Shown here one piece after another: positions 1-64,000 of a stretch of 64,000 nucleotides of DNA. The notes beneath the pieces are model-generated. The model made no database searches. It had not been told where the DNA came from and saw only the letters and a program-made list of their open reading frames with translations. Position 1 is the stretch's first letter, and the number at the start of each line of letters is the position of its first letter. The stretch spans positions 2,108,001 to 2,172,000 of the forward strand of contig NZ_CP036150.1 in NCBI RefSeq assembly GCF_008329965.1, written 5' to 3'. The translations under genes were made by a program, and so were the position numbers. The stretch is from Oceanispirochaeta crateris. GTDB taxonomy: Bacteria; Spirochaetota; Spirochaetia; DSM-2461.

Positions 1-845
1 ATCAGCAGCTCAAGCGTCTGGGAGTGGAAACCATAGACTTTTACCTGATTCACTCCCTCAACACGGCAAACTGGAATAACATGAAGAAGCATGACTACAA
101 GTCTTTTCTTTCCAGAGCTGTTGAAGCTGGGAAAATTCGCTATATTGGATTTTCACACCACGACAGCATTGATCTCTTCAAAGAAATTGTAGATGACAAT
201 GACTGGGATTTCTGTCAAATACAGCTCAATTATCTGGATGAAAACTACCAGGCCGGACTGGAGGGTATGGACTACGCCTCCTCAAAAGGCATGGGCGTAG
301 TTGTAATGGAGCCCCTCAGAGGTGGCATGCTGGCCCGAAAGGAAATTCCAGAGGAGCTCCAGGCCATCTGGGATTCTGCCGAAGTAAAACGCTCTCCTGC
401 GGAATGGGCCCTCAGGTCGGTATGGAACAGAGAGAAAGTATCTGTGATCCTCAGCGGCATGACCACAATGGAACAAGTTGTAGAAAACCTAAAGACCGCC
501 TCCCAGGCCCTTCCCTCTTCCTTAAGCGAAGAGGAAAACAAAATTATCATTCGGGCACAGAATTATTTTCACAGCAAGATAAAAGTGGACTGCACCAACT
601 GCCGCTACTGCATGCCCTGTCCTCAGGGAGTGTATATTCCAGAAATATTCTGGGCTTACAACCACGAAGCCCTATTTGGTGATTTCAACAAAGCCAAGTT
701 ATGGACAACTAGCTTCCTTAAGGAGCATCAAAGGCCATCCAACTGCAATCGCTGCGGCGCCTGTGAAAAACATTGCCCTCAAAATATAGAAATCAGAAAA
801 CATCTAAAAGTGATAGCGGCCCGGTACGAAGGAGTCACAACCTGA
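1..845 (+). CDS. Aldo/keto reductase with C-terminal 4Fe-4S domain (5' end outside window)
   Basis: NAD(P)H-dependent aldo/keto reductase of the iron-sulfur subfamily. The reading frame is open from base 3 and reads a typical AKR stretch (QLKRLGVETIDFYLIH), so the gene begins left of the window and the GTG at 24 is internal. After the barrel (IQLNYLDEN, GMGVVVMEPLRGG) comes a ferredoxin-like tail with one cysteine group CxxCxxCxxxC near 588-620 and a second CxxCxxCxxxC near 741-776, as expected for two 4Fe-4S clusters. The physiological substrate cannot be told from the sequence. The stop overlaps the likely start of the methyltransferase that follows, suggesting co-transcription. Confidence 0.9.
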   Translation, partial: QQLKRLGVETIDFYLIHSLNTANWNNMKKHDYKSFLSRAVEAGKIRYIGFSHHDSIDLFKEIVDDNDWDFCQIQLNYLDENYQAGLEGMDYASSKGMGVVVMEPLRGGMLARKEIPEELQAIWDSAEVKRSPAEWALRSVWNREKVSVILSGMTTMEQVVENLKTASQALPSSLSEEENKIIIRAQNYFHSKIKVDCTNCRYCMPCPQGVYIPEIFWAYNHEALFGDFNKAKLWTTSFLKEHQRPSNCNRCGACEKHCPQNIEIRKHLKVIAARYEGVTT

Positions 846-1426
846 ATCTAAAGAAACATAAGCATATCTTCAACAGCATTTCCTCGGTGTATAATCTTTT
901 TTACAACTACCAATGCCGGGGATATTCCCGGGTTCTCAAAGAATATATTGACACACTAAAGATCCCCGAAAAAGGTCGCATTCTGGATATCGGCTGCGGA
1001 ACCGGAGCCCTTGTACAGAGCCTCTCGGAATACGGGTATGATGTAAGCGGGGTGGACCTTGCCGAGAAAATGCTGGGACATGCCGTCGAAAGAGGCCATA
1101 ACTGCCGTTACGGAAATGTTGTTGATGGACTGGGGATGGAAGATCATTCCTTTGATTTGGTGACATCCGCCTTTGTGGCTCATGGTCTGGACCGTGAAAA
1201 ACGAAAATGCCTCTTTGAAGAAGCGGCCCGCCTAACCAGGGGCGTGGTACTCTTCCACGATTACAGTGACAAGAGAAACTGGTTTATTAATTTTATTGAA
1301 TATATGGAAGACGGAGACTACTTCAACTTTATACAGTCTGGACTAAAGGAGATGAAAGAAGTCTTTACAAAGGTGGAAGTCATCAAAATCAGGAAATTCA
1401 ATAGCTGGTACATTTGTCGTCCATAA
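842..1426 (+). CDS. Class I SAM-dependent methyltransferase
   Basis: Small methyltransferase with the SAM-binding motif I ILDIGCGTGAL, followed by the acidic motif II strand (YDVSGVDLAEKML) and a motif near DHSFDLVTSAFV. The substrate is unknown. The start is uncertain: a GGAG at 831-834 sits eight bases before a CTG at 842, which would give 194 residues beginning just before the conserved part. A TTG at 773 would lengthen it but overlaps the upstream reductase by about 70 bases and adds a low-complexity basic tail. It overlaps the stop of the upstream gene, so translational coupling is plausible. Confidence 0.7.
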   Translation: MNLKKHKHIFNSISSVYNLFYNYQCRGYSRVLKEYIDTLKIPEKGRILDIGCGTGALVQSLSEYGYDVSGVDLAEKMLGHAVERGHNCRYGNVVDGLGMEDHSFDLVTSAFVAHGLDREKRKCLFEEAARLTRGVVLFHDYSDKRNWFINFIEYMEDGDYFNFIQSGLKEMKEVFTKVEVIKIRKFNSWYICRP

Positions 1427-1433
1427 CATGGAA

Positions 1434-1838
1434 TCAAACAAACCCCATCAAACTCAATCCGTAATAAATTGAAATCCCCATTCCCGTGACTGTCAGATAT
1501 CCAAGGGATTTATGAATTGTTCTTCCGATTTTTTTATTTCTAAAACGATTCATATTCAGACCTAAAAGGGGGGTGCAGATGAGAAGAACTCCGCTAAAGG
1601 CTCCAAAAACAGCGTGTTGGGAACTCAGGTGGTACCCGTGACTTGTCTGAACCATGACAAAAGCCGTCAAGAGAGCCGTTATTCCCGCTGCTCCGGCATA
1701 AAGTCCCAAAGCCCTATGTGTTTTATACCGCCATTTTTTTCTCTTCCATAAAAGAGAAACCAGGATTGCTCCAACCATGCTTAAAAGGGATGTCGCCATC
1801 AAAACAGCATGGATTCTCCAAAGAATTTCGTAGATCAA
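1434..1838 (-). CDS. Four-helix membrane protein, cytochrome b561/ferric-reductase-like
   Basis: A 134-residue integral membrane protein with four predicted hydrophobic helices and histidines near helix ends (RIHAVLM, HRALG, a TSHGYHLSSQH stretch, IHKSLGYL). This spacing resembles membrane cytochromes that bind haem between helices, but haem binding is inference. The start is taken as TTG at 1838 because AGGAGGGG precedes it at a normal distance; a longer reading from 1886 would overlap the upstream phosphatase. It lies 16 bases after that gene and is probably translated with it. It could equally be a non-haem DUF-type membrane protein. Confidence 0.6.
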   Translation of the reverse strand: MIYEILWRIHAVLMATSLLSMVGAILVSLLWKRKKWRYKTHRALGLYAGAAGITALLTAFVMVQTSHGYHLSSQHAVFGAFSGVLLICTPLLGLNMNRFRNKKIGRTIHKSLGYLTVTGMGISIYYGLSLMGFV

Positions 1839-1854
1839 AATGCCCCTCCTGTAT

Positions 1855-2634
1855 TTAAGGAATGATAGGGATATCCCCAACCCCATCCAGAATATAATGA
1901 GGTCTATAGGCGAAACGCTCTATATCACTTCGACTCGTCACTCCGCTGAGGACAAGAACGGTATCAATTTCCGATTCTATTCCCGCTATAATATCCGTAT
2001 CCATCCGGTCACCCACAATGGCTGTTTCTTCCCGCTTACAGCCCAGTTTCTTTAAGGCGCTGCGCATCATAAGAGGATTTGGCTTTCCCACAAAGTAGGC
2101 TTTGGAACCTGTTGAGAGTTCGATGGGGCTGATCAAAGCCCCCGTTGAAGGAACAATTCCATTTTCAACAGGGCCGGTTAGATCAGGATTGGTTCCAATG
2201 AGTTTTGCTCCCTTTCGAACAAGGTTCACCGCATGAATCAATGTTTCCATATTGTATCCCCGGGAATCGCCGACAACAACATAATCGGGATTGACATCGT
2301 TCATTGAAAAACCGGCATCATACAGGGCATTGGTCAGGCCTGCTTCTCCGATAACGTAGGCACTGCCTCCGGGGCATTGAGATTTGAGAAAGTCAGCCGT
2401 AGCCAGAGCGCTCGTATAGAAGTGATCCCGGGTCACTTCAATGCCCAGGCGGGATAATTTTTGCTGCAATTCCATAGGAGAGCGTTCACTGGCATTGGTA
2501 ACAAACAGAAATTTCTTTCCCATATCCTGCATCCAGCCTACAAAATCCAAGACTCCCGGTAAGATCTTGTTCCCATGATAAATAACTCCATCCATATCAC
2601 AGATGAATGCATTTTTACTCTGTAAATTGTCCAT
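1855..2634 (-). CDS. HAD-IIA family sugar-phosphatase (NagD-like)
   Basis: Haloacid dehalogenase-superfamily phosphatase of subfamily IIA, 259 residues. The nucleophile motif is CDMDGVIYHG (D13 and D15), followed by the motif II region FVTNASERSP. The C2-type cap is in the middle (VVGDSRGYNMETL), and the late motif GDRMDTDIIAGIESEIDTVLVLSG carries the Mg-binding aspartates; its last residues follow the family pattern. NagD-type enzymes dephosphorylate small sugar or nucleotide phosphates; the real substrate is unknown. ATG at 2634 is preferred over the adjacent TTG because AAAGGA is spaced better from it. Confidence 0.88.
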   Translation of the reverse strand: MDNLQSKNAFICDMDGVIYHGNKILPGVLDFVGWMQDMGKKFLFVTNASERSPMELQQKLSRLGIEVTRDHFYTSALATADFLKSQCPGGSAYVIGEAGLTNALYDAGFSMNDVNPDYVVVGDSRGYNMETLIHAVNLVRKGAKLIGTNPDLTGPVENGIVPSTGALISPIELSTGSKAYFVGKPNPLMMRSALKKLGCKREETAIVGDRMDTDIIAGIESEIDTVLVLSGVTSRSDIERFAYRPHYILDGVGDIPIIP

Positions 2635-2697
2635 CAAAATCCTTTTATGATTTAAGTTTGAGTATTTTATCTTATAATAATCATAAAGGATTTTGAC

Positions 2698-4194
2698 TTA
2701 GGATTGTACTGTTTCTCTCCAAAAAACGTTGTTTCCGGATTCGATGGGGATATAGCAAGCCTTGTTTCCCCCCTGAAAACTCCCCAACAGGGCCTGAATC
2801 CTCTCGGTCATGGATTCCAGGGCCTGATTGATCAAGGCCGGATCATAGCCCCCCTGTCCCATTTCTAAAGTCCATTCCAAACCGGTGATCCTTCCCAGAA
2901 TGCGGCCAAAATCTACTTTTTTCCTCTGAACCATATCGGGACTGACCGAAAATGATGTAATTTTTTTGAACCGCTCCGCCATTCTGGATGTAAGAGGATG
3001 GGAGGCAAGGGCTTCTGAGAGATTAAAATTCTTTATCAAGGCCATATGTTTCAGAAACTGATCGGCAACCTGTTGATAGATGACGTCATTGGAGCCTTCA
3101 AAAATCTGGAAGGGACGGCTGTCTACAACGGAGCGGCCGGCAATATGGCTGAGTTTATATCCCTTGGCTCCCACTAGCTGAAGAAGAGATTGGGAGGCAT
3201 TTTGCATCATATCGCTCAGGACAGTCTTATGAACATTGGCTTCCAGGGATTTACCCGAAAGATCATGATCAATGGAGGAAATACCCGCAGCATGGCGGCA
3301 AAACGCAGAAGAAATGGTAAAGTCGGCCTGGAGTTCTGAGAGCCTTTTCTGGACCTGATCATAAGAAAAAAGAGACTTCCCGCTGACAACTCTCTGCCTA
3401 GTATGGCTCACAGCCTCATCCAGCATGCGGTGAATAAACCCAGTAGCCATACCGGAAAAACGCATTCTGCTCCTGTGCAGAAGATCCTGCATCAGCCGGA
3501 TACCCGATTTTCCGGGAATCAGTCTGTGATGTGAGGGAACTTCGATATCCACCCTGTTGCGTGCATAGGGAATCATATAGAGTCCCAGGTTTGAAAACTC
3601 TTCTACGGGCTTTACAAACTGTCTGGGGTCGGATGAATCACAGATGAAAAAATCGATGTCCCGTTTAAGCTCATCGGAACCCTTCTTTTCTCTGGCCGTC
3701 ATCAACCAGTAATCGGCTCGGCCGCTGAGGCCTGCCCAGTGCTTTTCACCCTCGATGGTATATCCGCTGCGGCTTTTTTCCCAGCTTGTTTTCATGGCAA
3801 GAGCATCCGTTCCATAACCTGGTTCTGTAATCATGAGTCCACCCAGGGAACTATTGTTTAGAAAAGACGGGAATGTTTCATTTTTAAGTTTTTCTTCACC
3901 ATACTTGGCAAGGGGTTCCAGAAACAGGGCTCCGTTGATTCCAAGTATCAGTGACAGAGGTAGAGACTCATAGGATGTAGACTCCAGAAGACTCAAAATT
4001 TCCGCAGGATGACTCCCCCTGCCGCCATAGGCTTGGGGAATAGAGACCGCGGATGGATTAAGGGCCGTGATCTGGTCCAGGACTTTCTCGGGAATCCCTC
4101 TTTGAAGTTCTTCTGAAGGCAGATTCTGTTGTGAGAAAAGATTTTTAAGTACTTTTTGATATTTCTTGAGATAGTCGCTAAATAATTCAGACAT
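2698..4194 (-). CDS. Acyl-CoA dehydrogenase family protein
   Basis: FAD-dependent acyl-CoA dehydrogenase homologue of 498 residues. The N-terminal helical domain is followed by the middle beta-domain signature (MITEPGYGTDALAM) and the substrate/FAD strand EGEKHWAGLSGRADYW. The C-terminal helical domain contains QIFEGSNDVIYQQVADQF, the place where the family usually has the EGTN flavin-contact segment. No ETF, thiolase or hydratase genes are nearby, so it looks like a solitary enzyme rather than part of a beta-oxidation operon. The C-terminal 120 residues are less typical. A role in fatty-acyl or amino-acid-derived acyl-CoA oxidation is known for the family; the substrate here is unknown. Confidence 0.82.
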   Translation of the reverse strand: MSELFSDYLKKYQKVLKNLFSQQNLPSEELQRGIPEKVLDQITALNPSAVSIPQAYGGRGSHPAEILSLLESTSYESLPLSLILGINGALFLEPLAKYGEEKLKNETFPSFLNNSSLGGLMITEPGYGTDALAMKTSWEKSRSGYTIEGEKHWAGLSGRADYWLMTAREKKGSDELKRDIDFFICDSSDPRQFVKPVEEFSNLGLYMIPYARNRVDIEVPSHHRLIPGKSGIRLMQDLLHRSRMRFSGMATGFIHRMLDEAVSHTRQRVVSGKSLFSYDQVQKRLSELQADFTISSAFCRHAAGISSIDHDLSGKSLEANVHKTVLSDMMQNASQSLLQLVGAKGYKLSHIAGRSVVDSRPFQIFEGSNDVIYQQVADQFLKHMALIKNFNLSEALASHPLTSRMAERFKKITSFSVSPDMVQRKKVDFGRILGRITGLEWTLEMGQGGYDPALINQALESMTERIQALLGSFQGGNKACYIPIESGNNVFWRETVQS

Positions 4195-4277
4195 ATTGGA
4201 AGCCTCTCTTATATAATACTTATCTACTAATATATAAGAGAATGCAAGCTTTCAAACTGCTAAAACTGATTTTTATG

Positions 4278-5657
4278 TTAATCATCATGGATCATTGCCT
4301 TGAATAGTCGCCCCTTTATCTGATCTTCTTCCAAAACTTTCAGAGCTTTGGCGGCGCTTTCCCGCTTCACAGCCACAAATGTAATATAGTCCAGGCGGTC
4401 TATTTTGCCCACATCATCTCCGGGAATACCCTTTGGAGAAGTCAAGGCACCCAGGATATCTCCGGCACTGATTTTATTCCTCCGCCCTCCATTAATAGAG
4501 AGTGTCACCATGGCGGATTCGAGGTCCTCGACAGAGGTTAATTCTTCAAAATCAAGACGCTCCGCTTTGTACCGGCTGTTCAAAAACTCATTGATTGAAT
4601 CGAGCCTAAAGGCCTCTTTCTCGCGCATTAAAGAAAACGCAAGGCCTTCCGAACCGGCTCGCCCTGTCCGGCCGATCCTATGGACATAGGTCTCGGTTTC
4701 GAAGGGCAGTTCATAATTGATGACAGCACCCAGATTCTTGATGTCCAGGCCCCTGGCTGCGACGTCGGTAGCCACCAGGATTCTGGAGCTTCCATTGGAA
4801 AAGCGAATCAGGACTTCCGTCCGCTCTTTTTGTTCAAGATCACCATGGAGAGCCAGGCTGTGAAGACCCGAATCCTGCAGCTCTTTTTCTACCCGCCGGC
4901 AAGAATCCTTGGTATTGCAAAAGACAATGGTGGAATCCGGGCGAAACCGGGCCAGAATAGAAACAACTGCTTTGGTCTTCGCCACGGGAGCCATCTCATA
5001 AAAACGCTGGTGTATGACACTCTCTTCATGCTGAGTCTCAACTTTGACTTCAACAGGTTCATTCATGACCGACTGACTGAGCGCTTGTATCTCGTCGGGA
5101 AAGGTGGCGGAAAAACAGAGGGTCTGCCGTTTCGCAGGGGCAAATTTCATGATTCCCTGAATCTGATCTATGAATCCCATATCCAGCATTCTGTCTGCTT
5201 CATCCAGCACAATCATTTTCACTTCATCCATCACAAGAGACCCTCTTTGGAGGAGCTTTAAAACACGCCCGGGGGTTCCCACAATAATATGAGCCTGATG
5301 ACTAAGAGAGTGTTCCTGTTTGTGCATGGGAAACCCACCTGTAATCTTCAAGAGCTTGATATTATGCTGGAATCGGGCCAGGCGGCGCAGCTCAGCTGTG
5401 ACCTGTTCTGCCAGTTCTCTTGTGGGGCACAAAACGACTGCCTGAACCCGGTATCTTCTAGTATCCATATTATGGAGCAGTCCAATGCCGAATGCGGCGG
5501 TCTTACCACTTCCTGTTTTGGCTTGTGCCAGGACATCAAGCCCTTGGAGAATAGGAGGAATGCTCATTTCCTGAATATCAGTCATGGTTTCATAATGCAG
5601 GTACTTCAGGTTCTCTTGAAATTCACGGGAGAGAGGAAGATGTGTAAATGCTTTCAT
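4278..5657 (-). CDS. dbpA: DEAD-box ATP-dependent RNA helicase, DbpA type
   Basis: RNA helicase of 459 residues with all core motifs: AQAKTGSGKT (Walker A), PTRELAEQV, GTPGR, VLDEADRMLDMGF (DEAD box), SATFP (motif III), VATDVAARGLDI and HRIGRTGRAG (motif VI). The last ~75 residues form the DbpA/CsdA-type RNA-binding domain (ISAGDILGAL, GKIDRLDYITFVAV), which in the known family recognises hairpin 92 of 23S rRNA during 50S assembly. ATG at 5657 is chosen; a TTG nine bases upstream is possible. It stands alone between genes of unrelated function. Confidence 0.93.
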   Translation of the reverse strand: MKAFTHLPLSREFQENLKYLHYETMTDIQEMSIPPILQGLDVLAQAKTGSGKTAAFGIGLLHNMDTRRYRVQAVVLCPTRELAEQVTAELRRLARFQHNIKLLKITGGFPMHKQEHSLSHQAHIIVGTPGRVLKLLQRGSLVMDEVKMIVLDEADRMLDMGFIDQIQGIMKFAPAKRQTLCFSATFPDEIQALSQSVMNEPVEVKVETQHEESVIHQRFYEMAPVAKTKAVVSILARFRPDSTIVFCNTKDSCRRVEKELQDSGLHSLALHGDLEQKERTEVLIRFSNGSSRILVATDVAARGLDIKNLGAVINYELPFETETYVHRIGRTGRAGSEGLAFSLMREKEAFRLDSINEFLNSRYKAERLDFEELTSVEDLESAMVTLSINGGRRNKISAGDILGALTSPKGIPGDDVGKIDRLDYITFVAVKRESAAKALKVLEEDQIKGRLFKAMIHDD

Positions 5658-5749
5658 TGAGTGCAAAGTACCACGTATTTTACAGATGGCACAAGATGAG
5701 TATTCCTAAGAAAAAGTATTACAACAGAAGGAAATGATCAGCATCCCCA

Positions 5750-8530
5750 TCAGGATGTTAAAACCTGATGTATTGTATAGACCAGATTTTCAATTCTCAC
5801 AGGTTTGGCCAAATAGGCAGCCGCCCCGAATTCCTTGTAATTAAAAGGTGTCACAACCGTACTATATCCGGAGCACAAAATAACCGGGATCTGAGGATAG
5901 AGATCTTTGATTATTACACTAAGCTCCGATCCTGTCATGCGAGGCATTGTCTGATCAGAAACGATGATATCAACAATATCAGCATTCTGTTCTAAATAAT
6001 CCAGAACATCCTGACTCTCGCAAAAGGTTGTGACTTTATACCCTTTATTGATTAAGAGATCTCTAAAAAGATCACAGTTTAATTCCTCATCATCAATGAC
6101 AAGAACATGTTCATTGCTGCCTTTAAAAACGGGAGTATCCTGCTGAGGCACTGAGTCAAGATTCCGGATGACCTGGGGGATATAAACAGAAAACTCGGTT
6201 CCTTCATCCGGAATTGAATGAACGGTGATATTTCCCTTATGGTTCCCAACAATCCCAAAGACAACGGATAAACCCATTCCTGTACCGTCACCGACCTTTT
6301 TTGTGGTGAAAAAAGGTTCAAAAATATGACTCAGAGTATCTGCATCCATACCAGAACCATTGTCCTTCACGGAGAGGATGGAATACTCCCCCGGTGTGAT
6401 TTTACCCAGTATCCCATCCAATTCTTTTTCCAGATTCTCTTCAAAGAAAGAGATTTCCAGTACACCCTTCTCATCCATGGCGTAACTGGCATTGGTACAC
6501 AGATTCATCAGAATTTCATGGATACTGGTGGAATCTCCCAAAACTGGATTCGTTTCATCTGAGAATGCCGTCTTGATATGAATGGAACTGGGTATGGAGG
6601 CTCTGAGCAACCTTAGAGCATCCTGAATGACGGGAATTATGTAAAATATTTCATTTTTTTCAGGCTTCTGCCTACTAAAGGAGAGGATCTGGTGGACCAG
6701 TTTTTTAGCACGGTCCCCGGCGGAAATAATATTGTCCATATAGGAGTGGATTTCTTCATCCTGTGCATTTTTCAGGCTCACAAGTTCTGCATATCCGAGA
6801 ATACCCGATAGGATATTATTAAAGTCATGGGCAATCCCTCCCGCCAGATGACCGATGGCTTCCATCTTTTCAGTCTGACGCAACCGGGTCTCCATCTGGA
6901 ACTGCTTGGATTTGTCATCAAAAATGACCAGAAGATTCCCTGAGGGAAGTTTTGAAATATGATTTTCAACGATTTGAGTCAGCCTGTCATCCTTGTATTC
7001 CCGAACCGGCAGGAATTGGGATTCACCGGTTTTATGTGTCAATTGAAGACATTTCAAGAGCCCCATGGACGAAACACCCGGAAAAACCTCACTGACTCTT
7101 CTTCCTTTGATATCCTCCAGTTTGACATTGCTGATTTTTTGTCCGAAAGGATTAAGATCGAGGAAGATAAAATCCTCTCCATCCAGATAGGGTTCAAAAA
7201 TACTGATTCCCGAATTGATATATTCAAAAATATTCCGGAAATAGATTTCTTTTTCCTTGGTAGCATCTTCTATTTTCTTCTTCTCAGTTTCATCTCTAAG
7301 GACACAGTAAGTCTGCCTGAAGGAACCATCCTGGTTATAGCCGATCCTGCCGTCAAAACTGATATAGTGCAGTTCCCCCTTTTTACCTACCAGAAAAAAC
7401 TCACTGTGAATGGTTCCTCTTTTCTTAAAAAGGGGGAATCGTTTTTGGAAGCCTTCTTTATACCCAGGGGCCAAAAAATCACCGAACCACCGTCCAATGA
7501 CTTCGTGCCGCTCATATCCGGTAATCCGAAGCCAGTTCTCATTGACTTCTAGAAAATTACCTTCTTCGTCCAGAGATTGATAGGCAACGGGTGCATTATC
7601 AAACAGATTGTAAGCCCGTTCATCGTTCTCGCGGGGTTCCTTTTTTTTCACCTCCGCATCAGGATTATTCTTTAGAAAAACAGAGAAGCCGATGACCTCT
7701 CCTTTGGTGTTTAAGTGGGGGTAAATATTAATGGAAACAGATACAAAATGACCGGTCCAGTCCATTCCCTCTGCGACAGTACTCACCGGTACGGGGTTTT
7801 CCAACACATGATTGAGGGTTTCTTCAACCAGTCTGAAATTGTCTTTATTCATCATTGGTTCCAGAGTACGGCCGAATCGCTCCTTAAGCAGAGGCCCGAA
7901 CAGGTCAAAAGCACTATGATTGGCCTTAAGAAGACGGCCTTTGAGATCCAACTCAAGAACAATATCGGAAGAACTCTCTAAAAAAGCCTCGTATTGAGAA
8001 TCCAAATCATGATGTGTTAATTTGTCATAGATGTTTTTCAGGCCGTAATGGACCAAATCGGCAATTCCGGAAAAAAAATCCTTTTCTTCATCATCTTCTA
8101 CAACAAGGGGATCACCAGAAGCCGTCATCCATCCAAGAGAAGCGCTTCCAAAGCCCAGCGGCCGGGTGATATCGGATTGATTTTCTAAATGATGATTGAG
8201 AGGACAATGGGAACACTCCGCTAAGGAGTCATGAATCAAAACGGAATCTCCTGAATCCAGTGATTTATGTACACAAGAAGGTAAAATTCCCATTTTGAGA
8301 GTGTATTTCATTGGTTCAAAAGAGGAATCTCCCCCGGCGGCAAATCCTGCATGGAAATAGGGCTCTACGGGTAAGTTGTGTTGGGTGAGCACGATCCAGA
8401 CCGTAGAATAGATGTTTTCACGAACGAGGATATGACACACTGAATCAAGGAAGATTGCTGGATCTGTCTCTTCTACAAGAAGGCGATTGATAAGCATCAA
8501 GGCATTCAATTTCCGATTTTGATCTTTCAT
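5750..8530 (-). CDS. Hybrid sensor histidine kinase with multiple PAS domains and receiver
   Basis: A 926-residue, apparently soluble hybrid kinase. Order of parts: an N-terminal GAF-like region (about 1-180), three PAS-like domains (about 185-300, 310-430 and 440-550), a HisKA domain with phospho-acceptor His in GGIAHDFNNILSGILGY, a HATPase domain (N box LCTNASYAMDEKG, G1 DNGSGMD, G2 GTGMGLSVVFGIV) and a C-terminal receiver (VLVIDDEE, phospho-Asp in IVSDQTMPRM, Lys in YLAKPV). The kinase core is of the type linked to metabolic or redox sensing, but no ligand is evident. No separate response regulator adjoins it. ATG at 8530 is preceded by GGAG, better than the upstream start at 8548. Confidence 0.92.
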   Translation of the reverse strand: MKDQNRKLNALMLINRLLVEETDPAIFLDSVCHILVRENIYSTVWIVLTQHNLPVEPYFHAGFAAGGDSSFEPMKYTLKMGILPSCVHKSLDSGDSVLIHDSLAECSHCPLNHHLENQSDITRPLGFGSASLGWMTASGDPLVVEDDEEKDFFSGIADLVHYGLKNIYDKLTHHDLDSQYEAFLESSSDIVLELDLKGRLLKANHSAFDLFGPLLKERFGRTLEPMMNKDNFRLVEETLNHVLENPVPVSTVAEGMDWTGHFVSVSINIYPHLNTKGEVIGFSVFLKNNPDAEVKKKEPRENDERAYNLFDNAPVAYQSLDEEGNFLEVNENWLRITGYERHEVIGRWFGDFLAPGYKEGFQKRFPLFKKRGTIHSEFFLVGKKGELHYISFDGRIGYNQDGSFRQTYCVLRDETEKKKIEDATKEKEIYFRNIFEYINSGISIFEPYLDGEDFIFLDLNPFGQKISNVKLEDIKGRRVSEVFPGVSSMGLLKCLQLTHKTGESQFLPVREYKDDRLTQIVENHISKLPSGNLLVIFDDKSKQFQMETRLRQTEKMEAIGHLAGGIAHDFNNILSGILGYAELVSLKNAQDEEIHSYMDNIISAGDRAKKLVHQILSFSRQKPEKNEIFYIIPVIQDALRLLRASIPSSIHIKTAFSDETNPVLGDSTSIHEILMNLCTNASYAMDEKGVLEISFFEENLEKELDGILGKITPGEYSILSVKDNGSGMDADTLSHIFEPFFTTKKVGDGTGMGLSVVFGIVGNHKGNITVHSIPDEGTEFSVYIPQVIRNLDSVPQQDTPVFKGSNEHVLVIDDEELNCDLFRDLLINKGYKVTTFCESQDVLDYLEQNADIVDIIVSDQTMPRMTGSELSVIIKDLYPQIPVILCSGYSTVVTPFNYKEFGAAAYLAKPVRIENLVYTIHQVLTS

Positions 8531-8603
8531 GTAGTCTCCAATTACCAATTATACAACACAGATATAAGGATTATGAAAAATAACTTATTTTATATTTTCA
8601 TAT

Positions 8604-10625
8604 TTAAAATTCCTCAAAATTTTCCTGGCCACTCTCCAACCGCTCAGCCATGGACGCTTTCGGTATTGAATTCATTCTATTATCAGAAAGGCCATGAGAC
8701 GGTTTTTTATCCTCCGAAATCTGGCTTCTTTTTTTCTCGAAATCGCCTTCCAGCTTAAAAAATGAAATAAGAGATTGCAGAGTTTCAGCCTGTGCTGAGA
8801 GTTCCTCCGCCATGGAGGCGGACTCCTCCGAAGCCGAGGCATTCTGCTGGATCACAGAGTCCAGCTGATTGATAGCCTCCACAACTTGTTGTGCCCCTGT
8901 GCGCTGCTCTCTAGAAGAGGCGGCTATTTCCTGAATAAGACTGGCCGTATTTTTAATTTTTGGGACTATATTCTGCATCAACTCACCAGTCTCCACGGCC
9001 TGTTTGACGCTGCTATTGGCCAATTCCGAAATTTCATTGGCAGCGAGTTTGCTGCTGATGGCCAGTTTTCCGACCTCTGCGGCAACTACGGCAAAGCCTT
9101 TTCCGTGTTCTCCCGCTCTGGCTGCCTCGATGGCGGCATTGAGACTCAGCATATTTGTTGATCTGGCAATATCTTCGATGACTCGGATCTTGGCCGAAAT
9201 ATTTTTCATGGCTTCCACAGTCATCATCACCGCAGAACCACCATGTGCCACAACTTCGGCTGCCTCATTGGAGACCTTTTCAGTCTGCATAGAATTTTCC
9301 GAAGTCTGTTCTATATTGGCCTCCATCTCTTCAAGAGAGGATGAGATTTCTTCAACTGACGAGGCCTGTTCGGCCGCCCCCTGAGAGAGCTGCTGCGAGG
9401 TGGAACTCAGCTGCATGCTTCCGGTCAATACATTGTCCGCCCCCTGTTGAACCTGAAAGAAAATATTGCGCAGACTGTTCCGCATTTCAGAAAGAGCCAC
9501 TGCCAATTGACCGACTTCATCTTTCTGGTCGATGTCTATGACTGCCGTCAAATCCCCCCGGGAGAGCTGTTCGGCAAAGGCAATTCCCTTTACCATGGGC
9601 CCTGTAATGCCTTTTGCTATGAAAAAAGCCATGAAAAGACTGAAAAGAAAAGCAAAAATGGTGATCAATAGAACAACGGCTCTGGTGGATAGGGCCGCCT
9701 TCATCATGACCTCATCTGTCATAAGATGCAGTCTTGCATCTCCCCGGAGCTCACTCAACAAAGCCTGAACAGTTCTGAGAGCCGGCTTTGTTTCACTGGC
9801 ATAAATCATTGAGGATTGAGCCATGGCGGTCAAATCCTTCTCGGCAATATTTTTCAATGCACTTAAATCCGCCAGGGTGGAATCCAGTAGCGGTAGTGTC
9901 TCTGATGTAAAATAATTAATGGCCCTTGCAGAATTGGAAGACAGAGCAGAGTTGATCACTAGGACAGACCCATGCAGTTGTTCATGATGGATCACCATTG
10001 TATCCCAATGCGACTTGAACTCGGAACTACCATTATCATAGATGCTACGGGCTTCCTCGCTGTTTAGCCAAAGCCCCAGTCCGCAAAGATTATGATCGGT
10101 TTCGACCTGCAGTGTCTTATCTCCCCGGATGAATGTGTCTCGAATTTCTCCAGCCCATTGTAGATGATCAACCTGCCTTTCGGCCAAAAGAGCTGGTAGA
10201 TCGCGATTAGCCTGCACAAATGTCTCATTGATATTCCTGGCAGATTCATGAAGTTGACGATGGGGTTCTTCTATTTGCTTCAAAATGGGGCCAAGAGACG
10301 GAATCAAGGCCTCGGCTTCCTCCCGCCCGGGTCCGTAAAGCCACTGCCCAAAGGCGCATTGGTGGTCATCCAGCTGAACATTCAGCTGGTTTATCTGGTC
10401 ATCGGTGATAAGAGCGTTAACCTCGTTGGCCCAGTTAAGATGATCAACCTCTTTCTCTGCCAGAAGAGAATCCAGTTTATTCCCTTCAATCACTTCTTCT
10501 GCATTCGCTACAATTTCAGAAATACCAAAAATAGACCAAATGGCTACAAACAGTGTCAAAAGAATCAGAAGGCCAAAGCCGATAATCATCTTTCCATTGA
10601 TACTAACATCTTTCCATCGAATCAT
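8604..10625 (-). CDS. Methyl-accepting chemotaxis protein with tandem CZB sensor domains
   Basis: Transmembrane chemoreceptor of 673 residues. Hydrophobic segments at about 13-33 and 315-340 flank an extracytoplasmic sensor that contains two CZB (chemoreceptor zinc-binding) modules: H62/W65, C90 with GxW, H122/H126, and H154/W157, C181 with GxW, H214/H218. After TM2 there is a HAMP domain and a signalling hairpin with the tip [21 protein letters not shown]. The C-terminus has no CheR-docking pentapeptide of the usual form. CZB domains are known to bind zinc and, in some receptors, sense hypochlorous acid; the cue here is unknown. The gene is monocistronic by spacing. Confidence 0.93.
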
Positions 10626-10760
10626 TTCCGTTAACCCACCTCACCCCTACATCGATACAGGAGTTTACTAATATGAGTTTAACGGAGGAATGGGAAATTT
10701 AACATCTTTTTAAAATATGTTACGGTAACACCTTTTACTCATCATAGAACCGGGGAGAGA

Positions 10761-11102
10761 TCAATCATCTTCCATGAGTTCATAAACTTCATCCCAAGCC
10801 TCGGGTTCTCCCCTACGCAATCTGTTCAAAAGTTTGTAATGATAAATGAGGATGCTCACTTTTTTCTCCCGGAAGCTCTCTTGTGTTTCGCCAGGAGGAA
10901 GGAATTCTCCTGGAAGGTCCGGGGAGTTTAAAAGAGACTCCACTTCTGGAAAAAAACGGGAGGAATCAACGGTCAGAAAATCTTCAAAATCTGAGAGTAA
11001 AATAGGGGAATACCTCATTTCTTTTAGCGCATTGGCAGTATTCTTAATTTTCTCAGGGTCATCGCTGATAACCAGATCCTTTAACAATTTATCAAGGTCC
11101 AT
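10761..11102 (-). CDS. Small acidic protein of unknown function
   Basis: A 113-residue soluble acidic protein. No recognised domain; predicted mostly helical (LDKLLKDLVIS, IKNTANALKEM, LIYHYKLLNRL). A strong GGGGAGG Shine-Dalgarno precedes the ATG at 11102. It begins 21 bases after the small zinc-ribbon-like membrane protein that precedes it on the same strand, so the two are likely co-transcribed. No function can be assigned. Confidence 0.65.
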   Translation of the reverse strand: MDLDKLLKDLVISDDPEKIKNTANALKEMRYSPILLSDFEDFLTVDSSRFFPEVESLLNSPDLPGEFLPPGETQESFREKKVSILIYHYKLLNRLRRGEPEAWDEVYELMEDD

Positions 11103-11123
11103 GTGTCCTCCCCGTTCTATAAA

Positions 11124-11591
11124 TTAGGAAATATCCTTCGGAGTTGAATCTGCCTCGTCTTCGGCTGTTATCTCCGAGTCTATTGATTTCTGTTCGCCAT
11201 CCTCTGGCTCATCCGCCACAGAAGACTCCTCTTCTGAGGGCTGTTCAAGAGGATCACAGTTGCTGCAGAGGTTGGCATCATAAAGAAAAATTTGATTCAG
11301 ATTCAGTTTAGCCCCGCAATGAGCACAATCTCTGCGATAAGGGAAAATCTTTGATCTGAAAATATAAATCATTGCGGCAATAATCCCCAGAGGAACCATG
11401 ATCCATTTCGGTTCAAATCCTTCTTCCCTAATGACAGTCGCACCTATGTACAGAATGAAAATAAGGATTGCCTGAAAGAGAGTGGCGGTTCTTTTCTTGC
11501 TGCCCCTTTCCCTGTAACGCCTTTGGACCAGATTTAGAACCAGCCAGCCTAGGAAAACGTAATAAAAATTATCGGCTATAAAATCAATCAT
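11124..11591 (-). CDS. Small membrane protein with CxxC pair (zinc-ribbon-like)
   Basis: A 155-residue protein with a hydrophobic start (FYYVFLGWLVLNLV), two further hydrophobic stretches around 35-80, then two cysteine pairs CAHCGAKL and LCSNCDP separated by about 18 residues, typical of a cytosolic zinc ribbon. It ends in a very acidic tail rich in Glu, Asp and Ser. The family is not recognised. GGAG precedes the ATG. It lies between the ankyrin gene upstream and the small acidic gene downstream, all on the minus strand with short gaps, suggesting an operon of three. Confidence 0.65.
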   Translation of the reverse strand: MIDFIADNFYYVFLGWLVLNLVQRRYRERGSKKRTATLFQAILIFILYIGATVIREEGFEPKWIMVPLGIIAAMIYIFRSKIFPYRRDCAHCGAKLNLNQIFLYDANLCSNCDPLEQPSEEESSVADEPEDGEQKSIDSEITAEDEADSTPKDIS

Positions 11592-11631
11592 TTTTTAACT
11601 CCAGAAGGTTTTAAACACCCTGATTTCAGAA

Positions 11632-12822
11632 TTACCATTTTGAATAGATTATACGGGAGAGCTTTATATTATCCAAGTCTGCCGCCTTGAGTGTTGCCTC
11701 GACTCCTTCATCTTTCAGAAAGATTGCAACGGGGGTGTAAAGAGTTTCCCCTTCATTGAGCGTATACCCCTGTATGAGAGAATCCATGGCGGTCTGGCCG
11801 TTTCCGTCTTCAAGACTAAGGTCGACTCCTGCTTCCTTCAGAATAACAAGAGTTCTCAGATCTCCATAAAATGCAGCATAATGCTGAAGGGATGTTCCCA
11901 GGCGGCCTGTTTTTTGAGTATCCCATCCCGCTTCAATCAACAGGGATAAGGCGGTATAAGCCCCAGATGAAAAAGCCCCGAAAAGAGAAGAATTCTCCAG
12001 AAACTCCGCATCATCTTTGATGCCTGAATCCAACAGCAGCTCGATAAGGTCAAGATTATTTTTAAAGGCGGCATACCAAAGAGCATTTAGCCCCATATTG
12101 TCTTTCAAAGCCGGATCGGCCCCCCTAGACAGCAGGAGTTCCGCCATATATGTGTCGTTCTGGGAAGCAGCCATCATCAGGGCACTCACACCTTCTGTAT
12201 CCACAGCATTGGGATCACTATCCGAGTCAAGCAGAAGCTTAAGCCCCTCATAATCACCCTGAATCAGGGTTTTCAGGAATTCATGATGCATCCACCGAGT
12301 CTCGATGAGGCTCAACGCCCGTGCATAATGCTGTCTCCGGGTCCAGAGCTCACTCAAGAAAGGATGTGCATAATACCCATCCATGATGAGGCCGCCTCTC
12401 TTTTCAAGATAATCGGCCAGCTCTGTATGAATGCCGTTTACAGCCAGTTGCAATGCCGTAGAACCAAGAGGAGACTGTAAGTTTACCAGGGCCCCTGCCT
12501 GGAGTAAAATCTGGGCCAGATTTCTATCTCCCTTCATAGCCGCATGCATCAGGGGAGTGTAACCTTCTGAATCGATAAGATTTGGATCTGCCCCCTGCTC
12601 TAAGAGCCAGCGGACTTCATGACTGCGTTGTTCAATACACATCAATATAAGCGGAGTATGACCATCAACCAAGCTCAAATTCACGGAGTGATTATCCTCC
12701 AGAAAAAAACGTGCATCCTGTAGACGGGAGTCTCTTAAATCCGTAAGAAAGTCCTCTTCGGGAGTAGCTACCATTGGATGGATAGCAACCCACAGGAGGA
12801 TTAAAATCATGAAATATCTCAT
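11632..12822 (-). CDS. Secreted ankyrin-repeat protein
   Basis: A 396-residue protein with an N-terminal signal peptide (MRYFMILILLWVAIHPMVA). About seven ankyrin repeats follow in two blocks, roughly residues 35-150 and 205-345, recognisable from segments such as GHTPLILMCIE, GADPNLIDSEGYTPLMHAA, GSTALQLAVNG, GVSALMMAASQND and LKDNMGLNALWYAAFKN. Ankyrin repeats bind other proteins; the partner is unknown. The predicted location is periplasmic or surface. It is first in a minus-strand run with two small genes. Its divergent neighbour is the corrinoid reactivator gene. Confidence 0.85.
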   Translation of the reverse strand: MRYFMILILLWVAIHPMVATPEEDFLTDLRDSRLQDARFFLEDNHSVNLSLVDGHTPLILMCIEQRSHEVRWLLEQGADPNLIDSEGYTPLMHAAMKGDRNLAQILLQAGALVNLQSPLGSTALQLAVNGIHTELADYLEKRGGLIMDGYYAHPFLSELWTRRQHYARALSLIETRWMHHEFLKTLIQGDYEGLKLLLDSDSDPNAVDTEGVSALMMAASQNDTYMAELLLSRGADPALKDNMGLNALWYAAFKNNLDLIELLLDSGIKDDAEFLENSSLFGAFSSGAYTALSLLIEAGWDTQKTGRLGTSLQHYAAFYGDLRTLVILKEAGVDLSLEDGNGQTAMDSLIQGYTLNEGETLYTPVAIFLKDEGVEATLKAADLDNIKLSRIIYSKW

Positions 12823-12926
12823 TTCTGTTCCTGATGTTGATTATTACAAAAAATTAGAGGGTTTTTACAAGATTTCCCCATACGCAGCTGTTTAACTCCT
12901 ATTATAACGATTACCGGGAGTGGAAA

Positions 12927-14759
12927 ATGGCTTCAACAACTTTTACTTTACATTATGGATCAATGATTATCAATGAATCTATTTCTCCCGGGAAGAATTT
13001 ACTGGAACTGATTCATAGTCTCCCGTCTGTAAACATAGATGCGCCCTGTGGCGGAAAAGGAACTTGCGGTAAATGCAGAGTTCGAATTATAGAAGGTGAA
13101 GCCTCCCCTGTGAGCGATGCCGAAAAAAAGTTTCTCAGCGCCGCAGATATAAAGAAGGGTATACGCCTGGCCTGTAAGACTCTGCCGGAAGGCTCGGTAA
13201 CGGTGGTCCTTGAAGACAGTATGCACAATGCAAAGATTATGGAGTCCGGAGGTCTTCCCTACACGGGCCGCCTGAATCCTCTCTTGAAAAAGAAAGTGAT
13301 GAATCTACCTCCGGCCAGCTTGGAAGACCAGAGATCTCTGGAGACAAGGCTGCTTCAGGCCCTCCCTGAGGGATCAGTTCTGGATCACAGAATTCGCCTT
13401 AAACTGGCAGAATTACAACAGAAAGAACAGTATGAAATGACCCTCAGCTTTTGTGATACAACCATCACCAACCTGACCCCTGGATCTGATATGACTCCTT
13501 CCTATGCCCTGGCTGTGGATATTGGAACCACAACAGTGGTGGCCTATCTTGTAAATCTATCCACCGGCCAGATGATGGGAACTGCCTCCGGACTGAATAC
13601 CCAAAAGAGTTTCGGTGCCGATGTGATTTCCAGGATAGATTATATCGGTGATGATAAAGAAAAACTAAGCCAGCTGCAGCAGAGAATCTGCTCTCAGATT
13701 GAAGAACTGGCATCTAAAACACTGAAAGCCGCCGGACTGAACGAAGAGGATCTGATGGCTGTCTTTGCCGCTGGAAATACGACGATGATGCACATCCTGC
13801 AAGGATTGTCTCCCCAAACAATAGCCAGAGCTCCCTTTATACCCGTGTCTACAGAAGCGATGATCCTTAAACCCTCAGAAATTGCCTCCCAATTGCCCGA
13901 TCATGTCCGCTTTGTACTTCTCCCTTCCCTGTCGGGGTACATCGGAGCCGACATCGTAGCGGGAATACTGTCCACAGAAATCGCCGAAAGTGAAGATCTA
14001 TGCCTTTTGGTAGATATTGGTACCAATGGGGAAATTGCAATGGGGAACAAGGATTCTCTGACAAGCTGTTCCACCGCAGCGGGGCCTGCCTTCGAGGGAG
14101 CCAATATACAATGTGGCGTGGGAGGAATCCCCGGGGCCATCAGCAGCTTCAGGTCAGATGGAAACTCCTTTAGCTTTGAGACCATTGATGATAAGCCAGT
14201 CAGCGGAATTTGCGGTTCCGGTATCATTGACCTGACAGCCTATCTTCTAAAAGCCGGATTGGTGGATTTTACAGGCCGATTTCAGGATGAATCCGATTGG
14301 AGAAACAATCCTCCGGCTTCCAAAGACTCCTTAATAAATAAGGATGGTGAGATCCGTTTTGTCTGGGAGAACAAAGAAGATTCATTGTATTTCACACAGA
14401 AGGATTTAAGAGAAGTTCAGCTCGCCAAAGGGTCTATAGGGGCAGGGATTGCTACACTGGTCAAAGAGTCAGGTCACTCTTTGGATGACATCAAAAAGGT
14501 ATACCTTGCAGGAGGATTCGGTTCATATATTGATCACCAGAGTGCTCTTGCCATAGGATTATTACCACAGGAACTCCAAGGGAGGATTCACTGCGTCGGC
14601 AACTCCTGCGGTGCAGGTGTCATCCGTTGTGCCCTGAACCGGGATGAAATGGAAAAGACGAAAATGATCCTAAATAAAACAAAATACATCGAATTATCGT
14701 CAAATAAAGGCTTCCAGGAAGAATATATGCTGAACATGTATTTCCCTGAATATGATTAA
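12927..14759 (+). CDS. Corrinoid reductive activator (RACo-like, 2Fe-2S + ASKHA ATPase, DUF4445)
   Basis: A 610-residue protein that in known systems uses ATP to drive electron transfer from a ferredoxin-type cluster onto inactive Co(II) corrinoid proteins. The N-terminal plant-type 2Fe-2S ferredoxin has C41, C47, C50 and C83 (APCGGKGTCGKCR). A linker follows, then the ASKHA actin-like ATPase with phosphate loops ALAVDIGTTTVVAYL (about 190) and LLVDIGTNGEIAMG (about 360) and the adenosine loop YLAGGFGSYID. The neighbouring PocR-AraC gene and the riboswitch-controlled corrinoid protein support the assignment. GGGAG precedes the ATG. The length matches RACo family members. Confidence 0.9.
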   Translation: MASTTFTLHYGSMIINESISPGKNLLELIHSLPSVNIDAPCGGKGTCGKCRVRIIEGEASPVSDAEKKFLSAADIKKGIRLACKTLPEGSVTVVLEDSMHNAKIMESGGLPYTGRLNPLLKKKVMNLPPASLEDQRSLETRLLQALPEGSVLDHRIRLKLAELQQKEQYEMTLSFCDTTITNLTPGSDMTPSYALAVDIGTTTVVAYLVNLSTGQMMGTASGLNTQKSFGADVISRIDYIGDDKEKLSQLQQRICSQIEELASKTLKAAGLNEEDLMAVFAAGNTTMMHILQGLSPQTIARAPFIPVSTEAMILKPSEIASQLPDHVRFVLLPSLSGYIGADIVAGILSTEIAESEDLCLLVDIGTNGEIAMGNKDSLTSCSTAAGPAFEGANIQCGVGGIPGAISSFRSDGNSFSFETIDDKPVSGICGSGIIDLTAYLLKAGLVDFTGRFQDESDWRNNPPASKDSLINKDGEIRFVWENKEDSLYFTQKDLREVQLAKGSIGAGIATLVKESGHSLDDIKKVYLAGGFGSYIDHQSALAIGLLPQELQGRIHCVGNSCGAGVIRCALNRDEMEKTKMILNKTKYIELSSNKGFQEEYMLNMYFPEYD

Positions 14760-14777
14760 GAGACTACAATACAAAGC

Positions 14778-16088
14778 ATGAATGGAAAAGCCAGAAACTA
14801 TATTTCCCCCTTCTATGAAAAAGCAATTGTCGCTGCAGAAACTTACAAGAAAGCCACCGGAGTGGATTGTTTTGTCATCAACAACAAGGGATTCAGGTTA
14901 GACAAAACTGGAGCTCAGGGAGGAGCCTGCCCCTTCTGTAAGGATCTAAACGACCTATGCGGCAATAGTAACGACTGCCGTCAGACCCATTTATATGGCG
15001 GATATCAGGCAGAAAGATTTGGAGGCAGCTACATCTATTTTTGCCCCATCAATATGCTCCACTGGGCATCTCCTCTTATGGAAGAGGGACTGATGACGGG
15101 AGCTCTGATTGCCGGGCCCGCCCTGATCATTGAACAGGATGAACTTCTGGAAGAACTGAACTCGAAATTCGGAAAGGAACCCGTTGATCAGGCTCAGCTG
15201 AAGAAAAAACTAAAAAACATTCCCCTGGTGACAACAGAAAAGGCAAAGGCTCTTTCAGAAATTCTTCTCATCACAGCCTCTCATCTGATTGAAGGAGATC
15301 ACTCACAGCTGGCATCCAAGAAAGACTCGATGGACCAGCAATCCCAAATTTCAGAATACATACAGTACATCAAACAGATGGAGAACAAAGATACTGAGAT
15401 ATCTCAATACCCCATCGAAAAAGAGAGGGAACTCCTGCACCTCATTCAAACCGGGGACTCCAAGGAAGCCCGTCGTGTTCTTAATGAGATTCTGGGAGCG
15501 GTATTCTTCTCTTCCGGCGGAAAATATGATGTAGTCAAAGCCAGAGTACTGGAACTGCTTGTGCTGTTGTCCCGGGCTGCCGTGGAAGGCGGAGCCGATG
15601 CCGAACAAATTTTTGGAATGAATTACAACTATCTAAAAGAGATTAACAACTACAACTCAGTAGAGGGACTGGCCGGTTGGCTTGCACGGGTCATTGTCCG
15701 TTTTTCCGACCTTGTTTTTGACCTCCGGGATGTCAAACATGCCGATGCCATCTACCAGACAATTCAGTATATCAATAAGAACTATGCCGAGAAAGTGACA
15801 CTGGATGAGGTGGCTTCCTCTGTATACCTCAGCCCGGCTTACTTCAGCAAAATATTCAAGGAAGAAATGAAGTGCAACTTCAATGCTTACCTGAATCAGG
15901 TGAGGATCAATAAGAGTAAAAATCTCCTGATAAACAGCAAATTCTCCCTTGTAGAGATAGCCGGTATGGTCGGATATGAAGACCAGAGCTACTTTACGAA
16001 GGTCTTCAAGAAGATGACAGACCTCTCTCCGGGAAAATACAGGGAAAAACGCGGTAAGATTGATACGTCAAATCAGGAAATCCATTGA
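14778..16088 (+). CDS. AraC-family regulator with PocR sensory domain
   Basis: A 436-residue regulator. Residues about 10-165 form a PocR ligand-binding domain with the usual cysteine-rich part (CPFCKDLNDLCGNSNDC, HLYGGYQAERFGGSYIYFCP). A helical linker follows, then a C-terminal AraC double helix-turn-helix (about 325-425: VTLDEVASSVYLSPAYFSKI, SLVEIAGMVGYEDQSYFTKV). PocR domains in other bacteria sense small hydrocarbon derivatives such as propanediol, and often control cobalamin-dependent pathways. It lies 18 bases after the corrinoid activator and upstream of the corrinoid protein gene, which it probably controls. The Shine-Dalgarno is weak, so expression may depend on coupling. Confidence 0.88.
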   Translation: MNGKARNYISPFYEKAIVAAETYKKATGVDCFVINNKGFRLDKTGAQGGACPFCKDLNDLCGNSNDCRQTHLYGGYQAERFGGSYIYFCPINMLHWASPLMEEGLMTGALIAGPALIIEQDELLEELNSKFGKEPVDQAQLKKKLKNIPLVTTEKAKALSEILLITASHLIEGDHSQLASKKDSMDQQSQISEYIQYIKQMENKDTEISQYPIEKERELLHLIQTGDSKEARRVLNEILGAVFFSSGGKYDVVKARVLELLVLLSRAAVEGGADAEQIFGMNYNYLKEINNYNSVEGLAGWLARVIVRFSDLVFDLRDVKHADAIYQTIQYINKNYAEKVTLDEVASSVYLSPAYFSKIFKEEMKCNFNAYLNQVRINKSKNLLINSKFSLVEIAGMVGYEDQSYFTKVFKKMTDLSPGKYREKRGKIDTSNQEIH

Positions 16089-16239
16089 TTCGTTGACTCT
16101 TACCAAAGAAAGAAACAGGATTCAAGATATGGAGACAATGACTACTATTTTTATATAGATTATTTTTTATCTTTATTCTTCTTTTTTACCAAAAATTACT
16201 AAAATTTTCCAATACGTCCTCATTTGGGCATAGCATACT

Positions 16240-16390
16240 TTAATCGTTCAGAATGAAGGAAGCGAGGTGAAAAACCTCCACGATCCCGTCACTGTGAGCA
16301 GGGACAAACCTGAATCATGCCACTGGAAGCAAGAAGCTGACCGGGAAGGCTCAGGGGAGAATGAACTGCAAGTCAGGATACTTCTTATGA
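16240..16390 (+). promoter_or_regulatory. Cobalamin (adenosylcobalamin-type) riboswitch
   Basis: The leader of the corrinoid-protein gene contains the conserved blocks of a cobalamin riboswitch in order: a GGTGAAAAACC-like early stem (AGGTGAAAAACCT), CCCGTCACTGTGA, the GCCACTGG box at about 16319, GACCGGGAAGG, and AAGTCAGGATACT at the 3' end. The match to the family is by conserved motifs and order; no covariance-model score could be computed. It would switch expression of the corrinoid protein with cobalamin supply. Confidence 0.9.
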
Positions 16391-16482
16391 ACCGGTTTCC
16401 GGGGCTTTAACAGCCTCGCCGTATGCCGCATTTCGCACTTCGTGGATTAAGTCGAATGTATTAAACACTTTAACTTAATACT

Positions 16483-16511
16483 GAACCGGGTCATCCGGTT
16501 CCACAAAGGAG
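16483..16511 (+). promoter_or_regulatory. Putative riboswitch expression platform (hairpin next to RBS)
   Basis: GAACCGG (16483-16489) pairs with CCGGTTC (16495-16501) immediately before the AAAGGAG Shine-Dalgarno (about 16505-16511) of the corrinoid gene. An alternative partner, ACCGGTTTCCGG, lies at 16391-16402 just after the aptamer. This suggests two mutually exclusive structures acting on ribosome access rather than a classic T-run terminator. Structure is inferred by eye. Confidence 0.5.
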
Positions 16512-16518
16512 AAACAAG

Positions 16519-17154
16519 ATGGCTGATCTCGAACAGATTTCCGAAATGATGCAGAAAGGTAAAGCTAAAGAGGTAAAAGAATTATGTCAGGAAGCCTTGG
16601 ATGCAGGCATTTCGGCTCAAACGATTCTGGATGACGCTCTGCTGGCTGCCATGAATATCGTCGGAATAAAATTCAAAAACAATCAGGTATTCGTTCCCGA
16701 AGTTCTCATTGCCGCCCGTGCTATGAATGCTGGACTGGAAATACTGAAATCAGAACTCGAAGCCGGCGAGTCTGAAGTAAAAGGGAAAGTTGTCCTGGGT
16801 ACAGTAAAAGGAGACCTTCATGACATCGGCAAAAACCTTGTTAAAATCATGTTGGAAGGGAAGGGACTGGAGGTCATTGACCTGGGCACTGACGTATCAC
16901 CCGAACAATACGTAGAAGCAGCCAAGACTAACAATGCCAATATCATTGCCGTATCTGCCCTACTGACAACAACAATGACCCAGATGGAAAACGTTGTGAA
17001 AGCGGCTGAAGATGCCGGAATCAGGGATAAGATCACCATCATGATCGGAGGAGCTCCCGTAACCCAGTCCTTCTGTGATTCCATCGGAGCCGACATCTAT
17101 ACTCCCGATGCATCCACTGCAGCTGATAAAGCTATGGAAGTTTGCTTAAAATAA
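16519..17154 (+). CDS. Methyltransferase cognate corrinoid protein
   Basis: A 211-residue B12-binding protein of the MtaC/MtbC/MttC class, which carries a methyl group between two methyltransferases. Residues 1-85 form the four-helix B12-binding cap (VFVPEVLIAARAMNAGLEIL). Residues 90-211 form the Rossmann B12 domain with the DxHxxG motif in KGDLHDIGKNL, where H101 is the lower axial cobalt ligand, followed by VIDLGTDV, VSALLTTTM and IGGAPV. Usually the partner methyltransferase genes adjoin; here the gene is alone between a cobalamin riboswitch and a terminator, so its substrate (methanol, methylamine, glycine betaine or an aryl methyl ether) is open. Confidence 0.92.
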   Translation: MADLEQISEMMQKGKAKEVKELCQEALDAGISAQTILDDALLAAMNIVGIKFKNNQVFVPEVLIAARAMNAGLEILKSELEAGESEVKGKVVLGTVKGDLHDIGKNLVKIMLEGKGLEVIDLGTDVSPEQYVEAAKTNNANIIAVSALLTTTMTQMENVVKAAEDAGIRDKITIMIGGAPVTQSFCDSIGADIYTPDASTAADKAMEVCLK

Positions 17155-17201
17155 GATCTAACTCTTCAGTTGGCTTTAAACAACTATTGAATTACAATAA
17201 A

Positions 17202-17226
17202 ACTCCGGTACTACCGGAGTTTTTTT
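17202..17226 (+). terminator. Rho-independent terminator of corrinoid gene
   Basis: A nine-base-pair stem ACTCCGGTA/TACCGGAGT with a one-base centre, followed by six T residues, about 50 bases after the corrinoid stop codon. Confidence 0.92.
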
Positions 17227-17298
17227 ATACCCGAGAGATCCTGGGGGAGTCTTTGAAAGAAACTAAAATCCGGAATTGAACTGGTTAAGGAGATGAAT

Positions 17299-18345
17299 AT
17301 GAAAATAAGCAAAAAAATCTTTGGAACTCTTCCCGATGGAAGTAAGGCTGATCTCTATACACTGGAAGGAAATAACGGATTTGTTGTACAGTTTACAAGC
17401 TTCGGCGGCATCATCACCTCCATTCAATATCCGAATAGAAAAGGCAAAGTTGAAGAGCTGACCCTCGGTTTTGATACCTTGGAAGAATACACCAAAACCC
17501 GTTATTATTTTGGTGCTTCCATTGGACGTTTTGGCAACCGTATTGCCAATGGACGTTTTACCCTGGAAGGAAGAGAGTACACATTGCCTCAAAATAATGG
17601 AACAAACTGTCTCCATGGAGGGTTAGATCATGCCTTTGACAGAAAAAACTGGCTCACGACTCCCTTTGAGAACAAAGACTCCGTTGGTGTCATTCTCAAT
17701 TCATTCAGCCCGGACGGAGAGGAAGGGTTTCCGGGAAACTTGAGTACCACCATGACCTACACACTGACCTATAAAGGGGAGCTGATACTGGACTACAAGG
17801 CTGTGACAGACAAGGCGACCCCGGTTAACCTGACAAATCATACCTACTTCAACCTATCCGGGATAGCAACAGGTACAATTCTGGACCATAGACTGCAGTT
17901 GGATTGCCCTTTTTATCTACCAGTGGATGAGAATCTGATCCCCACCGGTGAGATTCTATCTGTTAAGAATACAGAAATGGATTTTACAACAGAAGAGGCC
18001 ATTGGGACCCGCATTGATCAGGTGGCTGGCGGCGGCTACGACCACTGCTATGTCCTGCCTTCCGGCCGTGAAGTGAGGAAGTATGGAACAGTCTATGACC
18101 CGCACTCAGGCAGAATCATGAATGTGTTTACAGATCAGCCGGGAGTTCAACTCTATACGGGAAATTCTCTTGATAATGTGAAAGGACGGGGATCTCAGGT
18201 TTATAAAAAGAATGGAGGGTTCTGCCTGGAAACACAAATGTTTCCAGACTGCGTGAATCAGACCCATTTCCCCGACTGTATCTTAAGGCCAGGAGAAGTG
18301 TACTCTCATACCAGCGCCTATCAATTTTCAGTGAAAAAAGTGTGA
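17299..18345 (+). CDS. galM: Aldose 1-epimerase (mutarotase)
   Basis: Interconverts alpha and beta anomers of free hexoses. The 348-residue protein has family signatures: GRFGNRIANGRF, NNGTNCLHGG (substrate contact His), NLTNHTYFNLSG (catalytic His), DHCYVLP and the C-terminal CLETQMFPDCVN containing the catalytic Glu. The length is normal for GalM. AAGGAG at 17287-17292 directly abuts an ATG at 17293, so the ATG at 17299 is preferred. No sugar kinase or galactose gene is adjacent. It ends 16 bases before the convergent histidine kinase gene. Confidence 0.93.
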   Translation: MKISKKIFGTLPDGSKADLYTLEGNNGFVVQFTSFGGIITSIQYPNRKGKVEELTLGFDTLEEYTKTRYYFGASIGRFGNRIANGRFTLEGREYTLPQNNGTNCLHGGLDHAFDRKNWLTTPFENKDSVGVILNSFSPDGEEGFPGNLSTTMTYTLTYKGELILDYKAVTDKATPVNLTNHTYFNLSGIATGTILDHRLQLDCPFYLPVDENLIPTGEILSVKNTEMDFTTEEAIGTRIDQVAGGGYDHCYVLPSGREVRKYGTVYDPHSGRIMNVFTDQPGVQLYTGNSLDNVKGRGSQVYKKNGGFCLETQMFPDCVNQTHFPDCILRPGEVYSHTSAYQFSVKKV

Positions 18346-18361
18346 CCTATAATGAGTCCGG

Positions 18362-20221
18362 CTATTCTTCGAGTTCAGCCGGTTCGTCTCCTGGAAGCAT
18401 GATGGTAAAGATGCATCCCTCCCCTTCTCGGCTTTGAACCGTCACCCGGCCTCCATGAATCTGGGAGATATGCTTCACAATGGATAATCCTAGTCCTGTT
18501 CCGCCCATTTCACGACTCCTAGCCTTATCGACTCTGTAAAACCTCTCGAATATCCGTTCAAGGTCTTTTTCTGGAATACCAAATCCCTGATCTTTGACTT
18601 CTATACAGATATGTGACTCTTTATAATAGCCCCTGACTCTGACTGTCTTATCGGGAAGACTGTATTTCACGGCATTTTCAATGAGATTTGTCACAGCCTG
18701 TTCCAATAAAACAGGATGAGCAGACAGCTGACAGCCGGGGGCACACTCCACTTCAATGACAGTATTCTTATCACCTGCTTTTTGCTGACAAAGAGAAACA
18801 GCACTGGAAAGAAGGTCACCCAGGGAGAAGGACTCTTTATGGAAACGGCGGCGACCATCCTCGATCCTAGAGAGGGTCAAAAGGTCATCGATGAGGGCAC
18901 TCAGATTACGGGTCTGACGAAACATGATTTCGACAAACTCCTTAGCCTTTTCAGGGTACTCCAAAGCTCCCGAACGCAGGGTCTCGGCATAGCCCATGAT
19001 GGACGTTACCGGGGTTTTTAGCTCATGAGAGACATTGGCTACAAAATCTTTGCGCATGATCTCCAGTTTCTTGATATTTGTAATATCATTCATCACAAGC
19101 AGTACAGTAGGGGGAGTATCCTCATCCCTGAAAAGAGCATCGGCATTGATCTGCAGGTACACATCTTTGTCCTGATAATGAATGATGGCCTCCTGAGGCT
19201 CTCCTGTTTTCAGTGTCTTTTCGGCTAATTCACAGGTTTCAACAGATTTCATGACCTGAAGGATACCTTTCCCCAAGTAGGACAAACCATCTCCCGGTTC
19301 TAACATAGCCAAGGCAGCAGGGTTCATCTCCTTGACCTCCAGCCTGTGATTCAGCAACACAACCGGCTCCCTCATGCTGTTGAGCATCCCCAACAATTCA
19401 TTTTTCTGATAAGTGATTGTATTGATTTTATCCTGAAGCTGACGCCCCATGGCATTGATAGACCTGGTGAGTGATATGGCTTCACGGGAGCCAGACACAT
19501 CCAGCTCCACACCAAAATTTCCCTGGGCGAACTCTCCTGCTACATCCTTTACAGAGCTCATGGTAGCACTAAGGCGCCGGGCAATGAGGACAGTCAAAAT
19601 TCCACCTAGAATGAGGACAACTATAAAAATAAAAAGGATCTGCTCATATATCCTGTCCAGGTCATCCTGAATATGATCTATAGACTGGGAAAGCCTGATC
19701 ACAATGTCATTTCTATCGTCATAGACAGCGGTATACAGCATCATCATGGAGACAGTACTGCTGTAGCGTGTAGAACTTCCCCAGCCATCTCTGAAGGCCA
19801 TTTGGATTTCCGGTCTGAAAAAATGGTTATCCATGCTGTCCTTGTCTTCTGATGTATCTGAGAGAACAGATCCCTCTCTATTGATGATGGTCATCCGGGC
19901 ATCCGTTCCATCAATAAGAGTTTCACTGTACTTTTGAGCTGCCTGTTCTGTAAGAAAGCCTGATGGGGGAATCAGATTCACGGCCATACGGTTCATGGCC
20001 ATTTGATGTTGCAGGGTTTCCCTGTTCATACCTTTTTTAACGACTCCGATCGTTACGGCAAAATACAGGACGACGGTTATGAGGAGTAAAATGAAGATGG
20101 TATAAAATAGCTGTTGAAAAAATGATTTTCTGTACACAATGCTCCCTTCGATGAGTGGATACTCTTCGGGTTCCTTCTGGAACAGGATAGTAGCCCTCTC
20201 CCGGTCAGTCAATGAAGACAA
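18362..20221 (-). CDS. PhoR-like sensor histidine kinase
   Basis: Membrane-bound kinase with a first TM (QLFYTIFILLLITVVLYFAV), an extracytoplasmic domain of about 130 residues, a second TM (ILFIFIVVLILGGILTVLIA), HAMP, a PAS domain (PVVLLNHRLEVKEMNPAAL), HisKA (ANVSHELKTPVTSIMGYAE) and HATPase (NAVKYSLPD, VKDQGFGIPEKDLERIFERF, GGTGLGLSIVKHI). This is the PhoR/WalK layout. The TTG at 20221 gives 619 residues, but AAGGGAG before a GTG at 20137 suggests a shorter 591-residue form that begins just before TM1. The partner response regulator is not adjacent. A Pho-box-like repeat lies upstream. Confidence 0.9.
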   Translation of the reverse strand: MSSLTDRERATILFQKEPEEYPLIEGSIVYRKSFFQQLFYTIFILLLITVVLYFAVTIGVVKKGMNRETLQHQMAMNRMAVNLIPPSGFLTEQAAQKYSETLIDGTDARMTIINREGSVLSDTSEDKDSMDNHFFRPEIQMAFRDGWGSSTRYSSTVSMMMLYTAVYDDRNDIVIRLSQSIDHIQDDLDRIYEQILFIFIVVLILGGILTVLIARRLSATMSSVKDVAGEFAQGNFGVELDVSGSREAISLTRSINAMGRQLQDKINTITYQKNELLGMLNSMREPVVLLNHRLEVKEMNPAALAMLEPGDGLSYLGKGILQVMKSVETCELAEKTLKTGEPQEAIIHYQDKDVYLQINADALFRDEDTPPTVLLVMNDITNIKKLEIMRKDFVANVSHELKTPVTSIMGYAETLRSGALEYPEKAKEFVEIMFRQTRNLSALIDDLLTLSRIEDGRRRFHKESFSLGDLLSSAVSLCQQKAGDKNTVIEVECAPGCQLSAHPVLLEQAVTNLIENAVKYSLPDKTVRVRGYYKESHICIEVKDQGFGIPEKDLERIFERFYRVDKARSREMGGTGLGLSIVKHISQIHGGRVTVQSREGEGCIFTIMLPGDEPAELEE

Positions 20222-20263
20222 ACTTTAATAATCTCATCATACATGTTCCCAGGGGGTGTATCA

Positions 20264-20291
20264 TGTTAGATTATTGTTAGGTTTCTGTTAA
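20264..20291 (-). promoter_or_regulatory. Pho-box-like triple direct repeat upstream of the kinase
   Basis: Read on the minus strand, TTAACA, CTAACA and CTAACA occur at exact 11-base spacing (plus-strand TGTTAG/TGTTAA at 20264, 20275 and 20286). A possible -10 (TATGAT) follows near 20240. OmpR-type regulators such as PhoP/PhoB bind 11-bp-spaced direct repeats, and the downstream gene is PhoR-like, so autoregulation is a reasonable inference. Confidence 0.55.
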
Positions 20292-20420
20292 ATCAATTTT
20301 TTATTGTCATTTTAAATACCTGGTTTATCCTTTTTGAAACTGTTTATAGGATGATAAGAAAAAGAGTGAAAATGCGTTGACAAATTTTTGGCTCTTGGGT
20401 ATTATTCCAACACCAATTAC

Positions 20421-20504
20421 GCGGTAGTGGTGGAATTGGTAGACACGCCAGCTTGAGGGGCTGGTGCTGGCAACGGCGTGGAGGTTCAAGTCCTCTCTAC
20501 CGCA
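20421..20504 (+). tRNA. tRNA-Leu (anticodon GAG)
   Basis: Cloverleaf readable by eye: acceptor stem GCGGTAG/CTACCGC, D-arm with GGTAGACACG, anticodon stem CCAGC/GCTGG with loop TTGAGGG (anticodon GAG, reads CTC), a long variable arm typical of class II tRNA-Leu, and T-arm GAGGTTCAAGTCCTC. The discriminator base is A; CCA is not encoded. Confidence 0.97.
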
Positions 20505-20512
20505 TTAGAAAA

Positions 20513-20547
20513 ACCCTGAGTGCATTTATGTGCTCAGGTTTTTTTTA
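20513..20547 (+). terminator. Terminator after tRNA-Leu
   Basis: CCTGAG (20515-20520) pairs with CTCAGG (20533-20538), followed by a run of eight T residues. Confidence 0.92.
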
Positions 20548-20756
20548 TGTCCAAAAAGAAGAAGACTTGAACTGGACCTTTAGGCCCAATCAGATAATGA
20601 ATAAAGCAGTCAGTGACGAGACTATGGAGAGACAGAAGAAATGGAAGGACTTATCCCCACTAACCTGAGAGAATGACTTCATCTTTAGAGACTAAGAAGC
20701 AACTGATTTCAGCATAAAAAAATCAAAAGTTGTGACAACTATGTTGAAACATTCCG

Positions 20757-21248
20757 CAGTCCAGGTAGATTACCGGATAAACCGCATCTAACGGCCGGTT
20801 CTGCCAGGCAACAACATCTTCCATCACACCATCAGTAATTTTTGAAATCAGAGTATGTGAGACTTCAACATCGTACATTTCCTTGAACGTGTCAGCGATA
20901 TCTCTTGTTGTCATGCCCTTGGCATAGAGAGTGAGAATATTGCTATCCAAATCAATTTCTGAAGTATCTGTTTTTAAAGTTTTCTGGGTATAACCATTCC
21001 GAGAGTTCTCTGAAGGTCGCTGACCATTCTTTTTCTCTCCAAGATGTTCCTCCATCTCAATCTCAAGAATGCGTTCCATGGCAACCTTGGCCAACATTTT
21101 GGTCATATCTGAGATATCCTGCGGTGTCTTCAGGTTCTTGGCTAGTTTATCAGCCAACTCGTTAAAATCATCTGTGTCGTACAATATAAAAGCTCCTATA
21201 TTCTTATATCAAAGATTAAGAGCTTTACACAAATTTATTTACAGGCTC
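20757..21248 (-). mobile_element. IS256-family element fragment (5' part of transposase, truncated)
   Basis: Encodes the N-terminal ~145 residues of a Mutator/IS256-type transposase (LADKLAKNLKTPQDISDM, MERILEIEMEEHLG, PLDAVYPVIYLDC) from position 21184 downward. Homology stops just after YLDC, ahead of the DDE catalytic core, so the copy is dead. The outer end at 21248 carries the terminal repeat that reads GAGCCTGTAAATAAATTTG inward, the same as at the end of the copy at 34061. It is inserted in an older integrase-core remnant: the integrase reading frame breaks exactly at the IS end. Confidence 0.85.
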
Positions 21249-21545
21249 GTGATCAAGAGCTTCTTGGCGGATTAAACTGTTAAATCTTTCCACATATGCA
21301 TTCATGTATGGAGCATAGGAACAGATATCAACTCCCGGAATTCCAACCCAGCCATAGTCGATTGAAGTAAACTGTGTAGCATTGTCATGGATTATTGCTA
21401 CCTACTGATCTGAAAAATCCTCATAGAAGAGCGCAAACCTCTATTTTAAAAACTCCCGACAAGGGGTATCGGTCAGATCATACCTGATTATCCCTCTTGA
21501 TTAGAGTTCAAGAATCTCCTTCAGCTTCCATTGGACTGAATCTTA
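21249..21545 (-). pseudogene. Remnant of an integrase-core (rve/DDE) transposase
   Basis: Minus-strand translation reads IIHDNATQFTS, then GIPGVDICSYAPYMNAYVER and FNSLIRQEALDH, which is the second catalytic Asp region and the C-terminal part of a retroviral-type integrase core including the catalytic Glu helix. In-frame stops occur upstream (after FLK and after FSDQ), and the 3' end is cut by the IS256 fragment at 21248. No intact frame exists. The exact IS family is not determined. Confidence 0.75.
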
Positions 21546-21764
21546 CACTGCTTCCGAAAAGGTCTGAATTATAATGAAGCAGTGAAGTTATGAAATTGAA
21601 CATATTTGAATATCAGCAGTCTTTTATTTAAAAGGATTTCTACATTAGTTGATAAAGCCATAGCACAGGGTTGAAGATCTACTTTCTCTGTATAAGGTCT
21701 ATTTTCATACCTAGAAAAAAGATTATTTTAACTAATTCTACCGAATTGATGCATTTCTCTTCAT
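21546..21764. other. AT-rich intergenic sequence without a gene
   Basis: No open reading frame of note, no RNA gene and no hairpin of terminator type was seen. It is probably decayed insertion-sequence or spacer DNA between the transposase remnants and the oxidoreductase promoter. Confidence 0.5.
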
Positions 21765-21832
21765 TAGTATACTTTTAGATACTACTATCTATAATAACAC
21801 CTACTTGACTTTATCAAATGTATACCTATTAT
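21765..21832 (+). promoter_or_regulatory. Promoter and possible HxlR operator of the oxidoreductase cluster
   Basis: TTGACT (21805-21810), a 16-base spacer and TATTAT (21827-21832) form a likely vegetative promoter ahead of the gene at 21872. A perfect inverted repeat TAGTAT-N8-ATACTA lies at 21765-21784, 20 bases before the -35. HxlR-family regulators bind such TA-rich palindromes, and an HxlR gene is in this cluster; the link is inference. Confidence 0.5.
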
Positions 21833-21871
21833 TGACAGCATAAAAGAGTAAAATATTTTAGGAGTAGTAAG

Positions 21872-22858
21872 ATGAAAACATATGGATATATGAGAGCCCA
21901 CGATATTCAGAATTTTTCGATAGAAGAAATGAATATAAAGACAGCAGAGCCAGGCTCACTGGATGTTATTGTGCGGGTGAAGGCAATATCCTTTAATCCC
22001 GTAGATACCAAGATTAGAGAAGTGAGAAGCAGTGAAGATGAACAACCGCAAATCCTGGGTTGGGATGCCTCTGGTATTATTGAAGAACTGGGTTCTGAAG
22101 TTACGAGTTTCTCTAAGGGAGATGAGGTATTTTATGCGGGAGACCTCACCCGTCCAGGCAGCTATTCCGAATTACAGGCAGTAGATTATCGTTTAATAGC
22201 CAAAAAGCCTGTATCCATAAGTCACAATGAAGCAGCAGCCCTCCCCTTAACTTCAATAACTGCATGGGAAGCTCTCTTTGAAAGGGGTTTTGAATATACA
22301 GCAGAGACAAAGGTTCTTATTATCGGTGGTGCTGGTGGAGTTGGATCAATGGCGACTCAACTTCTTAAAGCACTAACCCCTGCGACTGTCATTGTTACCG
22401 CCTCACGTGAGGAAACACAGGATTGGTGCGGCAGCATGGGAGCTGATTATGTAATAGGCCGCGATATAGAGAAAGACCTGATCGAGAAAGGTATAGATCA
22501 GGTGGATATTGTGTTTAGCACCACTCATACTGACCAATATCTTGATGTCATACAGAGTATTCTTCGACCCTTTGGAAGTCTTGTACTCATTGACGATCCT
22601 GAGAAACTGGATATTGTTTCATTTAAAGTAAAGGCACTATCTGTACATTGGGAATTAATGTTTACAAAATCCATGTTTGGTTATCACCCGGAACAGCAGG
22701 GACAGTTCTTTGCAAAGCTCGCGACCCTGGTGGATCAGGGAAAAGTAAAATCAACTATAAATATGACACTTCCTAATTCAATTGACAGTATCCGTAAAGC
22801 TCATAAATTACTCGAGAGTGGAAAATCAATAGGCAAAATTGTAATGGAACGTTCATAA
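21872..22858 (+). CDS. Zinc-type alcohol dehydrogenase-like / quinone reductase-type oxidoreductase
   Basis: Medium-chain dehydrogenase/reductase of 328 residues. The N-terminal GroES-like domain has VKAISFNPVDTKIR and LGWDASGIIEELG; the NAD(P)-binding Rossmann fold is at about 148-165 (VLIIGGAGGVGSMATQLLKA). Structural and catalytic zinc cysteines are absent, as in quinone reductase and zinc-independent relatives. It likely reduces quinones or reactive carbonyls with NADPH. A good AGGAG precedes the ATG. It leads a same-strand run with nitroreductase, flavin/ferredoxin protein and HxlR regulator, which suggests electrophile detoxification. Confidence 0.88.
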   Translation: MKTYGYMRAHDIQNFSIEEMNIKTAEPGSLDVIVRVKAISFNPVDTKIREVRSSEDEQPQILGWDASGIIEELGSEVTSFSKGDEVFYAGDLTRPGSYSELQAVDYRLIAKKPVSISHNEAAALPLTSITAWEALFERGFEYTAETKVLIIGGAGGVGSMATQLLKALTPATVIVTASREETQDWCGSMGADYVIGRDIEKDLIEKGIDQVDIVFSTTHTDQYLDVIQSILRPFGSLVLIDDPEKLDIVSFKVKALSVHWELMFTKSMFGYHPEQQGQFFAKLATLVDQGKVKSTINMTLPNSIDSIRKAHKLLESGKSIGKIVMERS

Positions 22859-22859
22859 A

Positions 22860-23033
22860 ATGAAATACACCGGTCCCCTTTTCAGACCTCCACTCGAGGC
22901 AAATACAGTACTACTTCAGGTGTCTGTTGCTTGCGCCCGTGACAAAGAGAGAATGATCAGGGCAATTGATGATTCAATTAAACAAACAGATAATGAGTTC
23001 TTAAACAGCGTTGATGCACGGAACTCACTATAA
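22860..23033 (+). pseudogene. Internally deleted radical SAM protein relic (57 codons)
   Basis: An open frame from ATG 22860 to TAA 23033. The first ~26 residues (MKYTGPLFRPPLEANTVLLQ then VSVACA) match the N-terminus of a radical SAM family whose members continue into the CxxxCxxC motif. The rest (RDKERMIRAIDDSIKQT, then NEFLNSVDARNSL) matches the usual far C-terminus. Thus the middle, including the cluster-binding cysteines, has been lost in frame. Recognition of the family is from memory and needs a search. The start overlaps the preceding stop region closely, so it was once the second gene of this operon. Confidence 0.65.
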
Positions 23034-23057
23034 ATAAACAAGATAAGGAATATAAAA

Positions 23058-23597
23058 ATGGATGCAGTTACATTACTGAGAGAAAGAAGAAGTATAAGAG
23101 CTTTTAAAGATGAAGTAATAGATAGAGAGATCATGAAAAAGATTATTGACAATGCAATTTATTATCCCAGTTGGGCGAACACTCAGACAGCAAGATATAC
23201 CTTAATTGATGACAAAGAAATTGTTAAAAAACTGGCTGAAGAAGGAATGTTCGGACCAAATATAAAGACTGTGGGTAAGGCACCTGCAGCATTAGTTATC
23301 AGCTATGTGAATGGATTTACGGGAAAGGCTCCCGGTGGAAATGAATTTGTAACGAAAAAAGGAGCATCCTGGGATATGTTTGATGCAGGAATTGCCAGTC
23401 AAAACTTTTGTCTTGCAGCATATGAAAAAGGTGTTGGTACTGTTATCATGGGCCTTTTTGATGAAGATAAAGTATCAGAGATTATTGATCTACCAGAAAA
23501 TGAAACAGTGGCAGCCGTTATCCCCTATGGATATGAAACTAAACACCCCAAGGCAGCACCACGAAAAGCAATTGATGAAGTAGTAAGATATATTTAA
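23058..23597 (+). CDS. Nitroreductase family protein
   Basis: A 179-residue FMN-dependent nitroreductase. The N-terminal LLRERRSIRAFKDEVI and YPSWANTQTARYTL contact FMN in the family; the late GVGTVIMGLFDEDKVSEII and VIPYGYE segments are typical. Such enzymes reduce nitroaromatics, quinones or flavins with NAD(P)H. AAGGA precedes the ATG. It is followed after 13 bases by the flavin/ferredoxin gene. Position in the HxlR cluster parallels HxlR-controlled nitroreductases in other bacteria. Confidence 0.92.
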   Translation: MDAVTLLRERRSIRAFKDEVIDREIMKKIIDNAIYYPSWANTQTARYTLIDDKEIVKKLAEEGMFGPNIKTVGKAPAALVISYVNGFTGKAPGGNEFVTKKGASWDMFDAGIASQNFCLAAYEKGVGTVIMGLFDEDKVSEIIDLPENETVAAVIPYGYETKHPKAAPRKAIDEVVRYI

Positions 23598-23610
23598 GGA
23601 ATTAGCGCTT

Positions 23611-24240
23611 ATGGATATTACAGATTACCTGAGAATTGTTGCAGATGAAATACATTCTGTTGTTGTCGCAACAGTTGATGAGAAAGATTTACCCTCTACA
23701 AGGGTTATCGATATTATGCTCTATGATGAAAATGGCTTGTATTTTTTAACTGCTAAAGGAAAAGTCTTTTACAAACAGCTTATGGAAAAAAGCTATCTAT
23801 CTTTAAGCGCTATGACTTCCGGTCCGGATACTATGTCACGAAAAGCAATTTCAATATCTGGAAACATCAGAAACATTGGATCTGATAGGTTGGAAGAAAT
23901 TTTCAAAAAAAATGCCTATATGAATGAGATCTATCCAAGTAAAGCAAGCCGAGAGGCTCTTGAGGTTTTCTGCCTTTATCGTGGACAGGGAGAATACTTT
24001 GATCTCAGCACAAAGCCTATCACCCGGGACAGTTTTGTTCTGGGTGGCGCTCCACTGCAGAAAGGGGGATTTTTGATCACAGAAAAATGTAGCAGCTGTG
24101 GAATCTGTATTGAAAAATGTCCTCAGGATTGCATTGATCAAGGAAGTCCCTATAAAATAAATCAGGAACACTGCCTTCACTGTGGAAACTGTTTTGATGT
24201 TTGCCCTGTAAATGCCGTTATCAAGGCAGAAAGGATTTAA
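23611..24240 (+). CDS. Pyridoxamine 5'-phosphate oxidase-like flavoprotein with 4Fe-4S domain
   Basis: A 209-residue two-domain protein. Residues 1-140 form a split-barrel FMN-binding fold ([36 protein letters not shown]). Residues 150-209 form a ferredoxin domain with two CxxCxxCxxxC groups ([15 protein letters not shown] and [14 protein letters not shown]). It probably passes electrons between a 4Fe-4S ferredoxin and flavin. Immediately downstream, one base away, starts the HxlR regulator, so the genes are cotranscribed. Confidence 0.9.
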
Positions 24241-24241
24241 A

Positions 24242-24610
24242 ATGGAAGTTGAAAAAAAGAAAGTATCCGCGGGTTGTCCTGTTGAAGCAGCTCTCAATGT
24301 AATCGGTGGTAAATGGAAAGGGATTGCCTTATACCATCTACTGGTAGACGGAACACTACGCTTTAATGAATTGAAACGAAGAGTTGGCAATGTTACACAA
24401 AGAATGCTTACAAAACAGCTAAGGGAACTTGAAGAAGATGGAATTATCAACCGACATGTGTATGCCGAAGTCCCACCGAAAGTAGAATACAGCCTCACAG
24501 AGAAAGGTGAAACTCTTCGTCCCATTCTGATTGGCCTAAGAGAATGGGGAATGGCAAATGCTTTTCCAGAGTTTTTAGAGAAAAATAGTACTGCCAGCAA
24601 TGATAAATAG
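24242..24610 (+). CDS. HxlR-family (winged-helix) transcriptional regulator
   Basis: A 122-residue regulator with the family signature: [38 protein letters not shown] (recognition helix), [33 protein letters not shown]. Cys12 in AGCPVE is the conserved cysteine that in the HxlR family (YodB, HypR) senses quinones or disulfide stress. ATG at 24242 is one base after the upstream stop and follows AAAGGA. It likely regulates the preceding oxidoreductase genes. Confidence 0.92.
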
Positions 24611-24690
24611 CTGAGGATTATCTAAGAACCGCTTTCCATAAAAATATTCTGCTATAGTATAATCTTTTAGAATATTTTAAGAACAGCAGG

Positions 24691-24709
24691 TGTAACTATT
24701 GACATTACA
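24691..24709. promoter_or_regulatory. TGTAA/TTACA palindrome, operator copy 1
   Basis: TGTAACTATTGACATTACA. It overlaps the probable -35 TTGACA (24699-24704) of the macrodomain-SirTM operon; the -10 is TTATCT at 24721-24726. Same motif as at 24731 and 26443. Confidence 0.7.
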
Positions 24710-24730
24710 CCAAAGAACCATTATCTTAGG

Positions 24731-24749
24731 TGTAACATATCTAGTTACA
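24731..24749. promoter_or_regulatory. TGTAAC/GTTACA palindrome, operator copy 2
   Basis: TGTAACATATCTAGTTACA, six-base arms perfect, and the symmetry extends outward through CTTAG/CTAAG. It lies just downstream of the -10 and 20 bases before the macrodomain start codon, a position expected of a repressor site. Confidence 0.72.
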
Positions 24750-24768
24750 TCTAAGAAGAGAGGATAAA

Positions 24769-25596
24769 ATGAGACTAAGAGAATATGCAGATGCAATATC
24801 TTTATATACTTCTGTATCCAGACCGGAAATAATATCCCGGAAAGATGAGTTAATCTCCACTCTTAACAAAGCAATCAATTTTCTCAGTAATGAACAAAAA
24901 TCATATTCTAAGATTCCGTTGGATCTGGAGGAAAAGAAGAAGAACCTCAGGGGTCTATTAAATCAGAGAATGCCCGGAATAATCCCCAATGATATAAGCT
25001 TAATCCTTGACAGAATTCTCTGGACTGAAAGGGTTGAAAAAGGAATTGTAGAACTCAAAGAAACAGAGGCTGTATGGAGAGGAGATATTACACAACTACA
25101 GGTAGATGCCATTGTGAATGCAGCAAACAGTGATATGCTCGGATGTTTTCATCCTCTTCATGCCTGCATTGATAATGCCATACATTCTGCTGCCGGACCT
25201 CAATTAAGAGAAGACTGTCATAAAATAATGAAGCTCCAGGGCATCAGGGAGCAAACAGGATGTGCAAAAATAACAAAAGCTCATAACCTGCCCTCAAAAT
25301 ATGTGGTTCATACAGTAGGTCCCATTGTAGAATCTACACTAAGTGAAAAACACAGATCCCTACTGGCATCCTCATATAAATCCTGTCTTGATCTTGCATC
25401 CAACCTGGAAGACATAAGGAGTATAGCCTTCTGCTGTATCTCTACAGGAGTCTTTGGCTATCCCAAAGAAGAGGCCGCAATTACAGCAATTAAAGCAGTG
25501 AGAGAATGGAAAAAAGAAAATCCTGACAGATTTGACCGGATCATTTTCAATGTATTTACGGAGAAAGATTATGACATCTATAAAAGACATATTTAG
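24769..25596 (+). CDS. Zinc-dependent macrodomain protein-ADP-ribose hydrolase (SirTM-linked)
   Basis: A 275-residue protein. After an N-terminal helical extension (1-95), the macrodomain starts at AVWRGDITQLQVDAIVNAAN. The segment MLGCFHPLHACIDNAIH carries C126, H131 and C133, the zinc ligands of the class that removes ADP-ribose put on by SirTM sirtuins; IAFCCISTGVFGYPKEEAA is the second phosphate loop. In known systems it reverses ADP-ribosylation of a lipoyl carrier. It overlaps the next gene (SirTM) by 26 bases. Two palindromic operators precede it. AGAGAGGA precedes the ATG. Confidence 0.93.
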   Translation: MRLREYADAISLYTSVSRPEIISRKDELISTLNKAINFLSNEQKSYSKIPLDLEEKKKNLRGLLNQRMPGIIPNDISLILDRILWTERVEKGIVELKETEAVWRGDITQLQVDAIVNAANSDMLGCFHPLHACIDNAIHSAAGPQLREDCHKIMKLQGIREQTGCAKITKAHNLPSKYVVHTVGPIVESTLSEKHRSLLASSYKSCLDLASNLEDIRSIAFCCISTGVFGYPKEEAAITAIKAVREWKKENPDRFDRIIFNVFTEKDYDIYKRHI

Positions 25597-26404
25597 ACTG
25601 ATAAACGAAACTAAAAATATACTGATTGGTGCCGGCTCAGGTCTCTCGGCAGCAGGTGGAATGCTGTATACAGACAAACCCTTCTTTGATAAACACTTCC
25701 CCGGGTATTCTGAAAGATATGGTCTGGGCTATACCTACGAAGCTGCCTTCCATAACTTCCCAACACTGGTAGAACAATACACATATTGGGCCAGACATAT
25801 CAAAGAAATGAGAATTGATTTTCCTGTGGGCGCTGTATATACAAGGCTTTTGGAATTGCTTAAAGATAAGAACCATTTTGTAATTTCGACAAATGTTGAT
25901 GGTCAGTTTGAAAAAGCTGGATTCGATAAGGAGAAACTATTTACGCCGCAAGGGGATTACTCCTTTTTCCAATGTTCTCGGCATTGCTGTGATCAATTGT
26001 ATTCAAATAAGGAATGGTGTGATCAAATGCTGGATGGTATAAAAGATACCGACTTTGCCGGTCATAAAGACCATATCCCCTTTTGTCCTAATTGCGGAGA
26101 ACTGCTGGCAGTCAATATCCGGAAAGATTCATTTTTTGTTGAGAAACCCTGGATGGCAAAACAGGAGGACTATGCCTCTTTTATTGATTCTACTAAAGGA
26201 GAAGAATTAGTACTCCTTGAACTTGGTGTGGGCTTTAATACGCCAACAATTATCAGATTACCCTTTGAAAAATTGGCTGCTGACAGAAAAAATATAAGTT
26301 TAATACGGGTTAATCAGGATAATACACAGTTATTTCTTAAAGAAGCTGAAATGAACTATCTAAGCGTGCAACAGCCAATTGAAAAATTCTTAATGGAATT
26401 ATGA
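25571..26404 (+). CDS. SirTM-class sirtuin (protein ADP-ribosyltransferase)
   Basis: A 277-residue class M sirtuin. The NAD-binding start is ILIGAGSGLSAAGGMLYTD; the active-site segment reads ISTNVDGQFEKAGF, where class M sirtuins have replaced the usual catalytic His of deacylases, consistent with ADP-ribosyl transfer. Zinc-binding cysteines lie in CSRHCCDQL and FCPNCGELL. ATG 25571 is preferred to an earlier start because GGAG lies seven bases before it. Coupled to the macrodomain gene, as in Staphylococcus and Streptococcus operons, but the lipoyl carrier (GcvH-L) and ligase (LplA2) partners of those operons are not in this window. Confidence 0.93.
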   Translation: MTSIKDIFRLINETKNILIGAGSGLSAAGGMLYTDKPFFDKHFPGYSERYGLGYTYEAAFHNFPTLVEQYTYWARHIKEMRIDFPVGAVYTRLLELLKDKNHFVISTNVDGQFEKAGFDKEKLFTPQGDYSFFQCSRHCCDQLYSNKEWCDQMLDGIKDTDFAGHKDHIPFCPNCGELLAVNIRKDSFFVEKPWMAKQEDYASFIDSTKGEELVLLELGVGFNTPTIIRLPFEKLAADRKNISLIRVNQDNTQLFLKEAEMNYLSVQQPIEKFLMEL

Positions 26405-26442
26405 GGAACTGAATCAGTATGTGTCTATTTTTTGCAAACAGA

Positions 26443-26461
26443 TGTAACTATCATAGTTACA
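26443..26461. promoter_or_regulatory. TGTAAC/GTTACA palindrome, operator copy 3 (perfect)
   Basis: TGTAACTATCATAGTTACA is a perfect 9+1+9 palindrome, 38 bases before the lipoprotein start codon and 38 after the SirTM stop. It suggests a separate promoter for the NTF2-like genes under the same regulator. Confidence 0.75.
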
Positions 26462-26499
26462 CATAGAATATTAACGTCAAACACGTATAGGAGAGTTTT

Positions 26500-27351
26500 A
26501 TGAAAAAAAGTTTTATAGCCATGGTCATTTTGGAAGTATTGGGAATATTTATTTTTAGTGGATGTACCAGCATATCTGCAGAGAAGAAACTTACAAACAG
26601 TGATAAAGCATTACAGGTATTAAATAGTCTGGAAAGTGGAGATCCTGCTGCATTTGAAATTTGGGTCAGTGAAGATTCCTATACCCAGCATAATCTTACA
26701 TTTCCTGATGGGAGACAAACTGTTCTGGATGCCTTGCCCTCACTTAAAAAAGCCGGAACAACTGTGGAAATCAAAAGGGTAATCACGGATGGAGACTTTG
26801 TTGCCCTTCATTCAGCGTACAATCTTTTTGGAGAGAAAGCAGGATTTGATATTTTCCGTTTTGAGAATGGTGTAATCGTTGAACACTGGGATAATCTGAG
26901 CTCTATAACGGCAGCCAACCCCAGCGGTCATACTCAGTTAGACGGTTCAATAGTGATCAAAGACAGAGAGCTGACAGATCAAAATAGAAGCCTTGTAAAA
27001 AACTTTGTTAATGATGTACTGATAGGTAAGAATCCCGGGAACATAACAAAGTATTTTGATGGTGATAAGTACATACAGCACAACTCAGGAATAGCAGATG
27101 GTCTGAGTGGATTAGGAACAGCTCTGGCATTTATGGCTGAAGCAGGAGTGACAATGACTTATGATGAGACTCATATGGTTATTGCAGAGGGTAACTTTGT
27201 GCTGACAGTAAGTGAAGGTTCATTTGCTGCTGAACACACTTCATTTTATGATTTATTCAGAGTTGAAAATGGGTTTATTGCGGAACATTGGGACATAATA
27301 GAAACTATTATTCCTGAATCAGAAAGAGCGAATACTAACGGAAAGTTCTAA
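26500..27351 (+). CDS. Lipoprotein with two NTF2/SnoaL-like domains
   Basis: A 283-residue protein with a lipoprotein signal (FIFSGC, acylated Cys about 22). Two homologous SnoaL-like alpha+beta barrels follow, about 35-150 and 160-283; each contains the paired motif YTQHN/YIQHNS and ends in FENGVIVEHWD/VENGFIAEHWD. The small single-domain gene downstream shares the same signature, so the three domains are paralogous. SnoaL-type folds bind or isomerise small hydrophobic molecules; a specific activity is not known. It lies directly after the SirTM operon and behind the third palindrome. Confidence 0.85.
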   Translation: MKKSFIAMVILEVLGIFIFSGCTSISAEKKLTNSDKALQVLNSLESGDPAAFEIWVSEDSYTQHNLTFPDGRQTVLDALPSLKKAGTTVEIKRVITDGDFVALHSAYNLFGEKAGFDIFRFENGVIVEHWDNLSSITAANPSGHTQLDGSIVIKDRELTDQNRSLVKNFVNDVLIGKNPGNITKYFDGDKYIQHNSGIADGLSGLGTALAFMAEAGVTMTYDETHMVIAEGNFVLTVSEGSFAAEHTSFYDLFRVENGFIAEHWDIIETIIPESERANTNGKF

Positions 27352-27420
27352 AAAGTAATATTGGGATCTGAGATCACTATTTTGTCAGATCCCTTATACT
27401 TACACTGAAAGGAGTATGAA

Positions 27421-27804
27421 ATGAGTCAGAATCTTAAATTAAACAAACAGAATGCCATAGCTTTTTATAAAATGTCCTATATGGGACAACCGTCTCAAGC
27501 AATTGAAAAATATGTTGGGGCAGAATATATACAACACAATCCGGCTGTAAAAAATGGGAAAAGTGGATTTATCAGCTACTTTGAACAGATGTTAAAAGAA
27601 TATCCAGATAAAAAAATTGAGTTTGTAAGAGCCCTTGCAGAAGGTGACCAGGTAGCCCTTCACACTCACCAGACCTGGCCGGGAAATGATGAATATGTAA
27701 CTATGGATTTTTTCCGATTTGATGATCATGGAAAAATTGTTGAACATTGGGACTCTATTCAGCAGATACCTGATAAGACAGAATGTGGTAACACAATGTA
27801 CTAA
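27421..27804 (+). CDS. Single-domain NTF2/SnoaL-like protein
   Basis: A 127-residue cytosolic SnoaL-like protein with the same landmarks as the upstream lipoprotein: YIQHNPAVKNG, FVRALAEGDQVALHTHQTW, FFRFDDHGKIVEHWDSIQ. It lacks a signal peptide. AAAGGAG precedes the ATG. It is 69 bases after the lipoprotein gene and shares its promoter by spacing. A hairpin terminator follows. The substrate is unknown. Confidence 0.87.
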   Translation: MSQNLKLNKQNAIAFYKMSYMGQPSQAIEKYVGAEYIQHNPAVKNGKSGFISYFEQMLKEYPDKKIEFVRALAEGDQVALHTHQTWPGNDEYVTMDFFRFDDHGKIVEHWDSIQQIPDKTECGNTMY

Positions 27805-27813
27805 AGGAGAATT

Positions 27814-27853
27814 ACCTGACTAGCGAAGCAGTTGTCAGGTTTCTTCTTTTTGT
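27814..27853 (+). terminator. Terminator after NTF2-like genes
   Basis: ACCTGAC (27814-27820) pairs with GTCAGGT (27834-27840), followed by a T-rich tract. Some read-through into the regulator downstream is possible. Confidence 0.75.
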
Positions 27854-27871
27854 TTAAATTACGAGGTAACA

Positions 27872-28300
27872 ATGCAGATAGGTACAAAATTTTCAGTTTC
27901 AATTCATATTCTACTCAGTGTTGAAGTCTTTAAAAATGATTACAAAGTAACCAGTGATTTTATAGCCTCAAGTGTGAATACAAATCCAGTGGTAATAAGA
28001 AAGCTTATGAGCCTTCTGAGAAATGCCGGACTTATAGAAATTACCCAGGGAACCGGTGGCATAGAACTGACAAGAGCTCCCGATCAAATTTCCTTAAAAG
28101 ACATTTACAAGGCAGTAGAACCACAAACGGAACTATTCAAGATTCATAAGGACACAGCTCCAGGCTGCCCTGTTGGTGGAAACATAGAACACCTACTGAC
28201 CCCCTACTTCGCAAAACTACAAAGTTCTTTTAACGAGAATCTAAACACTGTCACCCTGGCAGATATGATGACATCCCTGGCCAATTTACATAAAAGATAG
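27872..28300 (+). CDS. Rrf2-family transcriptional regulator
   Basis: A 142-residue regulator: winged helix with FSVSIHILLSVEVF, VTSDFIASSVNTNPVVIRKL (recognition helix) and LIEITQGTGGIELTRAPDQI (wing). A single conserved Cys occurs in APGCPVGGNIEHLL, as in the YwnA-like branch, so thiol sensing is possible; the three-cysteine iron-sulfur motif of IscR/NsrR is absent. It is the best candidate to bind the TGTAAC/GTTACA palindromes upstream of the SirTM and NTF2-like genes. No copy of that palindrome lies directly before its own start. Confidence 0.9.
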   Translation: MQIGTKFSVSIHILLSVEVFKNDYKVTSDFIASSVNTNPVVIRKLMSLLRNAGLIEITQGTGGIELTRAPDQISLKDIYKAVEPQTELFKIHKDTAPGCPVGGNIEHLLTPYFAKLQSSFNENLNTVTLADMMTSLANLHKR

Positions 28301-28384
28301 ACATTTGCTGCAAGCAACTGAGTCGCAATTTATTATAGAATGAGCCGAACTTATGAGTTTGAATGACCAGAACAATTTGTTACT

Positions 28385-28500
28385 GATCACAGAATACCGC
28401 CCATCATAATCGATGGCAAATCTATTCTTTATAGATTTTCTGATAACACTGTTCACAGATTCTATCGCATTTGTCGTATAGATGATCCTGCTAATCAAGA
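28385..28500 (-). mobile_element. IS256-family remnant (C-terminal transposase piece with internal deletion)
   Basis: Minus-strand translation reads IYTTNAIESVNSVIRKSIKN fused to RFAIDYDGRY, both from the C-terminus of the same IS256-type transposase seen at 33058-34025, where about 100 additional bases separate the two segments. No terminal repeat was found here. Non-functional. Confidence 0.75.
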
Positions 28501-28627
28501 CTGTAGTCATTTTCACAAAACATGAATGTACCCATAGCCATATCCCTTTCACCATCTTCTACAACTTCTTAAGTTCCAGCATCTACCATAGAATAGATTG
28601 CCCTCTCAGTTGTTTGAAAAGTAATGA

Positions 28628-28920
28628 CTACGTTACGGCCTTCAACATGAAAGAACCAATTATTGAATGGTGGGTTCTACTTTGAGCACTATCAAAAATT
28701 TCAAAAGCAGGTTTTAATTCTTCGTCTACAGGTTTCATTTCTTTAGTGATACCATCAGATTCAAGGACTTGATATCTTTCAATTAATTTGAAATTCCTGT
28801 CATATAGAAAATGGCTACCTACAACCATAGCTACAATACAAATTTTTCCACTATCAAGTCTTCAGATAAACCTGCTATTATGAGCATATATAGAAGCAAT
28901 ACAATTAATGTTTTCTTCAT
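28628..28920 (-). pseudogene. Decayed gene for a small secreted protein
   Basis: From ATG at 28920, preceded by GAGGAAA, the minus strand encodes a signal peptide (MKKTLIVLLLYMLIIAGLSE) that runs into a stop after about 29 codons. Shifting frame near residue 20 continues an open frame (GKICIVAMVVGSHFLYDRNF, ERYQVLESDGITKEMKPVDE) to 28628. The pattern fits a frameshifted gene rather than two genes. The product family is not recognised. Confidence 0.55.
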
Positions 28921-29209
28921 ATTTTCCTCACTCTCTACATCCGGTATAATCAACTAAAACTTTGAATGATTGCCTCGTCTGTGGTCTATAACAATACTTT
29001 TCAACATTCACTCATTTTCAGGTCAGATGATTTTTACTTAATACTAAATTCGTGAAAAATATGATTTTATTCAATTCTAGCTTATTTATCCTTCTCCATT
29101 GTTTACCCAGCAATCTCTACCTTCAAAAAAATAATATAATACTTACTCGTTTCATAAATAACTGCATCTATATTATAGATAATTTAGAACGATTTAGGAT
29201 AAAATATTT

Positions 29210-29590
29210 GTCCCGATTCCCAGGACATTTACAAATGAATCTCCATCGTTGGGATTTTATATCAATTCGCCTTCATCATTGATATAACCTATCCGATTAA
29301 CATTCCAAACAGATGCATAATCTCCTATAAATCCATAGGCTTTATCAAAAATGGGATCAATTACAATCTCACCAGTTTTATTGATATACCCCATTTCCCA
29401 TCTTTCTTAATTGCTGCTAATCCAATATCAGAAGAATGAGAAACTTCCTTATATAGAAAATTGATTTGGATACTACCTTCTAAGTCAATTAACCCCTTAC
29501 AATTTTTTCGAAGAGAGTTGGCTTTAAAATTCCTATCTCGTAAAGTTCCCCTATTCCTATAAATCTAACATTGTCACTCGTTTTTCGATT
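29210..29590 (-). pseudogene. WG-repeat protein remnant with frameshifts and stops
   Basis: Minus-strand frames contain WG-type beta repeats in pieces: KGLIDLEGSIQINFLY, GLAAIKKDGKWG, then after a one-base loss YINKTGEIVIDPIFDKAYGF, and NRIGYINDEGELI followed by TAA. Each piece resembles the repeat (K/N)WGYIN..G.I.I...FD.A. Two frameshifts and at least one stop make it a pseudogene. Nothing else recognisable lies between 28921 and 29209 or 29591 and 29700. Confidence 0.7.
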
Positions 29591-29712
29591 TTTTTTATTA
29601 AATAAAATTCTAAAAGGTGATAGTGTAATACGATTTTTTATATTTTTCGTAACCAAATGAACCGGAAAAGCTATTTTCCTGCGTTTATTTAATATTTTAT
29701 TGGAGTATTTCT

Positions 29713-31308
29713 ATGAAAGAACGACAACAATGGGGAACAAGGCTCGGCTTTATAATGGCTGCGGTTGGTTCCGCCATAGGTCTTGGAAACATCTGGCGTT
29801 TCCCCTATCAGGCGTACAGCAATGGAGGGGGAACATTCCTTATTCCCTACTTCTTCGCCATGCTGACAGCTGGAATTCCTATCCTTATTATGGAATTCGG
29901 TCTCGGTCATAAATATAGAGGAGGAGCACCAAGTGTCTTTGCCCGTCTAACTAAAAATTACAGTCATCTGAATAAATTCGAATGGATCGGCTGGTGGCAG
30001 GTTCTCGTTGCACTTATTATCGGTCTTTACTATGTAATTATTATAGCCTGGACTGTTTCCTACACATTCCTGGCATTTGGACAGGTTTGGGGAACGGATA
30101 CGGGAAGCTTTTTCTTCAATGATTTTTTGAAAATCAGCAGCAGTCCTTTAATTCTGGGTGGAATGAACTGGCCTGTACTGGCTGCTTTAGTGGCAGTATG
30201 GGGCATCATGTGGTATATCCTGTTCAGCGGCGTATCAAAAGGAATAGAATTAGCCAATAAAATTTTTATGCCGACCCTCATTGTTCTTGTTCTTTTCCTT
30301 ACAGGACGTAGTCTTTTTCTCGAAGGTGCCGCCGTCGGTCTGGATTGGCTTTTTAGACCTGATTTCTCAAAACTCTGGGATGTTTCAGTGTGGACCAGTG
30401 CTTACGGACAGATCTTTTATTCCATGAGTATCGGTTTTGCAATTATGATTACCTATTCCAGTTACCTGCCGAAAGACTCGGATATCGTAAATAACGGTTT
30501 TATGACTGGACTTCTCAACTGCGGCTTCAGTATTATTGCTGGAATCATGATCTTTGCTATACTGGGTCATATGGCGCAAGCTCAAGGCGTTGGTGTGGAT
30601 GAGGTGGTTTCAGCCGGAATTGGTCTGGCGTTTGTAACCATACCCCAGGCAATCAACTACATGCCAGCCCCCTGGCTAGTGGGGCCTCTATTTTTCCTTT
30701 CCCTTACCATTGCGGGGCTCTCTTCCGCCATATCCATCAACGAAACTGTAATTGCCAGTTTTATTGATAAATTCGGTCTAAAAAGAAAGAAAACTGTCAC
30801 AATCTATTGTATCGGTGGATTTCTGTTCAGTACGATTTATGCTACAGGAGCCGGGCTCTATATCCTCGATATAGTTGACCATTTTATAAATAACTTTGGT
30901 ATCCTGTTTGTAGGTCTGACAGAGATTATCCTTTTCTCCTGGATTTTCCGTCTGGATGAACTGAAAGAACATATTAATCCTCTCTCAGATTATTCAGTGA
31001 AGAACTGGTGGAACTTCTGTCTGAAGGTTCTGACACCAGTGGTGCTAGGCAGTATGGCTATCACAAATTTTGCTTCAGAATTGAAAATCGGCGTCAGCGG
31101 AATTCTAACAAGAGTCAATGCCCTGGATGTCATGGCAGACAATGGTATTATCATTACCATTGATCAGGTAGCACCGGGATATGAAGGCTATGGGAGCAGA
31201 GAACTCTTCCTGTATGGATGGATTGCCGCCATGGGAGTGTTTGTATTCTCATTTGTATTTCAAAAAATGAAAGGTCATAAAACTCACCTTGGGGGAGAAA
31301 ACGTATGA
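29713..31308 (+). CDS. Sodium-dependent transporter of the NSS (SNF) family
   Basis: A 531-residue sodium symporter with about 12 membrane helices. The start GTRLGFIMAAVGSAIGLGNIWRFPYQAYSNGG is the hallmark of the family (part quoted: IGLGNIWRFPY), containing the unwound TM1 that binds Na+ and substrate. Family members move amino acids; bacterial 12-helix MetP-type members transport methionine or alanine. The adjoining MetS-like small subunit supports a MetPS-type system. GGAG precedes the ATG. It shares an ATGA overlap with the small gene. Confidence 0.93.
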   Translation: MKERQQWGTRLGFIMAAVGSAIGLGNIWRFPYQAYSNGGGTFLIPYFFAMLTAGIPILIMEFGLGHKYRGGAPSVFARLTKNYSHLNKFEWIGWWQVLVALIIGLYYVIIIAWTVSYTFLAFGQVWGTDTGSFFFNDFLKISSSPLILGGMNWPVLAALVAVWGIMWYILFSGVSKGIELANKIFMPTLIVLVLFLTGRSLFLEGAAVGLDWLFRPDFSKLWDVSVWTSAYGQIFYSMSIGFAIMITYSSYLPKDSDIVNNGFMTGLLNCGFSIIAGIMIFAILGHMAQAQGVGVDEVVSAGIGLAFVTIPQAINYMPAPWLVGPLFFLSLTIAGLSSAISINETVIASFIDKFGLKRKKTVTIYCIGGFLFSTIYATGAGLYILDIVDHFINNFGILFVGLTEIILFSWIFRLDELKEHINPLSDYSVKNWWNFCLKVLTPVVLGSMAITNFASELKIGVSGILTRVNALDVMADNGIIITIDQVAPGYEGYGSRELFLYGWIAAMGVFVFSFVFQKMKGHKTHLGGENV

Positions 31309-31406
31309 GTGGAGAAGCTATCATCATGATGGTCTTTGGTTTAGTAGTAACCTGGGGCGGAGCCAGCCTCTGCCTGTATATTGCTGTAAAAAAACAGAAG
31401 AAATAA
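31305..31406 (+). CDS. MetS-like NSS transporter small subunit (33 aa)
   Basis: A 33-residue single-span membrane protein: MSGEAIIMMVFGLVVTWGG, then ASLCLYIAVKKQKK. It has the layout and sequence style of MetS, the small subunit of the MetPS methionine/alanine transporter, and starts at an ATGA overlap with the transporter stop. It is too short for most gene callers. Positive-inside tail (KKQKK) implies a cytosolic C-terminus. Confidence 0.88.
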   Translation: MSGEAIIMMVFGLVVTWGGASLCLYIAVKKQKK

Positions 31407-31425
31407 TAATCTTAATCACAGAAGA

Positions 31426-31453
31426 GAGCCCAGGAGAGGAGCCTGGGTTTCTT
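31426..31453 (+). terminator. Terminator after NSS-MetS operon
   Basis: GCCCAGG (31428-31434) pairs with CCTGGG (31442-31447), seven-base loop, followed by only a short T tract, so termination may be weak. Confidence 0.65.
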
Positions 31454-31550
31454 ACGAAATCCCATTCCAATTATTTTATGTTTTTTTAAGAGAACAGCAC
31501 CAACTCTCTTTACCGCAAGTTCAAGAGCGTGAAGCATGTATTTGATGTGC

Positions 31551-31600
31551 ATAATTCAGAACCCCTTCAATAGATACAATTTCCAGGGGTTCTGAATTAT
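31551..31600. repeat. Perfect 15-bp inverted repeat
   Basis: ATAATTCAGAACCCC (31551-31565) and GGGGTTCTGAATTAT (31586-31600) with a 20-base loop. No T-run follows on either strand, so it is not a standard terminator; it could be a protein site, a bidirectional mRNA end or a small mobile repeat. Confidence 0.7.
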
Positions 31601-31661
31601 AGATTGATCCAAATAGCTGTGAAAACCAAGACAGTTAACACCTCACAAATTGTTTCAACCC

Positions 31662-31695
31662 AAAAAAAGCTCTGAACTTTTAAGTTCAGAGCTTT
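31662..31695 (-). terminator. Terminator directly behind the FMN riboswitch
   Basis: On the minus strand AAAGCTCTGAACTT pairs perfectly with AAGTTCAGAGCTTT, followed by a run of T residues (A62-A68 on the plus strand). It begins about 50 bases after the aptamer and is the natural expression platform for transcription attenuation. Confidence 0.85.
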
Positions 31696-31745
31696 GACAG
31701 TAATCAATGTAAATTCAAGAAAGAAATATCTTTTTTGAAAGATCT

Positions 31746-31857
31746 ACATCTTCTTCCATCCAGACTCTACTGTCGACTTCGGAATTAAACCGAATCAGCC
31801 ATTACGGCTCGCGGGCTATACCGACGGTCGGGAATTTCACCCTGCACTGAAGATACT
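31746..31857 (-). promoter_or_regulatory. FMN riboswitch (RFN element) with no downstream gene
   Basis: Reading the minus strand from 31857: closing stem ATCTTC, then GCAGGGTGAAATTCCCGACC, GTCGGTATAGCCCGCGAGCC, GATTCGGTTTAATTCCGAA, GTCGACAGTAGAGTCTGGAT and GAAGAAGAT. These are the ordered conserved blocks of the RFN element. Below it on the same strand is a terminator, then no minus-strand gene: the next coding DNA is the NSS-MetS operon on the opposite strand. The identification is firm by motif; the role is unclear. Confidence 0.95.
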
Positions 31858-32047
31858 ATTTTGTTCTCAGCAGATTAAAATACATTGATTTGAATGTCAG
31901 TATCTTATTATCCCCTTTATGCAGCTTGGCCAATCATAGCTAGTTTACTTTTCAGATTATTAGGACAGCTGTGGTTTCTTTAGAAGAGAAAGACTCTTGT
32001 TTCCAGAAACCAATAGACTTATCATTTAACAATGAGAGGTAATTAAT

Positions 32048-32926
32048 ATGATTAAAGCTCCACTAGTAGCAAATAGTGCTTCTTTAGGATTGAATTGGAT
32101 ATATAATATGCCATACTTAAAAAGAATCACGAAAGATAAGGACCCTGTTTTTTGGGAAATTGATCCTGAAATCTATAAGAATTCCAGGAAAGGGTATTTA
32201 GCATACCCTAACCATCAAATTGGAGACTTAAGTTTTCAAGGTAGTCTTCTTCTGCTTTTATATAAACATCTTCAAGAGAATTCGGACTATTCACCAGAGC
32301 AATGGAGAAAGGATGTATATGACTACATCAAACCCGGAGGTAAATACGAAGGATGGGTTGAGTCTTATGGTCTGGATTTGGTATTTAAGGTACTCGATGA
32401 AAGCATGAATAAGAAAGATTCAGTTTTAGAGACTAATTATAATGATGATCAATTGGTCGGGTTTATTCCTTACTTGGCTTTTAAAACACTAAACTTGGAT
32501 TTTAAAAAAAGCTTGCAATTTGTAAATGTGTTGTCTTCAAATCAAGACTATAAAAAACTTTATGACATGTTTGACTTAATACATGAAGGAAGTACTGATA
32601 AAGTATCAATGGAAAAGGTGATAAAGAAAGCAATTTATATTGCACCTGAGAAATACCATCACGATTTAGAGAAGGCAATAACAATAGAGGATACAGATAA
32701 GTTTATTATTGAACATTCAGGAACAGCCTGTCATATCAGTCACAGTGTCCCTTTAATTGTTCACCTTCTATATAATGGATCATCCTATGAAGATGTAATA
32801 AGAAAAAATACAATAATAGGCGGTGCAAGTTCTGATCGAGGACTTATGCTGGGATTTATAATGAATAAAATTAGTAAAATCCCTTCTGAATGGGTTAAAG
32901 TATTATTAAAACGAACAGATCTATAG
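32048..32926 (+). CDS. ADP-ribosylglycohydrolase-like protein with altered metal motif
   Basis: A 292-residue all-helical protein of the DraG/ARH type. The C-terminal part reads CHISHSVPLIVHLLYNGSSY, then NTIIGGASSDRGLMLGFIMN, corresponding to the family segment that in active bacterial members reads GGDSAARG and in DraG GGDTDT. Here the first metal-binding Asp of that motif is Ala. QIGDLSFQGSLLLLLYK corresponds to the N-terminal metal region, with GDLSFQG in place of GD.TDMT. It may be an inactive relative or bind a different ligand. It is monocistronic, with GAGAGG before the ATG. Confidence 0.72.
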   Translation: MIKAPLVANSASLGLNWIYNMPYLKRITKDKDPVFWEIDPEIYKNSRKGYLAYPNHQIGDLSFQGSLLLLLYKHLQENSDYSPEQWRKDVYDYIKPGGKYEGWVESYGLDLVFKVLDESMNKKDSVLETNYNDDQLVGFIPYLAFKTLNLDFKKSLQFVNVLSSNQDYKKLYDMFDLIHEGSTDKVSMEKVIKKAIYIAPEKYHHDLEKAITIEDTDKFIIEHSGTACHISHSVPLIVHLLYNGSSYEDVIRKNTIIGGASSDRGLMLGFIMNKISKIPSEWVKVLLKRTDL

Positions 32927-33016
32927 ATTACTTTTAATTTCCCCTAAAATCCTTTTAAAAGAGAAAAATAGAAGCAGTTCACTCCCCTAGGATTGATTGA
33001 GATAGATCTGTCTCTT

Positions 33017-34069
33017 AATAAATCGAGCCTGTAAAATATTTTGTGTAAAGATCATTTCTAATTCAGAAATCGCCTATCATATTCGATGGCGAATCTATTC
33101 ATTGCAGGCTTCCAGTTTCTCAGTGGCATAGACCACTTTCTGGAAGCTTGCTCAATAGCTAGATATATTATCTTAATTGCAGATCCTTCATTAGGGAAGA
33201 TCTTCCGATTCTTTATAGATTTCCTGATAACACTGTTCATAGATTCTATCGCATTTGTCGTGTAGATGATCCTCCGAATCTCATCGGGGTAATCGAATAA
33301 TGTGATAAGATTTTCCCAGTTCCGGTATCACCCTATACTGATTGAAGGACACTGTGTATCCCACTTTTCTGAGAATCGATCCAGCTCAATTTTTGCCTCT
33401 TGTTCTGTTATTGATCCATAGATTTTCTTAAGATTAGAGGCTACTGTTTTTCTGTCTTTATAGGAGACATATTTCGGGGAATTTCGAACTTGGTGAACGA
33501 TGTATAACTGAACTTCAGTCTTGGGAAAGACAGCAGCAATAGCATCAGGGAAGCCTGTAAGGCCATCGACACAGACAAAGAATATATCCTGTACACCACG
33601 ATTTTGCAGCTCTGTAAGGATGTTTATCCAAAACTTAGCTCCTTCCGTATCAGCTATCCACAGGCCTAGAAGCTCTTTCATGCCCTCTGTATTCACGGCG
33701 AGAGCAAGAAATACACTCTTGCTGTCATGCCCTTGGCATAGAGAGTGAGAATCTTGCTATCCAAATCAATTTCTGAAGTGTCTGTTTTTAAAGTTTTCTG
33801 GGTATAACCATTCCAAGAGTTCTCTGAAGGTCACCGACCATTCTTTTTCTCTCCAAGATGTTCCTCCATCTCAATCTCAAGAATGCGTTCCATGGCAACC
33901 TTGGCCAACATTTTGGTCATATCTGAGATATCCTGCGGTGTCTTCAGGTTCTTGGCTAGTTTATCAGCCAACTCGTTAAAATCATCTGTGTCGTACAAAA
34001 TAAAAGCTCCTATATTCTTATACAAAGATTTGGAGCTTTACACAAATTTATTTACAGGCTCAATAATTC
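33017..34069. mobile_element. IS256-family insertion sequence, internally deleted, with decayed target duplication
   Basis: The element itself spans 33025-34061. Its left end reads GAGCCTGTAAAATATTTTGT and its right end, inverted, GAGCCTGTAAATAAATTTGT. It is flanked by AATAAATC (33017-33024) and AATAATTC (34062-34069), which match at seven of eight bases as expected of an eight-base target duplication. At 1,037 bases it is shorter than usual for the family (about 1.3 kb). Confidence 0.85.
33058..34025 (-). pseudogene. IS256-type transposase pseudogene
   Basis: From ATG near 34025 the minus strand encodes LADKLAKNLKTPQDISDM and MEEHLGEKKNG, then a TGA where the copy at 21 kb has a sense codon. 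It continues through QKTLKTDTSEIDLDSKI and AKGMT, then jumps to the catalytic region (NTEGMKELLGLWIADTEGAK, DIFFVCVDGLTGFPDAI), so about 60 codons around the first catalytic Asp are deleted. Further frameshifts separate the C-terminal parts (MNSVIRKSIKNRKIFPN). Confidence 0.87.
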
Positions 34070-34102
34070 TTGGATAGGTATGATTATATGCGATATCTAC
34101 CT

Positions 34103-34513
34103 TCATCCGTTTATGTCAGCATCACCCTCACTGCTATCTACCAATTCAATTTTGGCACCTTGCTTCAAGGTATTACTGATTGTACAACCACGCTCAATCA
34201 GGAGTTTTAGCTTTTTCTTATATTTAGGATCAAGATCTGGAAAGTCAAAGTCCACTTTAAAGTCGGTAAATCGATTACCGGCTCCCTCTGTTTTCGAAGC
34301 ATCAACCTTGATATCCAGCTCACCATCTTCAAATGGAATATTATCCCTCTCCAAAATATTGCTTAGGGTAATAGAGACACAGAGGCCTAATGATGCCTCC
34401 AGAAGCTCCCTGGGATTTAGTCCGGTCAGCCCTGCAGACTTACTACCATGAAGCTGGTGCCCCGATGCATTATAAATCTCATTTTCACCTTTTTTATATT
34501 TAATTGATACCAT
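34103..34513 (-). CDS. OsmC-family peroxiredoxin-like protein
   Basis: A 136-residue OsmC/Ohr-fold protein. Both redox cysteines are present: one in LLEASLGLCVSITLSN and one in IERGCTISNTLKQ, the arrangement of OsmC-like thiol peroxidases that reduce organic hydroperoxides. AGGAG precedes the ATG. It begins 12 bases after the DppF-like ATPase gene and is the last gene of that operon. The second Opp/Dpp operon in this window ends with another OsmC-family gene. Confidence 0.88.
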   Translation of the reverse strand: MVSIKYKKGENEIYNASGHQLHGSKSAGLTGLNPRELLEASLGLCVSITLSNILERDNIPFEDGELDIKVDASKTEGAGNRFTDFKVDFDFPDLDPKYKKKLKLLIERGCTISNTLKQGAKIELVDSSEGDADING

Positions 34514-34525
34514 ATGATATTCTCC

Positions 34526-35503
34526 TTATTCTGCAAAATGACAAGCGGTAAAGTGTTGCGGAGCAATTTCACGCATTAGCGGCTGCTCAACATTACAACG
34601 TTCAGTAGCGAGAGGACAGCGCAAAGAAAAAGGACATCCGGAGATTTTCATCGTATTTGATGGTATTTCTCCCTTTAATATGGTGCGCTGTTTCATATTA
34701 GAACCTTTGGAAAAATCGGGAATAGCCGAGAAGAGGGCCTTTGTATAGGGGTGTCGCGGTGTGGCAATAAGATCATCAGTGAGCGCATCTTCCACAATGT
34801 GACCCAAATACATGACACCAATACGATTTGAGATGTGCCGAACCACACTGATATCGTGGGTGATAAAGATCATGGTCAGCTTGAGTTCCCTCTGAATACG
34901 TTTTAAAAGATTCAATATCTGGGCCTGAATCGAAACATCCAGGGCTGAAACCGGTTCATCACAAATTACGATTTTGGGATTCATAATCAACGCCCGTGCC
35001 AGGCCGATTCTCTGTCGCTGTCCACCTGAGAATTCATGAGGAAATCTAAAATAGTGTTCCGGCTGTAGCCCCACGGTCTCTAATATAGCAAACACTTTTT
35101 CTTGCCGTTCTTTGACATCTCCGATTTTATGAATAATAAGGGGCTCCTCCAAAAGAGAACCTACACGCTTACGGGGGTTAAGTGAAGAAAATGGATCCTG
35201 AAACACAAGTTGTAAATCTCTTCGGTACAAGCGAAATTCCTTAGAATCAAGGGCCATCAAATTGGTTCCCTGATAAAGGACTTTACCGCCGTCACTCCCG
35301 TTTAATCCCAATATTGTACGACCTACAGTCGTTTTTCCTGAACCACTTTCTCCAACAAGGCCATACGTTTGCCCCTCATACAGGTTAAAGGATACGTCAT
35401 TCACAGCATGTACATAGGCAACGGCTCCGCCAAGGCGTCCCATAGAACCATAGATGGGAAACTTTTTCTGCAGAGATTTTACCTGTAAAATGGGTTCACT
35501 CAT
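34526..35503 (-). CDS. Oligopeptide/dipeptide ABC transporter ATPase (OppF/DppF type)
   Basis: A 325-residue ATPase: Walker A GLVGESGSGKTT, Q-loop FQDPFSSLNPRKR, signature EFSGGQRQRIGLARAL, Walker B VICDEPVSALD, H-loop ITHDISVV. The C-terminal oligopeptide-family extension has the cysteines of GCPFSLRCPLATERC, which bind a 4Fe-4S cluster in several OppD/F proteins. ATG 35503 is used because GGAGGAAG precedes it; it overlaps the end of the upstream ATPase gene by eight bases. Confidence 0.93.
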   Translation of the reverse strand: MSEPILQVKSLQKKFPIYGSMGRLGGAVAYVHAVNDVSFNLYEGQTYGLVGESGSGKTTVGRTILGLNGSDGGKVLYQGTNLMALDSKEFRLYRRDLQLVFQDPFSSLNPRKRVGSLLEEPLIIHKIGDVKERQEKVFAILETVGLQPEHYFRFPHEFSGGQRQRIGLARALIMNPKIVICDEPVSALDVSIQAQILNLLKRIQRELKLTMIFITHDISVVRHISNRIGVMYLGHIVEDALTDDLIATPRHPYTKALFSAIPDFSKGSNMKQRTILKGEIPSNTMKISGCPFSLRCPLATERCNVEQPLMREIAPQHFTACHFAE

Positions 35504-36536
35504 TTCTTCCTCCAACACCCTTATCCAGACAGGCAATTTCCCGGAAGTGCCAGCATTTTACTCGGTGATCGTCAAACCCTGTCTCAGTGAGTGGTGGCTC
35601 CTGGGTAAAACATTTTTGATCTGCCCATTCACAGCGCGTACAAAAATGGCAACCCTCGGGTACATTAAAAAGAGAGGGAACAGTTCCTTTAATGACATAG
35701 AGTTCTTTGCCGCGTTCACCTTCCATACGGGGAATAGAACGAATGAGCCCTATTGTGTAGGGGTGTAATGGCTGTGTAAATAAAACTTCTGTAGAGGTCT
35801 CTTCCACAATTTGACCAAGGTACATAACCCGCACACTGTCACAAATCTTTGTAACCACACCGAGGTCGTGTGAAATAAAAAGAACTGCCATACCAAGTTT
35901 TTTGTTAAGATCAACAATCAACTCCAGGATTTGTGCTTGTATTGTAACATCGAGAGCCGTAGTCGGCTCATCGGCAATCAACAGTTTGGGTTCACAGGCC
36001 AGTGCCATAGCAATCATCACACGTTGCTGCATCCCTCCGGAAAGTTCATGGGGATATTGATTGGCACAGCGGGCAGGATCCGGAATACCTGTCAGCTCAA
36101 GCAACTCTATGGTGCGAGACAAAGCCTGTTTTTTTTTCATGGACTTGTGCAGAATAAGCACTTCTTCAATTTGATTCGCGACCGTATATACAGGGTTTAA
36201 TGAAGTTAATGGATCTTGAAAAATAACTGCAATATCATTGCCCCGGAGGGTATGTAAATCTTTTAGATTCATTTTTAATATATCAATATCACGAAACATC
36301 ACCTGTCCATCATATATAACAGGATCTGTATGCTCTAATAAGCGAAGAATAGTCTGACTCATGACACTCTTTCCACAGCCACTCTCTCCGACAATTCCTA
36401 CAATTTCACCAGGATTAACAGAAAAACTGACATTATCCACCGCTGTCACACGTCCCCGGTCAGTCTCAAACTGTACCTTGAGATTCTTTACATTGAGTAG
36501 GGGTGTTTTCTCGTTTTGCTTCATATTTGATTTCAT
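35496..36536 (-). CDS. Oligopeptide/dipeptide ABC transporter ATPase (OppD/DppD type)
   Basis: A 346-residue ATPase paired with the OppF-type subunit: Walker A GIVGESGCGKSV, Q-loop FQDPLTSLNPVYT, signature HELSGGMQQRVMIAMAL, Walker B LIADEPTTALD, H-loop ISHDLGVV. The C-terminal extension includes FCTRCEWADQKC, again an iron-sulfur-type cysteine set. Two in-frame ATG codons (36536 and 36524) are possible starts. It lies 15 bases after the permease gene. Confidence 0.93.
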   Translation of the reverse strand: MKSNMKQNEKTPLLNVKNLKVQFETDRGRVTAVDNVSFSVNPGEIVGIVGESGCGKSVMSQTILRLLEHTDPVIYDGQVMFRDIDILKMNLKDLHTLRGNDIAVIFQDPLTSLNPVYTVANQIEEVLILHKSMKKKQALSRTIELLELTGIPDPARCANQYPHELSGGMQQRVMIAMALACEPKLLIADEPTTALDVTIQAQILELIVDLNKKLGMAVLFISHDLGVVTKICDSVRVMYLGQIVEETSTEVLFTQPLHPYTIGLIRSIPRMEGERGKELYVIKGTVPSLFNVPEGCHFCTRCEWADQKCFTQEPPLTETGFDDHRVKCWHFREIACLDKGVGGRNE

Positions 36537-36551
36537 CTTATTAATAGCTCT

Positions 36552-37445
36552 CTACCTCTTCTTTGTATGAGGATCAAAGAAATCCCGCAGCCCATCACCA
36601 AGAAGATTTAGGCTTAAGACTGAAAGAATCAACATAATTCCGGGCATAACCGCTACCCACCAGGCCTTATGAATGACGAGCTTGCTCTCTTGCAAAATAT
36701 TACCCCAACTGGGTTCAGGGGCAGGGATTCCCGCACCCAGAAAGCTCAATGCAGCCTCTGACAATATAGCACTGGCAAATACAAATGTAGCCTGTATCAG
36801 TAGGGGTGAAAGAACATTGGGAGCAATATTTAACCACAAAATACGCAGATGACCTGCCCCCTGAATATAAACGGCCTCTATATATGCCTGTTCACGGACA
36901 ACAATAGCACTGGATCGCACCACTCTGGCAATGCTTGGTGTAAACACCACAGTCAGTGCAATCACAACATTCCATATTGACGCACCTAAAGCCGCCATAA
37001 GGGCAATAGCCAACAAGATACCTGGAATGGCAATCAGGCCATCACATATGCGCATAAAAATATGATCAAGTGGTTTAAAGTAGCTGGCGTATAATCCAAT
37101 TGCCAAGCCGAATATTGAAGACAATGCAGAAACAGCAAGCCCGACAGTCATTGAAACCCGGGCACCGTACATAACACGGCTCAGGAGGTCTCTGCCAAAT
37201 CCATCAGTACCCAAAAAATGTTCCGGGCTGGGTAAAGTTAAGCGCTCGGTTACTTTCATGGCATAGGGATCGCTGGGAGCCAGAACAGGAGCGAATATAG
37301 CTATCAGAACCATTAGGGTAAGAATGACAATGCCTATCATCAAACTACGATTAGTCCGCAGTTTGAGCCACATCAGTTGTCGTTGTTCTTTTAGTAAGCG
37401 GCTTCTTATATCTTTTGTGCTTTCTTTTTGATTTACATTCTGCAT
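36552..37445 (-). CDS. Peptide ABC transporter permease (OppC/DppC type)
   Basis: A 297-residue inner-membrane permease with an N-terminal TM (LMIGIVILTLMVLIAIFAPVL), the periplasmic segment HFLGTDGFGRDLLSRVMYGAR shared by DppC-like subunits (key part GTDGFGRDLLS), five further helices and the EAA coupling loop (YIEAVYIQGAGHLRI). The ATG at 37445 follows the upstream stop by ten bases; a longer start would overlap it. Confidence 0.92.
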   Translation of the reverse strand: MQNVNQKESTKDIRSRLLKEQRQLMWLKLRTNRSLMIGIVILTLMVLIAIFAPVLAPSDPYAMKVTERLTLPSPEHFLGTDGFGRDLLSRVMYGARVSMTVGLAVSALSSIFGLAIGLYASYFKPLDHIFMRICDGLIAIPGILLAIALMAALGASIWNVVIALTVVFTPSIARVVRSSAIVVREQAYIEAVYIQGAGHLRILWLNIAPNVLSPLLIQATFVFASAILSEAALSFLGAGIPAPEPSWGNILQESKLVIHKAWWVAVMPGIMLILSVLSLNLLGDGLRDFFDPHTKKR

Positions 37446-37455
37446 AAATAATCCA

Positions 37456-38406
37456 TCACTTTCTATCGAGTCGTACACGTGGGTCAATCAGGCCATACAT
37501 CAGGTCGACAATCAGGTTAACAGCCACATAAATCAAAGTGATAAACAGTACAACACCTTGGATGACCGCAATATCCCGGCGGGTGATAGAGTTAAGCACC
37601 AACTGACCCATACCGGGGATATTAAAAAGGGATTCCACAACCACAGCACCTGTAACTAAAGTCCCAAAGCTTTGACCTAACACTGTCAGGATAGGCAAAC
37701 CGGCATTTTTGAGTGCATGTTTTAATAGTACAATTTGTTCTTTTAAACCTTTTGCCCGGGCAGTTTTGATAAAGTTGTTATAAAGGACATCCAGCATAGA
37801 AGATCGCGTCATTCGGGTAATGAGCGCTGCCTGAACCATCCCCAAGGATAAAGCAGGCAAAATCATATAGCGCAAATGCGTCCAGATCCCCATATCTAGA
37901 GAACGGTATCCTGCTACGGGGAGCCATCCAAGTTGAACACTAAAAATCAACATTAAGAAAAGCCCCAGCAAAAATCCGGGAATAGCCATACCCAATAAAG
38001 CCAAAATCATTAAGGTGGAGTCGAAAACAGTGCCCCTCTTATGTGCAGCGAGAATACCAAAAGGTATTGCAATAAAGACTGCGATGATCTGTGCCAGTAT
38101 AGCCAAACTCAGAGTAGGTGGAAAGTGTTCTTTAATGGCCACACTAACAGGCTGTTTCATAAAAATTGAGTCACCCAAATCGCCTTTTAGCACATTGGAT
38201 ACCCACGAAAAGTACTGGATATGAATTGGTCTGTTAAATCCCATCTGATCATTTAGAATTTCGATTTCTTCCGGCGTAGCCTCCATACCCAGTAAAGTGG
38301 CAGCAGGACTACCAGGAGTAATATGCACAATCAAAAAAATCACAATGGATACGACAAAAAGTACCGGAATTAGAGAAAGCAGCCTTTTGGATATGTATAC
38401 AATCAA
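37456..38406 (-). CDS. Peptide ABC transporter permease (OppB/DppB type)
   Basis: A 316-residue permease with six helices. N-terminal YISKRLLSLIPVLFVVSIVI and HITPGSPAATLLG are typical of DppB-like subunits; the EAA loop reads FIKTARAKGLKEQIVLLKHA and the C-terminus has VVVESLFNIPGMGQL. It begins with TTG at 38406 behind GAGGG. A hairpin lies between it and the binding-protein gene upstream. Confidence 0.92.
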   Translation of the reverse strand: MIVYISKRLLSLIPVLFVVSIVIFLIVHITPGSPAATLLGMEATPEEIEILNDQMGFNRPIHIQYFSWVSNVLKGDLGDSIFMKQPVSVAIKEHFPPTLSLAILAQIIAVFIAIPFGILAAHKRGTVFDSTLMILALLGMAIPGFLLGLFLMLIFSVQLGWLPVAGYRSLDMGIWTHLRYMILPALSLGMVQAALITRMTRSSMLDVLYNNFIKTARAKGLKEQIVLLKHALKNAGLPILTVLGQSFGTLVTGAVVVESLFNIPGMGQLVLNSITRRDIAVIQGVVLFITLIYVAVNLIVDLMYGLIDPRVRLDRK

Positions 38407-38442
38407 CGTAATCCCTCATTTCTTATATAGATATTTAGGAAG

Positions 38443-38470
38443 AGGGCTCATACAATTGTAAAAGCCCTCT
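38443..38470 (-). terminator. Hairpin between binding-protein and permease genes (operon 1)
   Basis: GAGGGCT (38443-38449) pairs with AGCCCTC (38464-38470), 14-base loop, no strong T-run on the minus strand. Such intercistronic hairpins often leave more mRNA for the abundant binding protein than for the permeases. Confidence 0.6.
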
Positions 38471-38496
38471 AGTTTATTATATTTGAAAAATTGTTT

Positions 38497-40071
38497 TCAC
38501 TCAGAAACAACAGCATTCCAGTAGATAGGAAGATCAAAAAACACAAAATTACTAACATTACTACTGGTAGCCATTGCATCATTGTAATGGCCTATTGCTG
38601 TAGAAGATCCGAACTCATACATAAATTGCTGCAGATCACTCCAAGCCTTCCTGGCAGTTTCATTGTCAGCCGCCCCTCGCATGGCAGCCACAGCAGTAGC
38701 GACTTCTGGAACATCAAATCCGGCCCATGTGGGATTAAGCACCAGGTGCATTGGAGGAATAATCTGATAACCATTACTGGTTATAAAAAGATCCCATTGG
38801 CTAAAATCAACCCGGGCCTTCATGAAGGAGGGAAAATCGAGGGACAAAACTTCTGCTGTAAAGCCCGCCTGCCGAAGTTGTTCTTGTACTACAAGAGTCG
38901 CAGTATACATCTCCTGATAATCGGGAGTTGTCAGCAACTTGATGGTCTCACCGGTATATCCGGCTTCTGAAGCCAGCTTTTTGGCTTTATCGGGATTTTT
39001 CTGGTTATAATATTCAGCCCCTGAATTTACGGCCCATTGTGGTTGATTTACATTCATATAACCGGGAGCAAGGGTAAAGAGTTCCTTGTCAGAAAAACTT
39101 GCAAGCATAATTTCATCCATGTTGAGTGCAGCCAGGATTGCCTGCCGCATCTTAACATCACTAAGCACACCCTCTTTGATATTTAAAAATGCATTCATTG
39201 ACCCGCTTGGCTGAGAATACAGGGTCACATTCTGATCATTCATCAGATCCTCATAATTCTCAAGGGGAACGCTTTCACAGACATCGTATTCACCGGTTTT
39301 TACACCTGCAATTCGGGTTGAATGATCGGATACAACATAGAAATACAGGTTAGGAGTAGCTGCTTCCTTTCGTCCTGAGTAGGCACTTGGTTTGCTATCG
39401 ATCATAGTATAGTCATCATATTTAACCAGATGAATGTACTGATCCTGTTTCCATTCCTGAAACTTATACGGACCGGTGCCGATATACTCCTGAACACCTT
39501 CTGGAGTGGCAGCCTCAATAACTTCTTTTGGCATTATTACCGGAAAGAAAGTACGTGTAGAAATAATAGTCAGGACATCGCTTGTAGGCTCAGGAACTGT
39601 CATTGTGACTGTGAAGTCATCTACTTTTTCAAATACAGAACCGCCAAGTAAAGACTTACCACGGGATGAAACTTCCAGCCAACGGTTCATAGACGAGACG
39701 ACGTCATCAGCAGTCATAAGCTTTCCATTGTGGAATTTGACCCCTTGCCGTAGATTAAAGGTGTATACTAAACCGTCGTCGCTGACTGTATAGCTTTCTG
39801 CTAATTCTGGAGTAGGCTCATAATCCATATTCATTGTATAAAGCTGTTCGAATAGGTTGCCACTGATGGTTAGTGAAACTTCTGAAGAAGTCAAAGCACC
39901 ATCCAGGGTTGGCGGCTGTGCCGTAATAGCAATATTAAGGGTATCCTTGTAAGTGGGTGCTGCCGCTACATCCATGGTACTGCTACTTTCATCTTTTCCG
40001 CCACATGCGGATAGAATCATTGCTATCCCCAGTACTCCAGCAAGTATTCTAATACTTCTCCAGTTTCTCAT
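38497..40071 (-). CDS. Solute-binding lipoprotein, family 5 (peptide/nickel type)
   Basis: A 524-residue family 5 binding protein, first gene of operon 1. The lipobox is MILSACGGKDESS (acylated Cys about 23). Family landmarks include LAESYTVSDDGLVYTFNLRQ and GVKFHNGKLMTADDVVSSMN, the usual signature near residue 100, and IGTGPYKFQEW. Ligands in this family are peptides, nickel, heme or sugars; none can be assigned. AGGAG precedes the ATG. Confidence 0.92.
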   Translation of the reverse strand: MRNWRSIRILAGVLGIAMILSACGGKDESSSTMDVAAAPTYKDTLNIAITAQPPTLDGALTSSEVSLTISGNLFEQLYTMNMDYEPTPELAESYTVSDDGLVYTFNLRQGVKFHNGKLMTADDVVSSMNRWLEVSSRGKSLLGGSVFEKVDDFTVTMTVPEPTSDVLTIISTRTFFPVIMPKEVIEAATPEGVQEYIGTGPYKFQEWKQDQYIHLVKYDDYTMIDSKPSAYSGRKEAATPNLYFYVVSDHSTRIAGVKTGEYDVCESVPLENYEDLMNDQNVTLYSQPSGSMNAFLNIKEGVLSDVKMRQAILAALNMDEIMLASFSDKELFTLAPGYMNVNQPQWAVNSGAEYYNQKNPDKAKKLASEAGYTGETIKLLTTPDYQEMYTATLVVQEQLRQAGFTAEVLSLDFPSFMKARVDFSQWDLFITSNGYQIIPPMHLVLNPTWAGFDVPEVATAVAAMRGAADNETARKAWSDLQQFMYEFGSSTAIGHYNDAMATSSNVSNFVFFDLPIYWNAVVSE

Positions 40072-40757
40072 AAACCACTCCTTCCTTCTGCGTTTTATAT
40101 TGAATCGCCAATTGTATGTGATGAATTGCCTCTTAGATTACCCGTATATTTATAACATTATAATCTCTTCGGTCATTAAATTACTTTTTTTTATTTATAA
40201 TAAATCATTATGAATAACATTAACTCTATATATGGATAATAAATAATTGTTCAATATGAGTCCGGATGACTTGTATCAAAAATAGATAGAATCAACAGAT
40301 TATTACAAAAAGGTAGTTTTTTCATAGTTTGTTACTTTTCTGGATGATACCCAATAAAGAAATTCATCCTTTATTCTTTATACTACGACCTCCGGAATTC
40401 CAGGTCTCTATAACGGAACATACAGAACCGAAAATGCCTGAATCCTGTCCTTTGGTCTATTTAACTAATGTAGAATTGTATCATTCTGATGCTGATGCCT
40501 CTTTAAAGGTAAAATCAGAGATGTAAACAAGATTTAATACTGAAAGAATTTCTAGCTATAAATCGAGGACTCACCCCGCCCTCCAAAACGGTCTTTTGCA
40601 AATGGGAATTCGCATTCCCGAGCATTAAAGCGTAACATACTCATAGTCAGCTGATTTTTAATTATACAAAACCATGATAAATCTATAATATAAAAACAAC
40701 AAATGAATCTTGGAGTGATTCTCCCTGCTTTATTGACTAAAATGAGAACTAGAGACT
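40072..40757. other. 686-base divergent intergenic region
   Basis: Contains the promoters of the binding-protein operon (leftward) and of the 825-residue protein (rightward). One small frame at 40329-40526 has no Shine-Dalgarno and no recognisable content. A small palindrome GGGAATTCGCATTCCC lies near 40601-40616. No RNA gene or insertion sequence was seen. Confidence 0.5.
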
Positions 40758-43235
40758 ATGAAAAGTATTGACTTAACGAAGAAACGAATAAAACAAACCA
40801 TACCTAGCGGCATTGTCATAATACTGCAGGGAACTCAATGCAAATCTTTTAATATACTTCATTCGGGAATGGTTGAGGTCCTCTATGCTGAGAACGTACA
40901 AGAAAGGTCAGCCCCTGAGGCTATAATTGATATGAGTCTCCGCATAGGACTTGTAAAAAGTGAAGCAATGATTGGTATAACTGGTCTCTTGAGTTTAAAT
41001 GATGACTATACCATTTCCATTCGTACTGTTTCAGAATGCATGATCAGCACCCACCCCATGGACAGGGAGGAGTTCATTTCACAAATTCATCAGGACCTAT
41101 CTCTCAATTTCAAAATTTTAAGAGATCTCTGCACCAGAATTGAATCCGCTTTGTACCTCTTTAAAAACTATAAATACCTTTGGCATAAATATGCATCCAT
41201 TGCTGATTCTATAGCTCTGGGTATACCGGGTACATCATTGTCTGTTGGTGAGATAAAGAACCGAAACCAAGCAGAACTGAAAGAATATTCCGCGTACCTC
41301 AAGGCTTTGATAACAGAAGATGATCAAGCTCTTCTTCCTAAATCATGGGATTACAATCTATTCCTGGGTGAAATACAAAATAGACTCAAACTCTATGAAA
41401 ACCATGACAAGACACAGGCAGAGAAACTAATTGATTATCCTCAATTCCTGTTCATTAAAAGACTGATTCAAAAAAATGAGAAGATCCTGAACGCCTTATT
41501 CGCAAAAGATGACCCCACGAACCAGTATGTATTCGATTTTTTAGGCCGGACTATTGAAAGTATTTTTAAAGCCAATATCAAATTGACTGCTGAAATCAAG
41601 GAACTCATTGAAATGATCTATTCCGATAAGGGATGGGCCGTACAAGCAATCTCGGGGTCAAAAAACAGCGACCCTCAAAAAAGAAATTTTTTACACTTCC
41701 TGGCAAAATTCAGCTGGCGTTGCAGGAAAGATACTATGACCCTTTTAGGAATAGATATTTTTACAGAATTTAGAGTCTTTTCCGCATTAAAGAATTTCAA
41801 GAATTTCATTATACCGGAAGAAGATAAGCTTATAAAGTCCGGTTCAGCCGCAGAAACTTCGGGAATACAAAAGCGTCTGGCCAAATATAACAATCTACTT
41901 CCAAAGATTTTGGAATTCTCATGTATGTCTGATGAATTTAATGAAGAATTTCAAACTCTAATGGATCAGTTATTAAAAGCAGAAAAAAAACATGGAAGTG
42001 ATTCGAGCCTTCAAAAAATCAGGGACAGCATCTCTTTAAAATACTGGCAACTTTATGAAGCTTGTTTCCTAAAAGTCATAGACTCGGATCTTAAAGGTTT
42101 TATTCCTGGAATCATGCTCCACTTTGGAGTCATAGATGAACGATTCCTGACAAATGAGGACCTCCTCACCCTTGATAGCTTCTATGCAAATAATCTCTTT
42201 AACGATGATGAGATTCCAGTGATGACCCTTCCTTACTTTCTTGAAAAAATCTACAAGTCTGAGATCCCGGCCTCAATGACCGAAATGGGAGATCTTTTCA
42301 AGACGATACTGAAATCTCAGGAAAAGTTGACAAAAAAAGAGCGGGAAAATACCTATATTTATAAAGATTTACCTGAAGACAGAGTACGCTTCGAAATCAG
42401 GAAGATTGCCGGAGAACTATCAAAGATGCTCTTTGGAAACAAGAAGAAAGCTCTTCCATTTCTATGCAGTGAAACCCTGTCTGGAAATATGAAACGATTC
42501 TTTATTAACCCGGATTCCTTCATTGAGATTGTGCAAAAATACCGGCAGAGAGATTTCTCTCTTTTTTACAGAGAAGTATTATTCAAACACAAACTGGGTT
42601 CTGATTTTATTCAAACTGAAGTGGTACCGAACTTTATTTTCTACCCTAGCTTTGGTACCAGGGCAATCATGTGGCAGGAAATGGATAGCAACAACAAAAA
42701 CAGTGCAGGCAGAATATTCTTTCCCCTCTTCTTTTCCGAGAAACTAAAGGATACTATCCTCACACAGTTGGCCTATTTCCGCTGGGAACTGCAAAAAAGC
42801 ATTGCAGGATACAATTGGACTGATCCTGTAGAAGGCGGCCTTGTAGGAGTATACTACGATTATATCCGCTACTTTAAAAAGAATCCGAATATCACCCCCG
42901 AGGCCAAGGAACGGCTGGAAGAATTCGTCAAGAAAACCAATTCTGATAAGGATCGTTTTACCAAAGAATATAGTATGTGGGTTGAGCATGAATACCATGG
43001 GAAAATGCGCCTGAACAACTATGTACGTGATATTTTTTACCGCTACTGTCCTTTTCCTAGAAAGAAACGGGAAGAAATGTCACAAAAACCTTCCTTTTCA
43101 ATTATGGAAAATAAGTTTCAGAACCGCCGCCAGAAAGAGCTCCTAAAACTAAAATCCAAAGCGATCAAGTTTGAAAAGAAAAAAACTCCCCTTCCCGTTG
43201 AAATAGACAACTATAGAAATTTTCTGGAGTTGTAA
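40758..43235 (+). CDS. Large protein with N-terminal cyclic-nucleotide-binding-like fold, function unknown
   Basis: An 825-residue soluble protein. Residues about 1-110 look like a cNMP-binding (CRP-like) beta-roll: IPSGIVIILQGTQCKSFNIL, HSGMVEVLY, SEAMIGITGLLSL, IRTVSECMI. The remaining ~700 residues are mainly helical, with no catalytic motif, DNA-binding domain or membrane segment that I can recognise; the C-terminal end is strongly basic (RRQKELLKLKSKAIKFEKKK). Proteins of this layout are, from memory, seen in spirochaetes, but that was not checked. It is flanked by two peptide-transport operons and followed by a chemoreceptor. Confidence 0.75.
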   Translation: MKSIDLTKKRIKQTIPSGIVIILQGTQCKSFNILHSGMVEVLYAENVQERSAPEAIIDMSLRIGLVKSEAMIGITGLLSLNDDYTISIRTVSECMISTHPMDREEFISQIHQDLSLNFKILRDLCTRIESALYLFKNYKYLWHKYASIADSIALGIPGTSLSVGEIKNRNQAELKEYSAYLKALITEDDQALLPKSWDYNLFLGEIQNRLKLYENHDKTQAEKLIDYPQFLFIKRLIQKNEKILNALFAKDDPTNQYVFDFLGRTIESIFKANIKLTAEIKELIEMIYSDKGWAVQAISGSKNSDPQKRNFLHFLAKFSWRCRKDTMTLLGIDIFTEFRVFSALKNFKNFIIPEEDKLIKSGSAAETSGIQKRLAKYNNLLPKILEFSCMSDEFNEEFQTLMDQLLKAEKKHGSDSSLQKIRDSISLKYWQLYEACFLKVIDSDLKGFIPGIMLHFGVIDERFLTNEDLLTLDSFYANNLFNDDEIPVMTLPYFLEKIYKSEIPASMTEMGDLFKTILKSQEKLTKKERENTYIYKDLPEDRVRFEIRKIAGELSKMLFGNKKKALPFLCSETLSGNMKRFFINPDSFIEIVQKYRQRDFSLFYREVLFKHKLGSDFIQTEVVPNFIFYPSFGTRAIMWQEMDSNNKNSAGRIFFPLFFSEKLKDTILTQLAYFRWELQKSIAGYNWTDPVEGGLVGVYYDYIRYFKKNPNITPEAKERLEEFVKKTNSDKDRFTKEYSMWVEHEYHGKMRLNNYVRDIFYRYCPFPRKKREEMSQKPSFSIMENKFQNRRQKELLKLKSKAIKFEKKKTPLPVEIDNYRNFLEL

Positions 43236-43573
43236 TGATTGAACAGTCATTTTGGGTCTGTTTGAAGATTCGAAATATCAATGAATTCAAAGCATTATAC
43301 TGATTGAATCTCAGCATATTACCACAAATGTATATTCAGTAGTATCCATGTATCTCCTGCCTTACATGATCAAAAGTACTCATAATTCTTTCTCATCGTA
43401 TTCCTCAGCTTTTACATAGATTACACAGATTTTACATTCTCTTGATGGATGAAAAATAGAAATGCAATAACCTGTGACACACAGAGAAACTATACAAAAC
43501 AAGCCTGTGGACAATAGAGGATCTAGGCCATAGGGCAATGCTGATCTGTTATAATTAATTAAAGGAGTTTCTT
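43236..43573. other. 338-base intergenic region
   Basis: AT-rich spacer before the chemoreceptor. No gene, RNA or clear terminator was recognised; AAAGGAG at 43561-43567 is the receptor's ribosome-binding site. Confidence 0.45.
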
Positions 43574-45352
43574 TTGAACAGTTTTTTCTCAATCAAATTC
43601 AGATTATACCTACTAATGGCTGTCTTTATTACGAATTCCTTAATCATTGGTATATTAGTCAATTCTTACCTGGGAATAATAAATAGGCACTGGAATCACT
43701 ACAATGCAGCTGTCGTTGATACAGAAGTTTATTTTGCCCAATTGGAATCAGCACTGGGTTATGGAGGAATGATTCATCATTTCAAAAACTATATATTGAG
43801 ACAGGATGCTGAATATATTGAAAAAGGAAATATCAGCTTCGAAAGCTTTAACCTGAGCCTTGATAAAATCTACAGCTCTCCCGAATTGACGAGTGAGGAA
43901 AAAACACACTTAGAAATCATAAAGAACACTATGACTGAGTATAGGAATGCCCTGCTCTCAGCAAAAAATTTATATGATCAGGGAAAAACTGTCAGTGAAA
44001 CTGACTCAATCATTTTAATAGATGATGCTCCGGCTTTAGCAGCGTTTACATGGTTTAAAGAGAACATTAAGCAAAACAAAGAATTTTTCCACGATGAGTT
44101 ATCCATAACAATAAATAAAGCTATTTATCAAACCGTGATCATACTGATAATCACAATGATATTTTTTCTTATATTTGCTTTTTGGATTTTATCATCCATT
44201 ACAAAACCTCTTTTATCAATACAACAAATTACGGACACCGTAGCAAAAGGGAACCTGAGCAAAAAAATAGATATGAATAAAAAGAATGAAATTGGGTCTA
44301 TTGCCAATAATTTTGATGCTGCTATCACAAGTTTGAGAACTCTGGTTAAGAGTGTAAAAATCAGTTCAAATGGCAGTCAGGAAATCAGCGAGAATCTCAA
44401 TTCACAAATGGTTCAAACAGCATCTGCTGTTAGCGAAATATCTGCGAATATCGAATCAATGGAACGTCAGTTTGAAAAATTGACTGATAGTATAGGGACA
44501 TCATCTTCTTCTTTAGAACAAATTGTCAGCAACATAGAAAGCTTGGCAGCTGAAATCACGGATCAGTCCAGTGCGGTAAGCCAATCCTCGGCGTCGGTAG
44601 AACAGATAAATGCATCGATAAAGAATGTTGCCTGTATTGCAGAAATGAAAATTCAGGCAGCTGGGAATCTTGTGGTCATAGCATCCGCCGGAGAAGAGGA
44701 AGTCTCCAGTACCAACTCACTGATAACAGATACTAGTAAATCTGTAGATGATATACTGGAAATGATCAATATTATTAATGATATAGCCTCTCAGACTAAT
44801 CTTCTGTCTATGAACGCGGCCATAGAAGCGGCTCATGCCGGTGATGCTGGCAAGGGATTTGCCGTTGTTGCCGATGAAATCAGAAAACTGGCTGAAAATA
44901 CAGCCGAAAACTCTAAAAGAATATCCAAGACGCTGACTCATATGGTAAATAATATCAATGAGACTCTATCACTGAGTAATAAAAGTGGGCTAACACTCGC
45001 CAATATCAATGATGAAGTCCGGGAAGTTATTTCTGCTTTTGAAGAAATTGCTAGAAGTACAGTTGAATTGTCTTCTGGCAGCAATGAGATTCTAAGCAGT
45101 TCAAATCATTTAAATGAGATAACTGAATCAATCCGACTCGAGTCCCAGGAAATGAATATTGGAGCCAAGGAGATCAACAAAGAATTGAAGTTGATAAAGG
45201 AAATATCTAAAAACTCTCTCAGTGGAATCAAAGAGATACGCTACGGTTCTAATGAGATTAATCAATCTGTAAATTTCATTCAGGAGATCAGCAAAGAAAA
45301 CACTGAAAATATCTCGAAGCTGATTCAGCAGATCAGTATCTTTACAACATAA
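43574..45352 (+). CDS. Methyl-accepting chemotaxis protein
   Basis: A 592-residue receptor with TM1 at about 10-31 and TM2 at about 184-208, enclosing a helical sensor domain of some 150 residues ([20 protein letters not shown] is distinctive). HAMP (about 208-260) and the signalling domain follow, with tip [20 protein letters not shown] and [18 protein letters not shown]. The start is TTG at 43574, behind AAAGGAG. Its position between two peptide-import operons suggests, but does not show, taxis toward their substrates. Confidence 0.93.
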
Positions 45353-45546
45353 TCAGAAGCACCCCCCAAAGGCTGAATGCTTCAATGTAAGCGGTACAGA
45401 TCCATTTTTTATTCAATCTTCAAAAATAGCCTTGTTAATTATTGATGATATTGTTTAAACTTTGTTCTCTCACATAACATAATTGATTTTATTTATGTGC
45501 ATTGTTTTATCATTTATATACATTGGTTTTAGGTTGATTTAAACAG

Positions 45547-45574
45547 CCTACCTGTCTCAACGGGTAGGTATAAT
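45547..45574 (+). promoter_or_regulatory. Inverted repeat abutting a -10 box upstream of operon 2
   Basis: CCTACC (45547-45552) and GGTAGG (45563-45568) form a hairpin or operator directly followed by TATAAT (45569-45574), 80 bases before the binding-protein start. No well-spaced -35 is visible, so activator- or repressor-controlled initiation is possible. Confidence 0.45.
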
Positions 45575-45654
45575 ACTTTCCGTATAATTATTGATTTTTA
45601 ATCTTTGTCATATAATGTTATAAATACTTTAAAAGTAAACGAGAGGAGAAATCA

Positions 45655-47238
45655 TTGAACAAACTAAGAACAATACTATACATAACTGTATTCTTATTGA
45701 TTGGAATGACTCACATTTATGCTGGAGGATCTCAGGATGCATCAGTCAGTACTGTCATGGAAACCGGAGCAGCTAAAGATTTATTTGTATATGGCATCGA
45801 TGGCGATCCTACAAACAATGTTAATCCCATAACAGCTAGTGGACGATACGACCTCATGGCAACGAAAGCCATGTTTTCTCCACTCTGGGTTTTCAATGGT
45901 CCCGAAGATTTATATTTTTACCTGGCCACAGATGTATCAGCCTCGGCTGATATGCTCACATACACGGTGAAACTCCGCGATGATGTCAAATGGCATGATG
46001 GAGAGGAGTTCAATGCTGACGATGTTGTTTTTACTTACAAAACTATCGTCGAACAGCCTACAGCAAACGGTCATGATGTGTATCAATTCAACGGCAAGCC
46101 GATGAAAGTCACAAAGGTCGATGACTTCACAGTTCAATTTACTTTTCCTACGGCTATACCTTTTGCCCTGGAGATCCTCTCTGCGGAGAAGTTTATGACT
46201 CCCGAACATATTTGGGCCGGAGAAACAGAGTTTCAGGTTAATGAAAAAAACGCTCACCCTATCGGAACAGGGCCCTATAAGTTTAGTGAATACAGAGAAG
46301 GAGAAAGCCTGACTCTGGTCAAAAATGAAGACTATTTTTTGGGTGAACCTGAGATAGACAAGGTCATCTACCGTGTTGTTCTTGATGCTAATGCGGCTGT
46401 GGTAGCCCTCCAGAAAGGCGAGATAGATGCCCTAGCAATACAACCGACAGATGTTACTAAATTTGATAAGAATCAAATCGGTGTTTATCCCTATTCAGAA
46501 AACAGAATTGGTTACTTGTCGGCGGTTCTCTACAGAGAGAATATGGATAATATCAACTTTAGAAAAGCGATACTTTTTGGTATAAACAAGTCAGATCTCA
46601 TCAAAGCGACATACGTATCAGAAGATTTTGCACTGAATGCGAGATCCTTCCTTCCGGAACATGCCTCTTATTATTCAAAAGATGTTGAAACCTATGAGTA
46701 TGATCTGTCCATGGCAAAGGAGTTTCTGGCTAAATCCGGTTTGAAAAATCCTCAGATTAAAATTGCCTACCTGGCTAATAATCCAACATATGAGACACAG
46801 GCTCTTCTGATTCAGGCCAATCTTGCCGCTGTGGGAATTGCCTGCGAACTGATGCCTCTCGATGCAGGAGCCATGTACAACAATGCGCTCTATCCTAAAA
46901 CAGCCGAATTTGACTTGTTTCTCGGTGGATATATTATGGGTGTTGATCCTGACAACTACGCTAGCCTCTTCACAAGCGAAGGAGGAGCAAACTTCTCAGG
47001 CATCAAAAATGAAACAATTGATGGACTTTTTGCTGCTGGTAGAGTAGAGCTCGACACTTCAAAAAGAGCCGCCATCTATAAAGAACTTCAAAAAGAGTTC
47101 ATGGATTATGCCTTCTTCCTCCCCCTAAGCGAAAATAAGAGAATACTCGCTATTTCAAATAGAATTGGTGGAATTGATGAAGCAAAACTTGTACCGATCT
47201 TCACATTTGAAGATATGTCAAAATTAATAGAAAAATAA
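45655..47238 (+). CDS. Solute-binding protein, family 5 (peptide/nickel type)
   Basis: A 527-residue secreted binding protein, first gene of operon 2. The signal sequence ends near GMTHIYAGGSQDA, a spirochaete-like mature start without a lipobox Cys. Landmarks: LTYTVKLRDDVKWHDGEEFN, ADDVVFTYKTIVEQP, PIGTGPYKFSEYREGE. It starts with TTG at 45655 behind GAGAGGAG. Its sequence is clearly different from the operon 1 binding protein, so ligands probably differ. Confidence 0.92.
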   Translation: MNKLRTILYITVFLLIGMTHIYAGGSQDASVSTVMETGAAKDLFVYGIDGDPTNNVNPITASGRYDLMATKAMFSPLWVFNGPEDLYFYLATDVSASADMLTYTVKLRDDVKWHDGEEFNADDVVFTYKTIVEQPTANGHDVYQFNGKPMKVTKVDDFTVQFTFPTAIPFALEILSAEKFMTPEHIWAGETEFQVNEKNAHPIGTGPYKFSEYREGESLTLVKNEDYFLGEPEIDKVIYRVVLDANAAVVALQKGEIDALAIQPTDVTKFDKNQIGVYPYSENRIGYLSAVLYRENMDNINFRKAILFGINKSDLIKATYVSEDFALNARSFLPEHASYYSKDVETYEYDLSMAKEFLAKSGLKNPQIKIAYLANNPTYETQALLIQANLAAVGIACELMPLDAGAMYNNALYPKTAEFDLFLGGYIMGVDPDNYASLFTSEGGANFSGIKNETIDGLFAAGRVELDTSKRAAIYKELQKEFMDYAFFLPLSENKRILAISNRIGGIDEAKLVPIFTFEDMSKLIEK

Positions 47239-47291
47239 GTATATTATAGCCCGTATCTCCACGGACTATTTTAAAATATCTAAAGAATTGA

Positions 47292-47337
47292 GGCTTGTAG
47301 TGATAATAATTGTTTATCGCTGCAGCCTTATTTTTGT
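47292..47337 (+). terminator. Hairpin between binding-protein and permease genes (operon 2)
   Basis: GGCTTGTAGTGATAA pairs, with G-U and offset pairs, with TTTATCGCTGCAGCC (ending 47327), followed by TTATTTTTG. It is in the same place as the hairpin in operon 1 and probably limits transcription into the permease genes. Confidence 0.55.
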
Positions 47338-47357
47338 TCTGACCGGGAGGATGTGAA

Positions 47358-48314
47358 TTGTTAAGATATATCTTAAAAAGGATATTGCAGGCTGTACCTC
47401 TTATTATCCTCATTTCTATCATTACATTCGGGCTTATTCAGCTGGCGCCTTATGATGCCATTGATGCAATTACAACACCGGATATGTCCCTTGAATACAT
47501 AGAGGTTCTCAAAGAAGTTAACGGCTTGAATGAACCAATATATATCCAATATTTTATTTGGGCAAAAAATGCAATTAGAGGTGATTTCGGTTACTCATTA
47601 GTGACTCATTCAAATATTAAACAGGCCTTGTCGGATCGAATACCCAATTCCATGCTACTGATTGTTCCTTCCTATATTATTGCTTTAATTATAGCCGTAA
47701 TTCTAGGACTCCTTGCAGGATCAAATCGAGGTCGATGGATCGACCGGGCTGTCGATGGTTTTTGCTCAATAGCGATTTCCGCCCCTTCATTCTGGGTTGG
47801 CCTCATACTGATTTACTTCCTCTCCTACAAACTGAACCTCTTTCCCTCATTCGGTATGTACACACCTGGTTCGCCCAGGACGACATCCAACCTCCTTGCT
47901 CACATGGTTGTGCCCGGGCTGACCCTGGTTATTGCGTTACTGCCTCAAATGATCAGATATGTGCGAAGCTCTACAATCGGACAACTCTCGGAGGACTATG
48001 TGATGGTGCAAAAAGCCTTCGGCGCCACAAGTCACAATATTTTGTTCAGGCATATTCTAAAGAATGTTCTTCTGCCGCTGGTAACCTTGGTTGGAATGTC
48101 TCTTCCCATGCTCGTAACCGGTGCTTTTGTAACAGAATCTGTTTTTTCCTGGCCGGGGGTAGGACCATATTTTTTGGCAGCTATCAGGGGGTTCGATTAT
48201 CCCATCATCATGAGTATTCTAGCCTTATCATCCAGTCTGGTTATAATTGGAAATCTTCTTGCGGATATTCTCTACAACCTGATTGATACGAGAATTAAGG
48301 AGATGAACCAGTGA
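47358..48314 (+). CDS. Peptide ABC transporter permease (OppB/DppB type)
   Basis: A 318-residue six-helix permease: LRYILKRILQAVPLIILIS, QLAPYDAIDAI, coupling loop YVMVQKAFGATSHNILFRHI, C-terminal TESVFSWPGVGPYFL. It starts with TTG at 47358 after GGGAGG; the ATG at 47351 is followed at once by a stop. It overlaps the next permease gene by four bases. Confidence 0.92.
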   Translation: MLRYILKRILQAVPLIILISIITFGLIQLAPYDAIDAITTPDMSLEYIEVLKEVNGLNEPIYIQYFIWAKNAIRGDFGYSLVTHSNIKQALSDRIPNSMLLIVPSYIIALIIAVILGLLAGSNRGRWIDRAVDGFCSIAISAPSFWVGLILIYFLSYKLNLFPSFGMYTPGSPRTTSNLLAHMVVPGLTLVIALLPQMIRYVRSSTIGQLSEDYVMVQKAFGATSHNILFRHILKNVLLPLVTLVGMSLPMLVTGAFVTESVFSWPGVGPYFLAAIRGFDYPIIMSILALSSSLVIIGNLLADILYNLIDTRIKEMNQ

Positions 48315-49156
48315 AGAACAGACGCTTTGAGATATTCAAGGAAGAATTAAAAAATGACAAATGGGCCATCTTTGCTTTCGTTTTGCTGATCATCATGATA
48401 CTGGCATCCCTTCTTGCTCCACTACTTCCTCATGATCCCAATGAAGTCAATATCAGTTTGATGAAAGACACCCCCAGCCTAACCCACTGGTTCGGTACAG
48501 ACGAACTGGGACGAGACTATTTTACCCGGGTTCTTTATGGTGGCAGAGTATCACTCATGGTTGGTATTCTTGCCATGATGACCTCAGTCATCATAGGAAC
48601 TCTAATCGGAACAGTCAGCGGCTACTGGGGTGGTGCTGTAGAGAACATCCTCATGCGTTTTGTGGATGTTCTCTCGGCGATCCCCTGGATGATTCTGGTA
48701 ACTATAATCAGTATTTTTATCCAAGGGGGAATCTGGGCTATTATTATCGTGATAGGTGGATTCAGCTGGATGGGAGCCGCTCGTCTAGTTAGAGCAGAAA
48801 CCCTATCGCTGAAACAGCGGGAGTATGTACTTTATGCATCCGCTTCGGGAGAGCGAAACTACAGAATTATCAGAAAACACATCCTGCCGGGAATCTATCC
48901 CACCATTGTTGTGACTGCCACCATTTTTATTCCCCATGCCATTATTATTGAATCCACATTGAGTTTTCTCGGTTTAGGCGTCAAGGCACCGACCTCTTCA
49001 TGGGGAAGCATGTTGAAAAACGCTCAGGGTTTTCTCATGGATGTGCCTCATCTGGCGATCATTCCGGGTCTGATGATCCTGATAATCGTCTACTGTTTTA
49101 ATAAGCTGGGCGATGTATTGCGCGCTGTTGTAGAACCGAAGACCATGGGAGCCTAG
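48311..49156 (+). CDS. Peptide ABC transporter permease (OppC/DppC type)
   Basis: A 281-residue permease beginning with GTG in a GTGA overlap. TM1 is FAFVLLIIMILASLLAPLLP, then HWFGTDELGRDYFTRVLYGG (DppC signature), EAA-type loop YVLYASASGERNYRIIRKHI and C-terminal ESTLSFLGLGVKAPTSSWG. It is four bases upstream of the ATPase gene. Confidence 0.92.
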   Translation: MKNRRFEIFKEELKNDKWAIFAFVLLIIMILASLLAPLLPHDPNEVNISLMKDTPSLTHWFGTDELGRDYFTRVLYGGRVSLMVGILAMMTSVIIGTLIGTVSGYWGGAVENILMRFVDVLSAIPWMILVTIISIFIQGGIWAIIIVIGGFSWMGAARLVRAETLSLKQREYVLYASASGERNYRIIRKHILPGIYPTIVVTATIFIPHAIIIESTLSFLGLGVKAPTSSWGSMLKNAQGFLMDVPHLAIIPGLMILIIVYCFNKLGDVLRAVVEPKTMGA

Positions 49157-49160
49157 AGAG

Positions 49161-50144
49161 ATGCCTATATTGGAAATTAAACATTTGGAAACCTCATTTT
49201 TGACTAAAAAACAACGACTCGATGCCATCCGTGATGTGAGCCTGAGAGTCGAAGAAAAGGAAGTCTTGGGGATTGTAGGTGAATCAGGAAGCGGAAAGAG
49301 CGTAACCATGAAGTCTGTCATGGGGATTCTACCATCCAATGGTGTAATCCGTGCAGGTGAAATCCTTTTCGAAGGACAGAGTCTTCTCAAAATTAACGAT
49401 CAAGATAAGAGAGCCTTGCTGGGGAATGAGATTTCAATGATATTCCAGGACCCCATGACTTCGTTGAATCCCTTAAAAACTGTTGGTTACCATATTGAAG
49501 AGATCTTACTTCGTCATAGAAAAGTGGACAAATCCACAGCTCATAAGCTGGCAAAACAGGTATTGGATATAGTTGAAATCCCCAATGCAGAAAAGCGCCT
49601 TACCCAATATCCCCATGAATTCAGCGGTGGAATGCGTCAGAGGGTCATGATTGGCATGGCTCTCGCCAATGAACCGAAGCTCCTCATTGCCGATGAACCG
49701 ACCACAGCTCTGGATGTGACCATTCAATCTCAGATTCTAGCTTTGATTAAAAAACGCCAGCATCAGAATAATATGGCAGTCGTCTTAATCACCCACGATC
49801 TTTCTGTTGTCTACAATATGTGTGACAGAATCATAGTCATGTATGGTGGTAAAATCATGGAGGAAGGACTGCGTGAAGAGATATTTGATTCACCATATAA
49901 ACACCCTTATACAAAGGCACTCATGCTTTCCATACCCAATATAACCGACGATGAGAAAAAAAGGTTAGTCCCCATAGAGGGAGTCGCTCCCACATTGGAG
50001 GATTTACCAGAAGGATGTCCTTTTGCTCCTCGCTGCAGTCAAGCCATGGATATATGCCGGGAGATGCCAGGAGAAACCCTCTTTTCGGACACACACAAAA
50101 TTTATTGTCACTTTGCCGGGGGAGAATCTACAGATGAGCAGTGA
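49161..50144 (+). CDS. Peptide ABC transporter ATPase (OppD/DppD type)
   Basis: A 327-residue ATPase: Walker A GIVGESGSGKSV, FQDPMTSLNPLKT, signature EFSGGMRQRVMIGMAL, Walker B LIADEPTTALD, ITHDLSVV, and the C-terminal GCPFAPRCSQAMDIC cysteine set. It overlaps the next gene by 11 bases. Confidence 0.93.
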   Translation: MPILEIKHLETSFLTKKQRLDAIRDVSLRVEEKEVLGIVGESGSGKSVTMKSVMGILPSNGVIRAGEILFEGQSLLKINDQDKRALLGNEISMIFQDPMTSLNPLKTVGYHIEEILLRHRKVDKSTAHKLAKQVLDIVEIPNAEKRLTQYPHEFSGGMRQRVMIGMALANEPKLLIADEPTTALDVTIQSQILALIKKRQHQNNMAVVLITHDLSVVYNMCDRIIVMYGGKIMEEGLREEIFDSPYKHPYTKALMLSIPNITDDEKKRLVPIEGVAPTLEDLPEGCPFAPRCSQAMDICREMPGETLFSDTHKIYCHFAGGESTDEQ

Positions 50145-51102
50145 AAATTTAATTGAGACAGTGAATTTGAGCAAGCACTTTAAAGTCCACAATGGGCTGG
50201 GAAGAAAACGAACCCTCAAAGCAGTCGACGGTGTTAGTCTGACTCTGAAGAAGGGAGAAACCCTGGGAATCGTCGGTGAATCGGGATGTGGAAAATCAAC
50301 CCTTGGACGGACCATTACCCGACTATACGATGCTTCAGGAGGAAAGATTCTCTTCGAAGATGTGGATATAACGGAGATGAAAGGTTCAGCATTCCGGATT
50401 TATCAGAAAAAGATGCAAATAATTTTTCAAGATCCCTATTCATCTTTAAATCCCAGTATGAATGTCAGGGAAATACTGAGTGAACCGCTCAATATTCATA
50501 CAAAACTGGCAGGGAAAGAACTCAATGAAAAAATTGAAGAGACACTGGAGGTAGTCGGCCTAACAAAAGCCTCCATAGAGAAATTTCCTCATGAATTCAG
50601 CGGCGGACAGCGACAGAGAATAGGAATTGCCCGAGCCATTTCTGTAGAACCGGATTTTATCCTTTGTGATGAACCAATTTCTGCACTGGATGTTTCCATT
50701 CAGGCCCAAATCGTCAATACACTGGAAAAGCTGCAGGAAAAAATGGGTGTATCCTACCTCTTCATAGCTCACGACCTATCTATGGTAAAACATATTTCCC
50801 ATAAAATAGGAGTTATGTATTTAGGGAAAATCGTTGAAGTATCGGACACACTCGAATTGTATAAAAATCCTCTTCATCCCTATTCTCAGGCCCTGCTGGA
50901 CTCAATCCCCAAAATTGGAAGTATCTCCAACTTTGATAAGATTCTCTCAGGTGATATACCGAGTCCCATAGATTTGCCTCAAGGTTGCCGATTTCAGAGC
51001 AGATGTAAATATGTCATGAAAAAATGTAGGGAGAGAGAACCAGCTCTCACTCCTGTTTCAAAAGATCATGCCGTGGCCTGTCATCTTTATGATGAAGTCT
51101 GA
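50134..51102 (+). CDS. Peptide ABC transporter ATPase (OppF/DppF type)
   Basis: A 322-residue ATPase: Walker A GIVGESGCGKSTLG, FQDPYSSLNPSMN, signature EFSGGQRQRIGIARAI, Walker B FILCDEPISALD, IAHDLSMV, C-terminal GCRFQSRCKYVMKKC. ATG 50134 follows GGGGAG; the open frame further upstream only overlaps the previous gene. It is followed after 30 bases by the OsmC-family gene. Confidence 0.92.
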   Translation: MSSENLIETVNLSKHFKVHNGLGRKRTLKAVDGVSLTLKKGETLGIVGESGCGKSTLGRTITRLYDASGGKILFEDVDITEMKGSAFRIYQKKMQIIFQDPYSSLNPSMNVREILSEPLNIHTKLAGKELNEKIEETLEVVGLTKASIEKFPHEFSGGQRQRIGIARAISVEPDFILCDEPISALDVSIQAQIVNTLEKLQEKMGVSYLFIAHDLSMVKHISHKIGVMYLGKIVEVSDTLELYKNPLHPYSQALLDSIPKIGSISNFDKILSGDIPSPIDLPQGCRFQSRCKYVMKKCREREPALTPVSKDHAVACHLYDEV

Positions 51103-51132
51103 TTTGATAGAAAATTATAAGGAAGGAATAAA

Positions 51133-51528
51133 ATGGATGTAAATAAAATAGACCTCAACTTCATCTACGATTTTGATGGAGAAGTTCGAACTCCCACTGG
51201 TAAGATTCTCATTGGAGAAGGTGAGAATAAAATGATGCCCTACGACCTGCTTTTCGGAGCCCTCGGTTCCTGCATGTATGCCAATTTTATAGGTATTTGT
51301 AAAAAGAAGAAAATAACATTTGACACAGTTAAAGTTGAAGTCACCGGCGAAAAACGCGATGAAATTCCAGCGCTACTTCAATGGGTCAGCGTCAAGTACA
51401 TTGTCAAAGGAGGTAGTTCGGAAAAAGGATTCATCCAGGCCGCTGATCTTTCCTCAAAGTACTGTTCCATTTTTCAGACTATATCAAACGTAGCAAAGAT
51501 GACATGCACTATTGAATTTGAATCATAA
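51133..51528 (+). CDS. OsmC-family protein (operon 2)
   Basis: A 131-residue OsmC-fold protein ending operon 2. Both family cysteines are present, in LLFGALGSCMYANFIGIC and in DLSSKYCSIFQTIS. It differs clearly from the OsmC-family protein of operon 1, so the two operons did not arise by a very recent duplication. AAGGAAGG precedes the ATG. Thiol-dependent peroxide reduction is known for the family; a link to import is unexplained. Confidence 0.85.
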   Translation: MDVNKIDLNFIYDFDGEVRTPTGKILIGEGENKMMPYDLLFGALGSCMYANFIGICKKKKITFDTVKVEVTGEKRDEIPALLQWVSVKYIVKGGSSEKGFIQAADLSSKYCSIFQTISNVAKMTCTIEFES

Positions 51529-51643
51529 TCCGAACAAGTGGAATCTGCTGTATCCCGTTTAAAGGCTCATACATTTTACCCGTCAATCATAGGAGTAAGT
51601 AAAAAATATGAGCATTATATAGAGGTTTAATATTTAATGTCGC

Positions 51644-52630
51644 CTATGAAAATCGAACCCTTGATGTATACTGATACATATCTGGGTTTCCCCCCGCAGT
51701 TTTAAGGAGCTTCAGGGAGCATTCATTTAGAGAAGTCATTACTTCATCATCCAAAGGTGCAGCTGTTATAATGGATTGAAGCTCTTTCAGCTGTTTCGTA
51801 TCTCTAGCCCCTACCAGAATTGTATCGACGAAGGATTGGCTGCGTATATATCTGATAGCCAATTCCGTCGGAGTGATGCCAAGATCCTTTGAAATCATTA
51901 GAAAATCATTTAATAATTCCTGAGTTTCAGCTTCCATTCCCGGCCCACCATGAGTGGCTGCTTTTCTTTTGGGAGCAAAGTGCCGGGTTCTCATTCTGCC
52001 TTCCGGGAAAGAGTCCAAGCTATTATATTTACCTGTGAGTAATCCTTGTTGTAGTGGAGAATAGACCCAAAGATGTTTCCCCTGCTGCTTAGTCAGCGGT
52101 GCAATATCATTTTCAATGACACGCCACATTAGATTATAAGGTAATTGGTTGCTGATTATAGGGTAAGAATGGGTTTCTTCTAGATCCTGAGATCCGAAGT
52201 TGCACACACCGATATGGAGTATCTTCCCTTCTTTCTGCAACTTTTGGAACGTATCCAGGGCTGTTTTGTTCTCTTCTGTCGTCCCGGGCCAATGAACCTG
52301 CATAAGATCTATGGTATCACGGCCCAAAGTCTTTAAGCTGGTTTCCACAGAATCAATGATATCGGCTTCACTACAGCCGTCTATTTTCATTTTTGTAGCA
52401 ATGACACCTTCGGAAATACCCTTAAGAGCTTTTCCCAAAATTCTCTCGCTGGCGCCATCACCATAATTAGGGGAGGTATCAAAGAGTGAGATTCCGCTAT
52501 CTAGAGCATTGTGAATGACCTTGATCGATTCTTTTTCATCAATGTCTGACCAGATATCTCCTCCCGCAAATGTCCATGTACCTAATGCCATGGGAGGAAA
52601 ATTTTTTAAAGGAGAGGAGGATGTACTCAT
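51644..52630 (-). CDS. Aldo/keto reductase
   Basis: A 328-residue NADPH-dependent AKR with the tetrad context SLFDTSPNYGDGASERILG (Asp and Tyr), VIATKM (Lys) and LMQVHWPG (His), and the cofactor end TILVGARDTKQL. It has no iron-sulfur tail, unlike the gene at the left edge. AGGA precedes the ATG. It is last in the leftward transporter operon, so it may reduce a carbonyl intermediate of that pathway. Confidence 0.92.
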   Translation of the reverse strand: MSTSSSPLKNFPPMALGTWTFAGGDIWSDIDEKESIKVIHNALDSGISLFDTSPNYGDGASERILGKALKGISEGVIATKMKIDGCSEADIIDSVETSLKTLGRDTIDLMQVHWPGTTEENKTALDTFQKLQKEGKILHIGVCNFGSQDLEETHSYPIISNQLPYNLMWRVIENDIAPLTKQQGKHLWVYSPLQQGLLTGKYNSLDSFPEGRMRTRHFAPKRKAATHGGPGMEAETQELLNDFLMISKDLGITPTELAIRYIRSQSFVDTILVGARDTKQLKELQSIITAAPLDDEVMTSLNECSLKLLKTAGGNPDMYQYTSRVRFS

Positions 52631-52776
52631 TATATAGTCCTTGTTAGTCTATAATTTATTTAATATTTTTCAGAAGAAAGAAATAGATTATCTCCAGAAT
52701 TTGGATTTTTTTCCGGAGATATCATGAATTTGGATTCAATTTATAAAAATGTATTAAAGACCTAGTATTGAAGCTC

Positions 52777-53754
52777 TTACTTGTTCAACGCTTCACGGTT
52801 TACTACATTACTTGCCTGTTCACCCTTCAAAATCAAGCTCATTCCATTCAGAAGTTCTCCTAGCATATCCAGTCGAACATCGGCAATATTGGTACAGCAG
52901 TGCGGTGTGATCACGATATTAGGAAGTTCGGCAATCTCCTTGGAAATATTTGGTTCAAACTCATGCACATCTAAAGCAGCACCTCGAATAGACTTTGCTT
53001 TTAAGGCTTGGATAAGAGCTTTCTCTTCAACAATAGGTCCTCTGGATGCATTAATGAGATACGATGTATTCTTCATCATACCCAATCTTTCTTTGTTCAT
53101 GTAGTGATGATATTCGGGAAAGTAAGGCATATGAAGAGTGAGGACATCAGCTTCTTTTATGACATCTTCTGCGGACATAAAACGCGCATTCAATCGTTCT
53201 TCATCCTCTTTAGTAGCCTGATATAAGTCGTTATAAACAACATTCATTCCTAAACCAACAGCTTTTTGGGCAACAGATTTCCCTATGCGGCCAAAACCTA
53301 TAATTCCTAATGTTCTACCGGATAAGACCATATCCCGCTCCAAAAGTAAGGATGGTTTGCAAACAAGATCTTTACGAAGTTCTCTGTCATAAAGAACGGT
53401 ACTGCGGCAAATGCTCATCATAAGGGCGATAGTCATCTCTGCTGTAGATTCCATTACAGAAACGGGTGTATTTAAAACAAGAATACCTTTTTCGGTAGCG
53501 GTTTTTACATCTATATTGTTAAATCCAGATCCAAGATTTCCAATGGCTTTTAAGTTGGGCGCTAGTTCTATAAGAGATGCTGGACATTCAAAATCAGCTA
53601 TTGTGATTAAAACATCTGCATCCTTGACATGTTCTTTTATTTCATCATCCGAGAACTTGCTTAACGGAGTTTCCGGGAAGATGACATTCATATTGGAAAG
53701 TAAGTCGCTGAATCTATCTAAAGGTAAATTATGAGTCAATACTATGGTATACAT
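52777..53754 (-). CDS. D-isomer-specific 2-hydroxyacid dehydrogenase
   Basis: A 325-residue NAD(P)-dependent dehydrogenase. The Rossmann motif is LGIIGFGRIGKSVAQKAV, catalytic Arg in YLINASRGPIVEEKAL, catalytic Glu in VHEFEPN, catalytic His in IVITPHCCTN. Closest by pattern to hydroxypyruvate/glyoxylate reductases, but substrate choice is not evident. AGGAG precedes the ATG. It follows the GntR gene by 17 bases in the transporter operon. Confidence 0.92.
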   Translation of the reverse strand: MYTIVLTHNLPLDRFSDLLSNMNVIFPETPLSKFSDDEIKEHVKDADVLITIADFECPASLIELAPNLKAIGNLGSGFNNIDVKTATEKGILVLNTPVSVMESTAEMTIALMMSICRSTVLYDRELRKDLVCKPSLLLERDMVLSGRTLGIIGFGRIGKSVAQKAVGLGMNVVYNDLYQATKEDEERLNARFMSAEDVIKEADVLTLHMPYFPEYHHYMNKERLGMMKNTSYLINASRGPIVEEKALIQALKAKSIRGAALDVHEFEPNISKEIAELPNIVITPHCCTNIADVRLDMLGELLNGMSLILKGEQASNVVNREALNK

Positions 53755-53771
53755 TAATCTTCTCCTGTGGA

Positions 53772-54446
53772 TTACTGCCTATGTAAAAATGTTCGGTTTA
53801 CTTCAATTACTGTTTGCTTAGCTAATTCAATGTCTCTATTTCTGATGGCATCAATCATCTGCTGATGATTCACATAAGATAAAAATCCTGCATAATGGAT
53901 ATTTAAATAATCCTCTCTCAAACCTGATTTTATCAACTGCACAAGGTTCTCATTCAATTGTTCCATAAGAGGATTATGAGTTAGTCGTCCAATTTCCAGA
54001 TGAAAATCAATATCAATTTGATATAAGTCCAGAGGATCAGGATTTTCCCCTAATGCCATCTTTAATTGATCATTTTGTTGTTCAAGTTTATTTATGTCTT
54101 CATCACTACAGTTTAGAATGACCATCTCTAACAATAGTCCTTCTATATGTTTTCTATATTCGAGAAGTTGTTCATTTGTGAATGTCCTACTTGAACCTTC
54201 AGTCATTTGAAAATTAGCTACATTCTTCGTTTCAATGAGATCATTTTTCACAAAGGTTCCAAGTCCCCGTCTAATCTCAACGAGGCCAACAGTAGAAAGT
54301 ACTTTGATTGCTTCTCGTACAGAACTGCGTGATGTACCACACATCTCCATTATTTCCAGCTCACTAGGTAGTTTATCTCCTTTTTTGTACGAACCATCCA
54401 GAATTTGTTTTTTAACAACCATCATGACATGATCAATCTTAGACAT
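53772..54446 (-). CDS. GntR-family regulator, FadR/FCD subfamily
   Basis: A 224-residue regulator: winged helix with YKKGDKLPSELEIMEMCGTS and RSSVREAIKVLSTVGLVEIR, GLGTFV, and a C-terminal all-helical FCD domain whose metal/ligand residues are Asp and His in DLYQIDIDFHLEIGRLTHNP (part) and a later His in VNHQQMIDAI. FCD regulators bind carboxylic or sugar acids. It sits within the TTT transporter operon and likely binds the paired motif in the divergent promoter region. Confidence 0.92.
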   Translation of the reverse strand: MSKIDHVMMVVKKQILDGSYKKGDKLPSELEIMEMCGTSRSSVREAIKVLSTVGLVEIRRGLGTFVKNDLIETKNVANFQMTEGSSRTFTNEQLLEYRKHIEGLLLEMVILNCSDEDINKLEQQNDQLKMALGENPDPLDLYQIDIDFHLEIGRLTHNPLMEQLNENLVQLIKSGLREDYLNIHYAGFLSYVNHQQMIDAIRNRDIELAKQTVIEVNRTFLHRQ

Positions 54447-54459
54447 AAATCTATTTCCT

Positions 54460-55947
54460 TTATTGAATCACAGAAGGCCTCCGCAATCCTTTTTTCACAC
54501 TTTTTATTATCGGCCAAGATATTGATAGTATAGCAACAACTATGAAAAATGCCGATATTGGCCTGGAAAAGAATATTGAGTAATCTCCCTGGGACATAAC
54601 CAAACTTCTTCTAAAATTTCCTTCTGCCATCGGTCCTAAAATTAGGGCCAGAACAATGGGAGAGAGTGGAAATCCACCCTTAATAAGAAGATAACCTATC
54701 ACACCGGCAATGAGCATAGTTGTAACATCTGTAAAATTATTATTTATGGCAAATGAACCAACAGTTGAAAGTACCATGATAATGGGTACCAATGTTTTCT
54801 TGGGTATAGCAATAATCTTAGTAAATAAACGAATTCCTGAAAGTCCCAAAATCAACATAAAAATATTGGCAACAATGAAAGTTCCAAAAAGTGTATAGGT
54901 TATTTCGGCGTGTTCAAGAAATAGCTGTGGACCAGGTATCAAGTTATGAACCATCAAAGCACCCAGCATAACTGCCGTATTTGGGTCACCGGGAATGCCT
55001 AGAGTCAATAAAGGAATCAAAGCACCACCTGTTGTACCATTATTAGAGGCTTCGGGTGCTGCGATCCCTTCAGGGATACCTGTTCCAAAATCCTCGGGAT
55101 GTTTTGAAACACGTTTTTCCATGTCATAAGATACAAAGGCACTAACATCTCCACCAGCTCCCGGAATAGATCCAATAAACGTTCCTGTAAAACCTGCACG
55201 AATTATAGTCGGAAGAACCCTTTTAAAATCAGCTTTTGTAGGCAAAATTCGCTTTGTTTTCCCAACTGGAGCCGTCTTATTCAGAATCGTCTCAATGCTA
55301 ATAAAGCACTGACTCAATGCAAACAAACCTACGAGAACGGGAATGAATTGCAGCCCTCCCATTAAATAGGTGTTACCAAAATTAAACCGGGAAAATCCGG
55401 TAATATTATCCATACCAATAAGAGATAATATCAAGCCTAATATTCCGGCCATCAAACCTTTGACCAAAGACTCCCCTGAAATACTGGCAATGATACTAAT
55501 CCCAAAAAATGCCAGTGCAAAAGTTTCTGGTGCACTAAATTTAAGAGCGAACTCGGCTAGAATAGGAGCGATGAGAATGAGCATCACACCACTGATAATC
55601 CCACCTCCAAAAGAAGAGATGACAGAGATCCCTAACGCGCGGCCGGCCTCCCCTCTTTGCGTAAACTTATAACCGTCAATGACAGTAGCAGCTGCAGAAG
55701 GCGTTCCTGGAGTATTTATCAGAATAGCTGGTATTGAACCACCATAGATTGCTCCGCAAAAAATACCAACCAGCAATGATATTCCGATCTGAGGTTCCAT
55801 TGAAAAAGTAAGAGGCATCAAAAGAGCGACACCCATCGTAGAGGTTAATCCAGGCATTGCACCAAAGGAGATGCCCATCAAAACTCCCCCGAAAACCATC
55901 ATAATGGTAAAAGGGTCAAGTAAGTTATGAAGTACTAATGAAAACAT
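54460..55947 (-). CDS. tctA: Tripartite tricarboxylate transporter, large permease TctA
   Basis: A 495-residue permease with about 12 helices. Signatures: MMVFGGVLMGISFGAMPGLT, IYGGSIPAILINTPGTPSAA (the conserved NTPG loop) and the inverted copy FTGTFIGSIPGAGGDVSAFV with GIAAPEASNNGTTGGALIP. Couples ion flow to carboxylate uptake. AAGGAG precedes the ATG. Twelve bases after tctB. Confidence 0.95.
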   Translation of the reverse strand: MFSLVLHNLLDPFTIMMVFGGVLMGISFGAMPGLTSTMGVALLMPLTFSMEPQIGISLLVGIFCGAIYGGSIPAILINTPGTPSAAATVIDGYKFTQRGEAGRALGISVISSFGGGIISGVMLILIAPILAEFALKFSAPETFALAFFGISIIASISGESLVKGLMAGILGLILSLIGMDNITGFSRFNFGNTYLMGGLQFIPVLVGLFALSQCFISIETILNKTAPVGKTKRILPTKADFKRVLPTIIRAGFTGTFIGSIPGAGGDVSAFVSYDMEKRVSKHPEDFGTGIPEGIAAPEASNNGTTGGALIPLLTLGIPGDPNTAVMLGALMVHNLIPGPQLFLEHAEITYTLFGTFIVANIFMLILGLSGIRLFTKIIAIPKKTLVPIIMVLSTVGSFAINNNFTDVTTMLIAGVIGYLLIKGGFPLSPIVLALILGPMAEGNFRRSLVMSQGDYSIFFSRPISAFFIVVAILSISWPIIKSVKKGLRRPSVIQ

Positions 55948-55958
55948 TTTTCAGCTCC

Positions 55959-56411
55959 TTAAAATATTAGCCCTGAAGGTAACTGTACCAACAGTAAAGT
56001 AGTAAACACAAAATATAAAAATATTGGCACTAAGATAGGAACCAAAATTAGAACCTTTTTATTCCTGTTTCCTAAAAAGAAAAGCATAGCCAAAAGATAA
56101 AAAACTGAAGCTATTAAAAAGCCTACAACATGAAGAAAACCAAAATAAAGAGCTGTAAATAAGAGGGAAAACCATACTCGAGAATTCTCTCTTGAAATGA
56201 GTTTCACCTCATCCACAGAAGTTTCTTCACTCTTAAAAGAAACCACAATTTGTAGAATTGATAAAAAAAACCCAATAATAGATAAAACCAGGGGAAAAAA
56301 GCCGGGGCCTAAGTTTCCATTAAATCCAGACGGAAATGATCTGGATACAAAAAAAACAAACAGACATAACAGAGCAAAAAATAGTGAAATAACATTTGCT
56401 ACTTTTATCAT
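55959..56411 (-). CDS. tctB: Tripartite tricarboxylate transporter, small permease TctB
   Basis: A 150-residue four-helix protein: VISLFFALLCLFVFFVSRSF, GPGFFPLVLSIIGFFLSILQ, and the long C-terminal hydrophobic pair around VGFLIASVFYLLAMLFFLGN. The FPSGF...GPGFFP segment is typical of TctB. AAGGA precedes the ATG. Needed with TctA for assembly in known systems. Confidence 0.88.
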   Translation of the reverse strand: MIKVANVISLFFALLCLFVFFVSRSFPSGFNGNLGPGFFPLVLSIIGFFLSILQIVVSFKSEETSVDEVKLISRENSRVWFSLLFTALYFGFLHVVGFLIASVFYLLAMLFFLGNRNKKVLILVPILVPIFLYFVFTTLLLVQLPSGLIF

Positions 56412-56480
56412 TCTTTAAATTCCTTATGAACCAAATAATCGAGGCCAGGCAATTGCCTGGCCCCGATTATCGTAACAGAG

Positions 56481-57473
56481 TTAATCTATCATACCAAGAG
56501 CTTTAAACTGTTCACCATAGATCTTGTTTTCTCTTTCCATGAGTGCTAAGAAGTCATCCGCATCTTTATAATCTTTCATAAAATTTTTGTTTTTCATGAA
56601 CTCAGTAATTTCAGGATCGTTAAGAGCATACTGAATAGCTTCATCAATTTTAGCGATTACATCCGCAGGAGTACCCTTAGGTGCAACAAAACCTCTATAA
56701 ATTGTAAGCAGCAGATCTCCGTATCCTAACTCTCTAAGTGTTGGAATCTCGGGGAGCTCAGCAAGTCTCTCAGGGGAGAAAGAACAAAGGATTTTTGCTT
56801 TTCCGGAAGCTACATGTACTTCTACTTCCTGAGCACTTACTGTAGTAGCCTCTACGTGTCCACCAGCAAGAGCTACAGCTGAGGGTCCACCACCATCAAA
56901 GGGAACATGTACAACATCAATACCAGCAGCAGCAGCGAACGCAGCAGCTAATACATGCCAGTTTCCACCGTTACCTGAGTTACTGAAACGAACTTCTCCA
57001 GGATGTGCCTTGCAGTAGTCAATAAACTCTTCCACTGTGTCATAAGGAGCATCTGCCTGGACAGTGAGTGTTCCATAAGTAGAGTTAACATTACAAACAG
57101 GTTCAAAACTTTCGTATGTAAAATCAACTTCCTGAACATATGGTACAGCCAGCATCTCTGCAACTGCAGCAGTAACTGAAGATCCATCAGCTTTTTCTTT
57201 TGCACCAGCAGAAAAACCAATAGCACCACCGGCACCAGGTTTATTTACAATTATAACAGGTACTCCCAATTTTTCTGATATTTTTGGTGCTAATGCCCTG
57301 TAAAGAAGGTCTGTCCCACCACCGGCTGCAGGTGGGCAAGTAACAACAAGCTGTTTTGCAGGATAAGCATCACCATCTACAGCACCTTCAGTTTGACCGT
57401 TTGCCATAACACTGAATGTACTTACACTCGCTAGAACCATTAGCATACTTAATGCCCGAACCATTTTTTTCAT
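56481..57473 (-). CDS. tctC: Tripartite tricarboxylate transporter substrate-binding protein TctC
   Basis: A 330-residue periplasmic binding protein with a cleavable signal ending near VSTFSVMANGQTEGA. Family signatures: LVVTCPPAAGGGTDLLYRAL, VIIVNKPGAGGAIGFSAGAK, FSNSGNGGNWHVLAAAFAAA, VHVPFDGGGPSAVALAGGHV. Ligands of the family are carboxylates (citrate, terephthalate, aldonates). ATG 57473 is used because GGAGGA precedes it; an upstream ATG would lack spacing. First gene of the leftward operon. Confidence 0.94.
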   Translation of the reverse strand: MKKMVRALSMLMVLASVSTFSVMANGQTEGAVDGDAYPAKQLVVTCPPAAGGGTDLLYRALAPKISEKLGVPVIIVNKPGAGGAIGFSAGAKEKADGSSVTAAVAEMLAVPYVQEVDFTYESFEPVCNVNSTYGTLTVQADAPYDTVEEFIDYCKAHPGEVRFSNSGNGGNWHVLAAAFAAAAGIDVVHVPFDGGGPSAVALAGGHVEATTVSAQEVEVHVASGKAKILCSFSPERLAELPEIPTLRELGYGDLLLTIYRGFVAPKGTPADVIAKIDEAIQYALNDPEITEFMKNKNFMKDYKDADDFLALMERENKIYGEQFKALGMID

Positions 57474-57543
57474 CAATGAATCCTCCATAATTTTGTTTTT
57501 ATCTTTTCAGATTTAAAAAAGATAAACAGATAGACATCATATT

Positions 57544-57613
57544 TCAGACAATTCCAACACGGCATTGTCTGATGTCATTCGACAATTTTATATCGATATA
57601 TGCGATATTGTAA
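57544..57613 (-). promoter_or_regulatory. Leftward promoter and operator of the tct operon
   Basis: On the minus strand TTTACA, a 16-base spacer and TATAAA (plus coordinates 57586-57591 for the -10) make a promoter. Around the start lies GTCTGATGTCAT (57567-57578), and half sites GACAAT, ATTGTC and GACAAT occur at 57547-57552, 57564-57569 and 57581-57586, forming overlapping inverted repeats (TCAGACAAT/ATTGTCTGA). Confidence 0.65.
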
Positions 57614-57687
57614 AGTTTTTTTTTCACTTTTTTTATTTCCTTACAAAGTATAAATTTATACAATGTTGAGATTCTAAAACAAATGAA

Positions 57688-57756
57688 TTGACATTATTCT
57701 TTCTTGCAGTATAATTCTATTCATACCATTATACGTTAGCAGACGTCTGATGTCAT
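57688..57756 (+). promoter_or_regulatory. Rightward promoter and operator of the isomerase operon
   Basis: TTGACA (57688-57693), a 16-base spacer and TATAAT (57710-57715) form a near-consensus promoter. The 12-base sequence GTCTGATGTCAT at 57745-57756 is identical to that at 57567-57578 and would lie at about +23 to +34, suited to repression. Confidence 0.7.
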
Positions 57757-57802
57757 AAATTATGTTTTTTGAAAAATGTATAGATTACTTAAAGGAGCTT
57801 TT

Positions 57803-58750
57803 ATGATAGATATTCGTAATTTCGTACAACTAGGGATAAGCTCAATCCTGCTATACCCTAAAGCCCTAAAGAACTCTCTTTCTCTTTTCACTGCAATTGA
57901 AGAGTCCTGTCATTTGGAACATTTTGAAGTTATCGAGAGTTATCTTCCCCATGAAAAGGATATTCGTAGTGAAGCGATAAAGACAATTAAAGAAACAGGA
58001 AGAACTATTCATTACAATTCGCCCCTTCCTTTTCAACTGGACGGCCCTTATTCCTGCGGTAGCTCAAATGCAGAGTATAGAAAAAATTCTTTTAAATTGA
58101 TTAAACAGCACATTGAATATGCCGCAGAAGCAGATGCACCTCTTTTTGTACTAACAGGATGCATCGATAAAGGTGAAGAAGAAAGAGCCGCCCGTCTCTC
58201 CTATCTTGAAGATTTCATCTGTTATGCATCTGAAGAAGCTGTTCAGCATGGAATTAAAATGGTCCTGGAACCTATCGAACGGCATCAATTCAAAAAGATT
58301 GTTCTTGGTCCTACGGAAGATTGCGTTTCGATGGCCAAAAGAGTGATGGGCCGCAATATCAAGAATTTCGGGTTAATGCTAGATGTCATGCACCTCCCTC
58401 TCATGGAAGAGACTTTTGATCATGCTCTTGAAAATATTCTTGAAACCGGTCTGGACCACGTCCATATGGGCGACTGTGTAACTGACCCATCCAGCTCCTA
58501 TTACGGACATACCCATCCTCCTTTTGGAATTCAAAAAGGGACATTCAATCAGCAGGATTACAGTTATCAGTTCTTCAAATTTCTTGAGTGTGGATATCTG
58601 AGCAGCACACCATCAGTTGAAAATAAGCCTACAATCTCGATTGAAGCTCAGGCCTATCCTGGAGTAAGTCCGAGAACATCTTCCATTGTTTTTTATGAGA
58701 AGCTCAATTCTGCCTTTGCAGACGCTCTAGTGAAATTCAAGAATCAATAA
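57803..58750 (+). CDS. Sugar isomerase/epimerase-like TIM-barrel protein (1)
   Basis: A 315-residue AP-endonuclease-2 superfamily TIM barrel. Metal-site residues are seen in KMVLEPIERH (Glu), FGLMLDVMHLPLME (Asp, His), LDHVHMGDCV (His) and ISIEAQAYPG (Glu). Such proteins isomerise or epimerise keto-sugars or sugar acids. ATG 57803 follows AAAGGAG; a start at 57776 lacks one. First gene of the rightward operon, 11 bases before the second TIM-barrel gene. Confidence 0.85.
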   Translation: MIDIRNFVQLGISSILLYPKALKNSLSLFTAIEESCHLEHFEVIESYLPHEKDIRSEAIKTIKETGRTIHYNSPLPFQLDGPYSCGSSNAEYRKNSFKLIKQHIEYAAEADAPLFVLTGCIDKGEEERAARLSYLEDFICYASEEAVQHGIKMVLEPIERHQFKKIVLGPTEDCVSMAKRVMGRNIKNFGLMLDVMHLPLMEETFDHALENILETGLDHVHMGDCVTDPSSSYYGHTHPPFGIQKGTFNQQDYSYQFFKFLECGYLSSTPSVENKPTISIEAQAYPGVSPRTSSIVFYEKLNSAFADALVKFKNQ

Positions 58751-58761
58751 GAGGATTAAAT

Positions 58762-59604
58762 ATGAAACTATGTTATCAAGTTGCTACCCCTGATGTAAAA
58801 ATCGCAGAGAGTGTAACAGCTTACCAGGGCAGTTTAGAAAAAACATTCGGGGACATTGCCAAACTTGGTTATGACGGAGTTGAGCTTATGACTCTGAATC
58901 CCGGCAAATTAGACTGGGATGAAGTTAAAAAGACAGCAGAACGACATAATCTTATTGTTGGTTTAGTTTGTACCGGGGAGATTTTCGGACAGTTAAACCT
59001 CTGTTTTACAGATCCGGATAAGTCGATCAGAGAAGAGGCAATCAGCCGGGTAAAAGAGATTATTGATTTTGCCTCATTCCTTGATGCCAACATCAATATC
59101 GGGCGGGTGAGAGGATACTACCGACCCGATGTAGATAAGGAGCAGACTGACGCCTGGGCAGTAGCGGCCTTCAAGGAAATAAGCGAACATGCTAAACCCC
59201 TGGGAGTAACCATTGCTCTAGAAACTGTCACAATCATGCAGACGAATTTCATCAACACCATGGAAGAAGGTCTGAAATTCGTAGAGTTGGTTGATCATGA
59301 AAATTTCAAACTCATGATCGATGTATTCCATCTGAATATAGAAGAAAAAGATCTTTATCAAACGATCACACAGTATATTCCCCACACGATTCATGTTCAT
59401 CTTGCAGATAATAACCGCCGTTATCCCGGGAACTGCGGAATGGATTTTAAAAAGATCATCCAGCTATTTCACGACAACGGCTTTGATGGAACCTACTGCA
59501 CCGAAATTTTTCAGAATCCAACTATGGAAATTGCTGCAGCTGAATCAATAAAACACTTGGGCCCCATATTCAAAGAGGTCTATGGCAGGACAATAAAAGC
59601 ATGA
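58762..59604 (+). CDS. Sugar-acid epimerase/isomerase-like TIM-barrel protein (2)
   Basis: A 280-residue TIM barrel of the same superfamily but a different subgroup. INIGRVRGYYRP, VTIALETVTIM (Glu), LMIDVFHLNIEEKDL (Asp, His), IHVHLADNNRRYPGNCGMDF (His, Asp) and TYCTEIFQ (Glu) recall hydroxypyruvate isomerase and the 5-keto-L-gluconate epimerase IolO. This supports a sugar-acid or keto-acid substrate for the cluster. GAGG precedes the ATG. It overlaps the next gene by four bases. Confidence 0.85.
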   Translation: MKLCYQVATPDVKIAESVTAYQGSLEKTFGDIAKLGYDGVELMTLNPGKLDWDEVKKTAERHNLIVGLVCTGEIFGQLNLCFTDPDKSIREEAISRVKEIIDFASFLDANINIGRVRGYYRPDVDKEQTDAWAVAAFKEISEHAKPLGVTIALETVTIMQTNFINTMEEGLKFVELVDHENFKLMIDVFHLNIEEKDLYQTITQYIPHTIHVHLADNNRRYPGNCGMDFKKIIQLFHDNGFDGTYCTEIFQNPTMEIAAAESIKHLGPIFKEVYGRTIKA

Positions 59605-60281
59605 AAACGATAGCACTAATCCATACAGTAAAACCCGTTCTAAATTCTTTTGAACAAGAAATCATAGAAGCTGCACCAGAGGGAAGTGTCAAAATACATA
59701 ATATCCTTGATGATTTCCTGGCTCATGACCCCAGCCCGGACGGGGCTGGTTATTTTACGCCGGAAAACAAGCAGCGATTGTTCAATCAGATTAAGAATGC
59801 AGAATTAACAGGAGCTGACTTAATCGTTACAACTTGCTCTACTTTGAGTCCCATAGTATTAGTCATCAAAGAATTTTTTAGCACTCCCATTTTGACTATT
59901 GACGAGGTAATGGCTGAAGAAGTTGTAAGCAAAGCAAAAAAAATTAAAATTTTGGCAACAGCAAAGAGCACAATAGAACCGAGTTGTCAGGCTCTTTATT
60001 CTGCGGCTAAAAAACTGAATAAAGAAATAAGCATAGACTTTGAAGATAACGAAGAAGCCTACAAAGCCATGAAAAATTACAATATGGAACTGCATAACAA
60101 ACTTGTGTTAGAGCAATCAACTCAATCTTCTAACTATGATGCTATCATCCTGGCACAAGCCTCCATGGCTCATTTGGAAGAAGATGTAGAAGCTCATACC
60201 GGAGTAAAAACCTATAGCAGTCCTAAACGATGTATTCGAAAAATTATTGAGATCATTGGCAAAAACGAACAAGAGAACTAA
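59601..60281 (+). CDS. Asp/Glu racemase-superfamily protein with one catalytic cysteine
   Basis: A 226-residue protein of the aspartate/glutamate/hydantoin racemase fold. C79 in LIVTTCSTLSP matches the first catalytic Cys. The second, normally in a GCT-like turn, is replaced: IILAQASMAHLE (A187 region). One-cysteine members such as arylmalonate decarboxylase work by decarboxylation or other proton transfers rather than racemisation, so decarboxylation of a keto or malonate-type acid is possible. It begins in an ATGA overlap with the preceding epimerase. Confidence 0.8.
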   Translation: MKTIALIHTVKPVLNSFEQEIIEAAPEGSVKIHNILDDFLAHDPSPDGAGYFTPENKQRLFNQIKNAELTGADLIVTTCSTLSPIVLVIKEFFSTPILTIDEVMAEEVVSKAKKIKILATAKSTIEPSCQALYSAAKKLNKEISIDFEDNEEAYKAMKNYNMELHNKLVLEQSTQSSNYDAIILAQASMAHLEEDVEAHTGVKTYSSPKRCIRKIIEIIGKNEQEN

Positions 60282-60383
60282 AAAACACCAGTGAATACAC
60301 ATCACTATTTGTGAATTACGGATTATATGATTTTTCCAGGACCTCGAGGGGAGCTGGATTCATCTTGTAAACATATTACAGGT

Positions 60384-60405
60384 TCTCTGGCCATAACCAG
60401 AGAAT
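60384..60405 (+). promoter_or_regulatory. Intercistronic hairpin before transketolase genes
   Basis: TTCTCTGG pairs with CCAGAGAA around a six-base loop, about 22 bases before the transketolase start codon. No T-run follows, so it is more likely an RNA-processing or translation element than a terminator. Confidence 0.45.
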
Positions 60406-60427
60406 AGACTAAGTTAAGGATAAATAA

Positions 60428-61291
60428 ATGGCAGTAGATTTAGCAGTAATAACAAACAGAGAACTGCATGCTTTGGCACAGCAGTTCCGAATTGATGTGA
60501 TCAAAACTCTCCATGACAAGGGAACAGGTCACTGGGGAGGGTCAGCATCGGTAGCAGAGATCCTCACCTATCTCTATTTCAGACAAATGAATATCCAGCC
60601 TGAAAATCCCGATTGGGAAAACAGAGACAGGTTAGTTTTGAGTAAGGGCCATGCATCGCCCATGCTCTATGAAGTACTGGAAAAGAGAGGATACCTGAAA
60701 GATGGAACACTCAAAACTTTTCGCGATCTGAACAGTTCCCTCCAGGGACATCCATGCATGAACAAAACTCCCGGTGTAGAAATGTCAACAGGAGCACTGG
60801 GACATGGTTTATCAGTGGGTCTGGGAATGAGTCTGATGGCAGCCCGTCAGTCATCCCCTTTTAAAACCTATGTAATAGTAGGCGAAGGCTGTCTCAACGA
60901 AGGTCAGTCATGGGAAGCCATCATGGCCGCAGGTAAATTTGCACCAAAAGACCTGGTACTCTTGGTTGATTACAACAAAGTACAGCTGGATGGACACTCC
61001 AAAGACATAATGCCTCTGGATCCTCTGGCAGATAAGTTCAAAGCTTTTAATTGGAATGTAGCTGACCGTAGTTTCAATGGTCATGATATGGATGATATAG
61101 AAAGTTCATTCAAATGGCTTTCACAGCAAGATCAGGGCCCCTGTGTCATTATCTATGACACAATTAAAGGGAAGGGAGTCTCTTTTATGGAAGACAATCA
61201 TGCCTGGCACGGTGCTCCGGTAGGAGATGACCATTTTAGTGAAGCACTGCCCCAATTAGAAAAAGGTCTTTCAACCTGGGAGGAAAAATAA
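60428..61291 (+). CDS. Transketolase, N-terminal subunit
   Basis: A 287-residue thiamine-diphosphate-binding half. HWGGSASVAEILTYLYFRQM, LVLSKGHASPMLYEVLEKRG, GALGHGLSVGLGMSLMAARQ and the ThDP motif VIVGEGCLNEGQSWEAIMAA (GEG replacing the common GDG) with LVDYNKVQLDG show the family. Split transketolases work as a heteromer with the next gene. Aldehyde and ketose-donor preferences are unknown; hydroxypyruvate as donor would fit its neighbours. AAGGA precedes the ATG. Confidence 0.93.
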   Translation: MAVDLAVITNRELHALAQQFRIDVIKTLHDKGTGHWGGSASVAEILTYLYFRQMNIQPENPDWENRDRLVLSKGHASPMLYEVLEKRGYLKDGTLKTFRDLNSSLQGHPCMNKTPGVEMSTGALGHGLSVGLGMSLMAARQSSPFKTYVIVGEGCLNEGQSWEAIMAAGKFAPKDLVLLVDYNKVQLDGHSKDIMPLDPLADKFKAFNWNVADRSFNGHDMDDIESSFKWLSQQDQGPCVIIYDTIKGKGVSFMEDNHAWHGAPVGDDHFSEALPQLEKGLSTWEEK

Positions 61292-62223
61292 TGGAAAAAA
61301 TAGGAATGCGTGATGCCTTCGGCGCTGCTCTGGTAGAGCTGGGGAAAACAAATGATAAATTAATGGTTCTGGATGCTGATGTATCTTCCAGTACTCGAAG
61401 CGGACTCTTTGGAAAAGCCTACCCCGACCGCTTCTTCAACGTCGGTGTGGCCGAAGCAAACATGGTTGATATTGCTGCAGGAATGGCCACTTGCGGATAT
61501 CGTCCTGTGGTCAGTGCCTTTGCTATCTTTCTAGCTCTTAAAGCCACCGATCAAATTAGAAACGTAGTTTGTTACAATAAACTGAATGTGATTATTGCCG
61601 GTGGTTATTCTGGACTTTCAGACTCTTTTGATGGTGCCAGCCACCAGTCTATTACAGATATCGCCATCATGCGGGCTTTTCCTAATCTCACCGTACTGGC
61701 TCCCGCTCACGCTGATGATGTGACTGCAGCCCTGGAACAGGCACTTGAAATTGAAGGACCTGTTTATATACGAATGTGCCGTAATCCAAGCCCGGTTCTT
61801 GTTGGTAAGAAAGCTCTGACAATCGGAAAAGCAGAGATCCTCAATGAAGGTTCGGATATTACCATAGGCGCCTGCGGGATAACCGTTCCTATAGCGATGG
61901 AAGCCTGTGAAGAGCTTGCTTCAAAGGGTATCAAAGCCCAGATCTTGGATCTAAGCAGTATCAAGCCCATTGATAAAAAAACAATTACAGAAGCGGCTGA
62001 AAAAACAGGCTGTTTCCTGACTGTTGAAGAACATTCCATCCATGGCGGACTTGGAAGTGCCGTATCTGAAGTTCTTGTCAGGTCCAAGCCCGTTCCTATG
62101 GACTTTGTAGGAATAGAAGACTGTTTTACTGAATCTGGGCCCTATGAGGAACTGATGGAGAAATATGGTCTCAGTACAAAGGCCGTCGTTGCTAAAGCCG
62201 AGGCTCTAGTCAAATTAAAATAA
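61291..62223 (+). CDS. Transketolase, C-terminal subunit
   Basis: A 310-residue pyrimidine-binding plus C-terminal half: MVLDADVSSSTRSGLFGKAY, FFNVGVAEANMVDIAAGMAT (catalytic Glu activating ThDP), GGYSGLSDSFDGASHQSITD, VEEHSIHGGLGSAVSEVL. It overlaps the stop of the N-terminal subunit gene by one base, so equal production is likely. GGGAGG precedes the ATG. Confidence 0.93.
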   Translation: MEKIGMRDAFGAALVELGKTNDKLMVLDADVSSSTRSGLFGKAYPDRFFNVGVAEANMVDIAAGMATCGYRPVVSAFAIFLALKATDQIRNVVCYNKLNVIIAGGYSGLSDSFDGASHQSITDIAIMRAFPNLTVLAPAHADDVTAALEQALEIEGPVYIRMCRNPSPVLVGKKALTIGKAEILNEGSDITIGACGITVPIAMEACEELASKGIKAQILDLSSIKPIDKKTITEAAEKTGCFLTVEEHSIHGGLGSAVSEVLVRSKPVPMDFVGIEDCFTESGPYEELMEKYGLSTKAVVAKAEALVKLK

Positions 62224-62247
62224 TGATCCCTATGATTTGAGTGAACA

Positions 62248-62272
62248 ACCGGGGCTGTGAACCAGCCCCGGA
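62248..62272. terminator. Hairpin between convergent transketolase and aldolase genes
   Basis: CCGGGGCT pairs with AGCCCCGG with a seven-base loop, about 30 bases after the transketolase stop. T-runs are modest on both strands; probably a bidirectional terminator. Confidence 0.7.
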
Positions 62273-62377
62273 TTGATTTATAATTCTGTAGCTGGTGACG
62301 CAAGAGACATTGTTTAACCAGCTCCATAATTTTGTTAAAAGCTCTTCATCGGCACCCGGTATACAAAAGTAATCCTA

Positions 62378-63265
62378 TTAAGTTATCGATGCCTGATATA
62401 TGTTTTGTATAGATCCATCGAGGATTTTACTAAATTCCTGAGGACTCTGATCTACATTTAACCCTTCAGATAAGGCTCTGGAAAAACTGGCTATCACATT
62501 ATGGTTCCTGGCCAGCTTTTGATTCGCAACTTCTCGAGAATAGCCTCCGGATAAAGCGACAACCCTCAAAACATTGGGGAATGAAGTCAGTTCTTCATAA
62601 AAATTATCCTCATCTGGAATGGTTAACTTCAGCATGACAAGAGTATTTGAATCCAGGGATTTTAAGTGTTTAATAAGTTCATTTTTAAGGACCATTTCTG
62701 CCTTTTCTTTATCAGGAGCATGGATATCAACCTCCGGTTCTATGATAGGAACCAGACCTGCTTTAGAGATGATTTGTCCTATTTCAAACTGCTGGTCAAC
62801 AAGCGCTTTTATTCCGGTAGTATTGGCTTCCCTGATAACAGATCGCATCTTTGTTCCAAAAACATGCCGCTCATTTGCCCGCTTCAGTAGATCGTCCAGA
62901 TGGGTAATGGGTTTCATGACCTGAACCCCCTGTTCCTGATCTGCCAGTCCTTTATCAACTTTCAAGAATGTAACGATACCCTTCTTATCCCAAAGATAAT
63001 CAGCGCTATGGAGTCCATCTACCCTGGAATCCATTGTCTTTTCAAAAAGGATGGCCCCTAGTATACGGTCTTTATTAAACACCGAACTCTCCATAATGCG
63101 GGATCGCATCTGGTGAACCAATTGAAACATCTCCTCATCGTTGGAATAGGCATCTTTTTTAATGCCATATGTTTCCAGGGCCTTCGGTGTACTACCTCCG
63201 CTTTGATCCAGAGCGGCAATAAAACCTTTTCCACTTTTCATTCGTTCCATCTGAGTCAGATTCAT
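62378..63265 (-). CDS. fda: Fructose-bisphosphate aldolase, class I
   Basis: A 295-residue Schiff-base aldolase of the bacterial single-chain class I type. [56 protein letters not shown] and the Schiff-base Lys in [15 protein letters not shown] are diagnostic. It cleaves fructose 1,6-bisphosphate to triose phosphates without a metal. GGAGG precedes the ATG. It is convergent to the transketolase genes and monocistronic by spacing. Confidence 0.95.
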
Positions 63266-63470
63266 AAAAGTACCTCCATCAAGTTTGGTCTTTATTTAAA
63301 GATAACCAATTATGGATGGTAAATGTTTAATTCCTTGGATTATATACAGAAATACCTCAGTTTTTCTTCGATGGAAAGAATCTATGATCCAAACAGTCTT
63401 TTCAAAACAAAATATTCTTGAAACAGACAAACGGCTCTAGGAATCTTAAATCTGAAAAAGATTTTGAACG
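63266..63470. other. Intergenic region upstream of aldolase
   Basis: Holds the presumed aldolase promoter on the minus strand. No gene or RNA structure other than the terminator at 63471 was seen. Confidence 0.4.
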
Positions 63471-63497
63471 AAAAAAAACCTCTCCAGCATAGAGAGG
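63471..63497 (-). terminator. Terminator of the small membrane protein gene
   Basis: On the minus strand CCTCTC pairs with GAGAGG, followed by eight T residues (A-run at 63471-63478). It lies about 30 bases after the stop at 63528, showing that the minus-strand frame upstream is, or was, a real transcription unit. Confidence 0.85.
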
Positions 63498-63527
63498 CAG
63501 TGAGTCTCGCCCATTAAGGGTAATGAC

Positions 63528-63788
63528 CTAAGAATTAACCGTATCATTCTGATTTCTCGTCTGGCTTGATTTGTTCAAAATCTCAACTACATACCTGTTT
63601 TCAATCCATACCCAAAGGTAAATTGAAAAAAATAATATAATCGCTACAAAGTAGGAAAACAAAACAAACCTATATAGTTCTACCTCAGTGGATGAGGCAT
63701 ACAACTTTTCAATATTATATTCGCTTACTAGTAAGTGAATGATTGTATACTACCAGAAAGCTAAACAAATGACAAGTACTGCAGACAT
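63528..63788 (-). pseudogene. Small two-helix membrane protein interrupted by an in-frame amber codon
   Basis: From ATG 63788, preceded by AAGGA, the frame reads MSAVLVICLAFW, then TAG, then YTIIHLLVSEYNIEKLYAS and on through a second hydrophobic span (FVAIILFFSIYLWVWIE) to a TAG at 63528; 85 sense codons in total. A terminator follows. The simplest reading is a TGG-to-TAG nonsense mutation in a once functional small gene; stop read-through is an alternative. No family recognised. Confidence 0.6.
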
Positions 63789-63913
63789 GATTCCTTATAT
63801 TGTTATTGTTATGATTTTATTTCATCATCAGAAAAGCCAGAGAAGGCAGCCTGAATGCAGTTTTGGATGACTAGATCAGATTCTTTTATACCCCCAAACC
63901 CCAAACCATTTGC

Positions 63914-64000
63914 CTAAACCTCAAAAACAACTTGGTTGCGGCCATTCTTTTTTGCTAGATAAAGATTTTTATCGGCATCATCAATCAAATCTTCAGAGCA
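63914..64000 (-). CDS. C-terminal end of a GGDEF (diguanylate cyclase) protein, cut by window edge
   Basis: The last 28 codons read DLIDDADKNLYLAKKNGRNQ then VVFEV and TAG at 63914. The phrase ADKxLYxAKxxGRN is the standard end of GGDEF domains, which make cyclic di-GMP. The catalytic motif and any sensor domains lie outside the window to the right. TAG is used here as an ordinary stop. Confidence 0.85.
   Translation of the reverse strand, partial: CSEDLIDDADKNLYLAKKNGRNQVVFEV

Follow-up and report, generated by a model that had tools for sequence, protein, structure and literature searches.

In the extended operon of Staphylococcus and Streptococcus, a class M sirtuin (SirTM) and a Zn-macrodomain hydrolase (Zn-Macro) share a link to redox stress and are accompanied by genes for GcvH-L, LplA2, OYE and LLM. 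SirTM/Zn-Macro pairs without GcvH-L and LplA2 have been described as 'independent' or 'minimal' operons, with Spirochaetaceae and Treponema pedis among their named holders (Rack et al. 2015, PMC4518038; 2024, PMC11490716). Both papers left the targets and roles of such lone pairs open, the later one stating as open the physiological trigger and the target outside the lipoyl operon; by term search, neither names a regulator, an operator or an NTF2-like partner, all of which are proposed here. As to regulation, TGTAA-N9-TTACA is the published core operator of two Rrf2 proteins, SifR, which senses quinones, and HypR, which senses HOCl (PMC9218516). The SifR targets described there are catechol, quinone and iron genes, S. 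pneumoniae YwnB is a quinone reductase under SifR control, and the paper nowhere uses the terms 'macrodomain', 'sirtuin' or 'SnoaL'. In the S. aureus HypR-MerA system, the Rrf2 repressor HypR senses HOCl and HOSCN through a Cys33-Cys99' disulfide.

The window analysed here (the whole stretch of 64,000 nucleotides, bases 2108001-2172000 of the single-contig 4.01-Mb genome of Oceanispirochaeta crateris) carries a pair of the minimal kind, with the same QG-type SirTM, an adjacent Cx4HxC Zn-Macro and neither GcvH-L nor LplA2. A sequence-only reading of this DNA had described five genes at 24769-28300 together with three 19-bp palindromes, and ORF positions agree with that description, as do the Pfam and PDB sequence matches that back the gene identities. 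The features are as follows (positions in the window).

21762-21815, + strand: promoter element CATTAGTA...ACTA...CCTACTTGAC, conserved in three HxlR-bearing relatives
24212-24610, + strand: HxlR-family regulator, directly upstream of the palindrome-bearing module
24691-24709, no strand: predicted operator 1, TGTAACTATTGACATTACA, within which lies TTGACA, the macro-SirTM -35 hexamer
24699-24727, + strand: predicted promoter TTGACA-N17-TATCTT, from a consensus scan only (10/12 matches), between and inside two operators
24731-24749, no strand: predicted operator 2, TGTAACATATCTAGTTACA, starting just past the -10 hexamer
24769-25596, + strand: Zn-macrodomain protein-ADP-ribose hydrolase, with NAAN, Cx4HxC zinc loop GCFHPLHAC and an N-terminal extension
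25574-26404, + strand: class M sirtuin (SirTM), ATG start, TPQGDY
26443-26461, no strand: predicted operator 3, TGTAACTATCATAGTTACA, preceding the tandem NTF2 gene
26500-27351, + strand: tandem SnoaL/NTF2-like lipoprotein, lipobox FSGC
27421-27804, + strand: single SnoaL/NTF2-like protein (Pfam domain match)
27805-27850, + strand: hairpin, likely terminator (-18.7 kcal/mol, z -4.75), between the second NTF2 gene and the Rrf2 gene
27872-28300, + strand: SifR/YwnA-type Rrf2 repressor with a single cysteine (C99 in CPVG), proposed to act on the operators

Further upstream on the same strand lie quinone-oxidoreductase-like (qor), nitroreductase and PNPOx-ferredoxin genes followed by the HxlR gene, and on our reading the region falls into an HxlR module (21762-24610) followed by an adjoining Rrf2 module (24691-28300). 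The HxlR and PNPOx-ferredoxin genes just upstream of the cluster were absent from the sequence-only reading, as was the hairpin at 27805-27850. The cluster is also preceded by the remnant of a Mutator transposase and by a tRNA-like sequence, and a plasmid near-DNA search with the locus as query returned no match.

A lone SirTM/Zn-Macro pair

The start of the SirTM gene overlaps the end of the Zn-macrodomain gene at 25574-25596. In the SirTM the catalytic HG has become QG (TPQGDY), glutamine replacing the catalytic histidine, and the best structural match is PDB 5A3A, of the S. pyogenes-type SirTM structures (E 2.1e-37). With QG in place of HG and a Zn-macrodomain gene adjacent, the two marks of class M considered here, the protein is by its sequence a class M sirtuin, predicted to carry out protein ADP-ribosyl transfer without deacylation. 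The macrodomain matches Pfam Macro, scores above the cut-off of NCBIfam NF003163 and has both the NAAN motif and the Cx4HxC loop (IVNAANSDMLGCFHPLHACIDN) of Zn-macrodomains. Among solved structures it is closest to MorMacro (8RSI, E 3.7e-68), which Methanobrevibacter oralis encodes in a 'minimal operon' and which is unable to demodify GcvH-L; the N-terminal extension, which may be the three-helix one of Zn-macrodomain hydrolases, is long, the Pfam match starting at residue 116 and the 8RSI match at residue 33.

No GcvH-L, LplA2, OYE or LLM gene adjoins the pair, and no GcvH-L/LplA2 operon was found in the genome, where this SirTM is the sole copy and the GcvH and ligase-family genes were inspected. 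The one clear GcvH (above the family cut-off) is flanked by gcvT and gcvP, and the three LplA/LipB/BPL-family genes lie elsewhere, two of which look biotin-ligase-like and one (L015) lipoate-ligase-like. Given this single SirTM, the gcvT/gcvP-flanked GcvH and the distant ligase-family genes, the genome therefore holds a lone SirTM/Zn-Macro pair. The sequence-only reading had reported the lipoyl carrier and ligase missing from the locus: no GcvH-L/LplA2 operon was found elsewhere in the genome either, nor any other SirTM, but such an absence is not new, lone pairs having been described in PMC4518038 and PMC11490716. A target other than GcvH-L, raised in general before, is plausible in view of MorMacro, the nearest relative with a solved structure, which has no demodifying activity on GcvH-L.

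Predicted operators and the single-cysteine Rrf2 regulator

Zero-mismatch TGTAA-N9-TTACA occurs in the 64-kb window only at the three listed sites, and the perfect form TGTAAC-N7-GTTACA is confined to this locus in the 4.01-Mb genome (24731 and 26443). One-mismatch matches elsewhere in the genome stand at control level, and the strict pattern revealed no further regulon members above that level. Across the phylum, TGTAAY-NN-TTGACATTACA gave 63 matches in 41 of 393 spirochaete genomes, compared with none for the reversed pattern; on these window, genome and phylum counts against controls, a chance or genome-wide motif was rejected. A -35 hexamer inside site 1 and a second site immediately after the -10 hexamer is, as predicted from sequence, a repressor layout, and paired sites at 36-42 bp spacing recur in relatives.

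We surveyed SirTM neighbourhoods across 393 sampled spirochaete genomes, 64 of which carry SirTM, and annotated 69 SirTM loci, six of them on plasmids and one from Erysipelotrichaceae; the Bacillota side consists of plasmid records and one contig. An operator, either strict or in a Treponema GTTC variant that was defined post hoc from data already seen, was present in 29 of the 34 loci with a nearby Rrf2 gene versus 4 of the 35 without (Fisher p 3e-10, relatedness not corrected). The same loci hold 69 strict sites, against 0 for the reversed-pattern control. Five loci (L095, L098, L167, L170 and L188) have an Rrf2 gene and no recognised operator, the case of L090 is weak, and in Treponema many SirTM loci have no Rrf2 gene nearby. 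Rrf2 linkage changes at least seven times on the SirTM tree and gene order differs among clades, and the association is therefore not a single inherited event. The SirTM of one same-class genome is identical to that of the Treponema saccharophilum plasmid pTS1.

The window Rrf2 has one cysteine, C99 in APGCPVGG, which aligns to YwnA; its closest solved relatives are 1YLF, an uncharacterised Rrf2 protein, and YwnA itself (1XD7). The genome's three remaining clear Rrf2s have several cysteines each, leaving this one as its only CPVG single-cysteine type. The lone CPV cysteine at the start of helix alpha5 and the TGTAA-N9-TTACA sites are those of the SifR/YwnA monothiol regulon (PMC9218516), whereas the C33 and C99 pair of dithiol HypR is not present and a HypR model scores 43 bits against a cut-off of 180. 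A CPV/CPI-type cysteine is kept in all spirochaetal Rrf2s found near SirTM or operators, as well as in Niallia, and the Rrf2 of E. casseliflavus has CIVG instead. Treponema Rrf2s with GVNAV or GVGGSHL in the DNA-reading region pair with GTTC-type half-sites (TTGTTC/AAGTTC), the operator shifting with the reading region as expected of a true regulator-operator pair. Because the palindromes match the SifR/HypR operator, co-occur with Rrf2 genes and co-vary with this reading region, their prediction as Rrf2-type operators is supported.

The earlier suggestion that the three palindromes mark one regulon thus gains a known operator form and a tie to Rrf2 genes across SirTM loci. That the palindrome joins the whole locus holds for the macro-SirTM pair and the tandem NTF2 gene; the Rrf2 gene has no palindrome and lies behind the strong terminator candidate at 27805-27850, which makes a single operon including Rrf2 unlikely. 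The Rrf2 gene is probably a separate transcript.

Relatives show what else the predicted switch may govern. In Brachyspira-like genomes (judged to be so by size, composition and class), operators precede Macro-SirTM with Rrf2 divergent, and further operators precede a YwnB-like gene downstream of SirTM. On pMEGANia of Niallia taxi, three operators accompany an Rrf2 gene that is divergent from a row of quinone-reductase-like, YwnB, SirTM and Macro genes, and Treponema saccharophilum has the order YwnB, PNPOx, Rrf2, SirTM, Macro. Operators stand ahead of PNPOx-Rrf2, Rrf2-PNPOx and YwnB-Rrf2 in SirTM-free loci, and unlinked loci have them before genes for YwnB, PNPOx and NTF2x2. The predicted switches of Brachyspira-like spirochaetes, Treponema and Niallia are thus placed to control YwnB-type reductases or PNPOx flavoproteins too, the YwnB-type reductases being a further likeness to the SifR regulon. 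Given these YwnB, PNPOx and quinone-reductase-like targets and the SifR-controlled YwnB of S. pneumoniae, we infer that electrophiles, quinones first, are the likely signal.

NTF2-like neighbours and alternative readings

QHN and EHWD motifs are present in both domains of the tandem protein, and the two NTF2-like proteins belong to the SnoaL/NTF2-like group by Pfam SnoaL match, the fold having been modelled for the tandem protein only. Its AlphaFold2 model is a confident tandem NTF2 fold (pLDDT 87.7), for which Foldseek finds weak similarity to Lsd19, an epoxide hydrolase of two domains, and to limonene-epoxide hydrolase and cyclases. The likeness to such SnoaL/NTF2-fold enzymes, ester cyclases included, lies in predicted fold and two-domain layout, identity to Lsd19 being 13%. 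In three genera of family f1 the tandem protein is a predicted lipoprotein, whereas its f12 counterparts lack a signal peptide.

Of the 393 sampled genomes, 16 encode NTF2-like proteins of this kind, tandem or single. All eight that also bear SirTM have a CPV-type Rrf2 gene no more than 1.5 kb from the NTF2 gene, compared with none of the eight lacking SirTM, where NTF2 stands alone; families f1, f12 and f3 are involved, and f12 supplies six of the eight SirTM/NTF2 genomes, so that there are fewer independent events than the count implies. In two further f1 genomes (L045 and L046), NTF2 genes, among them homologues of the single-domain protein at 27421-27804, lie near SirTM with no Rrf2 gene or operator. 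The sequence-only reading had taken the NTF2-like neighbours for possible members of the pathway, and they do recur in relatives from three families, beside SirTM and/or Rrf2 and in varied gene orders, which supports NTF2-like genes as conserved partners there.

They might instead be passengers of a general redox island, brought in by chance or transfer and standing outside the ADP-ribosylation pathway. Such genes are missing from most SirTM loci, NTF2x2 is alone in the eight SirTM-free genomes, and a Mutator remnant and tRNA-like sequence precede the NTF2-bearing cluster; yet recurrence in three families and different orders argues against passengers, as do the operators that f12 NTF2-like genes carry even where unlinked from SirTM, and L188, where a single-domain version replaces the tandem one. 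We hold this reading to be possible, if doubtful. An improbable one is that SirTM acts on the canonical GcvH, or on another lipoylated protein, as part of the known lipoyl pathway with its genes dispersed. Although the genome does have a GcvH and a lipoate-ligase-like gene, that GcvH, encoded between gcvT and gcvP, is of the glycine-cleavage type and, on a reading of its sequence, seems to retain the C-terminal region that GcvH-L characteristically lacks, and the MorMacro precedent speaks against GcvH-L as substrate. A dispersed GcvH-L/LplA2 system was not found in the genome search.

It could also be argued that the neighbouring HxlR protein has the palindromes as its operators and that the Rrf2 gene is an unrelated neighbour, since the HxlR gene (24212-24610) lies directly upstream of them and, in the Erysipelotrichaceae locus L010, SirTM and an HxlR gene are divergently oriented. 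Electrophile sensing is known from HxlR regulators as well. We consider this very improbable, however, as the HxlR loci without Rrf2 (L010, L046 and L171) have no such operator, and Brachyspira-like, f12 and Niallia loci have operators together with Rrf2 though HxlR is absent. No Rrf2 relative was found in the L010 genome, a weak negative. Moreover, three HxlR-bearing f1 loci share another element, CATTAGTA...CCTACTTGAC, before reductase genes; its window form, upstream of qor, nitroreductase, PNPOx-ferredoxin and HxlR, is a candidate HxlR operator. On co-occurrence and this separate conserved element, HxlR was rejected as the binder of the palindromes.

A proposed electrophile switch

Building on the parts, operators, Rrf2 co-occurrence and co-variation, and recurring partners seen in sequence, we propose with a probability of about 0.7 that this is a stress locus in which an Rrf2-repressed ADP-ribosylation cycle and NTF2-like proteins are induced by electrophiles. 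A single-cysteine Rrf2 of the SifR/YwnA kind would bind the operators that overlap the macro-SirTM promoter, and the one preceding the gene for the tandem NTF2-like lipoprotein. Reactive electrophiles, most likely quinones, would modify the CPVG cysteine by alkylation, and the repressor would leave the DNA. Derepression would then yield the cycle, SirTM writing ADP-ribose and Zn-Macro erasing it on a target that is probably not GcvH-L, with co-induced NTF2-like proteins for which we infer an enzymatic, detoxifying role. In relatives the same switch would also yield YwnB-type reductases and PNPOx flavoproteins. A broader version strikes us as rather unlikely: lone pairs would be the ADP-ribosylating arm, acting on a non-lipoyl target, of an electrophile response of SifR/YwnA type that is widespread, with the NTF2-like proteins of the regulon as effector or substrate.

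What is new is the tie of lone pairs to a SifR/YwnA-type electrophile regulon, together with their NTF2-like partners; we found no paper in the open-access literature joining these elements, which is not proof of novelty. Lone SirTM/Zn-Macro pairs thereby receive a concrete predicted repressor, operator and candidate inducer class, and the question of trigger and target therefore becomes directly testable. The analysis also ties an uncharacterised family of tandem NTF2-like proteins to an ADP-ribosylation pathway, and the same arrangement in distant bacteria suggests what may switch on this little-understood system.

A candidate HxlR operator and a same-genus relative

Upstream of the qor, nitroreductase and HxlR genes, the window carries a conserved element:

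21762-21815, CATTAGTA...ACTA...CCTACTTGAC

The same element is present in two loci from other genomes of the comparative survey, L046 and L047, and is a candidate HxlR operator. L047 (genome G006, same genus) retains intact Rrf2 and HxlR genes; at about 3600-4320, its operators and the start of the macrodomain gene run into the C-terminal third of SirTM. L047 is apparently a decayed relative, though an assembly fault could instead account for this junction.

Further genes behind operators

Among Brachyspira-like genomes, paired operators also precede an EFR1-like flavodoxin/ferredoxin gene (L139, L136 and L151), and in L135, L137, L140 and L158 a single operator lies ~50-70 bp 5' of a gene for a predicted membrane protein of ~470 aa, which adjoins a CheW-like gene. 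The operators of L153 (3421-4681) have on one side a gene similar to that preceded by operators in L147, and on the other a short frame that looks like the N-terminus of a Zn-macrodomain.

A second SirTM context and variant proteins

In another SirTM context (L171, L010 and L067), Macro-SirTM is found with a radical SAM/SPASM protein, annotated in L171 as ACGX system, acgM, and with nitroreductase and DUF1848-like genes. The Rrf2 operator is absent from L010 and L171. In L067 (4729-6426), a DUF1848-like domain is fused N-terminally to the macrodomain. L048 (6970-7641) encodes a divergent SirTM-like protein with NG replacing QG (TPNGS) and no macrodomain found in its neighbourhood; this protein is a possible inactive relative.

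Possible mobile-element traces around the cluster

Downstream of the cluster lie short transposase-like frames (28286-28828), which gave no Pfam match. Upstream of it, the window contains:

20425-21184, tRNA-Leu-like sequence and truncated Mutator-family transposase (Pfam PF00872)

The cluster is possibly a genomic island.
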